Positions 1 to 64,000 of a stretch of DNA of 64,000 bases are shown one piece after another. A program made the position numbers and the translations under genes. Every line of letters starts with the position of its first letter. The first letter of the stretch is position 1. The DNA is from Phycisphaeraceae bacterium (lineage in GTDB: Bacteria > Planctomycetota > Phycisphaerae > Phycisphaerales > Phycisphaeraceae): positions 124,001 to 188,000 of the forward strand of contig JADZCR010000002.1 in assembly GCA_020851465.1 (NCBI GenBank), given 5' to 3'. The notes below the pieces were generated by a model. That model did not search any database, was not told where the DNA came from, and saw only the letters and a program-made list of their open reading frames with translations.

Positions 1-123
1 AAATTACGCTTTCGACTTCCAGCCGCTCATTCAGCCTGCGGTGTCTTTCTCAAGCCCACTCCTCAATTGCTAGGAATGGTCCCGGTCACGCACACACCCG
101 CAGTAGCCGAACTCTGCACAGCT

Positions 124-1539
124 TCACACCAATCCTGCACTGCCGGTCACGATCGGCTCGCTCACATATTCGCGCGGGTCGGTGACGTGACCGGTCAATG
201 CGCTGGCTGCGACGGTCAACGGCGACGCAAGATAGACACCCGCCTCTTTGTGGCCCATCCGACCGGGGAAGTTGCGATTGGTCGTGCTGATGCAGGTCAC
301 CGGCTCGTTGAGCCGGCCAAACGTATCCGCAGGCCCGCCCAGACAGGCACTGCAACCGCTGGGGCCGACCTGACAGCCGGCATCCATGAGGATTTCCTCG
401 ATGCTCTTTTCACCCGGCTTAAGCGGCTCTCCCACGAGATTCAGGGCTTTCATATCGGCATGAACTTCCGTGCTGCCGGGCACCACGAAAGTCGGCACCT
501 TCACCTGATGCCCCTTGAGAATCGAAGCGGCAAAGATCATGTCGGTGATCTTCCCGCCGGTGCAACTTCCAATGTACGCGCGATCCACCTTCACATGGCG
601 GCAGTTGTGCGCGGTGTCTTTGTTGTCGGGGCTGTGCGGCTTGGCGACCAACGGATCCATCGTCGCCAGATCAAACTCGTACTCCGCATCGTATTCGCAA
701 CCGGCATCGTCACGGTACACGGTCCAGTTCGGGCGCGTTGATCGGGCGCGGACATATTGCAGCGTTTTCTCATCCACATCGCAGACGCCATTTTTGCCGC
801 CAGCCTCAATGGCCATGTTGGTCAGTGTCATCCGGTCTTCGAGCGTGAGTGACTCGATGCCTTCGCTGGCGAAATACATCGCTTTGTATGTCGCACCGCT
901 GACGCTGATCTGACCGATGACGGCCAGGATCAGATCCTTGGCGGTGAGGTACGGCGGGATCTGTCCGTGAAAGGTGAACTTCATCGTCGGCGGGACCTTC
1001 AACCAGGTTTTTCCGGTGCCGAGGGTGAAAGCAGCATCGGTGTTACCGATGCCGGTGGCGAACTGGCCAAACGCGCCAGCGGTGCAGGTGTGGCTGTCGG
1101 TACCCAGGAGAATTTCACCGGGGCGGACGTGACCTTCTTCCGGCAGGGCTTTGTGGCAGACGCCCTTGTAGCTGGTGCGATTCGGATCACGATAAGGCGA
1201 AGGCATTCCCGAACCCGCAGCCGCCGAAACAAACTCCGGATCGTAGTAATAGCGCAGCCCCTGCTCTTTGACGAAGTCGCGGAGAATCTGCACGTTTCGG
1301 TGGCACTTTTCATCAGCGGTGAAAATGTAATGGTCGGGCACGATGACGACGCGATCAGGATCCCAGACGCGCGCCTTTTTGCCGAATTTTTCATGGAAGA
1401 TGCCGATGGTCCCCGGCCCGCAGACATCGTGAGTCATGAGCACATCGACGTTAACCCACACGTTTTCACCGGCACGGACGGAGGCGCGGCCGGAGTGGGC
1501 AGCCATAATCTTTTCGGTGATCGTCATTTTGGTGGACAC
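124..1539 (-). CDS. leuC: 3-isopropylmalate dehydratase large subunit
   Basis: Aconitase-superfamily large subunit, which isomerises 2- and 3-isopropylmalate in leucine biosynthesis together with a separate small subunit. The protein carries the family's iron-sulfur cysteine motifs (GSCTGGK, then CSACLGG near the C-terminus) and the TDSHTCTAGAFGQFATG block. I place the start at the GTG at 1539 because AAGGA lies 7 nt upstream; an in-frame ATG at 1527 is the alternative, and longer extensions are Cys/Arg-rich and unlike the family. No leuD is visible in the 123 bases left downstream, so it is either past the window edge or elsewhere. A homoaconitase or related hydro-lyase role cannot be excluded from sequence alone. 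Confidence 0.9.
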   Translation of the reverse strand: MSTKMTITEKIMAAHSGRASVRAGENVWVNVDVLMTHDVCGPGTIGIFHEKFGKKARVWDPDRVVIVPDHYIFTADEKCHRNVQILRDFVKEQGLRYYYDPEFVSAAAGSGMPSPYRDPNRTSYKGVCHKALPEEGHVRPGEILLGTDSHTCTAGAFGQFATGIGNTDAAFTLGTGKTWLKVPPTMKFTFHGQIPPYLTAKDLILAVIGQISVSGATYKAMYFASEGIESLTLEDRMTLTNMAIEAGGKNGVCDVDEKTLQYVRARSTRPNWTVYRDDAGCEYDAEYEFDLATMDPLVAKPHSPDNKDTAHNCRHVKVDRAYIGSCTGGKITDMIFAASILKGHQVKVPTFVVPGSTEVHADMKALNLVGEPLKPGEKSIEEILMDAGCQVGPSGCSACLGGPADTFGRLNEPVTCISTTNRNFPGRMGHKEAGVYLASPLTVAASALTGHVTDPREYVSEPIVTGSAGLV

Positions 1540-1868
1540 GGCGTAATCCTTGCAAAACGGGAAACAAACGCGCCGCTGACATCGGCGGCATCGAGTCGGG
1601 CATTCTAGCGTGATCATGCCCCTGCTTTCCTCATGGGCGACCCGCTATGCGGCAACGACGGCAGCCCTTCCCATCATAATATTACAACCTCTTGATAATC
1701 CGCTAGTTACAGGCGGCAGCATTTTGGTTCTCTTAATAAATTCCAATCCATTACGAATTCTGCACCATGCACAAGTCTCTAAAGTCCGCAGTCAATCCGG
1801 CAACAGTCGCGTTCCTCGGCGGGGACGGGAAGGCTGTCGGCCTGTTAAAAAAATATCTAAATAATTAC
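1540..1868. other. intergenic region between leuC and the tolC-like gene
   Basis: Divergent intergenic stretch with no convincing gene. On the minus strand it must hold the leuC promoter, but I see only AT-rich -10-like runs near 1675-1690 without a good -35. A GGGCAT/ATGCCC inverted repeat (6-bp arms, about 1598-1621) lies just upstream of leuC. The forward ORF at 1610-1864 has no recognisable features. Confidence 0.4.
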
Positions 1869-1898
1869 TTGACAATGGGCACGTGTTTATCATAAAAT
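1869..1898 (+). promoter_or_regulatory. sigma70-type promoter, distal, for the tolC-like gene
   Basis: A perfect TTGACA (1869-1874) is separated by 18 bp from TAAAAT (1893-1898). Transcription from here would leave a leader of about 110 nt before the ATG at 2014. Confidence 0.6.
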
Positions 1899-1974
1899 GA
1901 ACCGCCGCAGCACGCCGACCGCCGTCTTGCGATCGGCCTTCCTCTCGTAAACGCTTCGGGTTGACGATGATTCA

Positions 1975-2004
1975 TTGACGTACCCGAACTACCCGACTTA
2001 TAGT
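1975..2004 (+). promoter_or_regulatory. sigma70-type promoter, proximal, for the tolC-like gene
   Basis: TTGACG (1975-1980), an 18-bp spacer and TATAGT (1999-2004). The -10 ends 9 nt before the ATG at 2014, so a transcript starting at the usual distance would be nearly leaderless. This supports the ATG over the in-frame TTG at 1975, which falls inside the -35 box. Confidence 0.5.
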
Positions 2005-2013
2005 TGCCCCACT

Positions 2014-3882
2014 ATGAACTTCACGCACCCGCATTCCGAAGGTGTCTTCATCCGTCACATCGCTCTGCGCATCAACGCTGCGCGGATCATCCTGCTCCTG
2101 GTCGGCTTGTCGCTTTCCGTCGTGCTTGTCGGCTGTCACAGCCCGATGGAGCGGGCGGAGGAAGAGCAACTCCGCGACCAGCTCATCGCGTCGAACAAGG
2201 CATACCTCAAGGCGGTTGCGGACGGCCCGATTGTCGAGATGACTCGCACACAAAGCGAGGTGGACAAAGACGCGGGCATGACGGATGAGCGCAGGAAGGA
2301 TCTGGAAACACGAGCGGGGCCGACGGCGTATGAAGGCGTCCAGCCGGACCTGGGCCCTGACCTGTTGAACAAGATCGACGCCACCGGCGTGCAGATGAGC
2401 CTTCAGCGGGCGGTACAACTGGCTGTCGAGCACAACCTCGAAGTCAGGCAGGCGCGGCTGGTACCGGGGATCAGCGACGCGCAACTGCTGGCTGCCGAAG
2501 CTGCCTTTGATCCGGTCTTTTTCGCAAACTTCGACTGGCAGCATCTGGACACGCCCCGACCCAGCACGAGTGCGGGTGTTTCCTCGGCTTTTGGGGCCAA
2601 CAAGAGTGAGACGACCAAGCTGGAGACCGGCATTCGCAAGCCGCTGTCGCACGGCGGGGAGATTCGCGCTCAGACGGAGTTCAATCGTAACTTTGCCGAT
2701 CCTTCGTTCTATGCGCCGCCGGGTGACAGCGATTTCCGTTACTACGACGCCAACGTGCTCGTAGGGATCAATCAGCCGCTGCTGCGAAACTTCGGCAGCG
2801 ATGTCACGCGATCCAACATTTCCCTGGCGCGCAACGCACGAGGGCAGAGCGTCGCTGACCTGCGCAAGACGCTGCTGCAAACTGTCGCTGACACTGAAGA
2901 CGCTTATTGGGCACTGGTCCGCGCCCGAAAAACTCTCATGATCCAGAGCCGTCTGTACGCAGCGGCAGGCCCGGACATCGAAACGCTGGAACGGCGGCGC
3001 GAGTTTGACGTCAATCGCATCTCGCTGGCACAGGCACGCAGCTCGGTCGAGGAACGCCGCAGCAATGTCCTCCGCGCTCGTCAGGCGGTGCGACAGGCCT
3101 CCGACGCGCTCAAGAGGCTGATCAATTCCCCCGACCTGCCTCTGGCAGGTGAGACCATGATCGTGCCCACGGATAACCCCACGGACACGGGTATCCGTTA
3201 CAGCCTGCTCGATGCTGTCACCGTCGGCCTGCAAAAGCGGCCCGAACTCCAACGGGCAATCCTGGAAATCGACGACGCATCGATCCGTGTGCAGCTTGCG
3301 GACAATGCCCGGCTACCCATTCTGAATCTCTCCGGCGCGATCCGGTACAACGGCGTAGGCGGCAGCGTTCACGGCGCGTATGACAACGTGACCGAGGGAG
3401 ACTTCATCGACTACCTGCTGGGTGCGCAGTTCGAGATGCCTTTGGGTAATCGTGCCGCCGAAGCCGGCTACAGTCAGCGAAAGATCGAGCGACAGGCGAT
3501 CACGCTCAACTACCAGCGTGCTGCGCAGGATGTTCTGCTGGACATCAAGAACGCGCTGCGTCAGCTCAACACGTCCTATGAAGTCATCGGTGCCGCCCGC
3601 GCCAGCCGGCTGGCTGCGACGGATAACCTCGTGGCCATCGACGACCAGCAAAGGATCGGCATCAACCTGACACCCGAATTCATCGACCTCAAACTCCGCA
3701 CACAGGAACGAGTCGCGCAGGCGGAGCTTAATGAGCTGGAGTCGATCATCAACTACAACATCGCCATCGCTCGCTTTTATCAGGCGATGGGCACTCTTCT
3801 GGAACGTAACAACATCAACTTCGAGGATCCCTATCCCGGTCCTGAAAAAGAGACATCGGGCTGGAAACGACTGGTGCGGTAA
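2014..3882 (+). CDS. TolC-like outer membrane efflux lipoprotein
   Basis: Outer membrane efflux protein (OEP/TolC family), expected to form the trimeric exit duct of a tripartite efflux or type I secretion system. From the ATG, the first 41 residues hold an unusually long signal region with a hydrophobic stretch (IILLLVGLSLSVVLVG) ending in a lipobox Cys. The mature part has the long helical repeats of the family (for example SLQRAVQLAVEHNLEVRQARL-like segments) and two OEP repeats over about 620 residues. No inner membrane pump or periplasmic adaptor lies beside it, so its partner is encoded elsewhere. The assignment as an exporter rests on family features. Confidence 0.8.
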   Translation: MNFTHPHSEGVFIRHIALRINAARIILLLVGLSLSVVLVGCHSPMERAEEEQLRDQLIASNKAYLKAVADGPIVEMTRTQSEVDKDAGMTDERRKDLETRAGPTAYEGVQPDLGPDLLNKIDATGVQMSLQRAVQLAVEHNLEVRQARLVPGISDAQLLAAEAAFDPVFFANFDWQHLDTPRPSTSAGVSSAFGANKSETTKLETGIRKPLSHGGEIRAQTEFNRNFADPSFYAPPGDSDFRYYDANVLVGINQPLLRNFGSDVTRSNISLARNARGQSVADLRKTLLQTVADTEDAYWALVRARKTLMIQSRLYAAAGPDIETLERRREFDVNRISLAQARSSVEERRSNVLRARQAVRQASDALKRLINSPDLPLAGETMIVPTDNPTDTGIRYSLLDAVTVGLQKRPELQRAILEIDDASIRVQLADNARLPILNLSGAIRYNGVGGSVHGAYDNVTEGDFIDYLLGAQFEMPLGNRAAEAGYSQRKIERQAITLNYQRAAQDVLLDIKNALRQLNTSYEVIGAARASRLAATDNLVAIDDQQRIGINLTPEFIDLKLRTQERVAQAELNELESIINYNIAIARFYQAMGTLLERNNINFEDPYPGPEKETSGWKRLVR

Positions 3883-3989
3883 GCCCAGCCGCTGCTGCCG
3901 ATGCGGGATTTCGATAGAAACCGGCAGCCAAGTTGATCTTGCCGAGCGAGCTTGCGTAAACGGTTCATGGCATCCGTGATCAAGCGGCT

Positions 3990-4649
3990 TCAGGAGTTCT
4001 CAAGCGTTTCTCGTCTGCGCAGGATTTCTTCCCACATCCGTCGTGCTGCTGCGCCGCGGTGACTGATACGATTTTTCTGATCCTGAGTCAGTTCCGCAGT
4101 CGTCATATCCATTTCGGAGACATAAAAGAGAGGGTCATAACCAAAGCCATTGCTCCCTCGCGGCTCCTCGTCGGGGCCGAGGATCGCGCCTTCGACCGTG
4201 CCGCGTACAACAGCGACCGGAGCGTTGCGGCCGGGCACACATAACGCCATCGCGCAAACGAACCGCGCCTGGCGTTCTTCCGCAGGGACTCTGGCAAGAT
4301 TTTTCAACAGCAAGGCATTGTTGGCGGGATCGACGACGCTGCGATGACCTTCGATGCCCGCATAACGTGCGCTCTTGACCCCGGGCGCACCGCCGAGGGC
4401 ATCCACCTCAAGTCCGCTGTCGTCGGCCAGACATGCGTGATTCGTTTGTCGGGCGTAATAGCCGGCCTTGAGAAACGCATTGCCTTCAAAGGTCGGCTGA
4501 TCTTCGTCAGGCTCGGTGATCTTTCTGTCCAGAGAGTCAAGCCCGATCAACTCAATCCGCGGTAAAGCAGCAGTCCGCAGCGAGTTGAACGCAGCACGAA
4601 TCTCGTCCACTTTATGAGGATTGGAGGTTGCAAGAAGGATACGAATCAT
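3990..4649 (-). CDS. rdgB: XTP/dITP diphosphatase (RdgB/HAM1 family)
   Basis: House-cleaning nucleotide pyrophosphatase that hydrolyses dITP, XTP and similar non-canonical purine triphosphates to monophosphates. The protein begins with the family signature for substrate binding (ILLATSNPHKVDEI) and carries EGNAFLKA, LADDSGLEVDALGGAPGVKSARYAG and the C-terminal SHRGAAARR motif. Its 219 residues fit the family, at the long end. The start at 4649 has no clear Shine-Dalgarno sequence. It lies downstream of the GH57 gene on the same strand with a 91-nt gap, and could be cotranscribed with it. Confidence 0.93.
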   Translation of the reverse strand: MIRILLATSNPHKVDEIRAAFNSLRTAALPRIELIGLDSLDRKITEPDEDQPTFEGNAFLKAGYYARQTNHACLADDSGLEVDALGGAPGVKSARYAGIEGHRSVVDPANNALLLKNLARVPAEERQARFVCAMALCVPGRNAPVAVVRGTVEGAILGPDEEPRGSNGFGYDPLFYVSEMDMTTAELTQDQKNRISHRGAAARRMWEEILRRRETLENS

Positions 4650-4740
4650 TGGAGATCACTTGGGTTAAGGGCCGCGACAAGCCGCGTCGCTGAATGTGCC
4701 GACAACGCAGCGATGACAAATCGCCTCGTGACTGCGCTTC

Positions 4741-6456
4741 CTACATATTCCACCAGCTCAAATCGATCTTTGGGAATACCGGATCATGCAAATCCGAATC
4801 ACGCACCTCAAACTTTTCCAGCTCTGTTGGCTTTTCGCCACGATTAACTTTTTCCGCCAGATCGCAAAGGTTTTCAAATCTTCCTGCGTGAAGGACGAAA
4901 CGCTTGATGCCGTAGTCGATCGCCTGGCCTCGGCTGATGACAAACGGCCAGTCACTCGCCTGCATCAGGAGCAGTTCTCGACCGGCTTTTTCCAGCAGGT
5001 CACGCAATTCTGTTTTTTCAGGATTGCGCCAGGGCAGGTTGTACGTCAGCTTGCCGAAATGCGCCTCCGCCCGGTATTCCACTTCCCAGATCCATCGCGT
5101 CTGGTCATTAAACCACACACGGTGATCGCCGCCCTCACCCCAGGAGCCTTCCTTGAAGGCCATCACCTTGTCAGGAGGATGCTGCTTGAGGTAGTCAGCC
5201 GAGGTCGAAACATTCACCTGCGGATCATGATGAAGACTCAGCAGTACATCGCGCAGAAACCTTGGCCCCTCAAACCACCAGTGCCCGAAAAGCTCAGCGT
5301 CGAAACAGGCGATCACCGCACCAGTGCGTCCGGTCCGCTGACGGTACTCGGCAAGCCGGGACTTGACCGCGTTGCAAAAGTGCTGCGCATGCTCGAAAAC
5401 CTTGCCGGCTGTCGGGTGCGGGTCGTAAAGCTCCTTTTGCCCCAGGTCCACACCTTTCCCCGTGATCCTCCAGTAACGCAGGCCGCGGCGCTCACCATAT
5501 TTTCGGTGGAACTCCAGAAACGCCCCATCGGCTGGATAACCAATCGAGCCGGACCAGACCTGCTCACAGATGCGCGGGTCACGGGCAAACGCAGCCAGCC
5601 GCCCCGGCCCGCCGTCGGAGTTCACCATCACCGGCTCGTGCACGTCGTACCAGCCGCGACCGGGATATTTCGATCCTTCCTCCCAGTCGACACGGTGGAA
5701 TCCGCCGTCGGCCGCGGACTGGACCCCTTCGGATCGTCCCTGCTCGATGAGGTGATGCTCCACAAAGAAATGCGTGATGCCTTCATCACCGGCGAGGTGT
5801 TCGAGACCGATCCGGTTACGTTCGTTGTTGAAGACGACCGAAGGCCGCCACGGTCCAGCAGGTCGATAGGCACATTCGGGAAACCACATGCCGGTCGGCG
5901 AAAATCCCAGCCGGTTCCGCGAGGCAGCAACTCCCGCCCGGATCTGCGCCCGGATGGACGAATCCTCCAGCAGCAGAGGCATGTAGCCATGTGTCGCGTT
6001 GGAAGTAAGAATTTCGATCGATCCAGCCCGCGCTCGCTGGGCGAAGGCTCCCGGTATGTCTCTGCCAAGAGCTTCAAATCGCTCGCTGAGCGTCGTAAAG
6101 GTCCGCGCCCACCACCCGGCGAGGTAGGCCAGATGCTGGTGGTAACCGTCGTTGTGCTTTTCAAAGTCAGCCCGATCCGCGTGGGCTCGGTCGACACGCT
6201 CTTTCAGGTAGTCCGCGAAACCGGACTTAAAACGAGGATGGGCGAGTTGTTCGAGGAGTATGGGTGTCAGGCCGATCGTGAACCGAGGGATGCCGCCCAG
6301 ATGATGAATTTCATCAATGGTGTCGAGGATCGGCAGGTAGGTCTCAGCCGCAGCCTCGTAAAGCCAGTCCTCACCATGCGGCCAGACACCGTGATGAAGG
6401 ACATAGGGAAGATGGCCGTGCAGGACGAGAATGAAATCTCCAAGCGAGTCACTCAT
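4741..6456 (-). CDS. GH57 1,4-alpha-glucan branching enzyme
   Basis: Glycoside hydrolase family 57 enzyme, closest in pattern to the branching-enzyme subgroup that introduces alpha-1,6 branches into glycogen-like glucans. Visible motifs are HGHLPYV (residues 13-19), WFPECAYRP with the likely nucleophile Glu194, and CFDAELFGHWWFEG with the likely acid/base Asp386. The C-terminal part is the helical domain that follows the barrel in this subgroup. The 571-residue length suits the family. The start is at 6456, with TACGAT exactly 6 nt upstream, suggesting a leaderless transcript. A long reverse-frame ORF covers the same bases and is a codon-bias shadow. Confidence 0.88.
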   Translation of the reverse strand: MSDSLGDFILVLHGHLPYVLHHGVWPHGEDWLYEAAAETYLPILDTIDEIHHLGGIPRFTIGLTPILLEQLAHPRFKSGFADYLKERVDRAHADRADFEKHNDGYHQHLAYLAGWWARTFTTLSERFEALGRDIPGAFAQRARAGSIEILTSNATHGYMPLLLEDSSIRAQIRAGVAASRNRLGFSPTGMWFPECAYRPAGPWRPSVVFNNERNRIGLEHLAGDEGITHFFVEHHLIEQGRSEGVQSAADGGFHRVDWEEGSKYPGRGWYDVHEPVMVNSDGGPGRLAAFARDPRICEQVWSGSIGYPADGAFLEFHRKYGERRGLRYWRITGKGVDLGQKELYDPHPTAGKVFEHAQHFCNAVKSRLAEYRQRTGRTGAVIACFDAELFGHWWFEGPRFLRDVLLSLHHDPQVNVSTSADYLKQHPPDKVMAFKEGSWGEGGDHRVWFNDQTRWIWEVEYRAEAHFGKLTYNLPWRNPEKTELRDLLEKAGRELLLMQASDWPFVISRGQAIDYGIKRFVLHAGRFENLCDLAEKVNRGEKPTELEKFEVRDSDLHDPVFPKIDLSWWNM

Positions 6457-6462
6457 GGCGGC

Positions 6463-6493
6463 ATCGTAGCAGCCGCAAGGCTGGGCTGGTCAA
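6463..6493 (-). promoter_or_regulatory. candidate promoter of the GH57 gene
   Basis: On the minus strand, TTGACC (6488-6493), a 19-bp spacer, and TACGAT (6463-6468), which lies 6 nt before the GH57 start codon. The spacer is longer than ideal. The -10 position implies leaderless translation. Confidence 0.45.
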
Positions 6494-6677
6494 GCGGGCT
6501 GTGTCGAGATTCTTCACAAGCCCGGCTGAGCGGGTGGAGTTAGCTCGGCGAAGGGATGAAATTGACTCAACGGACGCGAGCTGGAGACCGGTCAAAATGA
6601 AATTCACGGACTGCCCTCTACTTTGTCGATTCGAGCCATCGAACCCCTACAATCACCCATCGAGAGTTGTCCCGCCA

Positions 6678-8189
6678 ATGACAGCCACGATCAGCCCCGC
6701 GCTTTCAACCATGACCACCGTGTCCAACACGCCGCAAACCCCGAAAGTTCCCACTAACCAGCCGGTCGCGCTGGCGGGAAAGCATGTTCACTTTGTGGGC
6801 ATCGGCGGATGCGGCATGTCAGGGCTGGCACGCATCGCCCGTAAATCAGGCGCGATCTGCTCCGGTAGCGATAACTCATCCGGCGAGGCGATCGGCGCAT
6901 TGGTAGACGACGGCTTTGCTGTCTCGACCAGCCAGACGGCCGCGACCGTTCCCTCGGAGTGCAACCTGCTGGTCATCTCGGCGGCGATCAAGGCGGACCA
7001 CCCTGAAGTCGTCGAAGCCCAGCGACGAGGCATCACAGTCCTCAAATACGCCCAGATGCTCGGACAGCTGATGATCGGTCGGCGGGGTATCGCGATCTCT
7101 GGCACACACGGCAAAAGCTCGACGACCTCGATGCTCAGCCACATCCTCATCGAGTCAGGGCTGGACCCGTCATTTATCGTCGGCGCAGTCTGCCGACAGA
7201 TCGGCGGCGGCTCGCGCACCGGTCAATCCGACCTGCTCGTGGCGGAGGCGTGCGAATTCGACCGCTCTTTCCATAACTTCCACCCGACCCATGCGGCCAT
7301 CCTCAACGTCGAGGAAGATCACATGGAAATCTACGGCACGCTGGAAAACGTGGTCGAGTCATTCCGTGTGTTCGCCCAGCGACTGCCGGAACACGGCTCG
7401 CTGCTGATCAACCACGAGATGCCGCACCGCCTGACGATCACCGCTGGACTCAAGTGCGCGGTGGAGACAATCGGCTTTGCTCCGCAGGCGGACTGGCGTG
7501 TTGAGCTGGGCAGGCAGCGGGCCTCCGACCGCGCAAGCGGAACGGCCGCAGCACCCGGCCAGCCGATCACGAGGCTCTATCACCAGGGTGAACTGGTCGC
7601 GCTCTGGCCTAGTCCCATGCCCGGCGAGCACATGGCCTACAACGCGGCAGCGGCGGCGATCCTGGCGCATCGCGTCGGCGCGACCTGGGAACAGATTGCC
7701 GCTGCGCTGCCGACGTTTCTTGGACTCGATCGCCGGATGCAACTGCTGGGCAAGCGGAAAGTCGGGCGCGGATTCGTCACCGTGGTGGACGACTACGGCC
7801 ATCATCCGACCGAAGTGGACACGACGCTCCGTGCGCTCAAGCGACACTACAAGCCCAGCCGTTTGATCTGCGTCTTTCAGCCGCACCAGCACAGCCGAAC
7901 TCGCTTTCTGATGGAGCAGTTCGAGCAGAGTTTCAGCGAGGCGGATATCACGATCGTGCCGCACATTTATTTTGTGAGGGATTCAGAAAAGGAACGGCAC
8001 GCGGTCAGTGCCGCTGATCTGGTGGATCGCCTCCGTCAGCGAAAAAAGCAGGCCATGCATCTCTACCCCTTCGGTGCCATCGTCGAACAACTCGAAATCA
8101 TCGCCAAGCCGGGCGACCTCGTGGTAACGATGGGAGCGGGAGACGTTTACAAAATCGGCAACGAATTCCTCAACGCGCAGCCTGATTAA
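6678..8189 (+). CDS. murC: UDP-N-acetylmuramate--L-alanine ligase
   Basis: Mur ligase that adds L-alanine to UDP-MurNAc using ATP, the first peptide step of peptidoglycan synthesis in the cytoplasm. The N-terminal nucleotide-binding loop GIGGCGMSGLA follows a roughly 35-residue Ser/Thr/Pro-rich tail. The ATP loop GTHGKSSTTSM lies near residue 141, and the EACEFDRSFHNF and VVDDYGHHPTE blocks are typical of MurC rather than MurD/E/F. The start is uncertain: ATGs at 6678 and 6711 are both in frame and neither has a Shine-Dalgarno sequence. The reading frame is open further upstream to 6501. Transcribed divergently from the GH57 gene. Confidence 0.9.
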   Translation: MTATISPALSTMTTVSNTPQTPKVPTNQPVALAGKHVHFVGIGGCGMSGLARIARKSGAICSGSDNSSGEAIGALVDDGFAVSTSQTAATVPSECNLLVISAAIKADHPEVVEAQRRGITVLKYAQMLGQLMIGRRGIAISGTHGKSSTTSMLSHILIESGLDPSFIVGAVCRQIGGGSRTGQSDLLVAEACEFDRSFHNFHPTHAAILNVEEDHMEIYGTLENVVESFRVFAQRLPEHGSLLINHEMPHRLTITAGLKCAVETIGFAPQADWRVELGRQRASDRASGTAAAPGQPITRLYHQGELVALWPSPMPGEHMAYNAAAAAILAHRVGATWEQIAAALPTFLGLDRRMQLLGKRKVGRGFVTVVDDYGHHPTEVDTTLRALKRHYKPSRLICVFQPHQHSRTRFLMEQFEQSFSEADITIVPHIYFVRDSEKERHAVSAADLVDRLRQRKKQAMHLYPFGAIVEQLEIIAKPGDLVVTMGAGDVYKIGNEFLNAQPD

Positions 8190-8301
8190 CTCCGCTGGTC
8201 CCATCTGATCGGAACTACATCTGCGAATCTCGGCCTTGTGTCTGCCGTGGCGGCGGTTATCGGCCCTCAATCTCTTTCGCTATCGGGTCGATGTCAGTTT
8301 T

Positions 8302-9195
8302 ATGTCCGCACAGGATGAATCCAACGCCATCCGGACGCCCGCGCCTGCGGAGCGGAGCGTGCGCCGCCGCCGATTCTGGCGTCGCGTGATATTGCTTTCG
8401 TTGCTTGTGCTCGTCTGCGGTGTGGGCGGTGTGGTGTTTCTGTCTCGCTCCCAACCCACACACTGGAAAAAGCATCGCGAGTTCCTGCAGACGCACTCGC
8501 GGGAGCAAGTCGAAACGCTCTCGCAAAATGTTGATCGCAAACTGCTGGCGCTCTTCGACACTTCCTCGAACACAAGACACGTTTCACCCGACGGAACACC
8601 TGCCGACGTCGTCACGGCAACGAACAACGATCCATCGACACCCAAAGCAGCGGGGATCGACCTTGCTGATGCGGACTCGGATCAACTGCGCGAAATTCAT
8701 CTGACGATGGATGAAGTCAACGCATGGCTCCATACCAATCTCGATGAGTGGATGCGGGAACGCGGATATGACAAGCCAGCTGAAATCACCAACCCGATGA
8801 TGGCACTCGAAAACGGCAGACTCATCGCGGCATTCGAGTATCGCAAACTGAACATTTCCCAGATCTTCAGTGCCAGTTTTAACACACGATTTTTGCCTGA
8901 CGGCAAGGCGGCCTTGTCGCTTCAGGATGTCACCGCAGGTCGCATGCCCGTGCCCGTCGGTGCGATCGGCAGCACCATCGCGATGACCGGCCCGGATGAG
9001 CAGGCCAAGCACGTCGCACAATGGATCAACAAACTTCAGAACGTCGAGTTCCGCCCCATTCTCAAGCTCGCGCCGGGTAAGAAAATCCTTGTCACCGACT
9101 ACAAAGTCATTCCAGACGGAATCGATCTGACCGTCCGGCTCGTACGACCCGGCGATGCAGAAATCCCCTCGTCTGCCGCAGCGGGGATGCCCTGA
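8302..9195 (+). CDS. membrane-anchored protein of unknown function
   Basis: Not recognised. From the ATG at 8302 the protein has an Arg-rich cytoplasmic tail (RRRRFWRR), one membrane segment (residues about 27-47, VILLSLLVLVCGVGGVVFLS) and an extracytoplasmic domain of about 250 residues. That domain contains the segments LTMDEVNAWL, FEYRKLNISQIFSASFNTRF and ILVTDYKVIPDGIDLTVRLV, suggesting a beta-rich fold. It follows murC by about 110 bases, so it could act in the envelope, but that is only context. Confidence 0.6.
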   Translation: MSAQDESNAIRTPAPAERSVRRRRFWRRVILLSLLVLVCGVGGVVFLSRSQPTHWKKHREFLQTHSREQVETLSQNVDRKLLALFDTSSNTRHVSPDGTPADVVTATNNDPSTPKAAGIDLADADSDQLREIHLTMDEVNAWLHTNLDEWMRERGYDKPAEITNPMMALENGRLIAAFEYRKLNISQIFSASFNTRFLPDGKAALSLQDVTAGRMPVPVGAIGSTIAMTGPDEQAKHVAQWINKLQNVEFRPILKLAPGKKILVTDYKVIPDGIDLTVRLVRPGDAEIPSSAAAGMP

Positions 9196-9282
9196 TTTTT
9201 CATCACTAATAGATTGCCGCCGACTGCGATAACTCGCAGGCGGGTAATCCTGCGCGACCTGAGATCGCAGCGCGATAATGGC

Positions 9283-9312
9283 TTGGCAGGATCAGCGTTT
9301 TTCGAGGATACT
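9283..9312 (+). promoter_or_regulatory. sigma70-type promoter of the DegT/DnrJ gene
   Basis: TTGGCA (9283-9288), an 18-bp spacer and GATACT (9307-9312). It would give a leader of about 25 nt containing GGAG 9 nt before the ATG at 9345. Confidence 0.5.
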
Positions 9313-9344
9313 GCCGACTAGTCCCCTTATTGGAGTTACCGCCC

Positions 9345-10604
9345 ATGTCCACATTAAGTGCTGCTGCCGGACGTCTCGCCATCGCCGGAGGTACACCTGC
9401 CGCGCAAGGGCTGGTTTGCCCGCCCTGGCCGCCGACCGACTCGAAAACCGAGCAACGATTGATCGAGATTTACCGCAGCCGCGCGTGGTCTTTCGGCGGT
9501 GCAGCCGAGATGGCCTTTGCGCAGAACTATGCGCGCTATCACGGGGCAAAGCACGGCATTTTCATGGCCAACGGCACGGTGACGCTCCAGACCGCGCTGC
9601 TGGCGTTGGGGATCAAGCCCGGTGATGAAGTCATCGTTCCCGCGTTGACGTGGCTCGCCACTGCGATGGCGGTGCGCTATGTCGGCGCGGTACCCGTGTT
9701 TGTCGATATCGACGCGGAGACGCTGTGCATGGACCCGGCTGCGTTTGAAGCGGCGATCACTCCGCGCACGCAGGCGGTCATCCCCGTCCATCTTTATGGT
9801 TCACTGGCTGATCTGGAACGCATCCTTGCGATTGCGAAAAAACGCAACTTATTCGTAGTCGAAGATTGCGCCCACATGCAGGGTGGTAAATGGGCCGGCC
9901 GAGGCGTCGGCAGCTGGGGTGATGTCGGCAGCTTCAGTTTTCAGCAATCCAAAACCGTCGCCAGCGGCGAAGGCGGCATCTGCCTCACCAATGACGATGA
10001 TCTGGCGGAGCGCATCTACCGCGCCAAACACATTGGCTATGCCGCTCAAACCAAACAAGGTCAGGCTGCCAGCGGCCCGCCTGAGGGCCTGCTGTGCCAC
10101 AACTTCCGCGCGACGGAGTTTCAGGCGGCGATTCTTGACGGCCAGCTTGAAGGACTGGCTGCGCTGATCGACCGCTACAACGTACACGCCACTCGACTCG
10201 AAGCGCGGGTGGCGGAGGTGGCACATACCGGCCTGCATGTGCAGGCGCGGGGACGAAAAGCCTCTCCGCAGGGCTACTATGCCTTCACCATGCTGGCTGA
10301 TCGCGGCGAGATCGGCGAGATACCCATGAATGTCCTGCGGGACGCCTTCGCGGCTGAAGGATTTGGCTTCGGCGGAACCTACGGCACGGTGTACACCCAC
10401 ATGCTCTGGAATCTGCCCAAGACGGAATTCCGCTTCGGCGGTCCGTGCCCCGTGGCCGACGGGCCGGTAACCAGCCGGGCGCTGACCTTCGCACACCAGT
10501 GGCTCGGTGCGGATACCTCGACGATCGACCGCATCGGCGACACCATCGTCAAGGTCGCAAGTCGGCTGGACGATCTGCGTCGGATCAATCCGTCATCGCG
10601 TTGA
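9345..10604 (+). CDS. DegT/DnrJ/EryC1/StrS-family PLP aminotransferase
   Basis: Fold-type I PLP enzyme of the sugar aminotransferase family, which usually transfers an amino group to a keto-sugar nucleotide. The Schiff-base lysine is expected at Lys203 in FSFQQSKTVASGEGG, and the PLP-contacting VVEDCAHMQGG block precedes it. The 419-residue length is typical or slightly long. The start at 9345 has GGAG nearby. No sugar-nucleotide genes adjoin it, so the substrate is unknown. Similar proteins in planctomycetes are often annotated simply as DegT/DnrJ/EryC1/StrS aminotransferases. Confidence 0.85.
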   Translation: MSTLSAAAGRLAIAGGTPAAQGLVCPPWPPTDSKTEQRLIEIYRSRAWSFGGAAEMAFAQNYARYHGAKHGIFMANGTVTLQTALLALGIKPGDEVIVPALTWLATAMAVRYVGAVPVFVDIDAETLCMDPAAFEAAITPRTQAVIPVHLYGSLADLERILAIAKKRNLFVVEDCAHMQGGKWAGRGVGSWGDVGSFSFQQSKTVASGEGGICLTNDDDLAERIYRAKHIGYAAQTKQGQAASGPPEGLLCHNFRATEFQAAILDGQLEGLAALIDRYNVHATRLEARVAEVAHTGLHVQARGRKASPQGYYAFTMLADRGEIGEIPMNVLRDAFAAEGFGFGGTYGTVYTHMLWNLPKTEFRFGGPCPVADGPVTSRALTFAHQWLGADTSTIDRIGDTIVKVASRLDDLRRINPSSR

Positions 10605-10685
10605 TCGTCACAATTGCAGCCATGCCTCATCCCAGGCGAGCGAGCTGAGCTATAACCGCGTCTTGTTTGCGGGTATCCTTCCAGC

Positions 10686-11969
10686 ATGATCGCAGCAACC
10701 GCTTCGGCTGACATCACACCCGCGCCTGGTCTTGCTCTGCAGGGTCATGCCGGGGCGTTACCTTCTGAGTCAGTCCTCCGCCCGATCGAGGTGCGGACAC
10801 TGGTGCTGCAACATGAAAACGTGCGGGCAGCACTGGTGACGGTTGATGTCATCGGCATCACGCGCCAGACCACCTCGCGCATACGCCATCGCATCGCTGC
10901 GGATACGGACATTCCCGCTGATCACATCATGATCGCGTGCAGCCACACGCACTGCGCACCGGCAACGCTGCCGACACTCGGCCTGATACCCGACGAGGCG
11001 TTCATGGCTTCGCTCGAAAGCGGTGTGGTCGCTGCTGTCACTCAGGCGACACGGCGCCTCCAGCCGGTGACTTTCGCACTAGGATGCGGCAGTTCGCACA
11101 TCAACATCAATCGCCGACCTATTCAAGGTCCGCAACCCACGGCGGATATGACGCCTAATTACGGCGGTATCGTCGATCGTCGTGTGCGCGTTCTTCGCAT
11201 CGACACCGCGAGCGGGAAACCGCTAGCGATACTTTTCCACTACTCGTGTCACCCGACATCGATGCCCGGCACCGCGAGGATTATCTCGCCTGACTACCCC
11301 GGCTTTGCACGGGATCAAATCGAGACGGCGCTGGGTTGTCATGCGTTGTTCATGCCGGGCTGCTTCGGCAATGTCCGGCCAGCATTTTTCGATACCAATA
11401 ACCGATTCATCAGCGCGACTCCCGCTCAGGTCGAGGCAGCTGGCCGCGAGGTTGGTGCGGCGGCGGCCGGTGCCGCCGGCTCGCTGCGCACACAGCCCTG
11501 CGACCGCCTGAGCGTCTCGACAACGACGATCGACTTTGAATTCACACCGATCACGCCTGCAGATATCGAGACCAGAGTCACACAGGCGGGCGGCAACAAG
11601 CTGGTCAATTTCTGGGCTGCCAACACGCGCGGACTGCTCGCACGTGAAGGCCTGCCCGCGCATGAACGCTCACAGATGCAACGTCTGACCATCGGGCCGC
11701 TCACGCTCATCGCCATACCCGGCGAACCGGTTCAGGAAATCGGCTACCGCCTGGAAAAAGAGCTTTTCGACATGAACTGTCAATGTCGCCAACCTTGTGA
11801 ACTCTGGGCGATCGGTTACACCAACGATATGGTCGGCTACCTCGTCACTGAGCGGCAGAAACTCGAAGGCGGATATGAACCCAATGCCTTCGTCTATTTC
11901 GATCGGCCCAGCGGCTTTGCGATGGAGGAGAACACCATCGCCGCTGCCGCTGCGTCACTCATGGTCTGA
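10686..11969 (+). CDS. neutral/alkaline ceramidase-like protein
   Basis: Resembles the N-terminal catalytic domain of neutral/alkaline non-lysosomal ceramidases. It starts with the characteristic ASADITPAPG motif, and has CSHTHCAPA and FHYSCHPTSM, where the histidines would bind zinc. There is no signal peptide and the C-terminal domain of classical ceramidases is absent, as in the short paralogues common in planctomycetes. Those are often of unknown substrate, so ceramide hydrolysis is not assured. TATCCT lies exactly 6 nt before the ATG, suggesting a leaderless mRNA. Confidence 0.7.
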   Translation: MIAATASADITPAPGLALQGHAGALPSESVLRPIEVRTLVLQHENVRAALVTVDVIGITRQTTSRIRHRIAADTDIPADHIMIACSHTHCAPATLPTLGLIPDEAFMASLESGVVAAVTQATRRLQPVTFALGCGSSHININRRPIQGPQPTADMTPNYGGIVDRRVRVLRIDTASGKPLAILFHYSCHPTSMPGTARIISPDYPGFARDQIETALGCHALFMPGCFGNVRPAFFDTNNRFISATPAQVEAAGREVGAAAAGAAGSLRTQPCDRLSVSTTTIDFEFTPITPADIETRVTQAGGNKLVNFWAANTRGLLAREGLPAHERSQMQRLTIGPLTLIAIPGEPVQEIGYRLEKELFDMNCQCRQPCELWAIGYTNDMVGYLVTERQKLEGGYEPNAFVYFDRPSGFAMEENTIAAAAASLMV

Positions 11970-12095
11970 AGCCGCCTCAGTCAACCTCGTATCTCGGAAC
12001 ACGTCAAAGCGTCTGCGGTGCATAACGCTGCTCTCTCCCGATGCGGAGCATCCTGATCGTTGTTGCTGTCGTAGTCCACCATTACACTCTGATCC

Positions 12096-13055
12096 ATGTC
12101 TCAATCATCCATCGTCTCCCGGATACTCGAAGTGATGGGCTCCGCACCGCGTGAAGGCCAATTGGTCAGCCCCAATGTGCGCATCGAAAGCGAAAATCGT
12201 GAAAGCGGCTATCTCCGCCGAAAGATTTCGTTTGAAACCGAACCGTCCGGCGCGCCGGCAAGCGACCGCTGCTTTGCATGGGTGACGATTCCACTCAAGG
12301 AGGGCGCGGCAAGTGTGAAGTCTTCGTTGTCACGATTTCCGGCGGTGATCTGCCTTCATCAAACCACACGTATCGGCAAGGATGAACCGATGGGACTGGG
12401 CGGGCTGCCGAATCTTCACTACGCGAAGGAGCTGGCTTCGCGCGGGTTCGTCACCCTCTCGCCGGACTATCCGAACTTTGGAGATTACCGTTGTGATGCG
12501 TACGCGCTGGGTTACGCCAGCGCGACGATGAAGGGAATCTGGAACCATCGCCGCGCGGTGGATGTGCTCACGTCGATGCCGGAAGTTGATCCCAACCGCA
12601 TCGGATGCGTCGGCCACTCGCTGGGCGGGCACAACACTCTTTTTCTTGCCGCCTTCGAGCCGCGGATCAAGGCTGCGGTGTCGAGTTGCGGTTTTACGCT
12701 TTTCAAATACAACCGGCATGGCGGCGAGGGCGGGCCGGGCAACATCACTGACTGGTCACACGCGGGCTACATGCCCCGTATCATGGAACGTTACGGAGCG
12801 CGTGCGGAAAACATGCCTTTCGAGTGGAACGATGTCTTGTCCCTGATCGCGCCGCGCCCCATCTTCATCAACGCGACGACGCAGGACTCCTTCGATGTCG
12901 AGGGCGTGCGCGAGTGCGAAAAGCTCATCCGCCCGATTTACAAAGGCCGGGATGATGACTTCATCGTGCGCAGTCCGGATTGCGGGCATGATTTCCCGCA
13001 AACCGTGCGAGAGGAGTCCTACCGGTTTCTGGAACGAGTTCTCAACAGGCCCTGA
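12096..13055 (+). CDS. alpha/beta hydrolase, dienelactone-hydrolase-like
   Basis: Alpha/beta hydrolase with the nucleophile elbow GHSLGGH around residues 171-177 and a likely catalytic histidine in CGHDFPQ near the C-terminus. The SRGFVTLSPDYPNFG segment resembles planctomycete proteins of the dienelactone hydrolase/acetyl xylan esterase type. No signal peptide is visible, so it is predicted to be cytoplasmic. TACACT lies 7 nt upstream of the ATG. It follows the ceramidase-like gene on the same strand by 126 bases. The substrate cannot be told from sequence. Confidence 0.75.
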   Translation: MSQSSIVSRILEVMGSAPREGQLVSPNVRIESENRESGYLRRKISFETEPSGAPASDRCFAWVTIPLKEGAASVKSSLSRFPAVICLHQTTRIGKDEPMGLGGLPNLHYAKELASRGFVTLSPDYPNFGDYRCDAYALGYASATMKGIWNHRRAVDVLTSMPEVDPNRIGCVGHSLGGHNTLFLAAFEPRIKAAVSSCGFTLFKYNRHGGEGGPGNITDWSHAGYMPRIMERYGARAENMPFEWNDVLSLIAPRPIFINATTQDSFDVEGVRECEKLIRPIYKGRDDDFIVRSPDCGHDFPQTVREESYRFLERVLNRP

Positions 13056-13091
13056 ACATTCATCTGCTGATAACGTTTTCCGTCATGCGGA

Positions 13092-16000
13092 TTAATGCTC
13101 GATCACGATGACATCCGCATCGTCGAGTTGATCCAACCGCAAAACGGCCGATCCCTTGTCAGCAGCATCGATGCTGACTTTCCGCTTCATTGCTGTCGTC
13201 ACCCCTTTGACCGCTCGGAGTCCGGGAACGGTGATGACGACATCTTTGGCAATGCCGTCCTGATACTTCGCAAGATTGATCAGCGTGATGAGGGTGTGCG
13301 TCTTGCTTTGGAGGATGTTTGTCACAATTCCAGCACGATCAGCCTTTGCCTCAGGTGCCAGGTTGGAAACGGCAAGCAAAATCACCTTTGCAGCATTCGC
13401 GTCATAGTTGAGCGGCTCCCACTGGGAGAAGTTCCACTCCGGTCCGCCCTTACCCATTGGTTGCGCGGGCATCAGTCCCTTGCGCACGTACGCCTGACCG
13501 GGTAGCAAGCCGCTCTGGTACACCACGCCCTTACCCATAGCTTTGGACACCAGCGCGGGCTTGTGGTCCTGATATGTACCCAGCACTTCCGCACCTGAAG
13601 CTACGTTCAACACCTCGCGCGAGCCGATCACATCAAACGATCCGGCCGCATCTCCGCCGGGCAGTTTGAACGAAACACTGTCGAGAACGGGCACCTGAAG
13701 AAGCTCCAGCTTTGCACGCATCGGCCCGCCATAGAACACCGCGTGAGGATCCTCCGCGTTGCGGCCAAGCCAGTTGTCCAGATCCGTCAACGGCTCGTCG
13801 TATTCATTCCGACGGGCGGCACCGGCTGTCAGGAACAATCGCCCGCCGCCGGTGACCCAATCCGTGATCGGCTTAACCGTCCGCTGATCCAGGTTATGAC
13901 CGCATACATAGAGTGCTGCGTAGTCTTTGAGACGACCTTCAGCCACGTCGTTTTCCGTCAGCACATCAACCAGATAACCGTTATTGCGCAGGCAATACCA
14001 GATATTTTTGCGCTCTTCCTGACTGATGTTGCTCTCCGGAGTACCGGGTGCGATGACTCCTTGTCCCTGACCGTTCGTTTCCCATACGTCGCTCGTCTCG
14101 CTGAGCAGCACCGCGATGCGGGCTTGCTTAGTCCGCGCGGGAATGAGCGCATCCTCGATATTGCCGGCCATTCCGCTGATCTGTCGCATAGCCCGACCGG
14201 TTTCGGCGTGACCGCCGCGGCTGTGGATGTAGTTCTCCGTGCCGTAGGCATCAATGCCGGAGTTGAAGAAGTCCAGGTCCTGCACACCCTGTCCCCAGAG
14301 CGTGACAGCATTCTGGATCAGGTGCTGCCCACTGTTACCCGGATAGTGAGGCATGCAATAGAACATCATCGGAGTGTCGTGATACTTCGCGCCGGCTCGC
14401 AGGTAGGCGGCCTGCCAGTCGATGACCAACCGCGTGACTTCCGGTTGGCAGTAGTCGTAATCTTCGCTCCAAGCCAGGGTCATGGCATTGCCGCGGAAGG
14501 ATTCGATGAAACTCGACTGGTGCATCCAGTAGTACGGGTGCATGCCGCCGAGATTGGCGGTGGTCTTGAAATGCGGGCCGATCATCGCGGTCAATATGCG
14601 GGTTTTCTCCGCGAAGTCGTCGATCCCTTGCTGGATGGCGAACTGGCTGGAGAGCCAGTAGAGCCTCTTGATGTACCGACCGGCATCACCTTCGGGCAGT
14701 TTCGCCGCCGTGCCGTCGGTCGGCGCAGGCAGCACACCGATCTGCACAGCGACATTCGCGGTGTAAGAGGTCAACGGCTTGATCGTATCGTATGACTCTG
14801 CTCCAAGTTCTGACGGCTTGACCCCGCGTGCCTGAAGGAAGGCACGGAACTGCTGTAGCTTGTGCTCATCTTTGACATCGATCCGAGGCAGGCCGATCTC
14901 ATCGCCGTAGGAGACGTAATAAAGTCTCCGGGCGATTTCCGGCTCGGACAGTTTTTTGCGCACCAGCTCGACATCCTGCGTGTGGTGATATGTCGCGGAC
15001 ATTTCGACAAACGGGGCGTTCTTGCTTGCGTAGTAGGCCTTGGCAGCGTCAATCAAATCGACATCCGCAGGATCGACGGGCACGGTGTTTAGTCCCAGTG
15101 CGATCGCGTAATCCATCGTCACAGGGAAGTCGGGGCGCGTCGCCGTCAGCGGCCCGAGGTAGCCGATACCGATGTAGCCGTAGAGCTTGAGCTTTTTCGG
15201 CATCGGGCCGACACGGGGGAAAGTATCGAGTAATTTGGTGACACGACGGAAGACATTGACGGTTTTATCCGTCGTCTCTACTCCTTCCTTGCGGTGCAGG
15301 TCAGGCTGGATGAGCACATCGAGTTGCGGCTCGCCGGCGTCCATCGCAAAGCTCTTGAGGATCTTGCTATCAGCAGGCTCGGACGCCAAATCCATCGCCA
15401 GCGGGTATCCAAGGACTTGCTTGCCCGGCTCCGCGGGCAATGCAGCCTGCACAAAGAACGGGCAACTGTTTTCCGTTGTCATCGTCGGACCGATGTCGAT
15501 CCATGGCGTCGTCGCGCCTGGCGCGACCGGCTCGGTCCATTGACCTTTGGGATGGGTGCGAGGCTCTCCCTTGTCGTTGAGGACCATTTTGCCGTCAGCG
15601 CCGAAGAAGCGAACCATCACGGCTTTTTGCGGGTCGATCTGGTAGTAGTAAGTCGCGCGGTGGTTCCAGTGGCTGTAGGTGATGAGGACCGGTTGAGTGC
15701 CGTTATTTTTGAATCGCGCGTAAACGTGATTCGCACACATGAGCTGTTCGATCAGCGGAAAATTATTGAAGTCAGTCTTCGCATCGCCGTTGGAAAGCGT
15801 GCTGATGAGCGAGGTGATAAGAATGGCATCGACGGATCGCGCCCCGACGGGCGCACCTGCCGGCCCTTTGGCCTTATAAAGCGTCACACGGACCTTGCCG
15901 GCGGGCAGTTCGGATTCGTAGCCTTCGGCGGCGTCGTGATCCATGCCCCAGTTCCAGAACAGATCACCGCTCTTAAGTTTCTTGTTGAACGAAAAATGTT

Positions 16001-16445
16001 TCAGCGAATCGCGTAGTCCGTACACCTTGTCGAAGATCGCTTGACCGGCTGGCTTGCCGTCCGAGCCGAGTGTTTCGATGCGCACACCAAAGGGATAGTT
16101 GAAAAACGGAGGCACTTCGTACTTTGCCCAGACTTTGTATTTGCCGGCACTGGGGATGGTGACATCCTGAAATACCTCTGCGGGGGTATCGCTCGCATCG
16201 GTGACAGCGTTGGCCATGCGACTGGACCACACGCCGCCGAAGATCATGTTCTGATGGAGGTCGCGTCCCCACTGGCCGGCGGTCCACTCTTTGGTAAACC
16301 CCTCCGGCCCCCACTTGACCCCCTGCATGTCTTCACATTCGATGGGAATCCGAGTAATACCATCCGCATCCGGCGAAGCGGCTGTCGCGTGACCAGCCAG
16401 CGTCAACACCATTGCCATCAACAACAGAAAAGTTCGCTTGAGCAT
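13092..16445 (-). CDS. large secreted protein with a C-terminal glutamine-amidotransferase-like domain
   Basis: A 1117-residue protein with a clear Sec signal peptide (KRTFLLLMAMVLTLAGHATA). The first 200 residues, beginning IPIECEDMQG, look like a carbohydrate-binding beta-sandwich module. A central region contains the segment YGYIGIGYLGPLTATRPDFP and may be barrel-like. Residues from about 780 (RIAVLLSETSDVWETNGQG) to 930 resemble the class I glutamine-amidotransferase-like domain of family 42 beta-galactosidases. A glycoside-processing role is inferred; catalytic residues could not be identified. The start has a strong GAGGAG 5 nt upstream. It follows the beta-propeller gene by 38 bases, probably as an operon, and converges on the hydrolase gene. 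Confidence 0.65.
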   Translation of the reverse strand: MLKRTFLLLMAMVLTLAGHATAASPDADGITRIPIECEDMQGVKWGPEGFTKEWTAGQWGRDLHQNMIFGGVWSSRMANAVTDASDTPAEVFQDVTIPSAGKYKVWAKYEVPPFFNYPFGVRIETLGSDGKPAGQAIFDKVYGLRDSLKHFSFNKKLKSGDLFWNWGMDHDAAEGYESELPAGKVRVTLYKAKGPAGAPVGARSVDAILITSLISTLSNGDAKTDFNNFPLIEQLMCANHVYARFKNNGTQPVLITYSHWNHRATYYYQIDPQKAVMVRFFGADGKMVLNDKGEPRTHPKGQWTEPVAPGATTPWIDIGPTMTTENSCPFFVQAALPAEPGKQVLGYPLAMDLASEPADSKILKSFAMDAGEPQLDVLIQPDLHRKEGVETTDKTVNVFRRVTKLLDTFPRVGPMPKKLKLYGYIGIGYLGPLTATRPDFPVTMDYAIALGLNTVPVDPADVDLIDAAKAYYASKNAPFVEMSATYHHTQDVELVRKKLSEPEIARRLYYVSYGDEIGLPRIDVKDEHKLQQFRAFLQARGVKPSELGAESYDTIKPLTSYTANVAVQIGVLPAPTDGTAAKLPEGDAGRYIKRLYWLSSQFAIQQGIDDFAEKTRILTAMIGPHFKTTANLGGMHPYYWMHQSSFIESFRGNAMTLAWSEDYDYCQPEVTRLVIDWQAAYLRAGAKYHDTPMMFYCMPHYPGNSGQHLIQNAVTLWGQGVQDLDFFNSGIDAYGTENYIHSRGGHAETGRAMRQISGMAGNIEDALIPARTKQARIAVLLSETSDVWETNGQGQGVIAPGTPESNISQEERKNIWYCLRNNGYLVDVLTENDVAEGRLKDYAALYVCGHNLDQRTVKPITDWVTGGGRLFLTAGAARRNEYDEPLTDLDNWLGRNAEDPHAVFYGGPMRAKLELLQVPVLDSVSFKLPGGDAAGSFDVIGSREVLNVASGAEVLGTYQDHKPALVSKAMGKGVVYQSGLLPGQAYVRKGLMPAQPMGKGGPEWNFSQWEPLNYDANAAKVILLAVSNLAPEAKADRAGIVTNILQSKTHTLITLINLAKYQDGIAKDVVITVPGLRAVKGVTTAMKRKVSIDAADKGSAVLRLDQLDDADVIVIEH

Positions 16446-16483
16446 GGAAACTCCTCAGATGTAATCGCCTCGAACTGAAGTCG

Positions 16484-18001
16484 TCATTTGATTTCGATCA
16501 GTGCTTCCTCGACATATTTTGCAGTGATCGCAAACCGGCGCACGCGGGCGTTACCTTTCGGTTCGCCTTCCTTGTTTTCGTCACCGTCTTCAGCAACCCA
16601 CAACTGGGTTTGCTGGGCATTAACTGCGACAGCGGACGGATTCAGAAACTCCATCGTATCGTCCGCCAGGCCGGGTACACCGAAGCGGTCGATCAACTTC
16701 AGATCATCGCCAGTATCCCACAGCAGAACCACTTCACCGCCGCCGCCACTGTCCCAGAAGGGACCATAGCCCGGCCCGTGACAGACCCACCACACCAGCC
16801 CGCCACCGGCGCAGCCGCCAGTTGGCCGGGCGAGTTTCAGAGTCGGTGGAGTCGTGCAAATGATTTTGACCTCTTTGCCGTTGTCAAAATGTTTCGTCAC
16901 CTGATCCGCGCGACCGCAGGTGTAAAACGCACCGGTCCCATCACCGCAGATATAGCGGTCAAATCCCTCATACTCAGGAAGCGTGAACATATAAAGGATG
17001 CCGTCATGGCCGTTCTTCGTGCGGTCGTACACTCTGCCGTTGGCGTATGCACCTCCTGGGATATAGAGACGATGGCTCGGACCAAAGGCGAACGACGCCG
17101 CCCACGGCGTACACCATTTGCTGGTGTAGGGCGATTCCTCCCAGCCGCCGATGGTCTGTGTCGTCAGCTTGCCCGTGTGGTCATAGACCAACAGTTCGTG
17201 GCCGGTCGAACCTAATAGAACATTGCCATTGACCGGATCGACGCCGAAGGGACGAAAACGAAGATAGCGATCCGAATCCAGAACGATCGAGCCTTCGTTG
17301 CCGAATGATGTATCGAGATTGCCTTCGCGATCCATTTTGAAAATGCGGGGACCGTGTTCATTACGGCGGGTGACGAGTTCCTGAAGTCCTAGCTCCATTT
17401 TTTTGACCAGCGCGATTGAATCAGGAGTGAGTACGGTTTCATAATTGCTGACGACCTGGCTCTCCCCCTTTTTGCTGATCATCTGCAAGGCACCTTGATT
17501 GGTATTGATGAACCTGCCGGTGATCGAAGTCTTGTCAGCGATCGTGGTCACGGTTATTTCATTGAGAAACGCTGGCCGTGTCTCAGGCAGGAACTCCCCG
17601 GCATCAAAGACGTAAAGGGCATCACCAACGCAGGTGATGTCGGTGGGGTTGAGCCACTTGGGGACTTTCGCATCAGGCCGTTTCACCGCGGAATCAAACC
17701 GTACTTCCACACCGCTGCGATAACGCACCTTGTAGGAACCCGCGGGTAAACCCGCTGGTCCGCCCGTCACCGTAAAAGACTGCGGCGTAAGCAAGGGGCC
17801 GGCGTGCAAGGTCTTGATGACGGTGCCTGTGGCTGCATCAACGATCTGGAGCAACGCATTACCCGAACCATTGCCGGGATCGACATCGATCCGTACACCC
17901 GCCGGCTCAGTTATGGATTCGACACGCAGTCCCTTGGCGTCGGCGAGGTTGGTCAGAACAAATATCAGGGCCATGACTACCGCAATCACGCGGAAATGCA
18001 T
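16484..18001 (-). CDS. secreted NHL/SMP-30-like beta-propeller protein
   Basis: Predicted exported protein of about 505 residues. From the ATG at 18001 it begins with a good signal peptide (MHFRVIAVVMALIFVLTNLADA); the frame stays open to an ATG at 18055, which would add an 18-residue polar N-terminus. The body shows repeated beta-strand units of propeller type, such as LNPTDITCVGDALYVFD, FRPFGVDPVNGNVLLGS and LNPSAVAVNAQQTQLWVAEDGD. An early beta-sandwich-like segment resembles FlgD-type Ig domains. Function unknown. It is upstream of and tightly linked to the large secreted protein, suggesting joint export and use of the same substrate. Confidence 0.65.
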   Translation of the reverse strand: MHFRVIAVVMALIFVLTNLADAKGLRVESITEPAGVRIDVDPGNGSGNALLQIVDAATGTVIKTLHAGPLLTPQSFTVTGGPAGLPAGSYKVRYRSGVEVRFDSAVKRPDAKVPKWLNPTDITCVGDALYVFDAGEFLPETRPAFLNEITVTTIADKTSITGRFINTNQGALQMISKKGESQVVSNYETVLTPDSIALVKKMELGLQELVTRRNEHGPRIFKMDREGNLDTSFGNEGSIVLDSDRYLRFRPFGVDPVNGNVLLGSTGHELLVYDHTGKLTTQTIGGWEESPYTSKWCTPWAASFAFGPSHRLYIPGGAYANGRVYDRTKNGHDGILYMFTLPEYEGFDRYICGDGTGAFYTCGRADQVTKHFDNGKEVKIICTTPPTLKLARPTGGCAGGGLVWWVCHGPGYGPFWDSGGGGEVVLLWDTGDDLKLIDRFGVPGLADDTMEFLNPSAVAVNAQQTQLWVAEDGDENKEGEPKGNARVRRFAITAKYVEEALIEIK

Positions 18002-18370
18002 GGCTGCGATCTGATCGCGGAGGCGGGTTGGATCCATCGTTTGCTGAGTGTGCATATCACGTAATAAAGCGTTTCCGCGACTGATTTCGTACCGATCACG
18101 CTCTCATTTCGCTCGTGTGAGCCGGGTTGCTCCACCATGTCGGCAATGGAATGGTATTCATCGGAAACACGAATGAAGCAGCCCCTCAGTATATGGTTGA
18201 CCGCTTCTCTGAACGAACCCCGACCGCAAAGGCAGCAACACAAAATAAGAGGTGAACTCCACGATGCAGTACGTGATACGCAGGTCATGCGACACGATGA
18301 TCGCACGGAGATAAGACACGCACCGGATGCGATGTCCCGCGGATCAGTAGTGGTTGAGGGGAACAGGTTC
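18002..18370. other. intergenic region between the propeller gene and the NtrC-type regulator
   Basis: About 370 bases between two minus-strand genes. I see no ORF with family features, no clear terminator with a U run and no good minus-strand promoter. TTGACC at 18197-18202 on the plus strand has no matching -10. Confidence 0.4.
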
Positions 18371-19831
18371 TCAGCGCGGCTCGTCGAGGCTGTACTGCTT
18401 GATCTTTTTGTAAAGCGTCGTTCGGTTGATGTCGAGCTGCCGTGCGGTTTCCTGACGGTTCCACGCATTGGCTTCGAGCGCAGCGAGAATGATCTGTTTC
18501 TCCGGCTCCTCCAGTGCGCGCTCAAGCGGCATGGGTGTCCAGCCGTTGACCAGCGCGGGAATGAACATCCCGCCTGCAGAGTCGCGGGGACGGTTTGGCG
18601 TCGGTATGCCGCCTCCTTCAACTACCGCACGAATCGTATCCGGCAGGTCATCGATCTCGATGCGAGGTCGCTTGCTGAGTACCACTGCCCGCTCAACAGC
18701 ATTTTCTAATTCCCGGACATTACCCGGCCAGGCATACATCCTCAGCGCAGCCATGGCTTCATCACCAAATGTTCGGTCCTTACCCAGCTCCTTGCCGTAC
18801 TTGGTCAGAAAAGCCTCGACCAGTAGCGGGATATCACCAGCTCGTTCGCGCAGCGGGGGCAGCTTTAACGAGACAACATTAATCCGGTAGAACAGATCTT
18901 CACGGAACTGCCCCTTCTGCACCAGTTCCGGCAGCGGTTGATTGGTTGCCAGCACAAAGCGCACATCGACATTGATCGTCTTGGTTGAACCGATCGGCTC
19001 AAACGCTTTTTCCTGTAACACGCGGAGCAGTTTGAGCTGCAAGGCGGGTGTCGCAGAATTGATTTCGTCAATAAACAGCGTCCCGCCGTGTGCCGCTTGG
19101 CACTTGCCGGTTTTATCCGCGTCGGCTCCGGTGAACGCCCCTTTCACATGACCGAAAAGCTCGCTCTCCAGGAGCGTCTCAGGGATCGCCCCGCACGCGA
19201 AAGTGACGAACGGCCCGGCACGACGCGGGCTGGCGGTATGAACCGCGCGGGCAACCATCGTCTTACCCGTACCGCTCTCGCCGTCGATCAGGACCGTCGT
19301 CTTGCTCTCGGCCACCGATTCGATCAGGTCGTAGATTTTCTGCATCCGGTAGTCAGCACCGACAAGCGCGCCGAGTCCGAATCGCTCCGTGAGCTGGCTG
19401 CGCAGTGTCTGGTTTTCCGCCAAAAGCGCATGCTGCTGGATAGCCTTACCGACCGCGACACGCAGTTCGTCGTCGATGACCGGTTTGGTGAGATATTCAA
19501 CTGCGCCGAGCTTGATCGCTTCGACCGCAGTTTCGATCTTTCCGTAGCCGGTGATGATGATGACCGCCAGCGACGGATATTTTTTTCGGATTGCTTTGAG
19601 GAGTTCCATACCGCTGGTGCGCGGCATGTTGACATCGGTGATGACCAGTCCCAGCGGGCTGCCGACGCCGGCCTGTGCGGACTCGAGTACCCCCAGTGCT
19701 TCGCTGCCGTCATTGGCGGTGAGCACGGGATAACCCTCACGCTTGAGAAACTCGGCAAGCGAATCGGCGACGATCGGGTCATCATCGACGATAAGGATGC
19801 GCGGCAATTCCACGTCGGCCATGGCGATCAT
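18371..19831 (-). CDS. sigma54-dependent response regulator (NtrC family)
   Basis: Three-domain enhancer-binding regulator. The receiver domain (1-125) has the acidic pocket VDDDP, phospho-acceptor Asp66 in ITDVNMP and Lys116 in YLTKP. The AAA+ domain has Walker A GESGTGKT (184-191) and the intact sigma54-contact loop GAFTGA (231-236). The C-terminus is a Fis-type helix-turn-helix (ANAWNRQETARQLDINRTTLYKKI). It should activate sigma54-RNA polymerase after phosphorylation. No histidine kinase adjoins it, so its signal is unknown. The start at 19831 has GGAG 10 nt upstream; an ATG at 19822 is also possible. Confidence 0.93.
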   Translation of the reverse strand: MIAMADVELPRILIVDDDPIVADSLAEFLKREGYPVLTANDGSEALGVLESAQAGVGSPLGLVITDVNMPRTSGMELLKAIRKKYPSLAVIIITGYGKIETAVEAIKLGAVEYLTKPVIDDELRVAVGKAIQQHALLAENQTLRSQLTERFGLGALVGADYRMQKIYDLIESVAESKTTVLIDGESGTGKTMVARAVHTASPRRAGPFVTFACGAIPETLLESELFGHVKGAFTGADADKTGKCQAAHGGTLFIDEINSATPALQLKLLRVLQEKAFEPIGSTKTINVDVRFVLATNQPLPELVQKGQFREDLFYRINVVSLKLPPLRERAGDIPLLVEAFLTKYGKELGKDRTFGDEAMAALRMYAWPGNVRELENAVERAVVLSKRPRIEIDDLPDTIRAVVEGGGIPTPNRPRDSAGGMFIPALVNGWTPMPLERALEEPEKQIILAALEANAWNRQETARQLDINRTTLYKKIKQYSLDEPR

Positions 19832-19879
19832 TCGCGTCAAACTCCAGCGGTGATGCTCAGTAACGACACACTACCTCTG

Positions 19880-19908
19880 ATTATCGACCCGTCCGGGCAG
19901 TGGGTTAA
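19880..19908 (-). promoter_or_regulatory. sigma70-type promoter of the NtrC-type regulator
   Basis: On the minus strand, TTAACC (19903-19908), a 17-bp spacer and GATAAT (19880-19885), about 50 nt upstream of the regulator start. Confidence 0.5.
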
Positions 19909-20008
19909 GAGCAATGTCGCATGAACGCAACACGGCAAAGCCTGCGCAATGATGCGGGAAATCGACAATCGCACGACGAAACTTTGCGACTTTCAACCGC
20001 GCTGCCGA

Positions 20009-22888
20009 TCACGAAACTCCGATGGCTTTGGCGTCACGATCTGACAACATTCCCTCATCCGACCGTTGTTTCACCGTGCCGTCACGTTTCCAGGAGCGTT
20101 CGCAACGAGGTTCCTGGCGCAAGTCAATCGCCTTCACTCCATCGACGTTGCTTTCCCTCGTAAAGCGACTGATGCCGCAGAGGTCCGCCAGGTCGATTGG
20201 TTCGAAGTCCTTCATGGCGGCGTCCGCCGGGACAACAAGGCCGATGTCGAGCGGATTATCAATGCCCCCCTGTGACCGCGCTTCTTCGATTGCTTTCAAC
20301 CACGTCGAACGTGCCGCAATTACCGCCGGCCAGTTGGGATGAACTGTCCGTACCGCCGCTTCGGGGAATAGTTCCAGATGCACGGTGCCGTCCGCGTGGC
20401 CGGGCTGCATCCGCCAGGCTTCATCGGCTGTGTGCGGAAGAATCGGTGCAACGAGCCGGATCAGCGCGCCGGCGATCTCGTGCATCGCGGTCTGTGAGCG
20501 GCGGCGACGCGGGCCGTTAGCCGGATCGCAATACATGCGATCCTTGGTCGCAGCCAGATAAATAGCTGAGAGCGTCTCATTGCAGAAGTTAAACACTGCC
20601 TCGTGAACCGCGCGGAAATCAAACCGCTCATATCCCGCACGCACCGTCTTCACCAGCACGCTCAGCTCACCCAGTGCCCAGGCGTCGAGAGATGTCGCAT
20701 CTGCAGGCGACCAGACGTGAGAGTTGCTGCGCGGGTCGAAGTCGTACAAGTTGCTCAGCAGGTACTTGATTGTGTTGCGGACCTTCCGATACTCCTCACC
20801 CGCGAGCTTGAAGAACTCCGGGTCAACCTTGATGTCATTATCCGTGTTGATCGAGGAGACCCACCAGCGGCAGACATCTGCTCCGTGATCCTTGAGCAGC
20901 GTCTCGACCTCGAGCGCATTGCCCAATGACTTGCTCATTTTCTTGCCGTCTTTGTCCACCATGAATCCATGCGTGAGTACCGCACGGTAAGGCGACTCGC
21001 CCCGAGCAGCGACAGCCGGCAGGAGTGACGCCTGAAACCAGCCGCGATGCTGATCGCTGCCTTCGAGGTACAGGTCCGTGAGCGGGCCGGTCGCCCAATC
21101 ATGACCCAGGCTGCGCTCCTCGATCACCGCAGCCCACGATGTCCCCGAGTCAAACCACACGTCGAAGATGTCGCTGCCCTTGACCAGCCGCTTGCGGTCG
21201 AATGATGCTTCGCGGATCCATGCGGGTGCGTCCGCATCCTGAGCCGGGTCATAGGCAGCCAGTAATTCCTCAGCTGACAGCTTGAACCACGCATCGGATC
21301 CGTGCTGTGAGATCGCCTTCGCCACCGCGCGGACTGACGAGTGCGTGAGCAGGCAATCTTTTGATCCCTCACGAAAGAAGGCAGGTATGGGTAATCCCCA
21401 CGATCGCTGCCGACTGATGCACCAGTCGGGGCGGGACTCAAGCATGCCGCGCATCCGGTTACGGCCCCAGTCGGGAAAGAAGCGAACTCGATCAGCGGCG
21501 GCCATTGCTCGGTTGCGCAAGGTGTCCTCGGCGGTGCCATTGATGGTGAACGGTTTGTCCACGCCGACGAACCACTGTTCCGTAGCGCGGAAGATCACCG
21601 GAGTCTTGCTCCGCCAATCGTGCGGGTAGCTGTGGGTGAAGCGATGGGCGAAGAACAGGTGCTTCGACTCGCGGAGTTTGTTGACGACCAGATCGTTCGC
21701 CTTCCAGACATCGATATCTGCTCCCTCGGCGCGCAGCCACTGGGGAACCGTGTCGTCAAACGTGCCGTCTTCCTTCACCGGGCAGTAGATCGGCAGGCCG
21801 GCTCGCAGTCCGGTCTGATAGTCCTCGACACCATGCCCCGGCGCGGTATGAACGAGACCCGTGCCGTCATCGAGCGTGACGTAATCGGCGGGGACGACCG
21901 GCGAGGTGCGATCGATAAACGGATGGCGGTAGGACACCCCGGCCTGCACGAGTTGATTACCCAGGCAGCGGCCCAGATTTTCGATCCCTGTCGCCCCGCC
22001 GGAGCCAAGCACCTTGTCGGCCAGCGTGTCCGCAAGGACGGCAAGGCGCGTTTCATTTTGAACCGTGAAACGATACAGGCCGTACTCCGCACGCGGAGCG
22101 ACCGCTACCGCGAGATTGGCAGGAAGCGTCCACGGCGTCGTCGTCCAGATCATGAGACTCACCGGCCGGCCGGCGGGACAATTCAGCGACGGCGGAAGCA
22201 TCGTCGCATCGACGACCTCAAACATGACGTAGATGCTCGTATCCTCGCGGTCCTGATACTCCAATTCCGCATCAGCCAGCGCGGTCTGATTGGCGATCGA
22301 CCAATGCACCGGCTTAAGCGCGCGATAGACAAGCCCTCGCTCCACCAGATCAGCAAAGACTCCCAGCACTCGCTCCTCGTACCGCGGAGTCATGGTCAGA
22401 TACGGATGCTCATAGTCCGCCAGCGTGAGCAATCGCTGCATCTGGCCGGCTTGAAGTTTCACGTACTTTTCCGCATAGGCCTGACATTTACGCCGAATCT
22501 GAAACGGCTCCATCTGACGCGCTTTGTCACCCAGTTCAGCGATGACCTTGTGCTCGATCGGCAGGCCGTGGCAGTCCCATCCCGGCACGTACGGACAATC
22601 GAAGCCCTCCATCGTTTTCGAACGAACGACGATGTCCTTGAGAACCTTATTGAGCAGGTGCCCCAGGTGAATCGAGCCGTTCGCATACGGCGGGCCATCG
22701 TGAAAAACATACTTTCCTCTCGATGCAGCCGTTCCGCGGGCAGCCCGGATTTTTTCATAGAGCTTCATCTGCTCCCACCGCTTCATTGATGCGGGTTCGT
22801 TCTGCACAAGGTTGGCCTTCATGGGAAAGGCGGTCTGCGGTAGATTCAGCGTGGATTTATAGGAGCGTTTCTCAGCAGGCTGGGTCAT
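20009..22888 (-). CDS. ileS: isoleucyl-tRNA synthetase
   Basis: Class I aminoacyl-tRNA synthetase charging tRNA-Ile. It has the HIGH motif as HLGH (74-77) within [18 protein letters not shown], the [12 protein letters not shown] block, an editing domain with [11 protein letters not shown], and the KMSKS loop near residue 650. Length (959) is normal. The bacterial C-terminal zinc-binding finger is degenerate: of the four expected cysteines only the first remains (CERSWK, later LSDRDAKAI). Its 5' region carries an Ile/Thr leader peptide and attenuator, so expression is probably tied to charged tRNA-Ile supply. Confidence 0.97.
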
Positions 22889-22942
22889 GGTTGGCGTCTC
22901 AGGTTTTTGTTGCGTGTCTGAATCAGGTTCGTTTGAGTAAAC

Positions 22943-22969
22943 AAAAAAGCCCCACCGATCGGCAGGGCT
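22943..22969 (-). terminator. intrinsic terminator in the ileS leader (attenuator)
   Basis: On the minus strand a 9-bp stem (one G-U and one U-G pair included) with a GATC loop is directly followed by six T residues (plus-strand A run 22943-22948). It lies about 55 nt upstream of ileS and downstream of the leader peptide stop, where no other minus-strand gene needs a terminator. This placement marks it as an attenuator. Confidence 0.8.
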
Positions 22970-23018
22970 TCTGGATTCCGGTGCAGCAATCGCAGCCCTA
23001 CCGACTATGGGTGCTGGT
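22948..23018 (-). promoter_or_regulatory. mutually exclusive antiterminator/terminator segments upstream of ileS
   Basis: Four segments in the order of classical amino-acid attenuators. Segment 1 (CAGCACCC) directly follows the Ile/Thr codons. Segment 2, TCGGTAGGGCT (22994-23004), spans the peptide stop codon. Segment 3, AGCCCTGCCGA, occupies 22959-22969. Segment 4, TCGGTGGGGCT (22948-22958), precedes the T run. Segments 2 and 4 differ by one base and each can pair with segment 3, so 2:3 (antiterminator, 11 bp with one G-U) excludes 3:4 (terminator). A ribosome stalled at the Ile codons would leave segment 2 free; one reaching the stop codon would cover it. Confidence 0.75.
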
Positions 23019-23066
23019 AATGGTAATGGTAATGATGATGCGGAAAATCGTACGGTTGGGAGGCAT
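22998..23066 (-). CDS. Ile/Thr-rich leader peptide of the ileS attenuator
   Basis: A 22-codon ORF (ATG at 23066, TAG at 22998-23000) upstream of ileS. The peptide starts MPPNRT and has a core [13 protein letters not shown], with six Ile and five Thr codons in all; three Ile codons are consecutive (ATC ATC ATT). A modest GAGAG lies 4 nt before the ATG. It sits between a good promoter and a terminator and its stop codon overlaps the antiterminator strand. It resembles the E. coli thr leader peptide in composition, but the downstream gene is ileS, so Ile codons are the likely sensors. The peptide itself probably has no function after translation. Confidence 0.75.
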
Positions 23067-23086
23067 GCGTCTCTCTTTCGGGGGCG

Positions 23087-23114
23087 ATTATAAATGGAGG
23101 ATCGGTCGGAGCAA
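23087..23114 (-). promoter_or_regulatory. promoter of the ileS leader
   Basis: Minus-strand TTGCTC (23109-23114), a 16-bp spacer and a perfect TATAAT (23087-23092). The -10 ends 20 nt before the leader peptide ATG, leaving a short 5' leader with GAGAG. Confidence 0.65.
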
Positions 23115-23152
23115 CCGCGCGGGTTGAGCCGTTCACGGTTACAGGCCGTGGA

Positions 23153-23500
23153 TTATCGCACGGGGCGGGAAACAGACTCGACTTTTCGGCGCAGCGGCTT
23201 CCCGGCTGCTTCTTCCTCGTCCTCAACCCGCTGTATGACCTCAACCGGTATCGCCCACAAAGCCAGCGCCAACAGCAGAGGCGCGATAACCATGTCATCG
23301 ATCCAGCCGGCGAAGGGGATGATGTCGGGCACAAAGTCAATCGGCGAGAGAATGTAAATAACCGCCATCAGGGCAACGAGCCGACTCCACCACGGTGTGC
23401 GTGAATCGAACATTGACCTTGCGTACAGCCGGATCCGCGGCCAGAGCATCAGCAGCGATCCGCCGCGGCGCAGGCGTCGAGTTTTGGAAAAGAATCCCAC
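23153..23500 (-). CDS. YkvA/DUF1232-family membrane protein
   Basis: A 115-residue protein with the DUF1232 core: a hydrophobic segment running into YILSPIDFVPDIIPFAGWIDD (residues about 49-69), then a second hydrophobic stretch (MVIAPLLLALALWAI). It has basic ends and a Glu-rich segment after the second helix. The function of this family is unknown. The start is a GTG at 23500 with TACCAT exactly 6 nt upstream, suggesting leaderless translation. It precedes the ileS leader promoter on the same strand. Confidence 0.8.
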   Translation of the reverse strand: MGFFSKTRRLRRGGSLLMLWPRIRLYARSMFDSRTPWWSRLVALMAVIYILSPIDFVPDIIPFAGWIDDMVIAPLLLALALWAIPVEVIQRVEDEEEAAGKPLRRKVESVSRPVR

Positions 23501-23611
23501 GAATATATGGTAGCGCGCCGACGGACTGTCCGGATGAATTATTTTCGGATTTTGTCAGCAGGTGTCGCATCCCTGCGCTACGTGCATTTTCGGCTGGTAA
23601 CCGTCTGATCA

Positions 23612-24121
23612 TTACAGCATTTGCTTCAACGGTTTAGTGTATTGGTTAAAGCTCGCGGATGGAATATTCACCGTCCCCCAGCGTGCGCTTCGCGGGCGCA
23701 GATCCCGGACATAATCGACGAGTTTCACCGCCAGCACGGCGTACCACTTGCCGGAAAACTCAAACATCTCCTGAAACAGCGCGTCCGGCGGCTCGGCTTC
23801 GCACCAGAACATGAACACAAAGGCTGGCTCAAATCCCGCTCCGAAAATTTTCGCCCACTCCGACATGCACTCCACGTCATCCTGAGTCACCCAGTTCTGA
23901 AGTGATTTCCCGGATCGGCCGGAGTGCTTCCGGCCTTTCACATCCACGAGCAAGTTAGACGCGGCTTTGCTGTAAACGACGAAATCAAAACTCTTGAGCG
24001 TGATACGTAAATCCCTGCCTTGAAGCGCACGCCTGGCCTCATCAACCGCCACATAGGGGATCGCATTAGCGCGCAGGTAGTGCTCAAAAGCCAGCTCGTA
24101 ATGGAAGCGACGCTGAGCCAT
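23612..24121 (-). CDS. HYExAFE-family protein, possible PD-(D/E)XK nuclease fold
   Basis: Begins with HYELAFE (residues 7-13), the signature of a planctomycete family named HYExAFE. I also see FDFVVYSK with Asp46, then LLVDVKGRK with Asp60 and Lys62. That D...DxK spacing resembles the metal-binding core of restriction-endonuclease-like folds, although nuclease activity is only an inference. The protein is 169 residues with no signal peptide. It lies between the YkvA-like gene and hisS on the same strand, with about 80 nt to hisS. Confidence 0.75.
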   Translation of the reverse strand: MAQRRFHYELAFEHYLRANAIPYVAVDEARRALQGRDLRITLKSFDFVVYSKAASNLLVDVKGRKHSGRSGKSLQNWVTQDDVECMSEWAKIFGAGFEPAFVFMFWCEAEPPDALFQEMFEFSGKWYAVLAVKLVDYVRDLRPRSARWGTVNIPSASFNQYTKPLKQML

Positions 24122-24204
24122 GGGAATTGATTGCTGTCTCCCCGTGACAACTGCATCCGGGACAACTCAACTCAAAGAGTCTCACGATGGCGAACAAAAG
24201 CGCG

Positions 24205-25500
24205 TTATTGCTGACTCGACAGTCGATCCCGTAACTGTCCCAAGTCCACGTTTGTCTGCTCACCTGTCGCAAGGTTTTTCAATCCCACGATGCCTTGCGT
24301 AATCTGGTCATCGAGGATCACCGCGAATCTTGCGCGGCAGGCGCTGGCATCCTTGAGAAGTTTTCCGACGTTGCGGGTTGTCTTGTAGTTCATTCGCGCA
24401 TGCAACCCGGCGCGGCGAAGCCGTGCGACAAGCTGGCCGACCTCTGCTGCGCCCGTGTCGGTTCCGGCGATCACATACACGTCGGGTTGCGGGCCGACTT
24501 CCTCGGGTATCAGACCTTTGTCAGTGAGCACGTTGGAGAGGACGACATCCCCCATACCAAAGCCGACAGCGGGAGTTGCCGGGCCGCCAAAGGTTTCGAT
24601 GAGCTGGTCATAGCGTCCGCCGCCAGCCATCGCGCGTTCAGCCCCGCTGCGTTCGTGGATTTCAAAAACCGTGCCGGTGTAATACGCCAGCCCGCGAACG
24701 ATCCCCAGGTCGTACTCGCACCAGTCGGCAATACCGAAGCGGCGCAGCTCCGCGTCGAGATTTTCCAGATCGGTTAAATCGCTGTCGGCCCCCAGATGCT
24801 GGTGAAGCGCGCCTAGCGACCCGCTGGCGTATTTCATACGACAAATCTGGTCGAGCCGCAGCACATTGGGTTCGGTGAGGTTCAGCTTGCCCGCAGCCTG
24901 GATGAACTCCTGATCGGTAATCTTGGCGCGGCGATCGAGCAGATCAAACGCCGCGGTCGTGTTTTCCTCAGCAACACCGAGCTTGCGCAGCACCTGCTTG
25001 GCGGTCTGGCGGTGGGAAATTTTGACACGAACATGATCGGGACGAAGACCCAGCTCGGCGAGGAGATCGACAGCGGTAAAGATGCACTCCGCGTCGGCAA
25101 TCGGCGTATCGAGGCCGAGGATGTCCACGTTCCACTGCCAGAACTCACGCAGTCGGCCGCGCTGCGGTTTTTCCGCACGGCAGAGGTTAGGCGTGCAGAA
25201 CCATTTGATCGGCTTAGGTAACGATGCCGCTTGCGCCGCGACCATGCGCGCCAGTGTCGGGGTGAACTCCGGTCGAATCGCCAGCTCACGCTCACCCCGG
25301 TCAGAGAAATGGAAAAGCTCGCTGACGATACCCTCGCCTGACTTAATCTTGTAGAGATCGAGCGGCTCAAAGATCGGGCCATCAACTTGTTCAAAGCCGT
25401 TACGGATGGAGACTCGGCGCCACGCATCGACGAGGTGGTTGCGCCACGCCATGTCACGGGGGTAGAAGTCGCGGGTGCCTTTGGATGCCTGGAGTTTCAT
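24205..25500 (-). CDS. hisS: histidyl-tRNA synthetase
   Basis: Class II aminoacyl-tRNA synthetase charging tRNA-His. The protein has KGTRDFYP at the N-terminus, motif 2 around FCTPNLCRAEKPQRGRLREF, the histidine-binding RGLAYYTGTVFEIH segment, and motif 3 with GGRYDQLIETFGG and PAVGFGMGDVVL. The C-terminal anticodon-binding domain begins near QPDVYVIAGT. The 431-residue length is normal. The start at 25500 has no Shine-Dalgarno sequence. The upstream methyltransferase gene ends 70 bases away on the same strand. I found no His-rich leader peptide. Confidence 0.96.
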   Translation of the reverse strand: MKLQASKGTRDFYPRDMAWRNHLVDAWRRVSIRNGFEQVDGPIFEPLDLYKIKSGEGIVSELFHFSDRGERELAIRPEFTPTLARMVAAQAASLPKPIKWFCTPNLCRAEKPQRGRLREFWQWNVDILGLDTPIADAECIFTAVDLLAELGLRPDHVRVKISHRQTAKQVLRKLGVAEENTTAAFDLLDRRAKITDQEFIQAAGKLNLTEPNVLRLDQICRMKYASGSLGALHQHLGADSDLTDLENLDAELRRFGIADWCEYDLGIVRGLAYYTGTVFEIHERSGAERAMAGGGRYDQLIETFGGPATPAVGFGMGDVVLSNVLTDKGLIPEEVGPQPDVYVIAGTDTGAAEVGQLVARLRRAGLHARMNYKTTRNVGKLLKDASACRARFAVILDDQITQGIVGLKNLATGEQTNVDLGQLRDRLSSQQ

Positions 25501-25570
25501 ACGTTTTCGATCTGATAAAAAGGAAACACAAGGCAGAGAGCAAAATACCCCTGCCCGCGGGACTCGAATC

Positions 25571-26380
25571 TTACTTCACCCCCACGACGCTCGCGATCCA
25601 CGCTGGGTCGCTTTCCCCATGTTCCCGTTTGCGCCACACGTTATCGCCCTTGCCGGTCTTGCGGTTGGTGCCTTCCCAGTAAACATCCGCGAGACGAAAG
25701 CCCGCCTCGCGCAAAATCTCACGGACCTCAGGAATCGTCCAGAGTCGCCAGTGGTAGGCGAACGCTCTTTGGATCGAGCTGCCGTCGGGAAACTGAAAAT
25801 GGATGTAGAAGTCGCAGTCGTGGGTGATCGGGTCAAACCGCGCCTGCTCCCAGACGTACTTGAATGATCGTCTGCGATGCCGGATCGTGCGGACGTCGCT
25901 TCTGCCGTCCTGAAAAGTTTCCCAACCGCCAACGATATCCAGAGCCAGCACCCCCCGCCGTGCCAGATTCTGATGCGCCGCGCGGAAATATCGCCGCAGT
26001 TCGTCACGAGTCTTGAAAATGGAGTAGGAAAAATTCAGCGCGGCGATGACGTCGGCTTTCTCTCCGACCACCGAGCGGGCATCACGCTGAAAAAACTCGA
26101 TCCGCTCGCGAGCTCCGGCGGGAAGAGCGGCGACGTTATGCGCGATGCCCCACTTTATTGGCTCTGGATCGAGGTCGATGCCATGAGCGCGCCGGTCGCG
26201 GGAAGCTTTGACCCACTCACAGCACACCGCACCGGCTCCGCAGAAGTCCTCACGCAGCAATTGCGGCTTTCGTCCGTAGTAGTGCTTGTACAACCGCGCC
26301 AGAAAATAGGCCTCGTGATCAGGAGCCTGCACGGACAGTTGATAAAGCTCATATTTATCTGCGCGGGTGGCGTCACTCAT
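25571..26380 (-). CDS. class I SAM-dependent methyltransferase
   Basis: Rossmann-fold methyltransferase with motif I as LREDFCGAGAVCCEWV, an acidic residue pair GIDLDPEP after the second strand, and VIAALNFSYSIFKTRDELRRYF further on. The GAGAV version of motif I departs from the usual GxGxG. The C-terminal part (FQFPDGSSIQRAFAYHWRLW) resembles uncharacterised family members of the same length. Substrate unknown. I choose the ATG at 26380 (MSDATRADKYELYQL); the frame extends to an ATG at 26419. It is divergent from rsmD. Confidence 0.75.
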   Translation of the reverse strand: MSDATRADKYELYQLSVQAPDHEAYFLARLYKHYYGRKPQLLREDFCGAGAVCCEWVKASRDRRAHGIDLDPEPIKWGIAHNVAALPAGARERIEFFQRDARSVVGEKADVIAALNFSYSIFKTRDELRRYFRAAHQNLARRGVLALDIVGGWETFQDGRSDVRTIRHRRRSFKYVWEQARFDPITHDCDFYIHFQFPDGSSIQRAFAYHWRLWTIPEVREILREAGFRLADVYWEGTNRKTGKGDNVWRKREHGESDPAWIASVVGVK

Positions 26381-26460
26381 GGTGGGGAAGATATCGGCAG
26401 CGGAAATCCGCGTAAACATCCCGCCTGCTGCGCATCCTTTTTCCGCTGTACGATACGTCC

Positions 26461-27027
26461 ATGCGAATCATCGGCGGCACGCACCGCAGCCGTAACATCC
26501 TCCCGCCCAAGGACGACCAGACCACACGGCCGATCACCGACCGGGTGAAGACCAGTCTGTTTGACCGGCTCACCAGCATGGAGGCCTACGACGGCCACGC
26601 GCTGGATATCTTCGCAGGCACGGGTAGTCTCGGACTCGAAACTCTCTCCCGTGGAATGGATTCCTGCACCTTTATCGAACGCGATCGCAACTCCCGCGAT
26701 CTCCTCGAAAGTAATCTTGAAACACTTGGTTTCCACGCTAAAGCAACAGTTCTCAGCGTCGATGCGTTTTCCGCCGCATGGCTGCGCCTTCTGCCGCACC
26801 TGCCGGTGAACCTGATTTTTCTCGACCCGCCTTATCGCATGATGGCTGATGAGAAAGATCACGATCGGATCATCGCTCTGATGACCCGGCTGGCGGGTAT
26901 TGCTGCAGCGCACGCACTATTGGTCCTGCGAACCGAGTCACACGACAGCGGCCCCAGAGTGGACGGATGGAACGGACCGGAGTCCTTTTCCTATGGGTCG
27001 ATGACGCTGCACTTTTACGAGAGATAA
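26461..27027 (+). CDS. rsmD: 16S rRNA (guanine(966)-N(2))-methyltransferase
   Basis: RsmD-family enzyme that methylates G966 of 16S rRNA during 30S assembly. It starts with MRIIGGTHRSRNI, has the TRPITDRVKTSLFDRL block, motif I LDIFAGTGSLGLETLSRG and the catalytic DPPY motif of N2-guanine methyltransferases. Length (188) is typical. TACGAT lies exactly 6 nt before the ATG, with no Shine-Dalgarno sequence, so a leaderless mRNA is likely. ffh follows 76 bases downstream. Confidence 0.93.
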   Translation: MRIIGGTHRSRNILPPKDDQTTRPITDRVKTSLFDRLTSMEAYDGHALDIFAGTGSLGLETLSRGMDSCTFIERDRNSRDLLESNLETLGFHAKATVLSVDAFSAAWLRLLPHLPVNLIFLDPPYRMMADEKDHDRIIALMTRLAGIAAAHALLVLRTESHDSGPRVDGWNGPESFSYGSMTLHFYER

Positions 27028-27103
27028 ATTCCGCCGACCCGCACGACGGATGCTGTCTTGATCCCTCGCACCAATCTTTGCGCATATTTCCTAAGATATC
27101 CCT

Positions 27104-28627
27104 ATGTTTGGAACTCTTACCGATCGTTTTTCATCCGTTCTGCGCACGCTATCCGGGCAGGGCAAGATCAGCGAATCCAACGTCCGCGAGGCGATGGAAC
27201 AGGTACGCACCGCGCTCCTCGAAGCGGATGTCCACTACGAAGTCGTGCAGAACTTCACCAAGAATGTGCAGGAAAAATCGCTCGGAGCCGAAGTGCTCCA
27301 GAGCGTCAAACCCGGCCAGCAGATGATCAAGATCGTCTATGACGAGCTGGTTCGGCTCATGGGTGATGAACACGGCGACGGGGAACCCGCAGGCGGTGCG
27401 CCAGCCTCGCCTATTCTTTACGTCACACCCGGCCCGACGGTCATCATGATGTGCGGCTTGCAGGGATCGGGAAAAACCACGACCTGCGGCAAAATCGCAA
27501 CCTATCTCAAGAAACGCAATAAAAACGTCATGCTCGCCGCAGCCGATCTTCAGCGACCGGCTGCCGTGCATCAGCTTGAGGTGCTCGCCAATCAGGTCCG
27601 TGACGGAGATTTCTCCGGCGGAGGAGGAGGCGGCAATGTTTATTTCTACTCCGAACCGGAAAAGGTTGCTGAATACGGCAAAGCCGTCGGTGCCGCGGTT
27701 ACCGTCTGTCGCAATGCGCTCAAGGCGGCGAGGGAAAAGCACGCCGATGTTTTAATCCTCGACACCGCCGGTCGGCTGCACATCAACGATCAACTCATGG
27801 ATGAGCTGCGCCAGGTCAATGCAGCGGTGCAGCCCCACCAGATTTATCTCGTGATCGACGCGATGACCGGCCAGGATGCGGTGAACTCCGCCAAGGCGTT
27901 TAATGAACAACTTGAGCTGGACGGAGTCATCCTCACCAAGTTTGACTCCGATACCCGTGGCGGTGCGGCACTCTCCGTGAAGCAGATCACAGGCAAGCCG
28001 ATCAAGTTCATCGGTGTGGGTGAAAAGCTCGACGCGATTGAAGAGTTCCACCCCGAACGCATCGCCTCACGCATGCTCGGCATGGGTGACGTGGTGAGCC
28101 TCGTCGAAAAGGCGCAGGAGCAGGTATCTGCTGAAGAAGCTATGGCTCTCCAGGAAAAAATGGCCAAGGGCAAGATGACAATGGATGACTTCCTGGGCCA
28201 GCTCAAGGCGATCCGCCGGATGGGCTCGATGAAAAGTCTGCTGGGGATGCTGCCGGGCATCGGTCAGTCGCTCAAGGGCGTCGATCTGGATGAAAAACAG
28301 ATCGACCGTACGGAAGCGATTATCAAATCCATGACTGCTGACGAGCGGAAAGACGTGGACCTGCTCGACAACTCCCGCCGCCGTCGTGTCTCGCGTGGCA
28401 GCGGAACGAGTCAGAACGATGTCAGCCATCTGGTCAAGGGTTTCAACATGGTGAGCCAGCTCAGCAAGCAGATGTCGGGGATGGGCATGCTCAGCAAGAT
28501 GAAAGCGATGACGCAGATGGGGCCGGAGTATCTGGCGGCCATGAACGGCGGCAAAGGATCACCGCAACTGTCCAACAGCCCGGTGAAAGAAAAGCCGAAA
28601 TTCAAGGAACGGAAAAAACGCCGCTGA
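27104..28627 (+). CDS. ffh: signal recognition particle protein Ffh
   Basis: SRP54 GTPase that binds signal sequences and 4.5S RNA and delivers ribosomes to FtsY. It has the N domain, then the G domain with Walker A GLQGSGKT (118-125), DLQRPAAVHQL, DTAGRL and TKFDSDTRGGAAL, and a Met-rich M domain ending in a basic tail (KEKPKFKERKKRR). There are insertions near residues 90-103 (acidic/Gly/Pro) and about 170 (GGGGGG). TAAGAT is 6 nt before the ATG, suggesting a leaderless transcript. No 4.5S RNA gene was recognised nearby. Confidence 0.97.
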   Translation: MFGTLTDRFSSVLRTLSGQGKISESNVREAMEQVRTALLEADVHYEVVQNFTKNVQEKSLGAEVLQSVKPGQQMIKIVYDELVRLMGDEHGDGEPAGGAPASPILYVTPGPTVIMMCGLQGSGKTTTCGKIATYLKKRNKNVMLAAADLQRPAAVHQLEVLANQVRDGDFSGGGGGGNVYFYSEPEKVAEYGKAVGAAVTVCRNALKAAREKHADVLILDTAGRLHINDQLMDELRQVNAAVQPHQIYLVIDAMTGQDAVNSAKAFNEQLELDGVILTKFDSDTRGGAALSVKQITGKPIKFIGVGEKLDAIEEFHPERIASRMLGMGDVVSLVEKAQEQVSAEEAMALQEKMAKGKMTMDDFLGQLKAIRRMGSMKSLLGMLPGIGQSLKGVDLDEKQIDRTEAIIKSMTADERKDVDLLDNSRRRRVSRGSGTSQNDVSHLVKGFNMVSQLSKQMSGMGMLSKMKAMTQMGPEYLAAMNGGKGSPQLSNSPVKEKPKFKERKKRR

Positions 28628-28650
28628 CTCACATGGAATCACGACAGATT

Positions 28651-28679
28651 TTGACCCGCCTGACCATCCGGTCGATAAT
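28651..28679 (+). promoter_or_regulatory. sigma70-type promoter upstream of valS
   Basis: TTGACC (28651-28656), a 17-bp spacer and GATAAT (28674-28679), close to consensus. The expected transcription start coincides with the ATG of the Val-rich short ORF at 28686. Confidence 0.65.
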
Positions 28680-28685
28680 TCTCCC

Positions 28686-28724
28686 ATGCTCGCCTTCCTC
28701 CCCATTCCGGTCGTCGTTAGCTAA
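28686..28724 (+). CDS. putative Val-rich leader peptide of valS
   Basis: A 12-codon ORF, MLAFLPIPVVVS, ending in three consecutive Val codons (GTC GTC GTT), Ser and TAA. It starts 6 nt after a near-consensus -10 box, so it would be translated leaderless, and lies 126 nt upstream of valS. The match between the repeated codon and the downstream synthetase suggests a leader peptide, paralleling the ileS case. The ORF is short enough to occur by chance, and a convincing U-rich terminator is lacking. Confidence 0.5.
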   Translation: MLAFLPIPVVVS

Positions 28725-28832
28725 GCGGACGACCCGCACACCTCGATCGCCCCGCGGCTGCTCATCGTTCGTCCGTCTCGCGTTTCCGTTAACTTGATTT
28801 TCATCCAAAGCCCGGACATGGCCATGCCTGGG
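28709..28832 (+). promoter_or_regulatory. alternative hairpins in the valS leader
   Basis: The Val codons GGTCGTC (28709-28715) pair perfectly with GACGACC (28728-28734). Overlapping the latter, CGGACGA (28726-28732) can instead pair with TCGTCCG (28769-28775). A further hairpin at 28811-28832 (CCCGGACAT with ATGCCTGGG, one mismatch, GGCC loop) ends 18 nt before the valS ATG and is followed by only TGTTTG. This looks like a set of switchable structures, but the terminator is weak, so control may act on translation instead, or be absent. Confidence 0.4.
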
Positions 28833-28850
28833 TGTTTGACAACAATCACC

Positions 28851-32039
<3,189 letters not shown>

Positions 32040-32055
32040 CATGGTTTGAACAGCT

Positions 32056-32826
32056 ATGGCCAGTGCGCGATTCAAAGATCAGGCTGTCTGCATCCGCCAT
32101 CTCGACTGGTCGGAAACCAGCCAGATCGTTGTGCTCTTAACTGCTGAGCACGGCAAGATTCGCGGGCTGGCTAAAGGATCCAAACGCACGAGCAAAAGCA
32201 GTGTGCAGCGGTATTCAGGCGGGATCGACCTGCTGACACGCGGTGAAATCGTCGGCATCATCAAACCCACGGCTGACCTAGCGACCCTGACCGAGTGGGA
32301 TCTTCAGGAACCATATCGTCACCTGCACCTCGACCTGGCTGCCCAATGGATCGCGATGTATGCGGCTGATGTCTCCAACGCACTGATGGCGGACCACGAT
32401 GCGCATCCGGTGATGTTTGATGAGATGGTGCTGCTGTTGGAGTCGCTGCGGGATCGCACCAAGCCGCAAGCAGCATTGGCACGCTTTCAGTGGCGGATGC
32501 TGGTGGACCTGGGCTATAAGCCTGAAGTGAGCGTCGATGCGGCAAGCGGCGAAGAACTGCCGACGGCTGCGACGTACACCTTCGACGCCAGAGCGGGAGG
32601 CGTCACCTCACAGCCGGCCGGACTGACTTCTCCAGGCAGCGGTGTCGGCCCGTGGCGTGTGCGGCGGGAAACGGTCGAAGTCCTGCGGTCGCTCGCAGGT
32701 TCAGGCGAATGCGCGACTGACGAGCAGGCTCTGCGTCGAGCCAACCGGTTGCTGTGCGTTTACATCCGGGCCATTCTCGACCGACCGCTGCCTACGATGG
32801 ACTACATCCTCGAAGGCAGCGATTGA
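32056..32826 (+). CDS. recO: DNA repair protein RecO
   Basis: RecO-family recombination mediator, expected to load RecA with RecR in the RecFOR pathway. The N-terminal OB fold is visible as VCIRHLDWSETSQIVVLLTAEHG followed by IRGLAKGSKR, and a helical domain continues with ARFQWRMLVDLGY. The usual zinc-binding Cys cluster of the C-terminal domain is missing, as in some RecO groups. The 256-residue length fits. The gene begins 16 nt after valS ends and is likely cotranscribed. Confidence 0.88.
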   Translation: MASARFKDQAVCIRHLDWSETSQIVVLLTAEHGKIRGLAKGSKRTSKSSVQRYSGGIDLLTRGEIVGIIKPTADLATLTEWDLQEPYRHLHLDLAAQWIAMYAADVSNALMADHDAHPVMFDEMVLLLESLRDRTKPQAALARFQWRMLVDLGYKPEVSVDAASGEELPTAATYTFDARAGGVTSQPAGLTSPGSGVGPWRVRRETVEVLRSLAGSGECATDEQALRRANRLLCVYIRAILDRPLPTMDYILEGSD

Positions 32827-32894
32827 CTAAAGTTCGCTGCTGAAAATGACGGCTTGATGTATCCTAACGGCCCATACGCATCCCAGAGGTTTTC

Positions 32895-33302
32895 ATGAGC
32901 GCTACCGCATCAGTCGGCACGACCACCACCGGAGTCCTTTTTGAAGTCGCAAGCGATTTCATCACGCTCTCTCTGCCCGGCACGGATTACCGGATCCATC
33001 TGGTGACAAAGGCTCCGATCGGACTTGCCGTCGGCCACCGCATCACCGGCCATATTCACGCCCGCGCTAAGCGGGTGGATGTCCTGACTTCGGGTGGACG
33101 TTATTTTGAGCCGATTTACGGCCGGCCACGTCGCATCCAGGGCATGGTTGTGGCGACCGACACGGAGCACAACACGATCAGCGTGAAATGCAACGCGGTA
33201 TTCATCTGCGAGCTGACCGCCAACCAGTCTGCCGCCAACTTTCAACACGGCCAACTCGTGGCCTGCAATATCGAAAGAGGCGCGTCATTTGAGCCGATCT
33301 AA
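32895..33302 (+). CDS. small protein of unknown function, beta-rich
   Basis: Not recognised. A 135-residue cytoplasmic protein with alternating beta-strand patterns (TTTGVLFEVASDFITLSL, YRIHLVT, GHRITGHIHARAKRVDV, RIQGMVVATDTEHNTISVKC), consistent with one or two OB-like or TOBE-like barrels. AGAGG lies 6 nt before the ATG. It sits between recO and the sugar-nucleotide decarboxylase on the same strand. No catalytic motif is seen. Confidence 0.55.
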   Translation: MSATASVGTTTTGVLFEVASDFITLSLPGTDYRIHLVTKAPIGLAVGHRITGHIHARAKRVDVLTSGGRYFEPIYGRPRRIQGMVVATDTEHNTISVKCNAVFICELTANQSAANFQHGQLVACNIERGASFEPI

Positions 33303-33384
33303 GCATGGGTCAGAATACGGAGACCGATATTTCCGGTCTCTTTAACCCAGACACGCATCCCAAACTCCGACCCTGAAACCCTTC

Positions 33385-34392
33385 ATGGCTGACTCCCTCA
33401 AACGTATCCTTGTCACCGGCGGGGCTGGCTTTCTCGGCTCGCATCTGTGCGACCGTCTGGTCGCGCAGGGGCATGATGTGATTTGCCTCGATAACTTTTT
33501 CACCAGCCAGAAAACCAACGTCGCTCATCTGCTCCAGAAGCCGAACTTTGAACTGATCCGCCATGATGTGACGCACCCGTTGTTTCTGGAAGTGGATCAG
33601 ATTTACAACCTTGCCTGCCCCGCTTCTCCGGTGCATTACCAGTTCAACCCGATCAAGACCATGAAGGTCTCGGTCATGGGTGCGATCAACGTGCTGGGCA
33701 TGGCCAAGCGATGCAAAGCTAAAGTCTTTCAGGCTTCCACCAGTGAGGTGTACGGCGACCCGGACATTCACCCGCAGCCGGAAAGCTATCGCGGTAATGT
33801 CAACCCCATCGGCATCCGCGCCTGTTACGACGAAGGCAAGCGAGCTGCGGAGACGCTTTTCTTCGATTACCACCGCTCCAACGGCGTCAACATCCGCGTC
33901 GTCCGCATCTTCAATACCTACGGCCCGCGCATGCACCCCTATGATGGCAGGGTTGTGAGCAATTTCATCCTCCAGGCTCTGGCTCACGAAGACATCACCA
34001 TCTACGGCGACGGTTCGCAGACACGTTCATTCTGCTATTGCGATGACTTGATCGAAGGTTTCATCCGAATGATGAACGGTCCCGATTCCTTCATCGGTCC
34101 GGTGAATCTTGGCAATCCGGGCGAGTTTACGATCAAGGAACTCGCTGAAAAAGTCATCAAGCTCACCCACTCCCGCAGCAAGATCACTTATCTGCCGCTA
34201 CCGGCAGATGACCCCACGCAGCGGCAGCCGGATATCACGCTGGCACGGAAACACCTCGACTGGGAGCCTAAAGTGGCGCTGGAGGAAGGGCTGCGGAAAA
34301 CGATCGCATACTTCCAGTCTCTGGACCTCAAAACCTTCCGCAAGCCGACGGACCACACCGCCCACAAGAGCAGCCAGTCGGAAAAGCATTAA
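33385..34392 (+). CDS. UDP-glucuronate decarboxylase (UDP-xylose synthase)
   Basis: Extended SDR enzyme of the UXS type, converting UDP-glucuronate to UDP-xylose with bound NAD. It has the Rossmann loop TGGAGFLGS (11-19), [23 protein letters not shown] and the catalytic Tyr148-x3-Lys152 within [36 protein letters not shown] and [16 protein letters not shown] are characteristic of this group over dTDP-glucose dehydratases. It should supply xylose for polysaccharide or LPS. The start has no Shine-Dalgarno sequence. Length 335 is normal with a short polar tail. Confidence 0.88.
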
Positions 34393-34540
34393 CACCTGAG
34401 TCGTTCAACCGCGGCGCAGCGCGATCTCCTGCACTATCGGTTCGCACGCCTGTGCTTGCCGCTGTACGGCAAACTTTCTCCGAACATCACCCCTGGTCGA
34501 AATCCTTTATGCTACGCGGCTCTGATTCACGGAGACTGCG

Positions 34541-35368
34541 ATGGCTAAGCAGACCAATCCTTTCGATCTGACCGGTAAAGTTGCGCTGATCACAGGCGGC
34601 GCATCAGGCATCGGCATGGCGATAGCTGCGGCATTTGTGCAGAGCGGGGCCAAGGTGCTCGTTGGCTCGCGCACACAAGATAAAGTCGAATCCGCCGCCA
34701 AAGTGCTCGACGGATTGCGTGATGACACAGGGGAAGACCCCGTCGCCGGCGGGATTGTGCTTGATGTCACCAATGACGGCAGCGTGGAACGTGCTGTGCG
34801 CAAAGCGGTGGATCTGTTCGGGCGGCTGGACATCCTCGTCAACTCAGCAGGTGCGATGCTCCGTAAGCCGACCTTTGAACTCAAGTGCGACGATTTCACC
34901 AAAATCTATGAGACGCATGTCACCGGATCGCTTCGCTGCGCACAGGCGGCGGGGCATCTGTTCTACGAGCAACACTCCGGCTGCATCATCAATCTCGCGT
35001 CGATCTCCTCGTTTGTGGATCTGATCGAAGTCGCAGCCTACGCTTCGGCGAAAAATGCGGTGATCGGCCTGACACGCAGCCTCGCCAATGAATGGGCCAA
35101 GCATGGCATCCGTACCAACGCGATCGCTCCCGGCTTCATCCCCACTGACATCAACCGCAAGATGATCGAAGGCACCGAGCGAGGCAGACGGATCATCGAG
35201 CACACACCCATGGGACGCTTCGGCAAAGCGGAGGAAATCGCTCCCGCAGCGGTGTTCCTCGCCAGCCCGGCGGCATCGTTCGTCAATGGTCACGTGCTGG
35301 TGGTCGATGGAGGTTACCTCGCCAGCGGCATCGGCGACGCGACCGCGCCGTGGGTAACCGAGAAATAA
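34541..35368 (+). CDS. SDR-family oxidoreductase
   Basis: Classical short-chain dehydrogenase with the cofactor loop TGGASGIG (residues 18-25), NSAGAM, Ser near 155, and catalytic Tyr167-x3-Lys171 in YASAKNAVIGL. The pattern resembles gluconate 5-dehydrogenase and 3-oxoacyl-ACP-reductase-like members, and substrate cannot be assigned. GGAGA lies 5 nt upstream of the ATG. A deacetylase-like gene follows 8 nt after its stop, so the two probably act in one sugar or amino-sugar pathway. Confidence 0.85.
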   Translation: MAKQTNPFDLTGKVALITGGASGIGMAIAAAFVQSGAKVLVGSRTQDKVESAAKVLDGLRDDTGEDPVAGGIVLDVTNDGSVERAVRKAVDLFGRLDILVNSAGAMLRKPTFELKCDDFTKIYETHVTGSLRCAQAAGHLFYEQHSGCIINLASISSFVDLIEVAAYASAKNAVIGLTRSLANEWAKHGIRTNAIAPGFIPTDINRKMIEGTERGRRIIEHTPMGRFGKAEEIAPAAVFLASPAASFVNGHVLVVDGGYLASGIGDATAPWVTEK

Positions 35369-35376
35369 ACACGCGC

Positions 35377-36303
35377 ATGGCTGAAGACTTCATCGACATC
35401 CAGGTCAACGGCTACGCGGGAGTCGATTTTCTCGGAGAACTCCCCACTGCCGAGCAATTTCATCACGTCGTTGACCGGCTCCGTGCCGGCGGCAATCGCG
35501 CGGTCCTGCCGACGATCACGACCGACGACATCACCACGATGGCCACTCGTGTCCGTCACTTGCGGTTGCTGATCGACAGCGATCCGACAGCGCGACGACT
35601 GATGCCGGCTTTTCACATTGAGGGGCCGTGCATTTCGCCGGAGGAGGGTTACCGTGGCGCACACCGCCCGGAAAAGATCAAGCCCGCGACGCCTGATTTG
35701 TTTGAACCGATCATGGATGCGGCTGGCGGTTGGAACCGTATCGCCATGGTGACGCTGGCACCTGAAGTCGATCGAGATTTGAGAACGACAAGATCACTGG
35801 CGGAAAAAGGCGTCGTCGTCGCGCTGGGTCACACGAACGCCTCACTCGACATTCTTCGTGAGGCCCAGAATGCCGGGGCGTCGATCTTCACGCATCTGGG
35901 GAATGGCTGCGCGTCGATGATTCCCCGACATGACAACATCATCAATCGCGTAATGTCGCTCGAAAAAATGAAATACTCGCTGATCCCGGATGGGCACCAT
36001 CTGCCCTGGTTTGTCATCAAGCTGTGGATCAAGACACTGGGCATCGAGCGATTTGTCTTCACCACGGATTGCGTCGCACCTGCGGACGCTCCGCCTGGTC
36101 GCTACACCGTGGCACAATGGCAACTGGATGTCGGGGTTGACGGCATGGTTCGGCCGGCAGGCCAAAATCACCTGGCGGGCAGCTCGCTTACGATGCGGCA
36201 GGCGTACGATAACGCAATAAAATATCTGGACTTATCACCTCGCGATGCCCGGCGTCTTACCAGCGAGCTACCTGAAAAATTGATCCGCCGATTCCTTCGC
36301 TAA
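35377..36303 (+). CDS. N-acetylglucosamine-6-phosphate deacetylase-like amidohydrolase
   Basis: Amidohydrolase-superfamily protein close to NagA. Motifs: DIQVNGYAGVDF at the N-terminus, FHIEGPCISPEEGYRGAH with the metal-ligand Glu, LGHTNAS, THLGNGCASM and FTTDCVAPADAPPG. At 308 residues it is shorter than NagA and lacks the N-terminal beta-sandwich portion that normally precedes the barrel. Deacetylation of GlcNAc-6-P is plausible but not certain. It begins 8 nt after the SDR gene, so they are likely cotranscribed. In-frame codons upstream to 35350 overlap the SDR gene. Confidence 0.75.
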   Translation: MAEDFIDIQVNGYAGVDFLGELPTAEQFHHVVDRLRAGGNRAVLPTITTDDITTMATRVRHLRLLIDSDPTARRLMPAFHIEGPCISPEEGYRGAHRPEKIKPATPDLFEPIMDAAGGWNRIAMVTLAPEVDRDLRTTRSLAEKGVVVALGHTNASLDILREAQNAGASIFTHLGNGCASMIPRHDNIINRVMSLEKMKYSLIPDGHHLPWFVIKLWIKTLGIERFVFTTDCVAPADAPPGRYTVAQWQLDVGVDGMVRPAGQNHLAGSSLTMRQAYDNAIKYLDLSPRDARRLTSELPEKLIRRFLR

Positions 36304-36351
36304 GGAGCGATTTTTGACAAGGATGGAATTTGTGGATTGTGTATCAATGAG

Positions 36352-36379
36352 TTGAATGGCTATGGCCGATGATTAAAAT
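36352..36379 (+). promoter_or_regulatory. sigma70-type promoter of the PagL-like gene
   Basis: TTGAAT (36352-36357), a 16-bp spacer and TAAAAT (36374-36379). It would give a leader of about 48 nt that carries CGGAG before the ATG at 36434. Confidence 0.5.
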
Positions 36380-36433
36380 GCAAAAAATCAAGGTCACCTT
36401 TCAGGCTGATTGGGGAATACAAACGGAGTCGAT

Positions 36434-37081
36434 ATGAAAAAGCTTTTCGCCGCTGCACTGTTGCCGTGTTTGCTTGGTTCGATGGTTCTGGCTGACAGTA
36501 ACCCCTTCGAGACTCTGGCTCTGGCGACGGAGAGCCGCTCCTCGTCCAGCTCGGACATCAAATCAGAACATACTCGCCCCAGTGATCCCTTCCAAGAAGG
36601 GAGCTGGGTTTTTACCGCGTACGGTTCCGCAGCTTTTGGTGATGACAGCGGCGAGGTTTACGCAGTCCACGTCGGCGGGGGCTACTACTTTATCGATGGT
36701 CTGTCGATCAATCTCGAAGCGGTCGGTGCGTTCGCCAGCGTCAACGACAGCGGACCGCTGCATGAAGGCGGCGACAGTTTAGGCGGCGGACTTGACCTGC
36801 TCCTGCGATGGCACTTCCTGCGCGATAAGAATGAAGGCCGCTGGTCGATCTACGCCGATGGCGGTGCGGGTATCCTCTATACAGGTGAAAGCATTCCCGC
36901 CAACGGCTCGAACTTCAACTTCACCCCACAGATCGGTCTGGGCGCAACTTACAAAATCTGCGACTGGGCAAACCTCATGGGTGGTGCTCGTTGGTACCAC
37001 ATTTCCAATGCGGGCACCCACAGTGACAACCCCGGCTACGACTCGGCTCTGGTGTACCTGGGTGTGCTGATCCCGTTCTGA
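36434..37081 (+). CDS. acyloxyacyl hydrolase/PagL-like outer membrane protein
   Basis: A 215-residue exported protein with a Sec signal peptide (KKLFAAALLPCLLGSMVLA) and a beta-barrel pattern ending in an aromatic residue (LVYLGVLIPF). The segment RWYHISNAG contains the His-x-Ser pair of PagL-type lipid A 3-O-deacylases, followed by the NPGYDS stretch. The third catalytic Glu of PagL is not evident at the expected spacing, so activity is uncertain. A generic OmpW-like barrel is the alternative. The start is supported by CGGAG 5 nt upstream. Confidence 0.65.
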   Translation: MKKLFAAALLPCLLGSMVLADSNPFETLALATESRSSSSSDIKSEHTRPSDPFQEGSWVFTAYGSAAFGDDSGEVYAVHVGGGYYFIDGLSINLEAVGAFASVNDSGPLHEGGDSLGGGLDLLLRWHFLRDKNEGRWSIYADGGAGILYTGESIPANGSNFNFTPQIGLGATYKICDWANLMGGARWYHISNAGTHSDNPGYDSALVYLGVLIPF

Positions 37082-37140
37082 TTTTGAAAAGTCCAGCCAA
37101 TTAGCCCCCATCGTCTTCGCATGGTGCTTATCATGACACT

Positions 37141-40014
37141 ATGCAATACGATTTTCGCGCTATCGAACAGAAGTGGCAGAACTACTGGGCGTCGGAAGGT
37201 ACTTTCCGTGCGCCGAATCCGGGCGATCCGCATTTCGATCACGAGAAGCCCAAGTATTACGTCCTCGATATGTTCCCCTACCCGTCCGGCGTAGGGCTTC
37301 ATGTCGGTCATCCGCTGGGCTATATCGCCACCGATATCATCGCTCGCTACAAGCGGATGCAGGGTTTCAATGTTCTGCATCCGATGGGTTATGACGCTTT
37401 CGGCCTGCCCGCGGAGCAATTCGCCGTCGAGCATGGTGTGCACCCCCGCATCACCACCGAAAAAAATATTGCCAATATGACTCGGCAGCTCAAGCTGCTG
37501 GGGCTTTCCTACGACTGGGATCGCTGCATCTCGACCACCGATCCGGACTACTACCGCTGGACACAGTGGATCTTTCTTCAGTTGTACAACTCATGGTTTG
37601 ACCCCAGCACCAAAAAAGCACGTCCCATCAGTGACCTGGTCAAGGCTCTCGAAGGTTCGGACTACTACATCGACTTTGAGAATCAACTGGTACCCGCGGG
37701 TAATCGCGAAGACCTCGAAGCCCTTGCCGGCCCGCCGGACGGTTTCCGCAAGTGGTACGAACTCTCACCAGACGATCAGCGCACGATCATCGATGGCCAG
37801 CGGTTGGCGTTTCTCGATGAGGTGCCGGTGAACTGGTGCCCCGCGCTGGGTACGGTGCTGGCTAACGAAGAAGTGACCAACGATGGCCGCAGCGAGCGCG
37901 GCAATCACCCCGTGTACCAGCGCCCGCTCAAACAGTGGATGCTGCGCATCACCGCCTATGCCGACCGACTGGAGTCAGAGCTGGATCTTGTGGACTGGCC
38001 TGAGCCGATCAAACTGATGCAACGCAACTGGATCGGTCGGAGCACCGGAGCGGAGGTGGATTTTGAAATCGCGCCCAGTGAGCAGCCCGCGACTGACGCT
38101 TCCACCGCGTCGGATGCGGACCTCGCCATCATCACTGTTTTTACCACACGACCCGATACGCTTTTTGGTGCGACCTACATGGTGCTGGCGCCGGAACATC
38201 CGCTGGTCGAGGAGATCACCACGCCAGCCCAGAAAGCCGCAGTGGACGCCTACCGCACACAGGCAGCGAAAAAAACGGATCGTGAGCGACAGGTCGAAGC
38301 TACGACAGGCACCAAGTCGGGTGTCTTCACCGGGGCCTATGCCATCAACCCCGTCAACGACAGCCGCATACCCATCTGGATCGCCGATTACGTGATGATG
38401 GGCTACGGCACCGGAGCCATCATGGCCGTGCCTGCGCATGATGAGCGAGACTTCGCCTTCGCCAAAGCGTTCAATTTGCCCATCAAGCAGGTGATTGCGC
38501 TGCCGACAAACGAAACCTCGGCAGACCATCCCACGGGAGAGCTTACGGAAGCATTCACTGCGGATGGCATCAACATCAATTCTGCAAACGCCAGCATCTC
38601 GCTCAACGGACTGACGACGGATCTCGCTAAGGCCAGGATTACTCAATGGCTGGACGCCCAGGGCGTTGGACACGCCAAGGTGCAGTACAAACTGCGCGAC
38701 TGGCTGTTCTCACGCCAGCGTTACTGGGGTGAGCCGTTCCCGATCCTGCACGGGCCGAAGGGAGAAATCGTACCCGTGGATGAACGCGATCTGCCGGTTG
38801 AACTGCCGGAGATGGAGGACTTCCGCCCTGCTGCCAGCGACGATCCCGACGCCCCGCCGCGACCGCCGCTGGGTCGTGCGCCCGAGTCGTGGCGTTATGT
38901 CGTTCGTGACGGTGTGCGCTATGAACGCGAGCTAAACACGATGCCCCAGTGGGCCGGGTCCTGCTGGTACTACCTGCGCTTTCTCGATCCGAAGAATTCC
39001 AGCCGCCTGGTCGGCGAGGTAGCGGAAAAATACTGGATGCTCCCCCGCAAAAAAGATCCCCAACCCCGTGAGGGAGTGGACCTCTACGTCGGCGGCGCGG
39101 AGCACGCGGTGCTCCACCTCCTCTACTCCCGCTTCTGGCACAAGGTGCTTTTCGACCTCGGACACATCAGCACGCCTGAGCCGTTCGGCAGGCTATTCAA
39201 TCAGGGCTACATCCAAGCGTTCTATTACGAGGATGCCCGTGGCACACGCCGAGAGGCCAGCCAGATCGAGGAACGCGACGGCAAATTTTTCCATCAGGGT
39301 GAGGAAGTCAATCGCCTCATGGGGAAAATGGGGAAGTCACTCAAAAACGCCATCGCCCCTGACGAAATCGCTGCACAGTATGGCTGTGACACCTTGCGCC
39401 TTTACGAAATGTATCTGGGGCCGCTCGACCAATCGAAAGTCTGGCGAACTCAGGACATCATCGGCGTCCATCGCTTTCTCCAGCGGCTATGGCGCAACTT
39501 CATCGACGAGAGCACCAGTTCGCTGCGTGTCAGCAAAGGCCCTGCTCCGCCTGAAATCCTCCGCCTGTTGCACAAGACGATCAAGCGTGTCACCGATGCG
39601 ATGAACAATCTCGCATTTAACGTCGCCATTGCCGCACTGATCGAGCTAAATAACGAGCTTGTCGGCAAACCCTCGGTCACGCGCGACGTAGCGGAGCCGA
39701 TGATCCTGCTGCTGGCTCCGCTGGCACCGCACATCGCGGAGGAGCTCTGGCGACGACTGGGTTATGAAAAGTCACTGGCCTATCAGCCCTGGCCGGCCTA
39801 TGCCGCCTCCATGCTTGAGTCTGACGAGATTGAATATCCGGTGCAGATCAGTGGAAAGGTGCGCGGAAGGATCATGGTTTCCAAAGAAGCCACGGACGAC
39901 ATGATTCAGTCCGTCACCCTGGCGAATCCCGCGATCAAGCCGTATCTCGACGGCAAGACCATCAAAAAATTCATCGTGGTCAAAGGTCGAATGGTCAACG
40001 TGGTGGTGAGCTGA
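37141..40014 (+). CDS. leuS: leucyl-tRNA synthetase
   Basis: Class I synthetase charging tRNA-Leu. HIGH appears as HVGH (54-57) in MFPYPSGVGLHVGHPLGY. The editing domain has TRPDTLFGATYMVLAPEHP and GTGAIMAVPAHDERDFAFA, and the leucine-specific domain includes the NTMPQWAGSCWYYLRF block. The signature loop is KMGKS (729-733) in place of KMSKS. An insertion of about 55 residues (DPSTKKARPISDLVKALEG onward) precedes DEVPVNWCPALGTVLANEEV. Length 957 is slightly above usual. TATCAT lies exactly 6 nt before the ATG. Confidence 0.97.
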   Translation: MQYDFRAIEQKWQNYWASEGTFRAPNPGDPHFDHEKPKYYVLDMFPYPSGVGLHVGHPLGYIATDIIARYKRMQGFNVLHPMGYDAFGLPAEQFAVEHGVHPRITTEKNIANMTRQLKLLGLSYDWDRCISTTDPDYYRWTQWIFLQLYNSWFDPSTKKARPISDLVKALEGSDYYIDFENQLVPAGNREDLEALAGPPDGFRKWYELSPDDQRTIIDGQRLAFLDEVPVNWCPALGTVLANEEVTNDGRSERGNHPVYQRPLKQWMLRITAYADRLESELDLVDWPEPIKLMQRNWIGRSTGAEVDFEIAPSEQPATDASTASDADLAIITVFTTRPDTLFGATYMVLAPEHPLVEEITTPAQKAAVDAYRTQAAKKTDRERQVEATTGTKSGVFTGAYAINPVNDSRIPIWIADYVMMGYGTGAIMAVPAHDERDFAFAKAFNLPIKQVIALPTNETSADHPTGELTEAFTADGININSANASISLNGLTTDLAKARITQWLDAQGVGHAKVQYKLRDWLFSRQRYWGEPFPILHGPKGEIVPVDERDLPVELPEMEDFRPAASDDPDAPPRPPLGRAPESWRYVVRDGVRYERELNTMPQWAGSCWYYLRFLDPKNSSRLVGEVAEKYWMLPRKKDPQPREGVDLYVGGAEHAVLHLLYSRFWHKVLFDLGHISTPEPFGRLFNQGYIQAFYYEDARGTRREASQIEERDGKFFHQGEEVNRLMGKMGKSLKNAIAPDEIAAQYGCDTLRLYEMYLGPLDQSKVWRTQDIIGVHRFLQRLWRNFIDESTSSLRVSKGPAPPEILRLLHKTIKRVTDAMNNLAFNVAIAALIELNNELVGKPSVTRDVAEPMILLLAPLAPHIAEELWRRLGYEKSLAYQPWPAYAASMLESDEIEYPVQISGKVRGRIMVSKEATDDMIQSVTLANPAIKPYLDGKTIKKFIVVKGRMVNVVVS

Positions 40015-40019
40015 TCGTT

Positions 40020-40337
40020 ATGCCCTGGCTCATTCTCATCCTTGCCGGCCTGCTTGAAATCGTCTGGGCGGTCGGCCTCAAAGCGTCGCAGGGATTCACA
40101 CGTCTCTGGCCGAGCGTCTGGACCATCGTCGGGTTTGCGGCAAGTTTCGCGCTGCTCGCCCGTGCCATGAAATCACTGCCGCTGGGCACCGCCTACACGG
40201 TCTGGACCGGCATCGGCGCCGTCGGGAGCGTCATTGCCGGGGTCTTCCTCTTTAACGAAGGCGTCACCTGGCCTCGAATGGTGTGCATCATCTTTATTCT
40301 TGGCGGCATCGTCGGGCTTAAGCTCACCACGCCTTAG
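40020..40337 (+). CDS. SMR-family transporter, SugE/Gdx-like
   Basis: Small multidrug-resistance family protein of 105 residues with four predicted membrane helices. The conserved membrane Glu13 (GLLEIVWAVGLKAS) couples proton and substrate antiport. GTAYTVWTGIGAVGS and the LEIVWAVGLK segment resemble the SugE/Gdx subgroup, whose characterised members export guanidinium. No guanidine riboswitch is visible, because the gene starts 5 nt after the leuS stop codon and is probably cotranscribed with it. Confidence 0.88.
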   Translation: MPWLILILAGLLEIVWAVGLKASQGFTRLWPSVWTIVGFAASFALLARAMKSLPLGTAYTVWTGIGAVGSVIAGVFLFNEGVTWPRMVCIIFILGGIVGLKLTTP

Positions 40338-40360
40338 CGTCACCCTGCTAAAATGCAGTC

Positions 40361-40801
40361 ATGGTTCGCTGCTTATCTGCGTTTTTTATCACCCTGACAG
40401 CTTTCGCGCTTGTCGCCTGCGAGACGCGGGAGGTGTCGCGCTCTGGCTACCACAATCCTACGTATCTGACACCCATCCCGACACGTATCGAAAACAGCAC
40501 TCCGCCCAGCAATACCGTCATTAAAAGCTCCGGCTCTAATTTCGATCCGCTGGGTGACATCGGTCGAGGCTTCGCCAAACTCTTTCCCGACAATAAGTCC
40601 AAGAAACCTTCAAGCGCAACCATCCAGACTCGATCTGCCGATGGACAGGTGAATTCACTTCCGCCCGGTTATTCCGGGACATCGGACTATCACTCATCTG
40701 ACGGCAACAATTACAAACTCAAGTTCAAAGACGGCACGCTCATAGGTGTTGAAGACGGCGGCAGCGCGAAAAAACCGACCTCAGAAAAGAAGGCAGACTA
40801 G
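40361..40801 (+). CDS. putative lipoprotein
   Basis: Not recognised beyond localisation. Signal peptide with a lipobox (FALVAC) giving a mature protein of about 125 residues. The mature part is polar and low in hydrophobic core (Ser, Lys, Pro, Asn rich, ending [10 protein letters not shown]), so it may be largely disordered. TAAAAT lies exactly 6 nt before the ATG, implying a leaderless transcript. The amidotransferase gene follows after only 5 bases. Confidence 0.65.
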
Positions 40802-40806
40802 CCGCC

Positions 40807-41421
40807 ATGATCCTCCTCATCGACAACTACGACAGCTTCACCTACAACCTGGTCCAACGCATCGGAGAGATGGATCCCAGCCTCGATCTGCGCGTGATTC
40901 GCAACGACAAGATTACTGCCGCACAAGCTGTCGCCATGAAGCCGGATCACGTCATCGTCTCACCCGGTCCGTGCTCACCCAATGAGGCGGGTGTCTCCAA
41001 CGACATCATCAAAGCCTTCGCCGGTAAAGTTCCACTCCTGGGTGTCTGCCTCGGTCATCAGTGCATCGGCCATTCGTTCGGCATGAAGGTCGTCCGCAAC
41101 GCGCGACTCATGCACGGAAAGACCAGCCCGATCCGTCACGATGGACGGACGATCTTTGAAGGCATGAGCAATCCCTTCACCGCGACACGCTATCACAGCC
41201 TCGTCATTCTCAAGGAAAGTTTCGATCACCAGCGATTTGAAATAAGCGCCTGGACCGACGAAGGTGAGATCATGGCTGTGCGTGCGAAACCGCAGACATT
41301 CGGCCCCGCACCGCTGGAGGGCGTGCAATTTCACCCTGAGAGTTTCCTGACTCTCGAAGGGCCGCGACTGCTGGCGAACTTCCTCGGACTGCCTGCGCCC
41401 AAACTGGCCCAAGTGGGATAA
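40807..41421 (+). CDS. pabA: anthranilate/aminodeoxychorismate synthase glutamine amidotransferase subunit
   Basis: Class I glutamine amidotransferase (TrpG/PabA family) that supplies ammonia for anthranilate or 4-amino-4-deoxychorismate synthesis. It starts [14 protein letters not shown] and has SPGPCSP, nucleophile Cys81 in GVCLGHQ and the His-x-Glu dyad in VQFHPESF. TrpG and PabA cannot be separated by sequence alone; no trpE or pabB is adjacent. Length 204 is typical. The gene follows the lipoprotein gene by 5 bases. Confidence 0.87.
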
Positions 41422-41478
41422 CTTCTTATTCATCGAACCATCACAACCTGGGCTGACTTCCGTACTGCATGGGACGGC

Positions 41479-42216
41479 GTGCGCAACTTTCTCATGGCGG
41501 GTGAATGCGTGCCTTTCGACTTCACTCTCCCGCCGATCGACCGCGTCGTCGATGAACTCCGCGCCGATCCGGACGTTCGTATATCGTCGGGTAACAAGGG
41601 CAACACGCTCGATCTGGGTGATATCAGCGAAAAGTTTCGCTCGCTGCCGATCGAGCAGGCGGTCCGATCGTCCTTCGGTCTGGCGTGCTATCGGCTCGGC
41701 GCGTTCGATGCGCCTGGAAAGTTCCTGCACGGTTTTCGTGAACGAGTCATCGAGCCGTGGCAGGCAGCACTCAGTAGAAACGGCTTCACCTGGACACGGT
41801 GTTACCCGATCATTTTCATCTCCGGGCCGGGCAGCGCGACCAACTATCACATGGATTTTTCCCATGTGCTCGCCTGGCAGATTCATGGCCATAAACGGTT
41901 CTGCGGCCTGCGCGATCCAGATCGATGGGCGCCGCGACAGGTGAGAACACGCTACTTACCCAAAAATTTCCACCGACCGGCAGAGCTCGGCGAGCAGGAC
42001 GCGCTGTGCTACGAGATGGGACCGGGGACCGTACTCTGGAATGCACTGCTCACGCCGCATTGGGTCGAAGCCGGCGACGACGCAGCGATGAGCATCAACG
42101 TGTCACACGGCGGACTACGGCTCAACGGCAAACTCGCTCCCAACGAGCAGGAACTGATGGATTTCATCGCCGCCAATCCCACGGAAGCACCGGCATTACC
42201 CGTCGGCGGATATTGA
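41479..42216 (+). CDS. JmjC/cupin-like Fe(II) oxygenase-type protein
   Basis: Contains NYHMDFSH, an H-x-D metal-binding pair, then WQIHGHKRFCGLRD and, about 55 residues later, TPHWVEAG, which offers the distal histidine. This spacing fits a cupin-like JmjC domain of 2-oxoglutarate oxygenases. No signal peptide. Substrate unknown. The start is uncertain between GTG 41479 and ATG 41494; neither has a Shine-Dalgarno sequence. It converges on the flagellin gene. Confidence 0.65.
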   Translation: MRNFLMAGECVPFDFTLPPIDRVVDELRADPDVRISSGNKGNTLDLGDISEKFRSLPIEQAVRSSFGLACYRLGAFDAPGKFLHGFRERVIEPWQAALSRNGFTWTRCYPIIFISGPGSATNYHMDFSHVLAWQIHGHKRFCGLRDPDRWAPRQVRTRYLPKNFHRPAELGEQDALCYEMGPGTVLWNALLTPHWVEAGDDAAMSINVSHGGLRLNGKLAPNEQELMDFIAANPTEAPALPVGGY

Positions 42217-42317
42217 ATCTCTGACAGCACGCATGAGCCGCCATGCCCGCAGGTACCTGCGAGGCTTCACGCTGCTTCCGCTTGCCGTCCACACATGAGT
42301 TGTGTTTTCTGCGCATC

Positions 42318-42354
42318 AAAAACCCCCGCGGATTGATCCGCGAAGGTTCGGGGG
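42318..42354 (-). terminator. intrinsic terminator downstream of flagellin
   Basis: Minus-strand hairpin with CGCGGAT/ATCCGCG arms and outer C5/G5 pairs, followed by five T residues (plus-strand A run 42318-42322). It lies about 100 bases after the flagellin stop codon and would end the flagellin transcript. Confidence 0.8.
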
Positions 42355-42450
42355 AAGGGAGGAAATCGTCTGAGTTAAGTCCGGGGTCCATGCAGCAGGA
42401 ACACCCGCACTGCCTCGATCCGAAAGTTCAGTAGGTCGAGGCTTACCGGT

Positions 42451-43914
42451 TTATGTCTGGAGCAGACGCAAGACACTCTGAGCTGTCGAGTTCGCCAATG
42501 CGAGCGTCGAAGTCCCTGCGTTTACCAGAATCTGAGCGCGTGTCAGTTTGCTGGTTTCAGCGGCGAAGTCCGCATCACGGATGTTGCTCTCCGAAGCGGT
42601 GAGGTTTTCCAGTGCGATCTGCTGACTGCGCACCGCGGTATCGAGCGTGTTCTTTTCAAAGGCACCGAGTCGGCCACGCATGAGCGAGATTTGATCAATT
42701 GCCGAGTCGATAACTTGCGATGCGTTGTCCGCCTGCCCCGCGACGAGGCTGTTGGCCCCGCCGGTAACGATTGAGTTGAGGAATCCGGTGGCCTCAGAGC
42801 CGAGCCGACTTGCCGCCACGGATTGCACACCGAAGCCAACCTGCTGGCTGGAGTTGACCGATGGGCCGATCTGATAGCTCGCGCCACCGCCTGTGATGCT
42901 GAAGTTGTAGGTCGAAAGCTGCTGTGCCGCAGTCTGGGTGAGATTCAGCTCGATGTTGAGAGTCGTCGAGTGCATGGTGAGCTTGGTGCCGTCACCCAGA
43001 GCGAGGTTTCCGTTGACTAGAGCAAGCACATCCTGGCCGGTATCACGATTGACTGCCGAGCCGCCCTGTGCGGTGAAGCTCTGGAAGAAGGAGCCGCCGC
43101 TGAGCTTACGAACGCTGACAAACGCATCGCTACCGAAAGAAGTGCTGACGATATTGAGACCTGATGTCTGATTGCCCGCACTGGCCAGCGATGCGGATAC
43201 TCCGATCGCATCCTTAACCTGGTTGATGGCAAAGGCGACCGCTGACAGCGCGGTACCTGAAACGAAGCTGAAGACTTCGACGCCCTTGTTGCCGGTGACC
43301 TCGAAGCTGACGCTGGAGAGGAGTTGACCCGGCGCGCCTGCGGTATTACCCGAAATAAAGAGTGAAGCGGTTTCTGCGCTGTTAAGCACTTCCACATTCA
43401 CCGGGATATAGGCCTGCGTACCGAAGTTGGCTCCAAAGACTTTGACATCCTGAATCTGGGTCGAGTTGATGCCGCTGGTCGTGTAGTCCAGCGAGCCGTT
43501 GAGCAGTTTCAGGCCGGCGAAGCTCGCCGTGTTGGAGATTCGCGTGATGGACTCGACAGCCGAGTCAATCTGAAGCTGGTTGGCCTCGATCTCAGCGGGG
43601 CTGAAGGCGCCCGTATTGGCGGCCTGGACCACCAGACCCTTGATCGAGGTCAGCAGCGTCGAGATCTCCGCCAGTGATCCTTCCGTCGTCGAGATCACAT
43701 TGGAAGCGCGCTCGATGTTGTCGATCGCCTGGGTGATTCCGCCGATTTCGCTGCGCAACCGTTCACTGACGATCAAGCCCGCCGGGTTATCCGCGGCACG
43801 ATTGATCTGAAGGCCGGTGCTCAGCCGTTGCAGGCGAACCTGCATATCGGACTGCGCTTTGACAAGGTTGTGCTGGGCGACCAGTGCGCTGACGTTGGTG
43901 TTGATTCTTGACAT
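42451..43914 (-). CDS. fliC: flagellin
   Basis: Flagellar filament subunit, exported by the flagellar type III system. Conserved N-terminal D0/D1 helices run from RINTNVSALVAQHNL to about residue 140 (SFAGLKLLNG); the C-terminal D1/D0 segment ends in NAGTSTLALANSTAQSVLRLL. Both D1 and D0 ends are intact. The 487-residue length includes a Ser/Gly/Val-rich variable centre with flagellin-hook IN-like repeats. Translation starts with a strong AAGGAGG that is enclosed in a perfect hairpin, a likely CsrA target. The neighbours csrA and fliW fit that control. Confidence 0.95.
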   Translation of the reverse strand: MSRINTNVSALVAQHNLVKAQSDMQVRLQRLSTGLQINRAADNPAGLIVSERLRSEIGGITQAIDNIERASNVISTTEGSLAEISTLLTSIKGLVVQAANTGAFSPAEIEANQLQIDSAVESITRISNTASFAGLKLLNGSLDYTTSGINSTQIQDVKVFGANFGTQAYIPVNVEVLNSAETASLFISGNTAGAPGQLLSSVSFEVTGNKGVEVFSFVSGTALSAVAFAINQVKDAIGVSASLASAGNQTSGLNIVSTSFGSDAFVSVRKLSGGSFFQSFTAQGGSAVNRDTGQDVLALVNGNLALGDGTKLTMHSTTLNIELNLTQTAAQQLSTYNFSITGGGASYQIGPSVNSSQQVGFGVQSVAASRLGSEATGFLNSIVTGGANSLVAGQADNASQVIDSAIDQISLMRGRLGAFEKNTLDTAVRSQQIALENLTASESNIRDADFAAETSKLTRAQILVNAGTSTLALANSTAQSVLRLLQT

Positions 43915-43934
43915 GACAATCCTCCTTGATTGTC
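43915..43934 (-). promoter_or_regulatory. hairpin enclosing the flagellin Shine-Dalgarno (CsrA-type site)
   Basis: Minus-strand GACAATC, loop AAGGAG, GATTGTC: a perfect 7-bp stem with the Shine-Dalgarno sequence and its GGA in a 6-nt loop, immediately before the ATG. GGA in a hairpin loop is the known CsrA-binding geometry, and binding here would block ribosome access. Confidence 0.75.
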
Positions 43935-43971
43935 GGGATGCCTAGACGTTTAAGGGGTTCCCGTACCGGTG

Positions 43972-43991
43972 ACTCGAGATCCTTCCCGAGT
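43972..43991 (-). promoter_or_regulatory. second GGA-loop hairpin in the flagellin leader
   Basis: Minus-strand ACTCG, a 10-nt loop GGAAGGATCT and CGAGT. The loop carries two GGA triplets. It lies about 40 nt upstream of the Shine-Dalgarno hairpin and could be a second site for a CsrA dimer. Confidence 0.55.
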
Positions 43992-44085
43992 GCTGGTGCC
44001 GACGTGATTACCCCTGGTCCCTGTAACCCGGGTGTTGCCCGGTCCCGTGTGAGTAAGAGTTAAAGTTCCCGATCATCCGAACGCT

Positions 44086-44346
44086 TTATCCCTGCTGCGC
44101 TCCGGGGTACGGTCCCCCAGCCCGACGCAGATTTTTGTTCGCAACATTGAGATCATCGACCTGCACCCGAGCGGCCTCGGCGTTTTCCCGCTGGATCGCC
44201 TCGTAAACCTCTTTCCGGTGCACATGCACACTCCGGGGGGCATTGATGCCCAGACGAACCTTATCGCCCCGGATATCGACGACGGTGATTTCGATCTCGT
44301 CGCCGATCATGATCGTCTCGTCGCGCTGACGGGAAAGCACAAGCAT
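44086..44346 (-). CDS. csrA: carbon storage regulator CsrA
   Basis: Small RNA-binding translational regulator (86 residues). It has the dimer strands [36 protein letters not shown] and the binding segment [14 protein letters not shown], with the conserved Arg of the RNA-contacting loop. An acidic/polar tail of about 25 residues extends beyond the core. It sits between fliW and flagellin on the same strand, as in FliW-CsrA-flagellin systems. The start has GGAAGGAG 7 nt upstream. Its own leader holds two GGA-loop hairpins, suggesting autoregulation. Confidence 0.96.
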
Positions 44347-44371
44347 TAAAAACTCCTTCCGTGGCTGCTTC

Positions 44372-44391
44372 TCGACACATCCTTGCGTCGA
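44372..44391 (-). promoter_or_regulatory. GGA-loop hairpin in the csrA leader, proximal
   Basis: Minus-strand TCGAC, loop GCAAGGATGT, GTCGA: 5-bp stem and 10-nt loop with AAGGAT at its centre. Stem length, loop length and the AAGGAT motif match the upstream hairpin in the flagellin leader. Confidence 0.55.
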
Positions 44392-44432
44392 GTCCCGTTT
44401 TCAGGTTTGCCGTCAGTGTTTGCCGCCGTCTA

Positions 44433-44450
44433 TGGATTCATCCGAATCCA
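44433..44450 (-). promoter_or_regulatory. GGA-loop hairpin in the csrA leader, distal
   Basis: Minus-strand TGGATTC, loop GGAT, GAATCCA: a perfect 7-bp stem with GGA in a tetraloop, about 87 nt upstream of the csrA ATG. Confidence 0.55.
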
Positions 44451-44546
44451 TCCAGTCAGCATCTTTTTGACACCCAAACCTCACGCACACCGGCCGGAGT
44501 TTTCGCTCTTACCGCGAAACCCCGACCTCTGAATCCTTCGTCAGAC

Positions 44547-44993
44547 TTATCCCGCCATCGCTTCGACACCAGCCCGCAACTCCAGCAGCGGCACCCGTGT
44601 GGTGAAGCGACGGTCAGACAGCACAAGCTGTTCGCCGACCTTCCGATGCACATGAATGACCAGCGGCCCCTGAAGATTTCCCGTCAGCAGCGTGTCACGC
44701 TTGTTGACGATCACCAGCACCTGGGCGTGGTCCAATGACTCGAGGCCCAGTTCCTCCATCTGCTCCGGCTTGATCGGGACCTTGTACGACGAGACGAACA
44801 GGCTCGGATCAGTGACGACGAACGCCAGGTCCGGCGTCTCGATCGACTGAAGCCAGAAAAAATAGCTGTCCGCTGCGGGCTCCATGAGCACAAAGGTCTT
44901 GTACTTGGGAAATCCCAGAAGACCTTTGGGGAAGGTGATGATGCGCTGCTCATCCACCTCTACCTTCCCGAATCTCGTCGTGTTGATCATCAT
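44547..44993 (-). CDS. fliW: flagellar assembly factor FliW
   Basis: FliW, which binds CsrA and flagellin in a partner switch that couples flagellin translation to export. The segments FGKVEVDEQRIITFPKGLLGFPKYKTFVLME and YFFWLQSIETPDLAFVVTDP are characteristic. I start at the ATG at 44993 (MMINTTRFGK), with AGGA about 10 nt upstream, giving 148 residues, the normal FliW size. The frame runs open to 45179, but that extension is Cys/Arg-rich and non-conserved. It follows flgL by 142 bases and precedes csrA by 200. Confidence 0.93.
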   Translation of the reverse strand: MMINTTRFGKVEVDEQRIITFPKGLLGFPKYKTFVLMEPAADSYFFWLQSIETPDLAFVVTDPSLFVSSYKVPIKPEQMEELGLESLDHAQVLVIVNKRDTLLTGNLQGPLVIHVHRKVGEQLVLSDRRFTTRVPLLELRAGVEAMAG

Positions 44994-45049
44994 GGCGACT
45001 GTTCCTGTTCGGCCATCCATCCTGGATCTCCGGACCACACGATCCGGCC

Positions 45050-45066
45050 GACGGCTTCCTGCCGTC
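45050..45066 (-). promoter_or_regulatory. GGA-loop hairpin in the fliW leader
   Basis: Minus-strand GACGGC, loop AGGAA, GCCGTC: perfect 6-bp stem with GGA in a 5-nt loop, between the flgL stop and fliW. Together with the flagellin and csrA hairpins it suggests CsrA also acts on fliW. Confidence 0.5.
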
Positions 45067-45135
45067 TCTGTTCGGGTCAGTTCCACCGGCCGAAGGCGGT
45101 AACCGACGCGCAACCCTTGCGCTTCACGCGCAGAA

Positions 45136-47124
45136 TCAACGCAGAAAATCCAGCAGCGACATCTGAAGATTTCGGGCACCGACGCTCAGTGCCGCCTCCA
45201 TCTGCTGCTGGAGTTGAGTAAACCGCGTAATCACCTCCGTGGGATCCGCGTCCTGGAGCGTGCTGATTATGCTTTGTTCCACGAGTTTCATGTCGCCTGA
45301 CCGTTCCTGCTGCTTCATGACCCGCTGCGCTCTGACGCCGACATCCGCCCGCGCCTGTGCGAGCCGTTCGATGTCGCGTTCGATATCTCCTCCAGCAACT
45401 GTGATGCCAGACGAATCGTCGCGCAATAAAGCATCACGCAGTGCGATGAGATGAGAGAAAATGCTGTCCACCCGAACCGGGCAGTTGTCCGTACCGTTAA
45501 TCGTGCTGCCTGTGCCGGCATTCTGGTAGATGCCCAGATTGTCCGCCGCCAGACTCTGGCCAAGCTGGACCACCCGGAACGCCTGCCCCCCCGCCGTACC
45601 ATCCTCGATCACGATGCCGTTACCCGTCGTCGCCAGCCCGATGTTGATATCCGTCCCCGCTGCGCCGGGTGCGCCGACATTCAACACGACCGGAGCACCG
45701 CCATTGGTCGCGTTACTCGTCGCGGCAGACTGTATGCGGCTGATGACATCAGCGACGCTGACTGCGCCGTCGAGGTTGACCGTCACGACCGTGCCGTTGT
45801 GCAGACGAATCTCAAAGTCGTCACCCGCGGGGTTATCGACTCCCTGCGTGTGGCGGAAGTCCGAGAGCAACGTACCCATCGCAAAAGTACGAAGCCCCAG
45901 ATCTTCGGCTGTCGTTCCGCCGTTTTCGCCGATTGAAACATTGATGCCGCTGATTTCGCTGACGAGATTCAGGCTGTTGGCATCATCGTTGACCTCCAGC
46001 CGCAGGCCTATATCCAGACCATTGATCACGCTCATCATGTCTTCAATGGTCGTCGCGGAGCTGAAGTCAGCGACTTTGGTCGTGTTCCCCTGAGTGATCA
46101 GGAGGCCGCCGTTCCAGTCGATGGAAGGTCCAAGTGACGCCAGCGTCGTGTATTGGGTGAGTCGAGGGTCTAAATCGCCGCCAGCCACCGTTGCAGCGGT
46201 CGCGGAAAGTTTGATTCCCAAGTCCGCCGCCGCCACGCCCGCACCCATTTCACCAATGGCGACCGTGTGACCCGCCGCAGCCGTCAGCGAAAATCCCGAA
46301 CCGGAGATCGCCAGTGATCCGGCTGTGGCATCCACACCGCTGATGGCGTTATTGATGCGCGTCACCACATCGCCAAGCGTGGCTGCATCTGTCAGGTCCA
46401 CGTTGACCGCGGTTCCATCAATATCGACGACCACGGACCCGCCGCGAAATCCCGCATTCATCGCACCGTTGATATCCGCGATGCGAGTTGCAGCAGTCGC
46501 CTGCGGGTCGAGATCGATCAAGCTGCGGACACGGGTTGAGAGCGCATTGAAGGCATCTACGCCGTTGGAGTTAAAGCTCAACGGGTCATCGAGGCCGGTA
46601 TCGGTTCCGAGGTTGTTCCGTTGCCCGACATACTGAATGCCCCCCAGCTTATCGATGAAAACATTGCCGCCGTTGGCGGGGCTGTAGCTGCCGCCGAAGA
46701 GGGCAACATCCTGAAACTTGCGATTACCGACATCCATCATTGCTTTAATCTGGGCGTCAATGACTGCCGCCTGGTTTCGGCGTGTATCAGCGTTGGAGCC
46801 GATGCCGACCTGACTGGATGCGATGCCGCGTGACTCGACCAACAGATCAGCCGCGTTTGAGAGGGCGTTGTCGGTGTTATCGAGCACGCCTGAAGCGTGC
46901 TGGAGGTTGCGATCGTGCTGTTCACGTTCCGCGAGGCGGCGTTGCAGCAGCAGGATTGACGCCGCCTTTGCAGGGGCATCGGATGGTTTGGAAACCGCCT
47001 TGCCTGTGCTGATTTCGTTCTGCGCCTTGATCAATTGCATCTGCGTGCGTCGCAAAGACGAGAGCAGAGAATTGGCGCTGAGCTGCGCGGTACTGCGGGT
47101 TGAGAGGATTCCAATGCGTGACAT
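45136..47124 (-). CDS. flgL: flagellar hook-associated protein 3 (FlgL), enlarged
   Basis: Hook-filament junction protein. The N-terminus (SRIGILSTRSTAQLSANSLLSSLRRTQMQLIKAQNEISTGKAVSKPSDAPA-like pattern) and the C-terminal coil with LQQQMEAALSVGARNLQMSLLDFL are FlgL-type. At 662 residues it is about twice the E. coli size. The extra central part contains repeated units of flagellin-hook IN type, such as VVVDIDGTAVNVDLTDAATLGDV and VVTVNLDGAVSVADVISRI, which probably form extra surface domains. It follows flgK by 27 bases in the operon. Confidence 0.92.
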   Translation of the reverse strand: MSRIGILSTRSTAQLSANSLLSSLRRTQMQLIKAQNEISTGKAVSKPSDAPAKAASILLLQRRLAEREQHDRNLQHASGVLDNTDNALSNAADLLVESRGIASSQVGIGSNADTRRNQAAVIDAQIKAMMDVGNRKFQDVALFGGSYSPANGGNVFIDKLGGIQYVGQRNNLGTDTGLDDPLSFNSNGVDAFNALSTRVRSLIDLDPQATAATRIADINGAMNAGFRGGSVVVDIDGTAVNVDLTDAATLGDVVTRINNAISGVDATAGSLAISGSGFSLTAAAGHTVAIGEMGAGVAAADLGIKLSATAATVAGGDLDPRLTQYTTLASLGPSIDWNGGLLITQGNTTKVADFSSATTIEDMMSVINGLDIGLRLEVNDDANSLNLVSEISGINVSIGENGGTTAEDLGLRTFAMGTLLSDFRHTQGVDNPAGDDFEIRLHNGTVVTVNLDGAVSVADVISRIQSAATSNATNGGAPVVLNVGAPGAAGTDINIGLATTGNGIVIEDGTAGGQAFRVVQLGQSLAADNLGIYQNAGTGSTINGTDNCPVRVDSIFSHLIALRDALLRDDSSGITVAGGDIERDIERLAQARADVGVRAQRVMKQQERSGDMKLVEQSIISTLQDADPTEVITRFTQLQQQMEAALSVGARNLQMSLLDFLR

Positions 47125-47151
47125 AAGGCTTCAGTCCGTCCAGATGCGGAT

Positions 47152-48846
47152 TCAGAGCAGACCCAGCAACGTCTGATACATTTCGTCCACCACTGACAGA
47201 AACCGCGCGCTGCCTTGATAAGCCCGCTGAAACGCGAGCAGGTTGATTGCTTCTTCGTCGGTGTTGACGCCGCTGACTGATTGCTGCTGCGCTTCGAGGT
47301 TTTCGCGGACCACGGTATCCGCCTGGAATTTCTGATCCGCTTGCCCCAGCCGAACCGCATAGTCCTCGACATGGCGTGACCATTGATCGGAAATGCTCAG
47401 ACCGCCGAGTGATGCGAGCGGCCGAGTCGCCAGCGAAGAAATCGCCAGGGCGTTGCGGTTGTCGCCGGATACGTGATTCTGACCGGCGGCGACGTAGGCG
47501 GGATCGCCGGATACCACGCTGTTTACCGCGAGATCAGAAGCATCCGTGCCCTGGAAGAAGGTGTTGATACCCAGGGCCGCCAGCGTACCACTGCTATCCT
47601 CGCTGAAGGAAAGCTCAAAGTCACCGCCGCCGGAATTCAACCGCAGCCTGCCGTCCGGCGTAATCGAGGCATTCACATTGGCGACCGTGTTGAGCTGTGC
47701 CGCGAGGCTGGTCAGCGTGGTATCCGTACCGATGCCGTCAAGATCGACGTTGATCGTGCTCGTGGTGCGCTGGCCGGTTGATTTCTGCGTGACGTGGATG
47801 AGGAAGGTGCCGTGGTTGGGAGAAAACGCCAGTCCAGCCGCATTGAGAGCCGCATTCGCATCTGAAACTTTATTCGTCGCTGTAACCGACGAATAGCCCT
47901 TCGTACCTTGTCCCTGAGAGTGGGCACGGTTGACCTCAAATGCAAGCTGATTGGCGAAGGTATCGAGGGTATCGACCGCAGCATTGACATCATCACGACG
48001 TGATTTAATCAACGCACCAAGGCGTCCTGACGTCGGCTGGAGAATGCTGCCGTCTGCCGACAGCACCACATCCATCTGAAGATCACCGTCAATCGTCTGG
48101 CGGCGAACCTCCAGCCCGCGGCTCTTGCCTTCGAGTACGACCGGCAGCGAGCCGACGAACACATCAACCGCGCCATTGCTCTGCTCAATGGTCGATACGT
48201 CAACGTACTGGGCAAGCTCCGCCAGAATCTGATCCCGTTGATCGCGCAGGCCGTGGGCACTGCCGGTGCCCTGCTCAGCACGGACGATCTGGGTGTTCAA
48301 CTCCTCCACACGCGAGAGCAGATCGTTGGCTGCGGAGACATCTCCAGAGATGCTCTCGTCCACCTGCGCCCGCACAGCGGTGATTCCCGTCCGCAGGTTG
48401 CGGATGTAGGACGCAACGGTTTCGCCCTTCTGAACCACGACGCGGCGCACCGAGTTATCCAGCGGATTATTCGCCAACTCACTCCACGCATTGAAAAATT
48501 CACTGAGCTGCGAGGAGAGATCGTTGTCGGATAATTCATTCTGAAGCGACTCGATCTGACTGAGGATGTCGCGTGTGGCAGCGGAAGCCGACTGATCCGA
48601 CACGCCGCTGCGGATGCGACCCTCGAGCGCGTCATCCACCTGACGGTTGATTTCCTGAATGTGAACGCCGCGACCAACGAAGATTCCTCGCTGAATTTCC
48701 TGGTCACGGTTGGCCGCCAGGACGATTGACTGCCGGTGGTAGCCCTTGGTAGCGACATTGGCAAGGTTGTTGCCGACGACTTCGAGCGCAGCCTGATTGG
48801 CCACGAGTGCCGAGCGTCCGATTTGTAATGCGCCGCTGAGGCTCAT
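47152..48846 (-). CDS. flgK: flagellar hook-associated protein 1 (FlgK)
   Basis: First junction protein between hook and filament. The N-terminus has the rod/hook-family motif ALEVVGNNLANVATKGYHRQ (residues about 21-40). The C-terminus has INLLAFQRAYQGSARFLSVVDEMYQTLLGL, the conserved helix of the D0 domain. The central region includes an IN-like motif (STINVDLDGIGTDTTLTSLAAQLNT pattern). Length 564 is normal. It follows flgN after only 3 bases and precedes flgL. Confidence 0.95.
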   Translation of the reverse strand: MSLSGALQIGRSALVANQAALEVVGNNLANVATKGYHRQSIVLAANRDQEIQRGIFVGRGVHIQEINRQVDDALEGRIRSGVSDQSASAATRDILSQIESLQNELSDNDLSSQLSEFFNAWSELANNPLDNSVRRVVVQKGETVASYIRNLRTGITAVRAQVDESISGDVSAANDLLSRVEELNTQIVRAEQGTGSAHGLRDQRDQILAELAQYVDVSTIEQSNGAVDVFVGSLPVVLEGKSRGLEVRRQTIDGDLQMDVVLSADGSILQPTSGRLGALIKSRRDDVNAAVDTLDTFANQLAFEVNRAHSQGQGTKGYSSVTATNKVSDANAALNAAGLAFSPNHGTFLIHVTQKSTGQRTTSTINVDLDGIGTDTTLTSLAAQLNTVANVNASITPDGRLRLNSGGGDFELSFSEDSSGTLAALGINTFFQGTDASDLAVNSVVSGDPAYVAAGQNHVSGDNRNALAISSLATRPLASLGGLSISDQWSRHVEDYAVRLGQADQKFQADTVVRENLEAQQQSVSGVNTDEEAINLLAFQRAYQGSARFLSVVDEMYQTLLGLL

Positions 48847-48849
48847 GAC

Positions 48850-49377
48850 TTAGGCCGTGGTGTTAAAGGTGCTGATCGCCAGTGCCGCCTGTGGCGGCGT
48901 GCCGGCTCGGTTGTAGGTGCCGATACCCGTCACCGCGCTGCCGATGGATTGCACAAGTCCGTGCATATGGCGAACGAGCGATTCCGTGACTCGCCGCGCC
49001 AGACCGGCTTCTTCTCGAACTCGCTCCATCCGCTGCCGCACCTGTTCGCGGAGCACCATCAGCCGCCCGCGCGCCGGCTCCGGCATTCGCATCGCCAACT
49101 CAGGCAGCCGCAGAGGCGCCGCAGCACGCGGATCAATCTTCAAGGTCAGGTCACCCACCAGCGTTAATCGCTGTTTTTCCAGTTCGCTGATCGCCTGCAC
49201 GTGACGATTTTCCTGCTGGAGCAGACTCGTCAGTTTTTTGTGGTCCGCATGCACCAGTGCGGCTTTCTTGTCCGTCAGCGTCACGAGCATCTGTTCATGC
49301 AGCGCAAGCTGCTGACGCAGGATCACTTCCAGCGCAGCGAGATCTTTTTCCAGCAAATGGTCCGGTGATTTATCCAT
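48850..49377 (-). CDS. flgN: flagellar chaperone FlgN family protein
   Basis: FlgN-type chaperone that holds FlgK and FlgL for export. The protein is almost wholly helical, 175 residues, with a coiled-coil N-terminal half (LAALEVILRQQLALHEQMLVTLTDKK, LQQENRHVQAISELEKQR). Identification rests on this pattern and on its place directly before flgK. It overlaps the end of the rod-binding gene by 8 bases. The tail (TYNRAGTPPQAALAISTFNTTA) is less structured. Confidence 0.82.
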   Translation of the reverse strand: MDKSPDHLLEKDLAALEVILRQQLALHEQMLVTLTDKKAALVHADHKKLTSLLQQENRHVQAISELEKQRLTLVGDLTLKIDPRAAAPLRLPELAMRMPEPARGRLMVLREQVRQRMERVREEAGLARRVTESLVRHMHGLVQSIGSAVTGIGTYNRAGTPPQAALAISTFNTTA

Positions 49378-49783
49378 TGATATTGATCCCCGCCTGCTGA
49401 GCTGGCTGCGGCTTGACGTGCTGCATCAGTTGTTTGTAAACCGTCCGCACGATTGGAAAGTTTGCTCCCGCGGTAATGCGGTCACCCAGAATCGTCTGAA
49501 GCTGCTGATTGAAAGTCTCCTCCGCCTGTCCGCCGTGAAACATGGGAGTTTTGAACGGGTCGTTGTTCATCTGTGCGAGCATTGGCTGCACGAGCGTGGT
49601 GGCCACGAGTTGCTGCGCCGCCTGACGCGCAGTTTCTTCAACCGATTGTTTCCTGCGATCCGTCGCGCCGTCCAGTGACGCCAGCATCGCGCTGAAAGCG
49701 GGAGCCGCGGTACGGGTGCTGCCCGGTTGAGGCAGAGGCATGGGCATCGGTTTGAGGGCTGCGGTCTGGTTGTCGATGTTCAT
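49370..49783 (-). CDS. flgJ: FlgJ-type rod-binding protein without muramidase domain
   Basis: Resembles the N-terminal rod-binding domain of FlgJ: QLVATTLVQPMLAQMNNDPFKTPMF followed by GQAEETFNQQLQTILGDRI. The muramidase half of enterobacterial FlgJ is absent, so peptidoglycan hydrolysis would need another protein. I choose the ATG at 49783 because GGAGG lies 7 nt upstream; an ATG at 49789 directly abuts that motif. 137 residues. The stop codon of flgI overlaps the start region, indicating translational coupling. Confidence 0.78.
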   Translation of the reverse strand: MNIDNQTAALKPMPMPLPQPGSTRTAAPAFSAMLASLDGATDRRKQSVEETARQAAQQLVATTLVQPMLAQMNNDPFKTPMFHGGQAEETFNQQLQTILGDRITAGANFPIVRTVYKQLMQHVKPQPAQQAGINING

Positions 49784-49785
49784 GT

Positions 49786-50910
49786 TCATTCCTCCACCCA
49801 CTGAGCATGCAGCTTGCCGCTCCGGTGGATTTCACGCAGGATGGCGATGCGATCCTTCGCATCGACCTTGAGTTGATTGAGCTGCATAAGCAGATCAGAC
49901 AACTTGGCCCCGCCGACGTTTTCAGGATCAATAGCTACGAATCGCTTTTCCTCGATCCGTGGATTCCCCACCGTTGGCGTCGCCTCCGGGGTGATCGTGG
50001 TGATGGTCAAACCTTGATGCGAAATCACGACCGGTGAAATCTGCACATCGCCGCTGACAATCACGGTGCCGGTCTTGGCGTTGACCACGACACGCGCTCC
50101 GCCGCTGATCTGCGAAGGATGCACATAAGCCTGGAGAATCTGGCTGATGAAGGTCGCGGGGTCTTTCTGATCGTCCGCGGAAACCGTGACTTCAACATTT
50201 TTCTGATCCACAGCTTTGGCGACATTAGGCCCATCAGGTGACATGTAGCCGTTGATCAGACTCGCCAGGTTGTTAGCCATCGGCCAGGACGCGATCGAGT
50301 CGTCGAGCACCAGCGTGAGCTTGCCGTTATCGATGTATTGCGCACGGATATCGCGGATCAACTGCGCTCCGCCCTTGACGACGCCGACATTCGGATTGTC
50401 CGTATCGTCGATCGTCACAGCTCCCTCTGCGAAGGCAAAGGTGGGTGAGCCTGGCAGCGGACCCACCAGTGGAATCATGAACAGCCGCCCGCCTTCGAGA
50501 CTCTTGGCCGGGCCTACGCAGGAGAGGTTTACATCCACATGATCGCCTTCACGCACACCGCCTGCGGGCAGAGTGGCGGAGAGCGCCACCAGTGCGACGT
50601 TTTTGGCGTCCTTAAGCTCGGCAGCGACGACGTTCGGGTCCATCAGTTGCTGAATCACTGCCGCCAGTGGCCGCATCGCCGGCAGGTATTTCCCGCCGTC
50701 ACCCGTACCCCGCAAACCAAACACCAGCCCCATTCCCACGAGCTTGTTGGTCTCCGCTCCCTTGATACGAACCAGATCCTGCACCTGAACCGCCTGAGCT
50801 GTCGTCGCAGCCATCAGAAACACGACAAGCACAGCTGCCAGGCGGCTCATGCCTGCGGGTAAGCGAGCGGGAAACCTCACCGAGTTGCAGCTCTTGCTTT
50901 TCATCAACAT
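49786..50910 (-). CDS. flgI: flagellar P-ring protein FlgI
   Basis: Periplasmic P-ring subunit around the rod at the peptidoglycan layer. Signal peptide AGMSRLAAVLVVFLMAATTAQA is followed by the conserved VQVQDLVRIKGAETNKLVGMGLVFGLRGTGDGG start of the mature protein. SATLPAGGVREGDHVDVNLSCVGPAKSLEGG and RVVVNAKTGTVIVSGDVQISPVVISHQ are also family blocks. I start at the ATG at 50910, which has GGAG 9 nt upstream; the frame extends to 50937. Length about 374. Confidence 0.95.
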   Translation of the reverse strand: MLMKSKSCNSVRFPARLPAGMSRLAAVLVVFLMAATTAQAVQVQDLVRIKGAETNKLVGMGLVFGLRGTGDGGKYLPAMRPLAAVIQQLMDPNVVAAELKDAKNVALVALSATLPAGGVREGDHVDVNLSCVGPAKSLEGGRLFMIPLVGPLPGSPTFAFAEGAVTIDDTDNPNVGVVKGGAQLIRDIRAQYIDNGKLTLVLDDSIASWPMANNLASLINGYMSPDGPNVAKAVDQKNVEVTVSADDQKDPATFISQILQAYVHPSQISGGARVVVNAKTGTVIVSGDVQISPVVISHQGLTITTITPEATPTVGNPRIEEKRFVAIDPENVGGAKLSDLLMQLNQLKVDAKDRIAILREIHRSGKLHAQWVEE

Positions 50911-50964
50911 CCGATCACTCTCCACTGAACCGTCCATGTCCCGGAAGTTTCCCTCTGCGACGAC

Positions 50965-51690
50965 TCAGAAGTTGAAAATCCCATCGAGAACCTTGGTGAT
51001 AAAGCCCTTCTTCGCTGTATTGCGCAGCTCACCCTTGTGAATCTTCTTGAGATTCAGGTCATAAATCTGTGTCGAAAGAATCGTGTTATCGATGGTGATA
51101 TCTTCCTTGCGGCATGTTCCCGACAGAACCATCTCAAGTGTTTCCTTGTCGCTCTGGATGAACTTCCTGGCCTCGATCACGATCGTGCCGTTGGGCTTGA
51201 CATCAATGATTCGAGCAGTGATGCGGCTGGTGAATGTGTCGGATCGCTTGGCACTGCCGTCACCCTTGAAGTTGCTCTTGAAATTCACGCCCAGGCTCGG
51301 ATTGCCATTGCTGAAGCTCGACGGCTCAAGCTGGAACTGCAACAGCTTTGCCAGTTGCAGATTTGGAAACGCGCTGACTTCGCCGTCGTACTTCGACTCC
51401 TTCTTGGTGTCGAGCGTCGATTCGCTGTCACTCTCCGTGCTCTCACGGATGATGATGGTCACCAGGTCATACATGGCGAACTTGCGCGGCTCAGGCATCT
51501 TGACTGCCGCCAGCGAATTGCTGGAAAGAGCGGGTGAAAGGCGATCGACCGGGTTGTTGCCAACTCCCTTCGGAGCCGGTACTGCAACCTCTGTGACATA
51601 AAGCGACGAAGTCTGCCCGTAAAGGCGGCTGCCCCATGAGCTGACGACTACCGCTATGACCAGGATCGAAACCCATTTCATCAAACTCAT
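50965..51690 (-). CDS. flgH: flagellar L-ring protein FlgH, without a lipobox
   Basis: Outer-membrane L-ring subunit. Conserved parts: AMYDLVTIIIRESTESDSE, LGVNFKSNFKGDGSAKRSDTFTSRITARIIDV and NGTIVIEARKFIQSDKETLEMVLSGTCRKEDI. Typical FlgH is a lipoprotein, but the N-terminal region here (MKWVSILVIAVVVSSWGSRLYGQ) has no Cys, so it would be cut by signal peptidase I and not lipidated. It overlaps flgA by 4 bases (ATGA) and is followed by flgI. Confidence 0.93.
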   Translation of the reverse strand: MSLMKWVSILVIAVVVSSWGSRLYGQTSSLYVTEVAVPAPKGVGNNPVDRLSPALSSNSLAAVKMPEPRKFAMYDLVTIIIRESTESDSESTLDTKKESKYDGEVSAFPNLQLAKLLQFQLEPSSFSNGNPSLGVNFKSNFKGDGSAKRSDTFTSRITARIIDVKPNGTIVIEARKFIQSDKETLEMVLSGTCRKEDITIDNTILSTQIYDLNLKKIHKGELRNTAKKGFITKVLDGIFNF

Positions 51691-52835
51691 GGTTGTTCTC
51701 CTTCTCGCCGACGCGCGGAATCCACGGATGATCTGGGTTGAGGATCCGGCTCGGCAGCCTCAGCAGTGACCAGACCTTCCTGAGAGCCGGTGACCTTGAC
51801 GTAAAACGCGCCGCGTGATCGCTCGTTACGCGCCGAAATAATCTGGCCGTATGTCCCGTCCTCCCCCGCACGGGCGGTCGTCTTGACCACCAGGTTCCCC
51901 GCGACACTCCGCACGGTCATCAACTCTCCGCGCTTGACGAGCACCGGCGACTTGATGCCGTTGGCGAAGACCACCGATCCTTTGCGAATCTGTGAGGTGC
52001 ATTCCTGGCCGATCACACGCGAGATATCCGTCATCGGCGACGAGCCGCGCGACTGGTCGAGGAACACTTCCTTGATCTCCACGTCGTCGCTGGTGAAAGT
52101 CTGTCCACGTGACACGGTTCCGGTGGCGACCACCGCCAGGTATCGCCGCGAAACGCTCGCAGTCACGCGCTGAGTATCCATGAGTCGTTCGTCATGCCAG
52201 CGTCTTACGATTACCGGCACGCGACCAAGCCCCGTGCTCGACTGCGGCTCGAACTCAAAGCGATCTCCGCCGAATGCCGGCTGCGCGATCAGACGTGCGT
52301 CCTCCGGGGTAAACGTGATTTGTAAATCATCCCTGTTCGATCCCGTAATCTGGATAATCAAATCAACGATCCGATCCTTCACCGTGACGGGGCCGTCGAG
52401 TGCCACTTCTTTTTTGGGGTTGGCGATCACCACAGCCGGCTCCGCGATCTCGATCGGCTTGGCCAGTGCCGCCGGGTTCGCCGCCTCACGTTGCACGCGG
52501 CAACGGGTGTACCCGCGCAGCGAAATCACGCCCCAGTTGATGTTTCGTGCCGTCAGAAGATCACGGATGCTTTCGAGCGAAAGGAAGATTTCCGTATCGT
52601 TGAGATTGGAAACCACGACATCCGCGAGTTTCAGAGCCTCCGGGCCTTCAAGCTGCGCGACATCCTTGAGCGTGATCTCCCCGCTGCCGACTCGTACCTC
52701 ATTCGAGAGCTTGATCGAGTCCGCCCAGACCGGCGATCCCATCGCCAGTGCCAATATCATCGCCAGCGTGATCAGCACGATGATCAGCAGATCACGGAAC
52801 ATCTGGCGTCGAGATGGATTCATACGGCTGAACAT
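51687..52835 (-). CDS. flgA: flagella basal body P-ring formation protein FlgA
   Basis: Periplasmic chaperone for P-ring assembly. The N-terminal membrane/signal segment (LLIIVLITLAMILALAMGSPVWA) is followed by a long N-terminal region with GEITLKDVAQLEGPEALKLADVVV. The C-terminal SAF domain shows ATGTVSRGQTFTSDDVEIKEV and LVKRGELMTVRSVAGNLVVKTTARA. At 382 residues it is longer than E. coli FlgA because of the N-terminal part. It follows flgG by 5 bases and overlaps flgH by 4. Confidence 0.9.
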   Translation of the reverse strand: MFSRMNPSRRQMFRDLLIIVLITLAMILALAMGSPVWADSIKLSNEVRVGSGEITLKDVAQLEGPEALKLADVVVSNLNDTEIFLSLESIRDLLTARNINWGVISLRGYTRCRVQREAANPAALAKPIEIAEPAVVIANPKKEVALDGPVTVKDRIVDLIIQITGSNRDDLQITFTPEDARLIAQPAFGGDRFEFEPQSSTGLGRVPVIVRRWHDERLMDTQRVTASVSRRYLAVVATGTVSRGQTFTSDDVEIKEVFLDQSRGSSPMTDISRVIGQECTSQIRKGSVVFANGIKSPVLVKRGELMTVRSVAGNLVVKTTARAGEDGTYGQIISARNERSRGAFYVKVTGSQEGLVTAEAAEPDPQPRSSVDSARRREGEQP

Positions 52836-52840
52836 TCGAC

Positions 52841-53650
52841 TTAGACTCTCCTGAGGTTGCTGATGACCTGGAGCATTTCGTCCGCAGCCTGGATGGTCTG
52901 GCTGTTCATTTCGAACGCCCGCTGTGTCTTAATCAGCATGACCAGCTCTTTCACGGGATCGACATTGGACGATTCGAGGTGACCCTGAAGAATCGTGCCC
53001 AGTGCCCCTTCGCCGGGATTGCCCTCGATGGGTTGCCCGGATGCGGGGGTCTCGACATAGATATTTCCGCCGATTGATTCGAGGCCGTTGGGATTGACGA
53101 AGTTGGAAAGCTGGATCTGTCCTGCGACGGTTGCCGTCGTCGATCCGGGAGGAATGTAGCTGATCTGGCCGTCAGCGCTGATGCTGATGTCGGTCGCATC
53201 TTCGGGAAGGTTGATGGGCGGATCGAGTCGCGGGCCTTCGGTATTACCGAGCACGATGTCGCCTTCGCTGTTGCGGAAAAAGTTTCCCGCGCGTGTGTAT
53301 CCGATGCCGTTACCCTTCTCCTGGAGAATGCTGACCCGAAAGAAGCCGTTACCCTGCACCATCAGATCGAGGTCTCGCTCGGTAGGGATCGGGTTGCCGG
53401 TGCTCAGGTCGTATTGCGTGTTGCTGATGCGGGTACCCAGCCCGACCTGGAGACCGGCCGGTCGCTCGTCGCCGTTGGCGTTCTGCACGCCCGGCTGGAG
53501 TTTCTGGTCGTAGAGCAGGTCTTCAAAGTTCGCGCGTGAAGCCTTGAAGCCGTTGGTATTCACGTTGGCGAGGTTGTTGGCGATGATGTCGATGCTCTGC
53601 GACAACGCCGACAAACCCGTAGCCGATGAATGAAGTGCGGAAACCGCCAT
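52841..53650 (-). CDS. flgG: flagellar distal rod protein FlgG
   Basis: Distal rod subunit. It has the N-terminal rod motif IDIIANNLANVNTNGFKASRANFEDLLY, then LGTRISNTQYDLSTGNPIPTERDLDLMVQGNGFF, and the C-terminal helix SNVDPVKELVMLIKTQRAFEMNSQTIQAADEMLQVISNL, all diagnostic of FlgG. Length 269 is normal. AAGGA lies 5 nt before the ATG. It follows flgF by 24 bases. Confidence 0.97.
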   Translation of the reverse strand: MAVSALHSSATGLSALSQSIDIIANNLANVNTNGFKASRANFEDLLYDQKLQPGVQNANGDERPAGLQVGLGTRISNTQYDLSTGNPIPTERDLDLMVQGNGFFRVSILQEKGNGIGYTRAGNFFRNSEGDIVLGNTEGPRLDPPINLPEDATDISISADGQISYIPPGSTTATVAGQIQLSNFVNPNGLESIGGNIYVETPASGQPIEGNPGEGALGTILQGHLESSNVDPVKELVMLIKTQRAFEMNSQTIQAADEMLQVISNLRRV

Positions 53651-53674
53651 AAATATCCTTGGTTAGGGATCGAG

Positions 53675-54454
53675 TCAGGCGACACGACCAAAAGTGTTGA
53701 CCGCGCGGTCCATGAGTTGATCCTGGTAACGGATCAGATTCCCGTTGGCAGTGCCTTCCTTGGTGGCACTGATCATGTCCATCAGGGCACGAATCGGATC
53801 AACACCGCTGGACTCGACGTAGCCGGGCTTGATCGTCGGGTCGCTGGGCGCAATGCGTGGATCGCTCTTTTCCGTCCAGGCAAAGAGGCTGCTCCCCTGC
53901 TTCCGCAGGCTCGTCAGGTCATTGACTCCGGTGACCTGAATCTGGGCGATCGTCTCGCCGTCCTGAATCACTCGACCCGCGGGGTCAATCTTCACCGGCC
54001 CGATGAGGCCAAGCTGGATCGGCCGGTCGTGTGTATCCAGCAATCGATGATTACCCGCAGCGGTTACCAAGTAGCCGTCGGGATCGCGGCTGAGGCGACC
54101 ATCCCGTGTGAGACGGATGCTCTGCTGCCCGCCCTCGTTGGTCCGCACAGCGAAAAAGGCGTTTTCACCCCGAAGGGCCACGTCGAGGTCGCCGCCGGGT
54201 TTGAGCGGCGCGGGGGTGAAGTCGATTCGCTGCGGCCCGGCGAGCACTCCGCCGCCCAACCTTTCCAGCAGACGTTGACGAAAGGCCGAGCCGGTTCCGG
54301 GATCCTCGACAGCCTCAGGACGGCGCTGGCGTATGGCGGGGACATCGGGCTTAAATCCGATGGTCTCCACGTTGGCCAGATTGTTGGCAAAGACGTCCTG
54401 GCGATACGAGTTCGTCAGGACGCCCGAAGCGGAGAGATACAACCCGTAGTTCAT
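53675..54454 (-). CDS. flgF: flagellar basal-body rod protein FlgF-like
   Basis: Rod protein of the FlgF type, next to flgG. N-terminal motif VFANNLANVETIGFKPDVP, central LDVALRGENAFFAVRTNEG and LTRDGRLSRDPDGYLVTAAGNHRLLD, and the C-terminal SGVDPIRALMDMISATKEGTANGNLIRYQDQLMDRAVN segment. A perfect AAGGAGG lies 7 nt before the ATG. The ATG overlaps the stop of the small upstream ORF (ATGA), so the two are translationally coupled. Confidence 0.92.
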   Translation of the reverse strand: MNYGLYLSASGVLTNSYRQDVFANNLANVETIGFKPDVPAIRQRRPEAVEDPGTGSAFRQRLLERLGGGVLAGPQRIDFTPAPLKPGGDLDVALRGENAFFAVRTNEGGQQSIRLTRDGRLSRDPDGYLVTAAGNHRLLDTHDRPIQLGLIGPVKIDPAGRVIQDGETIAQIQVTGVNDLTSLRKQGSSLFAWTEKSDPRIAPSDPTIKPGYVESSGVDPIRALMDMISATKEGTANGNLIRYQDQLMDRAVNTFGRVA

Positions 54455-54753
54455 CGATCAGCCTCCTTGCCGACTGACGCCCCCGCGTGCCGTTCCACGC
54501 GTCCGGGATTCACCACAGGCCTCGGGCTAAGTCCTTCAGCCCGTCGCTGATGATCTGTTATCTCCGCATCCGATCGGGCATCCCTCATCGCCTTGACCGA
54601 CTCGAACTGATGGGCCGCCTCCGCCAGCCGCGCCAAGCGCAGCAGCGTCTTTCCGATATTCGCGTCTCCGGAGGCCCGGAAGATGTCGAGCAGGCTTTGT
54701 TCCACGATCCGCCTTTCAGAGCACGACGTTTCATTGAGGCGAAGTAAGTCCAT
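54451..54753 (-). CDS. small protein of unknown function at the head of the flagellar operon
   Basis: A helical, charged protein of about 100 residues from ATG 54753 (MDLLRLNETSCSERRIVE). The middle segment SLLDIFRASGDANIGKTLLRLARLAEAA looks like a folded helical bundle; the tail is Arg/Pro-rich and likely disordered. Its stop codon overlaps the flgF start codon. No known family was recognised, but the operon position suggests a role in flagellar rod or hook assembly. A longer TTG-initiated form (54798) is possible, and the frame could still be spurious. Confidence 0.5.
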   Translation of the reverse strand: MDLLRLNETSCSERRIVEQSLLDIFRASGDANIGKTLLRLARLAEAAHQFESVKAMRDARSDAEITDHQRRAEGLSPRPVVNPGRVERHAGASVGKEADR

Positions 54754-55183
54754 GGAGATCGACGCCTCGTGGTCCACTGAACGCAAGGTCAATGCCAATC
54801 GACCCTGCCTGCCGCCGGGATGGTGCCGGCAGCGTCAAATGCTCTCTTTTCATGGTGGAAATGCGTTTGCGGCTATCCGCTGTCCGCATTCCCTCAAACC
54901 ACAAACCGACCGACGAAGACTGATCACGCGCAAGTTTCGCGGCCCAAGCGCATCCCTTGCGCTCCTTCAGGCCTGATGTGATTTGCTGGACAACAATGTC
55001 CTGGAAATGAAATTTTCAACGTTCAACAATCAGCAATCCTGTCTTTGGCGGTAACAACCGCCGGAGAACTCCGCTTCCACAAACTCAAGATATGCCAACA
55101 AACCTTACCTGGACTCTCGTCCGTACTTCGTGGATGCCGGAGCAATCCCGATTCGCCTGTGAGATGATTTTCAAGCGACCATA
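54754..55183 (-). other. long 5' leader of the flagellar operon
   Basis: About 430 bases between a strong minus-strand promoter and the first ORF. No convincing gene is seen; a minus-strand ORF of about 40-53 codons ends at 54731 but overlaps the small protein. Two clean hairpins lie inside: GGCGGT with ACCGCC (55047-55062, 4-nt loop) and GGACA with TGTCC (54988-55001). No known riboswitch core was recognised. Confidence 0.45.
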
Positions 55184-55212
55184 ATTATAGGCTGACGAGA
55201 GGTAAAAGTCAA
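55184..55212 (-). promoter_or_regulatory. sigma70-type promoter of the flagellar operon
   Basis: Minus-strand TTGACT (55207-55212), a 17-bp spacer and a perfect TATAAT (55184-55189), in an AT-rich patch. It would drive flgF through flgL with a leader of about 420 nt. Confidence 0.7.
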
Positions 55213-55307
55213 AAAATTATTTTACATAATTTTATCTGGCCTAGATGCACCGCGGCTAGCATAATGGGTATCCTGAGTCTGTCGCTTAATCTTTTCCGGA
55301 GTATTTC

Positions 55308-56072
55308 ATGAGCACTGCCTCCACCACCACACATGAGCCTTTGTTAACCTCGACACAACTGAAGCAATATCGAGACGAGGGATATACAGTTGTGCGCGGG
55401 CTTATTCCCGTCGATGTGCTGCCCCCGATTCGTACGGAGTTGCTGAGGGTCGAAGCAGGCGACTCCATATGGCCGGATGAGCATCTTCATGTCTGTCACC
55501 CGGACTACGTGAAAAATCCCAAAGGCGGAAAGCTCGTCGCAGGTCTTCAACTTCCCGCCAAGCGGAGTGAGGCATTCCGCCGCGTCGTAGAGCATGCCAA
55601 CATGATCGGAGCGATGAGTGAGATTCTCGGCGGGCCGGTCAAGCCTTTCACCGACCAGGCTGGGATCAAAAGCAGGCTCATCACCAGCGAGCAAGGCGGC
55701 CGGACTTTCTATCATCAGGATTCGTACTACTGGCACATCGACCCGCAACTGGGGTGCAACTGCTGGCTGCCGCTGGACGAGGTAGGCAAAGACGCGATCG
55801 CACTGGCGGTCATCCCGCGCAGTCAGCGAGACTGGAAACTCCAGGAACACGAGAATTATTTCGACGATCCGCCCTACATGGGTGGGCGGGCAACGGAGCC
55901 GTTTAAGCGGCACCGAATCCCCAACTCATCTGTGGATTTTTCCAAGGAAGTGCTCGTGTCGATGTCGCCGGGTGACGCACTGTTCTTCACCAATTACACC
56001 TGGCATCGCTCCGAGCCGAACTACACCGGGAAAACGCTTTCGTTTTACGCGATTGCGTATCAGCGGAAATAA
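55308..56072 (+). CDS. phytanoyl-CoA dioxygenase (PhyH) family protein
   Basis: Fe(II)/2-oxoglutarate oxygenase of the PhyH family. The likely metal ligands are His and Asp in YHQDSYYWHID, and a distal His in YTWHRSEPNYTGKT, with the Arg/Ser that bind 2-oxoglutarate nearby. It has SQRDWKLQEHENYF before the second half. Length 254 is typical. The ATG has GGAG 9 nt upstream. Substrate unknown. It converges with a second PhyH gene 20 bases downstream, though the two are not close in sequence. Confidence 0.85.
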   Translation: MSTASTTTHEPLLTSTQLKQYRDEGYTVVRGLIPVDVLPPIRTELLRVEAGDSIWPDEHLHVCHPDYVKNPKGGKLVAGLQLPAKRSEAFRRVVEHANMIGAMSEILGGPVKPFTDQAGIKSRLITSEQGGRTFYHQDSYYWHIDPQLGCNCWLPLDEVGKDAIALAVIPRSQRDWKLQEHENYFDDPPYMGGRATEPFKRHRIPNSSVDFSKEVLVSMSPGDALFFTNYTWHRSEPNYTGKTLSFYAIAYQRK

Positions 56073-56091
56073 TCTTAAATCTCAGCGATAT

Positions 56092-56847
56092 TCACATTCC
56101 GCCATTGACGCTTTGACCGCACACCAGCATCGGTTGTTTCCAGTATTCCTGAAGACTCGGCTGGCATTCATCGCGCACCGACGCATCACGATAAGTCGAG
56201 ATCAGCGACCAGCGGTCGGTTCTGGCGGTATTGGGATAAGAACTATGAACCGCACAATCATGGAAAAACACCGCCCCGCCACGCTTGATCGCCAGCGTGG
56301 AAACCGGTAAACCCGCGATCTCCTTATCATCAATCCGATTGACAAACGCATTGCCCTCGTGACTGGTCTTGGGAAATACCTTGACGTGTGTGCCGGGGAT
56401 CATCTTCAGGCAGCCGTTTTCCGGCGTCGCGTCGTCCATCGCGATCCAGACGGAAATCTTGCTGGCCCCTTCCCAGTAAAACCAATCCTGATGCCAGGGT
56501 GAGGCAAAGCTTGTTGTATCGTTTTTGAACACCGCCTTAGCACTGAGAAACTCCACATTCGGTCCGATGATCTGCTGCAGGATCGGCGTGACACGGTCAT
56601 CCTTCATCGCCGCCCGCAACGTCGGATGGATGTTCGGAGCATTCCACACCCGCACGCCGCTGGAGGTCAGATCCCACGCATCGCCTACCTGCTTCTTTTC
56701 CTCATCGAGCACACTCTGGATCAGCCGCTTCCATTCAAGCACATGCTCGGCTGAGTAGAGGTGAGGTACCGCGATGAATCCATCACGACGATAGGCGGCG
56801 ACTTCCACAGGCGAAAGCAAACGCGATGAAGTGGCAGCGACAGTCAT
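56092..56847 (-). CDS. phytanoyl-CoA dioxygenase (PhyH) family protein
   Basis: Second PhyH-type oxygenase. HxD appears as WHQDWFYWEG, then SVWIAMDDATPENGCLKMIPGTH, a strong PhyH block, and the distal His in FHDCAVHSSYPNTARTDRWSL with the 2-oxoglutarate Arg. The start at 56847 has GGAG 7 nt upstream; the frame extends to 56901. It lies upstream of nothing obvious on its strand, since thiG ends about 100 bases away and reads in the same direction towards it. Substrate unknown. Confidence 0.85.
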   Translation of the reverse strand: MTVAATSSRLLSPVEVAAYRRDGFIAVPHLYSAEHVLEWKRLIQSVLDEEKKQVGDAWDLTSSGVRVWNAPNIHPTLRAAMKDDRVTPILQQIIGPNVEFLSAKAVFKNDTTSFASPWHQDWFYWEGASKISVWIAMDDATPENGCLKMIPGTHVKVFPKTSHEGNAFVNRIDDKEIAGLPVSTLAIKRGGAVFFHDCAVHSSYPNTARTDRWSLISTYRDASVRDECQPSLQEYWKQPMLVCGQSVNGGM

Positions 56848-56944
56848 GGCAAATCTCCAGTAATCAGTGGATTTTACCCAATTCGACAAACCCTGATCCA
56901 CAAGCGATTCGTGCGAGGCAAGCCTTCCCTGCTTGCTCTGTGCT

Positions 56945-57826
56945 TTACTCTCCCGGTATGTAGGAGATCACGCCGGACCACGGGCTGCTCGCCGTTGCGT
57001 AGAGCTTTTTATCAATACGACCTGACAGATACGCCAGGCGACCTGCTTCGGTGCCCATGCGCATCGCGTGAGCCATGCGAACGGGATCTTTGGCGTGGGC
57101 GATGCCGGTGTTGAGCAGCACACCGTCGGCTCCAAGCTCCATGGCAATCGCCACGTCGCTGGCGGTGCCGACGCCTGCATCGACAATCACCGGGTAATTC
57201 GCATCGCCTCGTCCGCCGGACAGTTCCTTGCCCTTGAGCAATTCAAGGATGAGACGGATGTTGTTCGGATTGAGCACCCCCTGCCCTGAACCGATCGGCG
57301 AACCGGCGGGCATCACGCTGGCTGCCCCCGCATCACGAATGCGCTGCGCCATGATCGGATCATCACTCGTGTAGCACAGGACCTGAAATCCATCGGCGAC
57401 CAGTTCGCGGCAGGCTTCGAGCGTGCCGACAGGATCAGGCAGCAGCGTTTTCTTGTCGCCGAGGACTTCGAGTTTCACCCAATCCTTGCCTGCATTGCCG
57501 AGTTGATCAAGCAGTTCACGCCCCAGACGGGCGACACGTACCGCATCTTCCGCGGTAAAGCAGCCGGCTGTGTTCGGCAGGATCGTGTATCGCTTGAGGT
57601 CGATGAACGAAAGCAGGCTTTCACCTTTTTCGTTGTACAGCCGTTCACGGCGAACAGCTACGGTGATGACCTCGGCACCGCTGGCGTCGAGTGCCTGCTG
57701 CATGGTCGAGTAGTCACGGTACTTGCCCGTGCCGACGATGAGCCGTGAACGGAAAGTCCGGCCGGCCAGAACCAGCGGTGCGTCAAGAGAAGCCGATGCC
57801 TGTGATGTTTGGATGGAAGCGGTCAT
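56945..57826 (-). CDS. thiG: thiazole synthase ThiG
   Basis: Forms the thiazole ring of thiamine from 1-deoxyxylulose 5-phosphate, ThiS thiocarboxylate and dehydroglycine. TIM-barrel protein with [30 protein letters not shown] holding the Schiff-base Lys, PDPVGTLEA, and the phosphate-binding [13 protein letters not shown]. The C-terminus ends in [15 protein letters not shown]. Length 293 includes a short N-terminal extension ([16 protein letters not shown]). thiS lies upstream on the same strand, about 100 bases away. Confidence 0.96.
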
Positions 57827-57928
57827 AGATCACTCATTATGGCGTAAATACACGAATAAGTCGGGCTGCATGCAGCGTCCGCATCGATGGTGATGCGATG
57901 TCGCATGCCCAACCACGCTCAGGAGCCT

Positions 57929-58129
57929 CTAACCGCCGCCAACAAGCGTTACCAGTTCCACCACATCGCCTGTCGCGAGACGTGTCGTCTCATGCAGCCG
58001 GCGGGGAACGAGTTTTTTGTTCACTTCCACCGCGACCGCGCGATCGCCGAGCTTGAGTTGATCAATCAACTCGCGCACGGTCTGTCCCTCGCGGGCATCG
58101 GTGGTTTCACCGTTGACGGTCAGTCGCAT
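57929..58129 (-). CDS. thiS: sulfur carrier protein ThiS
   Basis: Ubiquitin-like sulfur carrier of thiamine thiazole synthesis, 66 residues, starting RLTVNGETTDAREGQTVREL and ending in VGGG, so the C-terminal Gly-Gly needed for adenylation and thiocarboxylation is present, followed by no extension. I start at ATG 58129, with TATAAT exactly 6 nt upstream, which points to a leaderless transcript; the longer frame to 58219 has a non-conserved N-terminus. No TPP riboswitch motif is seen upstream. Confidence 0.9.
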   Translation of the reverse strand: MRLTVNGETTDAREGQTVRELIDQLKLGDRAVAVEVNKKLVPRRLHETTRLATGDVVELVTLVGGG

Positions 58130-58242
58130 GGGGGAATTATAGGAGCACTGCCCGCTCCGAGAGTGTCCGCAGGTCTGATTGTGTATCCGTTCGCTCGATG
58201 CGAGGAAATGAAGGGGCACCGATTCGGACAGGCGGTAAAGGC

Positions 58243-61200
58243 TTAATCCGTATTTCTAAATGCGCTGAATGGGTCGATCAACCGCGCAGCCGTCACGCCA
58301 TGCGGAATCAGCACAACGCCAATGGTCTGATCGTCGTCCACCTGATCGAACTGCGCGATGACGATCAGCTCCCAGCGCGGCAGGCGGCGATTGATCGAAA
58401 TATCCAGGCTCCGTGCCTGATGGGTGGCGACATCAACCGTCTGGCGCAAGCTCACCGTGTACTTGCGCGTCAACTGGTAGGTAAAGCCGAAACTCAGCAA
58501 CCTGCTGTCGAGAACTTCCGTATCGGTGTAATCGATAAAGGTCGCGAGGTACGGCGTGTGCTGCATATTCACCCCCAGACGCCACTGGGCGGTTTTGCCG
58601 TCTTCGAGGTCTTGAATGATCTCGCCCACCACGGCGAGCGTGTCGCTGACCTGCCACATCGCGTCGGCGTGGAAGTGATCCCCGCCGAGACTGTATTCGG
58701 GTCGGTAATCAATGAAGCGACCGATCGGGCTGGACGTATCGCCGTCATCACCACGGAAGAAAAAGTCGGTGTTGACTACGAGCCAGTCCACGCTGCGCCA
58801 ACGACCGGGGCCGCCCCGCTGCGTCTGCAGGGTATTGGTCGCACCGACGCTGACGCCGGCTCCATCCGTGATGCCCTCGATGTCGGGATCATAAATGGGC
58901 AGATCACCCATCTCGATCGTACTGCCGGAGTAAAACAGATTCGCGTGCGGCTCGATGATGTGCCTCAAACGATGAAGATCGAAGATTGCGACATCGACAT
59001 CATCGTAAGTCCTGCTCAACTCGGTCGAGAGTTTTACGCCGACACTTCCCCAGCCGCGAATACGATCATCTTCACCCGACATCTTCTCAAAATCGTCGTC
59101 GTAACCGGTGAACCGGCCAGCGATGTAAGGCGTCACGTCGAAGATGCCCATCGTCAGCGGCATGTCGATCTCATGCCGTGAATCGAGTCGCAGTCGGTAA
59201 TCGCTGGGTGTTCCCGGGGTCAGCATCGCCGAGAACTCCGACGTATCCGGGATGCCAAAGAGCGCAAGACTTTGAGCAGGCGTAAATCCGCGCTCCGCGG
59301 GCGTATCCTCGCCTGCACGGATGCGTACTCGGCTGGCGCGTGTTTCCGTGTAATAGGTCAGTCGGTCGTCCCACAGGCTCGTCGCCACCCGGTAGTAGCC
59401 AAGCTCCGGAGCCTTATCCACCGAGTAACCGGGGGACTGAAGCTGCGTCGTCTGAGTCTGAAAATCCTGAAGGTCGTACTTGGCCAGGAAGGTGAACGCC
59501 CAGTCGTTTTCCTGCTTTTTGATATAGACCGAAGTTTCGTAAGGCTTGGCTTCGTCCGCTTCGCCGCGGAAAAATTCTTCCAGGAAAGTCGGGTCGGAGA
59601 CGTAAGCCGCCTCAAGCGAAAGTTCCCAGGTCTCCGCGAGCATCTGACGGTGCTGCCAGTGGGCAAAGCCGCGTGTCTCATGATCGAAGGAAACGTCCTT
59701 GCGATTTCCGATTTTATCCTCGCTGTCATCGAGACCCACGAGATAGCCATTAAACTCGCCGAACATCTCCGGGCGGTCGTATTCCAGATGCGCTCCCAGT
59801 GCAGGGCCGTGCTCGCCGAGGTAGTCGATGTTGGCGGTCAGATCAACACCCGGCGGACGTTCGCGGCCCATCAGGCCAAAGACATCCCACGTCGTCTTGA
59901 TAATGGGGCCGTTGCTGTTGCTGTATGTACCTTCGGCCTTGCGCAGCGGAATGTCATTGGCGTTGCCGGACATTTTCGGCAGCCAGAAGATGGGCTGCTT
60001 TCCGACTCGCGTGGTTACATCCTTGGCTGTGAACTTCGTCTCGACCGTGCCGTCGCCGTTAGGCTCTTGCTTCACGACGATCTGCTTGGCGGCGATTGAA
60101 AAGTGAGGCACGGCAAACTCGCTGGTCGTGACCGCCGCCTGCTGCGCCGTCCAGAGATTGGCCGCCTCCTGCCGCATCTTTTCCGCGCGGACGTAAATCG
60201 GAATGTTGCGCCGCGGATCCCACGTAAAGAGCACCGCGTCAAGAATGACCGCCTTGTTGCGGCTCAAGTCGTAGTAAACGCGCGGAGCACGAACCGTGTA
60301 AAGGTCGTAAGTCGCGATCACGTTGTCTTCGAGATAGATGCCGTGAACATCGCCTGCGTTGAGCTTGCCGCCGGCGTTCATCGCCAGCTTGTCCTTCGAG
60401 AGGAAAATGACCGCCCGTTCTGCGGTAAGCGATGCGCCGGGTTTGCCCTGATAATTCTGATAAAGCACGCGCACGTGTCCCAGCAGCACGATGGTGCTTT
60501 CGCCATTCTTCCCCGGCTCGACGACCATCTGGTCGAAGTTGAAGCTCACCATGCCCTCCGCAGGCAGGATGGCTGATGATTCCTTTGTCGGCAACGACAC
60601 AGGAATGCCGCCTGCCGCCGCGGTCTGCCCCCCGCCAGCTTGGGCCGCCGATGGTCCGGTGCCGCTAGCTGTCGGCTGAGTCGTCGCGCCGGCCGTTGGC
60701 GTCTGTCCTGAGCCGGCCTGCGCTATTGCGGTTGACTCACCGCCTTTACGGTGTTTCGCCTTCGCTGCCAGCGCCTCCTCGGATCGAGCGCGGATGTCCT
60801 CTGCGATCTGCGCCCGTCGCTCATCTCGAATCGCAATCATCTCCGGAGTCATCACCGGCCCATGATCGGGCACATCACGGACAGGCTGGGAAATCGCAGC
60901 GAGGTAGTCATCAATGCGTCGCTGTGCGTCAACGACAAAAGGATCGGATGCAGCTGACTTCTGCTCGAGCAGATTGGTGATCAGATCGATCTTGCCGATC
61001 GTCGAGGCGGTGACCAGCAGACGCGGGGCCTCGGCCTGTACGGGGCCGCGACCGCGCAGAGGTTTGACGTTATCCAGATAAAGCGAGAGGTGGCGAATCT
61101 TTCGCCCCGGAGCCACCTCGGTGTCAATGCGAACAACCGCGCGATCAGCACGGAAGCCGTAAGTCCCCATGGTGAATCTGATGTCACCCTCGACGAGTAC

Positions 61201-61485
61201 CAGTCGGGAATTGCCGACGCTCCAGGAGACGGCTTTATTGCCTTTGATCTCAGCGTCGTTGTCGAGAACAGGATCAGCCAACGGCAGCGCGTGCCGGGCG
61301 ACGGGTTCGGTTGACGTGCCGCTGCTTTGTGCGAAGGAAAAACTCGGAGCGATCAGACTCGCTGCACCGATCACGCAGGCCGAGGCCAGCAGGAGTGCCG
61401 TGGTTGGTCTTCCGGCGTGCCGCGTACTGCGATCGGCGATCACCCAGGGCGCGCCGCCCGGTCTTTGCTGCGTTCCATTCGTCAA
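58243..61485 (-). CDS. lptD: LPS-assembly protein LptD/OstA-like
   Basis: Outer membrane LPS translocon protein. After a signal segment (ALLLASACVIGAASLIAPSFSFA) comes an OstA-like beta-jellyroll (SWSVGNSRLVLVEGDIRFTMGTYGFRADRAVVRI), a low-complexity Ala/Gly/Thr/Gln stretch (residues about 250-300), a second jellyroll part (FNFDQMVVEPGKNG onward), and a long beta-barrel ending in RWELIVIAQFDQVDDDQTIGVVLIP. At 1080 residues it is larger than E. coli LptD (784). Start is a TTG at 61485 or a GTG at 61443. Downstream of the thioredoxin and methyltransferase genes. Confidence 0.82.
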   Translation of the reverse strand: MTNGTQQRPGGAPWVIADRSTRHAGRPTTALLLASACVIGAASLIAPSFSFAQSSGTSTEPVARHALPLADPVLDNDAEIKGNKAVSWSVGNSRLVLVEGDIRFTMGTYGFRADRAVVRIDTEVAPGRKIRHLSLYLDNVKPLRGRGPVQAEAPRLLVTASTIGKIDLITNLLEQKSAASDPFVVDAQRRIDDYLAAISQPVRDVPDHGPVMTPEMIAIRDERRAQIAEDIRARSEEALAAKAKHRKGGESTAIAQAGSGQTPTAGATTQPTASGTGPSAAQAGGGQTAAAGGIPVSLPTKESSAILPAEGMVSFNFDQMVVEPGKNGESTIVLLGHVRVLYQNYQGKPGASLTAERAVIFLSKDKLAMNAGGKLNAGDVHGIYLEDNVIATYDLYTVRAPRVYYDLSRNKAVILDAVLFTWDPRRNIPIYVRAEKMRQEAANLWTAQQAAVTTSEFAVPHFSIAAKQIVVKQEPNGDGTVETKFTAKDVTTRVGKQPIFWLPKMSGNANDIPLRKAEGTYSNSNGPIIKTTWDVFGLMGRERPPGVDLTANIDYLGEHGPALGAHLEYDRPEMFGEFNGYLVGLDDSEDKIGNRKDVSFDHETRGFAHWQHRQMLAETWELSLEAAYVSDPTFLEEFFRGEADEAKPYETSVYIKKQENDWAFTFLAKYDLQDFQTQTTQLQSPGYSVDKAPELGYYRVATSLWDDRLTYYTETRASRVRIRAGEDTPAERGFTPAQSLALFGIPDTSEFSAMLTPGTPSDYRLRLDSRHEIDMPLTMGIFDVTPYIAGRFTGYDDDFEKMSGEDDRIRGWGSVGVKLSTELSRTYDDVDVAIFDLHRLRHIIEPHANLFYSGSTIEMGDLPIYDPDIEGITDGAGVSVGATNTLQTQRGGPGRWRSVDWLVVNTDFFFRGDDGDTSSPIGRFIDYRPEYSLGGDHFHADAMWQVSDTLAVVGEIIQDLEDGKTAQWRLGVNMQHTPYLATFIDYTDTEVLDSRLLSFGFTYQLTRKYTVSLRQTVDVATHQARSLDISINRRLPRWELIVIAQFDQVDDDQTIGVVLIPHGVTAARLIDPFSAFRNTD

Positions 61486-61514
61486 GCGATGGTCCGGTCC
61501 GAGGTTAGGCCGCG

Positions 61515-61542
61515 ATTATAGAGGACACACACAGCGCAGCAA
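61515..61542 (-). promoter_or_regulatory. candidate promoter of the lptD-like gene
   Basis: Minus-strand TTGCTG (61537-61542), a 16-bp spacer and a perfect TATAAT (61515-61520), about 30 nt upstream of the TTG start. The arrangement is close to that of the ileS leader promoter. Confidence 0.5.
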
Positions 61543-61616
61543 ACCAGACGACATCAACCACTCAAGCGGTTCAAAAGCGGGAGATGATAGCTGCGCTGAC
61601 AGGCAGGCAACCATGC

Positions 61617-62318
61617 TCACTGACCTTCGATTGCCAGGCGTTGTGTGGGGATGATCTGCGGCGGATTCGTCGCGACAGGCGGCGGTGCTGCGCCGGCACC
61701 GGGATGTTTGAGCACAACGATCTGCCAGAGGTCCACCAGCCGCATCTTGAAACGGTACTCGACGTGCAGGTCGTTGCCGCGCAGGACTTCCTCAAGTGAA
61801 AGGTCGCTGCGCCACCCTACGTGGACAAACATCGGATTGAATACATGCTCGAACCACGCGAAGAAATGATTGGTGGATTGGAAGTGGTTGAGCAGGACGA
61901 TACGGCCGTTTGGCTTCACCAGCTTTTCCGCCCAACTGATCAATTTATTCGGATCGCTGACCACACTGATGGTGTGACTGATCATGATGTGGTCGAAACT
62001 GCGCTCGGCAAAGGGCGGGAGCATCGCATCGCAGCGCACCAGACGGCAGTGGTCGAGTCCCAGCTCGGCACATTTATTCGCGGCCTTGGCGAGCATTCCC
62101 GCGGAGAGATCCATACCCACGACGGTTACGTTCCGAGGGTAGTGATCGAGGGTCATGCCGGTACCGACGCCGATATCGAGTACGCGGTCGCCCGGACGCA
62201 GGTGAAGCTGCTGCAAAGCTCTGATCTGCCTTCGGTGGACGAGTGCACCGAAGGTGTGGTTATAAAATTTGGACCAGACGTCGTAGGTCTTTTTCGTTTT
62301 TGCCTCGACCATTTTCAT
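61617..62318 (-). CDS. PmtA-type phospholipid/SAM methyltransferase
   Basis: Class I SAM methyltransferase with motif I VLDIGVGTGMTLDHYP, then VVGMDLSAGMLAKAANKC and CDAMLPPFAERSFDHIMISHTISVVSDPNKLI. The pattern and the N-terminal YDVWSKFYNHTFGALVHRRQ resemble bacterial phosphatidylethanolamine N-methyltransferases of the Rhodobacter type. The C-terminus adds a Pro/Ala tail of about 30 residues. Its ATG overlaps the stop of the thioredoxin gene (ATGA). Substrate is inferred from the family. Confidence 0.72.
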   Translation of the reverse strand: MKMVEAKTKKTYDVWSKFYNHTFGALVHRRQIRALQQLHLRPGDRVLDIGVGTGMTLDHYPRNVTVVGMDLSAGMLAKAANKCAELGLDHCRLVRCDAMLPPFAERSFDHIMISHTISVVSDPNKLISWAEKLVKPNGRIVLLNHFQSTNHFFAWFEHVFNPMFVHVGWRSDLSLEEVLRGNDLHVEYRFKMRLVDLWQIVVLKHPGAGAAPPPVATNPPQIIPTQRLAIEGQ

Positions 62319-62905
62319 GGTTGTTTCACCGAAGATGGTGTAGAGAGCAGCTCACGGGTACGGGATAATACATCATCCACGCGGGGATCCGTCACGAATT
62401 CAGAGGCAAGATTGCCTGCCTGATCATAAATGAGGATAGCGGGCACGACCAAATCGTTCCACTGGCGCGCGATTCCGGCAATGGCCCGGAATCGGGCGTC
62501 GGTGTCAGGAATGAGCATAAAAGCATCTTTCCGGGCATGGTGGTCCTGGAGAAACTTCAATGCTGCTCCCTCGGTATCGGGATCGTCGAGCGTGACGGAG
62601 ACTAACCGAACATCTTTTCCCAAAGCTCCCAGCCGGTCATGCAGCGGGCCGAACATTTCCACACAAGGGACGCACCAGGTGGCCCAGAAATCAAGCACCA
62701 GAACTTGTTTCTCAGCCTTGGCCTCGGCGATAAGCCGACGCAGACCGTCGAGGTCGATCCGGTCCAGCTTTTCACCGTTTGGCTGGGTGGTGACGGCTGC
62801 GGTTGGCGCCTTCGCTGGTGGTGCGGCCTGCTCACCGCATCCCGCCAGAGCGGTGACTAGAATCGTCAGTAACGCGAATCGTCCTGTTATCTTTGAGTTT
62901 CTCAC
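62315..62905 (-). CDS. thioredoxin-like lipoprotein (TlpA-type)
   Basis: Exported thioredoxin-fold protein. Lipobox LVTALAGC is followed by an Ala/Pro/Thr linker and a domain with the WATWCVPC redox motif, then VTLDDPDTEGAALKFL and VPAILIYDQAGN with the cis-Pro. It may reduce or shuffle disulfides in the periplasm, for example during LptD or cytochrome maturation; that link is an inference. I start at the GTG 62905 (an upstream GTG at 62911 is possible). The longer frame to 63808 runs antisense to htrA and is spurious. Confidence 0.8.
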   Translation of the reverse strand: MRNSKITGRFALLTILVTALAGCGEQAAPPAKAPTAAVTTQPNGEKLDRIDLDGLRRLIAEAKAEKQVLVLDFWATWCVPCVEMFGPLHDRLGALGKDVRLVSVTLDDPDTEGAALKFLQDHHARKDAFMLIPDTDARFRAIAGIARQWNDLVVPAILIYDQAGNLASEFVTDPRVDDVLSRTRELLSTPSSVKQP

Positions 62906-62968
62906 AGCCACTCTCGTAGATGCCCCGTCGCTTCGCTGCGATGTTAACGGCCCCGGAGTCCTGCTTCC

Positions 62969-64000
62969 ATGATGCGATACCTGAAAAATCCGCTTTTTCC
63001 GCTGATCTTGCTCCTGCCGGCGGTGGGACTGGCCGCACCTGTCACGGAATCCGCCAAACCTCTCTCTATCGACCCCATGCAGCTTCGTCGTACAGCCGTG
63101 GTCGATGTCTTTCAGAATTGCAAGGACGCGGTGGTCAATATCTCCTCCACCCAGGTCATCAAAGTGCAGACCTCCGGCATCGATTCGCTGCTGGATGACT
63201 TTTTCGATTTGCCCGGCGAGCGGCCACCCGCCGGTGTCCGCGAGGTCAAGCGGACCAGCGTCGGCAGCGGATTCGTGCTCCACCCCGCCGGATACGTAGT
63301 GACCAACGCCCACGTCGTGGCGCGTACCGCTGAGCGGAAGGTTATTTTTTCCGATGGGAAGGAGTTCGATGCCCAGCTTGTCGCCATCGACACCCAACGC
63401 GATCTGGCAGTCCTGAAAATCTCCGCAGGTAACGCGCTGCACACGCTCAAAATGGGTCGCAGCTCCGATCTGATGGTCGGCGAAACCGTCATCGCCATCG
63501 GTAATCCGCTGGGCTATCAGAACACCGTCACCGCAGGCGTCATCAGTGCGCTGGACCGCAGCATCCGGGTCAGCGACACCATCAGCTTTGACGGTCTCAT
63601 CCAGACCGACGCGAGCATCAATCCCGGGAACTCCGGCGGGCCTCTGCTCAACGTCCTGGGTGAGCTTATCGGCGTCAATACCGCCATCCGAGGTGATGCC
63701 CAGAACATCGGATTTGCCATTCCCGTCGATCATCTGCGCGATCTGCTGCCCGATCTGCTCGATGTCGAACGGCGATATCGCATCACCACTGGAATGATCT
63801 TGAATCACGATGGCCCTGCCAGGGTCGTCTCAATTCAACAGGGTTCCCCTGCCGAAAACGCGGGACTCGAACTCAACGATATCGTTGTGAAAGTCAACAG
63901 CGACGAAGTCACCAGTGACCTCGATTTTCAGATCGCGTTGATCGAACACAAGGCTGGGGACAAGATCGCGGTAACTCTCGAACGCGGAGGAAAGCTGGTG
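62969..64000 (+). CDS. HtrA/DegP-family serine protease, truncated by the window edge
   Basis: Signal peptide (RYLKNPLFPLILLLPAVGLA) followed by a trypsin-like protease domain with the triad His in TNAHVV, Asp in QRDLAVL and Ser in NPGNSGGPLLN. A PDZ domain begins after ITTGMIL (SIQQGSPAENAGLELNDIVVKVNS) and is cut at base 64000 with the frame still open (344 codons present). Envelope quality control is the family role. Divergent from the thioredoxin-methyltransferase-lptD cluster across 63 bases. GGAG lies 10 nt before the ATG. Confidence 0.93.
   Translation, partial: MMRYLKNPLFPLILLLPAVGLAAPVTESAKPLSIDPMQLRRTAVVDVFQNCKDAVVNISSTQVIKVQTSGIDSLLDDFFDLPGERPPAGVREVKRTSVGSGFVLHPAGYVVTNAHVVARTAERKVIFSDGKEFDAQLVAIDTQRDLAVLKISAGNALHTLKMGRSSDLMVGETVIAIGNPLGYQNTVTAGVISALDRSIRVSDTISFDGLIQTDASINPGNSGGPLLNVLGELIGVNTAIRGDAQNIGFAIPVDHLRDLLPDLLDVERRYRITTGMILNHDGPARVVSIQQGSPAENAGLELNDIVVKVNSDEVTSDLDFQIALIEHKAGDKIAVTLERGGKLV

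Follow-up and report, generated by a model that had tools for sequence, protein, structure and literature searches.

The 64-kb window analyzed here (the whole stretch of DNA under study, 64,000 nt from a 3.4-Mb Phycisphaeraceae genome) contains an ileS gene, encoding isoleucyl-tRNA synthetase, that is preceded by a short Ile-rich reading frame and a putative terminator hairpin. An initial annotation read this arrangement as amino acid attenuation. The locus therefore raises the questions of whether the leader senses the charging of tRNA-Ile and whether ileS is the only gene equipped with it.

Organization of the ileS Leader

The leader lies on the minus strand (23114-22943), and direct reading located every described part at its coordinates (Table 1). 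The putative promoter is present as claimed, with TTGCTC and TATAAT elements 16 bp apart on that strand; 26 nt separate its -10 element from the leader start codon. The reading frame that follows has 22 codons, with six Ile and five Thr codons as originally counted, and its TAG stop does fall within segment 2. Both proposed alternative pairings were confirmed base for base. Segment 2 pairs with segment 3 in an 11-bp helix containing one G-U pair, and segment 3 also pairs with segment 4, which differs from segment 2 by a single base, as had been stated. The terminator with its six T is likewise present, at approximately -17 kcal/mol for the 3:4 hairpin, but its stem does not comprise all of segments 3 and 4: because the two are adjacent, their innermost bases become the GATC loop, and the stem measures 9 to 11 bp with flanking A/T pairs included. 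Minimum-free-energy folds of the window leader also predict an extra anti-terminator helix, in which codons 18-20 can pair with segment 4 if they are free of a ribosome. The downstream gene starts 54 nt past the T run and is identified as ileS by TIGR00392 (840.8 bits against a cut-off of 621.4). Folding of the plus strand of the region, opposite to the feature, gave nothing unusual.

Table 1. Coordinates of leader features (window positions unless a genome or locus is named)
Feature	Coordinates	Strand	Basis or remark
-35 element, TTGCTC	23109-23114	-	Putative; direct reading
-10 element, TATAAT, 16-bp spacer from -35	23087-23092	-	Putative; direct reading
Leader peptide ORF, ATG 23066 to TAG 22998	22998-23066	-	Direct reading; Ile-rich homologues in ~25 family members
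Codons 18-20, AGCACCCAT	23007-23015	-	Minimum-free-energy folds
Segment 2, TCGGTAGGGCT, 5' arm of anti-terminator, contains TAG stop	22994-23004	-	
Segment 3, AGCCCTGCCGA, shared arm	22959-22969	-	
Segment 4, TCGGTGGGGCT, 3' arm of terminator	22948-22958	-	
Intrinsic terminator, hairpin GAAGCCCTGCC-GATC-GGTGGGGCTTT plus six-T run (22948-22943)	22943-22971	-	Predicted
ileS, isoleucyl-tRNA synthetase, 959 aa, ATG at 22888	20009-22888	-	TIGR00392
cimA leader of the window genome	G000:C6:804588-804677 (L172:2989-3078, -)		R1 match (covariance model, see text)

Conservation at ileS in the Family and Class

The family set comprised 51 genomes, 50 of which gave an ileS match, with at most 72% identity. 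Upstream regions were read, and the same arrangement was found at ~25 of ~50 family genes. It consists of a 15- to 22-codon ORF, in which 3-7 codons specify Ile and the stop lies in or beside segment 2; after a further 25-32 nt come CCCTGCC, a loop of 3-6 nt, GGCRGGG, and five to eight T. The stop is the TAG of CGGTAGGGC, except in L116 and L117, which use TGA just 5' of GGCAGGGC. The recurrence of Ile codons, of the stop within segment 2, and of both pairings in ~25 family members supports the reading as Ile attenuation. The codon cluster had been described as one of Ile and Thr; the Ile codons recur in relatives but the Thr codons are not conserved, which points to Ile as the sensed amino acid. 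In most relatives, only 12-16 nt separate a TATACT or TATAAT element from the start codon, compared with 26 nt in the window; with a -10 element this close, the mRNA that encodes the peptide is probably leaderless in most of them.

Leaders of this kind also occur at ileS in two other families of the class (L162 and L166). Presence on the ileS tree is clustered but patchy, with 8 changes against a shuffled mean of 12.3 (3 of 500 shuffles were as low). Relatives without the element, which the initial annotation had named as evidence against its reading, make up about half of the family, but they lack the element as a unit: where the attenuator is missing from ileS, the whole of it is absent and no contradictory parts are left over.

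Individual loci differ in what stands upstream of ileS. Two members of one genus can be compared over ≤300 nt: L009 has an intact, divergent attenuator and L019 a decayed remnant without a terminator, which suggests a recent loss in L019. A terminator remnant is seen at ileS in L112. L024 and L039 have a tRNA-like sequence, apparently tRNA-Leu, ~75-160 nt 5' of ileS, at the position where relatives carry the attenuator. Phycisphaeraceae-like ileS genes (58-61% identity) from which the attenuator is absent were found in L036, L040, L044, L046, and others; the MAGs that hold them are labeled Myxococcales, Deltaproteobacteria, or Dadabacteria, so that either gene transfer or mislabeled bins may be involved.

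Recurrence of the Leader Upstream of cimA

A covariance model (R1) was built from 23 ileS leaders only and searched over the 51 family genomes, and the places found were assigned by comparison with known gene positions. At E ≤ 1e-6, the model identified 58 places: the 23 ileS leaders of the training set, 34 at cimA, and 1 at aspS. Among the strong family matches that were out of sample, 34 of 35 thus lie directly 5' of cimA, and the window genome's own cimA is included. Weak matches to R1 or R2 spanning only model positions ~38 to 92 were left out of these counts; they resemble ordinary terminators and were dropped as attenuator candidates. The cimA leader of the window genome reads GTG-NLALITIMIIGSNP-TGA, followed by CCGGCAGGGCC, ACCCTGCC, GGCAGGGT, and seven T, and the gene behind it is a citramalate synthase (TIGR00977, 634 bits against a cut-off of 450). 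Citramalate synthase carries out the step that commits pyruvate to Ile, so that cimA and ileS both serve the supply of isoleucine. L003, the nearest relative in the set, has no ileS attenuator, yet the cimA copy is present there (L152). A class-wide search returned more cimA-like leaders in other families, where cimA was named from protein starts.

Leucine Codons at leuA and an Amino Acid-Blind Scan

Leu-rich leader peptides, for example MSTNSPNPRAGVTQHGQLNQLGLLLLLCAG, precede leuA in most family members (L286-L315). The switching core is shifted at this gene, with CCGGATAGGGC as segment 2, GCCCTGTCCGG as segment 3, and CCGACAGGG as segment 4. The leuA leader of the window genome encodes MTRFPQSIRNLSAALSLRLTLRG-TAG and keeps the pairing (L308 ~1281-1440, +); it fails the strict scan described below because only four T stand behind the hairpin. 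The initial annotation missed the copies at cimA and leuA.

The scan used no amino acid information. To count as a complete attenuator, a locus had to combine a terminator with an energy ≤ -11 and an ORF 10-35 codons long whose stop is contacted by a 2:3 duplex (≤ -14). Such attenuators were found at 22 of 48 ileS, 24 of 34 cimA, and 19 of 29 leuA loci; dinucleotide shuffles yielded none in 696, and stray matches numbered ~10 over 1.24 Mb of strand sequence from the loci. Within the 64-kb window, the ileS leader ranked first (-41.2, with the next at -34.2). The strict thresholds miss ileS in L026, L116, and L117 as well as the cimA and leuA leaders of the window genome; these were picked up by the model or by visual inspection. 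The peptides selected by the scan contain 24.9% Ile at ileS, 26.5% at cimA, and 4.4% at leuA, and their Leu shares are 4.6%, 4.0%, and 28.3%, respectively. This tracking of the gene by codon identity is the strongest evidence obtained for amino acid-responsive attenuation, and the exchange of Ile codons (ileS and cimA) for Leu codons (leuA) amounts to a control of the attenuation model performed in nature. The genes ilvB, ilvD, and pheS were also considered and rejected as family targets, with 1 of 90 loci passing the blind scan (ilvB, 1 of 30; ilvD and pheS, 0 of 30 each).

Geometry and Predicted Folding

In 14 of 23 ileS leaders, the last Ile codon starts 19 nt 5' of GGTAGGG. This distance is close to what a ribosome covers past its A site and is just enough to free segment 2. 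Folds were predicted on the assumption that a ribosome reaches 13 nt downstream. With the ribosome at the stop, the terminator formed in all 24 leaders. When the ribosome was moved to the last Ile codon, 22 of 23 leaders formed 2:3 ahead of the appearance of segment 4, and this never happened with the ribosome at the stop. At equilibrium, a ribosome on the last Ile codon left the terminator favored in 15 of 24 leaders, so the switch would depend on 2:3 forming first. For the window leader, the probability of 2:3 is 0.98 even at equilibrium when the ribosome is stalled at codons 7-14, and with a stall at codon 16 equilibrium favors the terminator, so that the outcome there would have to be decided by 2:3 arising earlier.

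Ribosome-free folding gave the terminator in 19 of 24 leaders; the window leader instead favors the anti-terminator because its codons 18-20 also pair with segment 4, and read-through is predicted for it when transcription is uncoupled and no ribosome is present. A protector helix 1:2 is for this reason not claimed for the window leader; in a swap test of 1:2, cognate energies were only slightly better than swapped ones (P = 0.024). The leaders combine an ORF with codons matched to the downstream gene, a conserved intrinsic terminator before that gene, and an anti-terminator that excludes the terminator and has its 5' arm masked when a ribosome is placed at the stop.

Covariation of the Pairings

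The initial annotation proposed alignment of ileS upstream regions as a check on whether the pairings covary. For 3:4, covariation across ileS leaders is moderate. The seven-base core of 2:3 is nearly invariant, and pair counts on the 23 ileS leaders cannot for that reason prove covariation of 2:3. Invariance of the core is expected if the stop has to lie in segment 2 and segment 3 has to be complementary to both of its partners. Pairing that is kept while the sequence changes is seen instead in the pair flanking the core, in the outer terminator pair, and in the leuA leaders. With ileS and cimA combined, the flanking pair alternates between C-G and G-C and is paired in 40 of 66 cases, against a shuffled mean of 27.0, with 0 of 5,000 shuffles as high; these shuffles ignore relatedness, and the P values are to be read as guides. 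The outer 3:4 pair is kept in 64 of 66 as A-T, G-C, C-G, or G-T. L005 and L009 retain both pairings with a different sequence, segments 3 and 4 are altered together at cimA in L174 and L175, and at leuA (GGATAGGG / CCCTGTCC / GGACAGGG) all three segments have changed in concert.

Proposed Mechanism and Alternatives

In silico, the parts of the leader, their conservation, the match between codons and gene, the geometry, and the folding are as a ribosome-mediated transcription attenuator requires, and we consider it very probable that such a device, sensing charged tRNA-Ile, precedes ileS. We infer that the promoter is used, the leader translated, and transcription terminated in vivo, and that the system responds to Ile. 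Transcription from the promoter (23114-23087) and leader translation would be coupled. With ample Ile-tRNA, the ribosome would reach the TAG and cover segment 2, allowing 3:4 to pair, and RNA polymerase would terminate at the run of six U, short of ileS. Under a shortage of Ile-tRNA, the ribosome would stall on the Ile codons, the last of which starts 19 nt from the GGTAGGG core, and leave segment 2 free to pair with segment 3 once the latter emerges, and ileS would be transcribed. The same switch would operate in the window genome before cimA, with Ile codons, and before leuA, with Leu codons. One signal would in this way govern both the production of Ile through citramalate and the loading of Ile onto tRNA. 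If correct, the mechanism implies that transcription and translation are closely coupled in a phylum with a long-debated cell plan, and it can be tested in cultured Poriferisphaera corsica, which has all three switches.

The leader might instead answer to translation in general, or to reinitiation, and not to Ile: the peptide would boost translation of ileS, or any slow translation would lift termination. Leader genes near structural genes may aid reinitiation (PMC4833913), and leaderless starts appear common here. However, the leader stop lies ~110 nt from ileS with the terminator in between, a longer distance of the kind that the same study itself requires for attenuators, and the difference between Ile content at ileS and cimA and Leu content at leuA speaks for amino acid specificity; we regard this explanation as improbable. 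Still less credit can be given to the proposal that the hairpin terminates the upstream gene (a minus-strand ORF ending at 23153) and that the Ile-rich ORF is a by-product of an ATT/ACC repeat. Intergenic terminators are common and the leader does contain a short TTACCA repeat, but the putative promoter sits between the upstream gene and the hairpin, the element recurs in varied upstream contexts and also at cimA and leuA, and neither a stop within segment 2 nor codons matched to the gene would be expected. A T-box, or another riboswitch binding a ligand or tRNA as at ileS of Firmicutes and Actinobacteria, is highly improbable even though ileS is a known T-box target (PMC1262725): no Rfam family reached its gathering threshold in the window and six related loci, no conserved structured domain extends beyond 2:3:4, and the reading frame and its Ile codons are conserved. 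A functional microprotein with an incidental hairpin has a similarly slight chance of being correct, since the ORF, although kept over many genera, retains mainly its Ile codons and terminal Arg-stop and varies freely elsewhere (15-22 codons), and segments 2, 3, and 4 are conserved outside it.

With attenuation by charged tRNA-Ile as the preferred reading of the ileS leader, a single origin of the leaders at all three genes can be put forward only tentatively, as a possibility that we judge somewhat doubtful. One ancestral Phycisphaerae cassette would have been copied between genes and retargeted by codon exchange. Under this joint proposal, the cassette would have a near-fixed core (GGTAGGG / CCCTGCC / GGCRGGG), a stop in segment 2, and a mostly leaderless peptide, and it would carry Ile codons at cimA and ileS, Leu codons at leuA (with the shifted core), and perhaps Asn codons at aspS in two genomes. 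If this is true, the regulon would expand through duplication of a module followed by small codon changes.

Relation to Known Attenuators

Among the classical peptide-leader attenuators, that of pheST acts on synthetase genes. Like the E. coli thr, ilvGMEDA, and pheST systems (Rfam Thr_leader, RF00506, and Phe_leader, RF01859), the leaders described here have a peptide rich in the cognate amino acid, a stop at segment 2, 2:3 and 3:4 helices that exclude each other, and a terminator with a U run; unlike them, they involve ileS, another phylum, and another sequence, and the peptide start is mostly leaderless in relatives. Thr_leader (23 bits) and Phe_leader (22.5 bits), the nearest sub-threshold families, did not reach the Rfam gathering score of 55 in either case.

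In Streptomyces, peptide attenuators are known at leuS and trpS, with reports for alaS and thrS as well, and are often leaderless (PMC1262725, PMC8079986). They resemble the present leaders as mostly leaderless peptide attenuators on synthetase genes, but include no ileS or cimA case, and several have no recognized U-run terminator, a feature that the present leaders possess and conserve. The T-boxes found at ileS in Actinobacteria and Firmicutes (PMC1262725) regulate the same gene in response to the same signal, the charging state of tRNA-Ile, but there the RNA binds tRNA directly and no leader peptide is involved. Leader peptides also precede leuA and ilvB in Actinobacteria (PMC1262725, PMC8079986, PMC11857589), with Leu- or branched-chain-rich sequences before branched-chain pathway genes as in the present case. 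Actinobacterial leuA leaders often lack a terminator, whereas those of Phycisphaeraceae have segments 2, 3, and 4 and a U run, and in contrast to Actinobacteria, ilvB of this family is without an attenuator (1 of 30 in the blind scan).

The suggestion that ileS attenuation of this kind had not been described is plausible and not proven: the open literature shows other synthetase peptide attenuators and ileS T-boxes only, and a search of open-licence publications turned up no attenuator of the peptide type at either ileS or cimA, nor any from Phycisphaerae. Prior art may be present in Lopatovskaya et al. 2010 (Mol Biol 44:128), which deals with attenuation of amino acid and aminoacyl-tRNA operons. 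The mechanism is classical; what appears new is the choice of targets (ileS and cimA), the phylum, and the switching core that the leaders share, and classical amino acid attenuation is extended to Planctomycetota with comparative evidence from a whole family.

Divergent and Isolated Leaders

Two ileS leaders outside the main set (L063:48-202 and L073:2784-2921) have Ile-rich ORFs and a different, larger terminator (GGCCCCG...CGGGGCC); in L073, AAGCGGG past the stop could pair with CCCGCTT of the terminator. The same architecture occurs ~170-220 nt 5' of aspS in L222:1808-1893 and L225:2050-2139, with the Asn-containing peptides MRYPFGAPGGNGHNNPSPSR and MLTAPTNANRQDHTPQGR. As a general target, aspS was rejected, the element being present in only 2 of 31 family aspS upstream regions read. 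Two weaker finds, each single, come from farther afield. The distant genome L273 has a Leu-rich leader at leuA, and in another class, L278:1501-1599 (-) carries, 5' of ilvD, a peptide with Leu, Val, and Ile codons (MFGLDISLVLIISSPEGMR), a stop within CGGTAGGC, and a terminator, which together look like a branched-chain attenuator.
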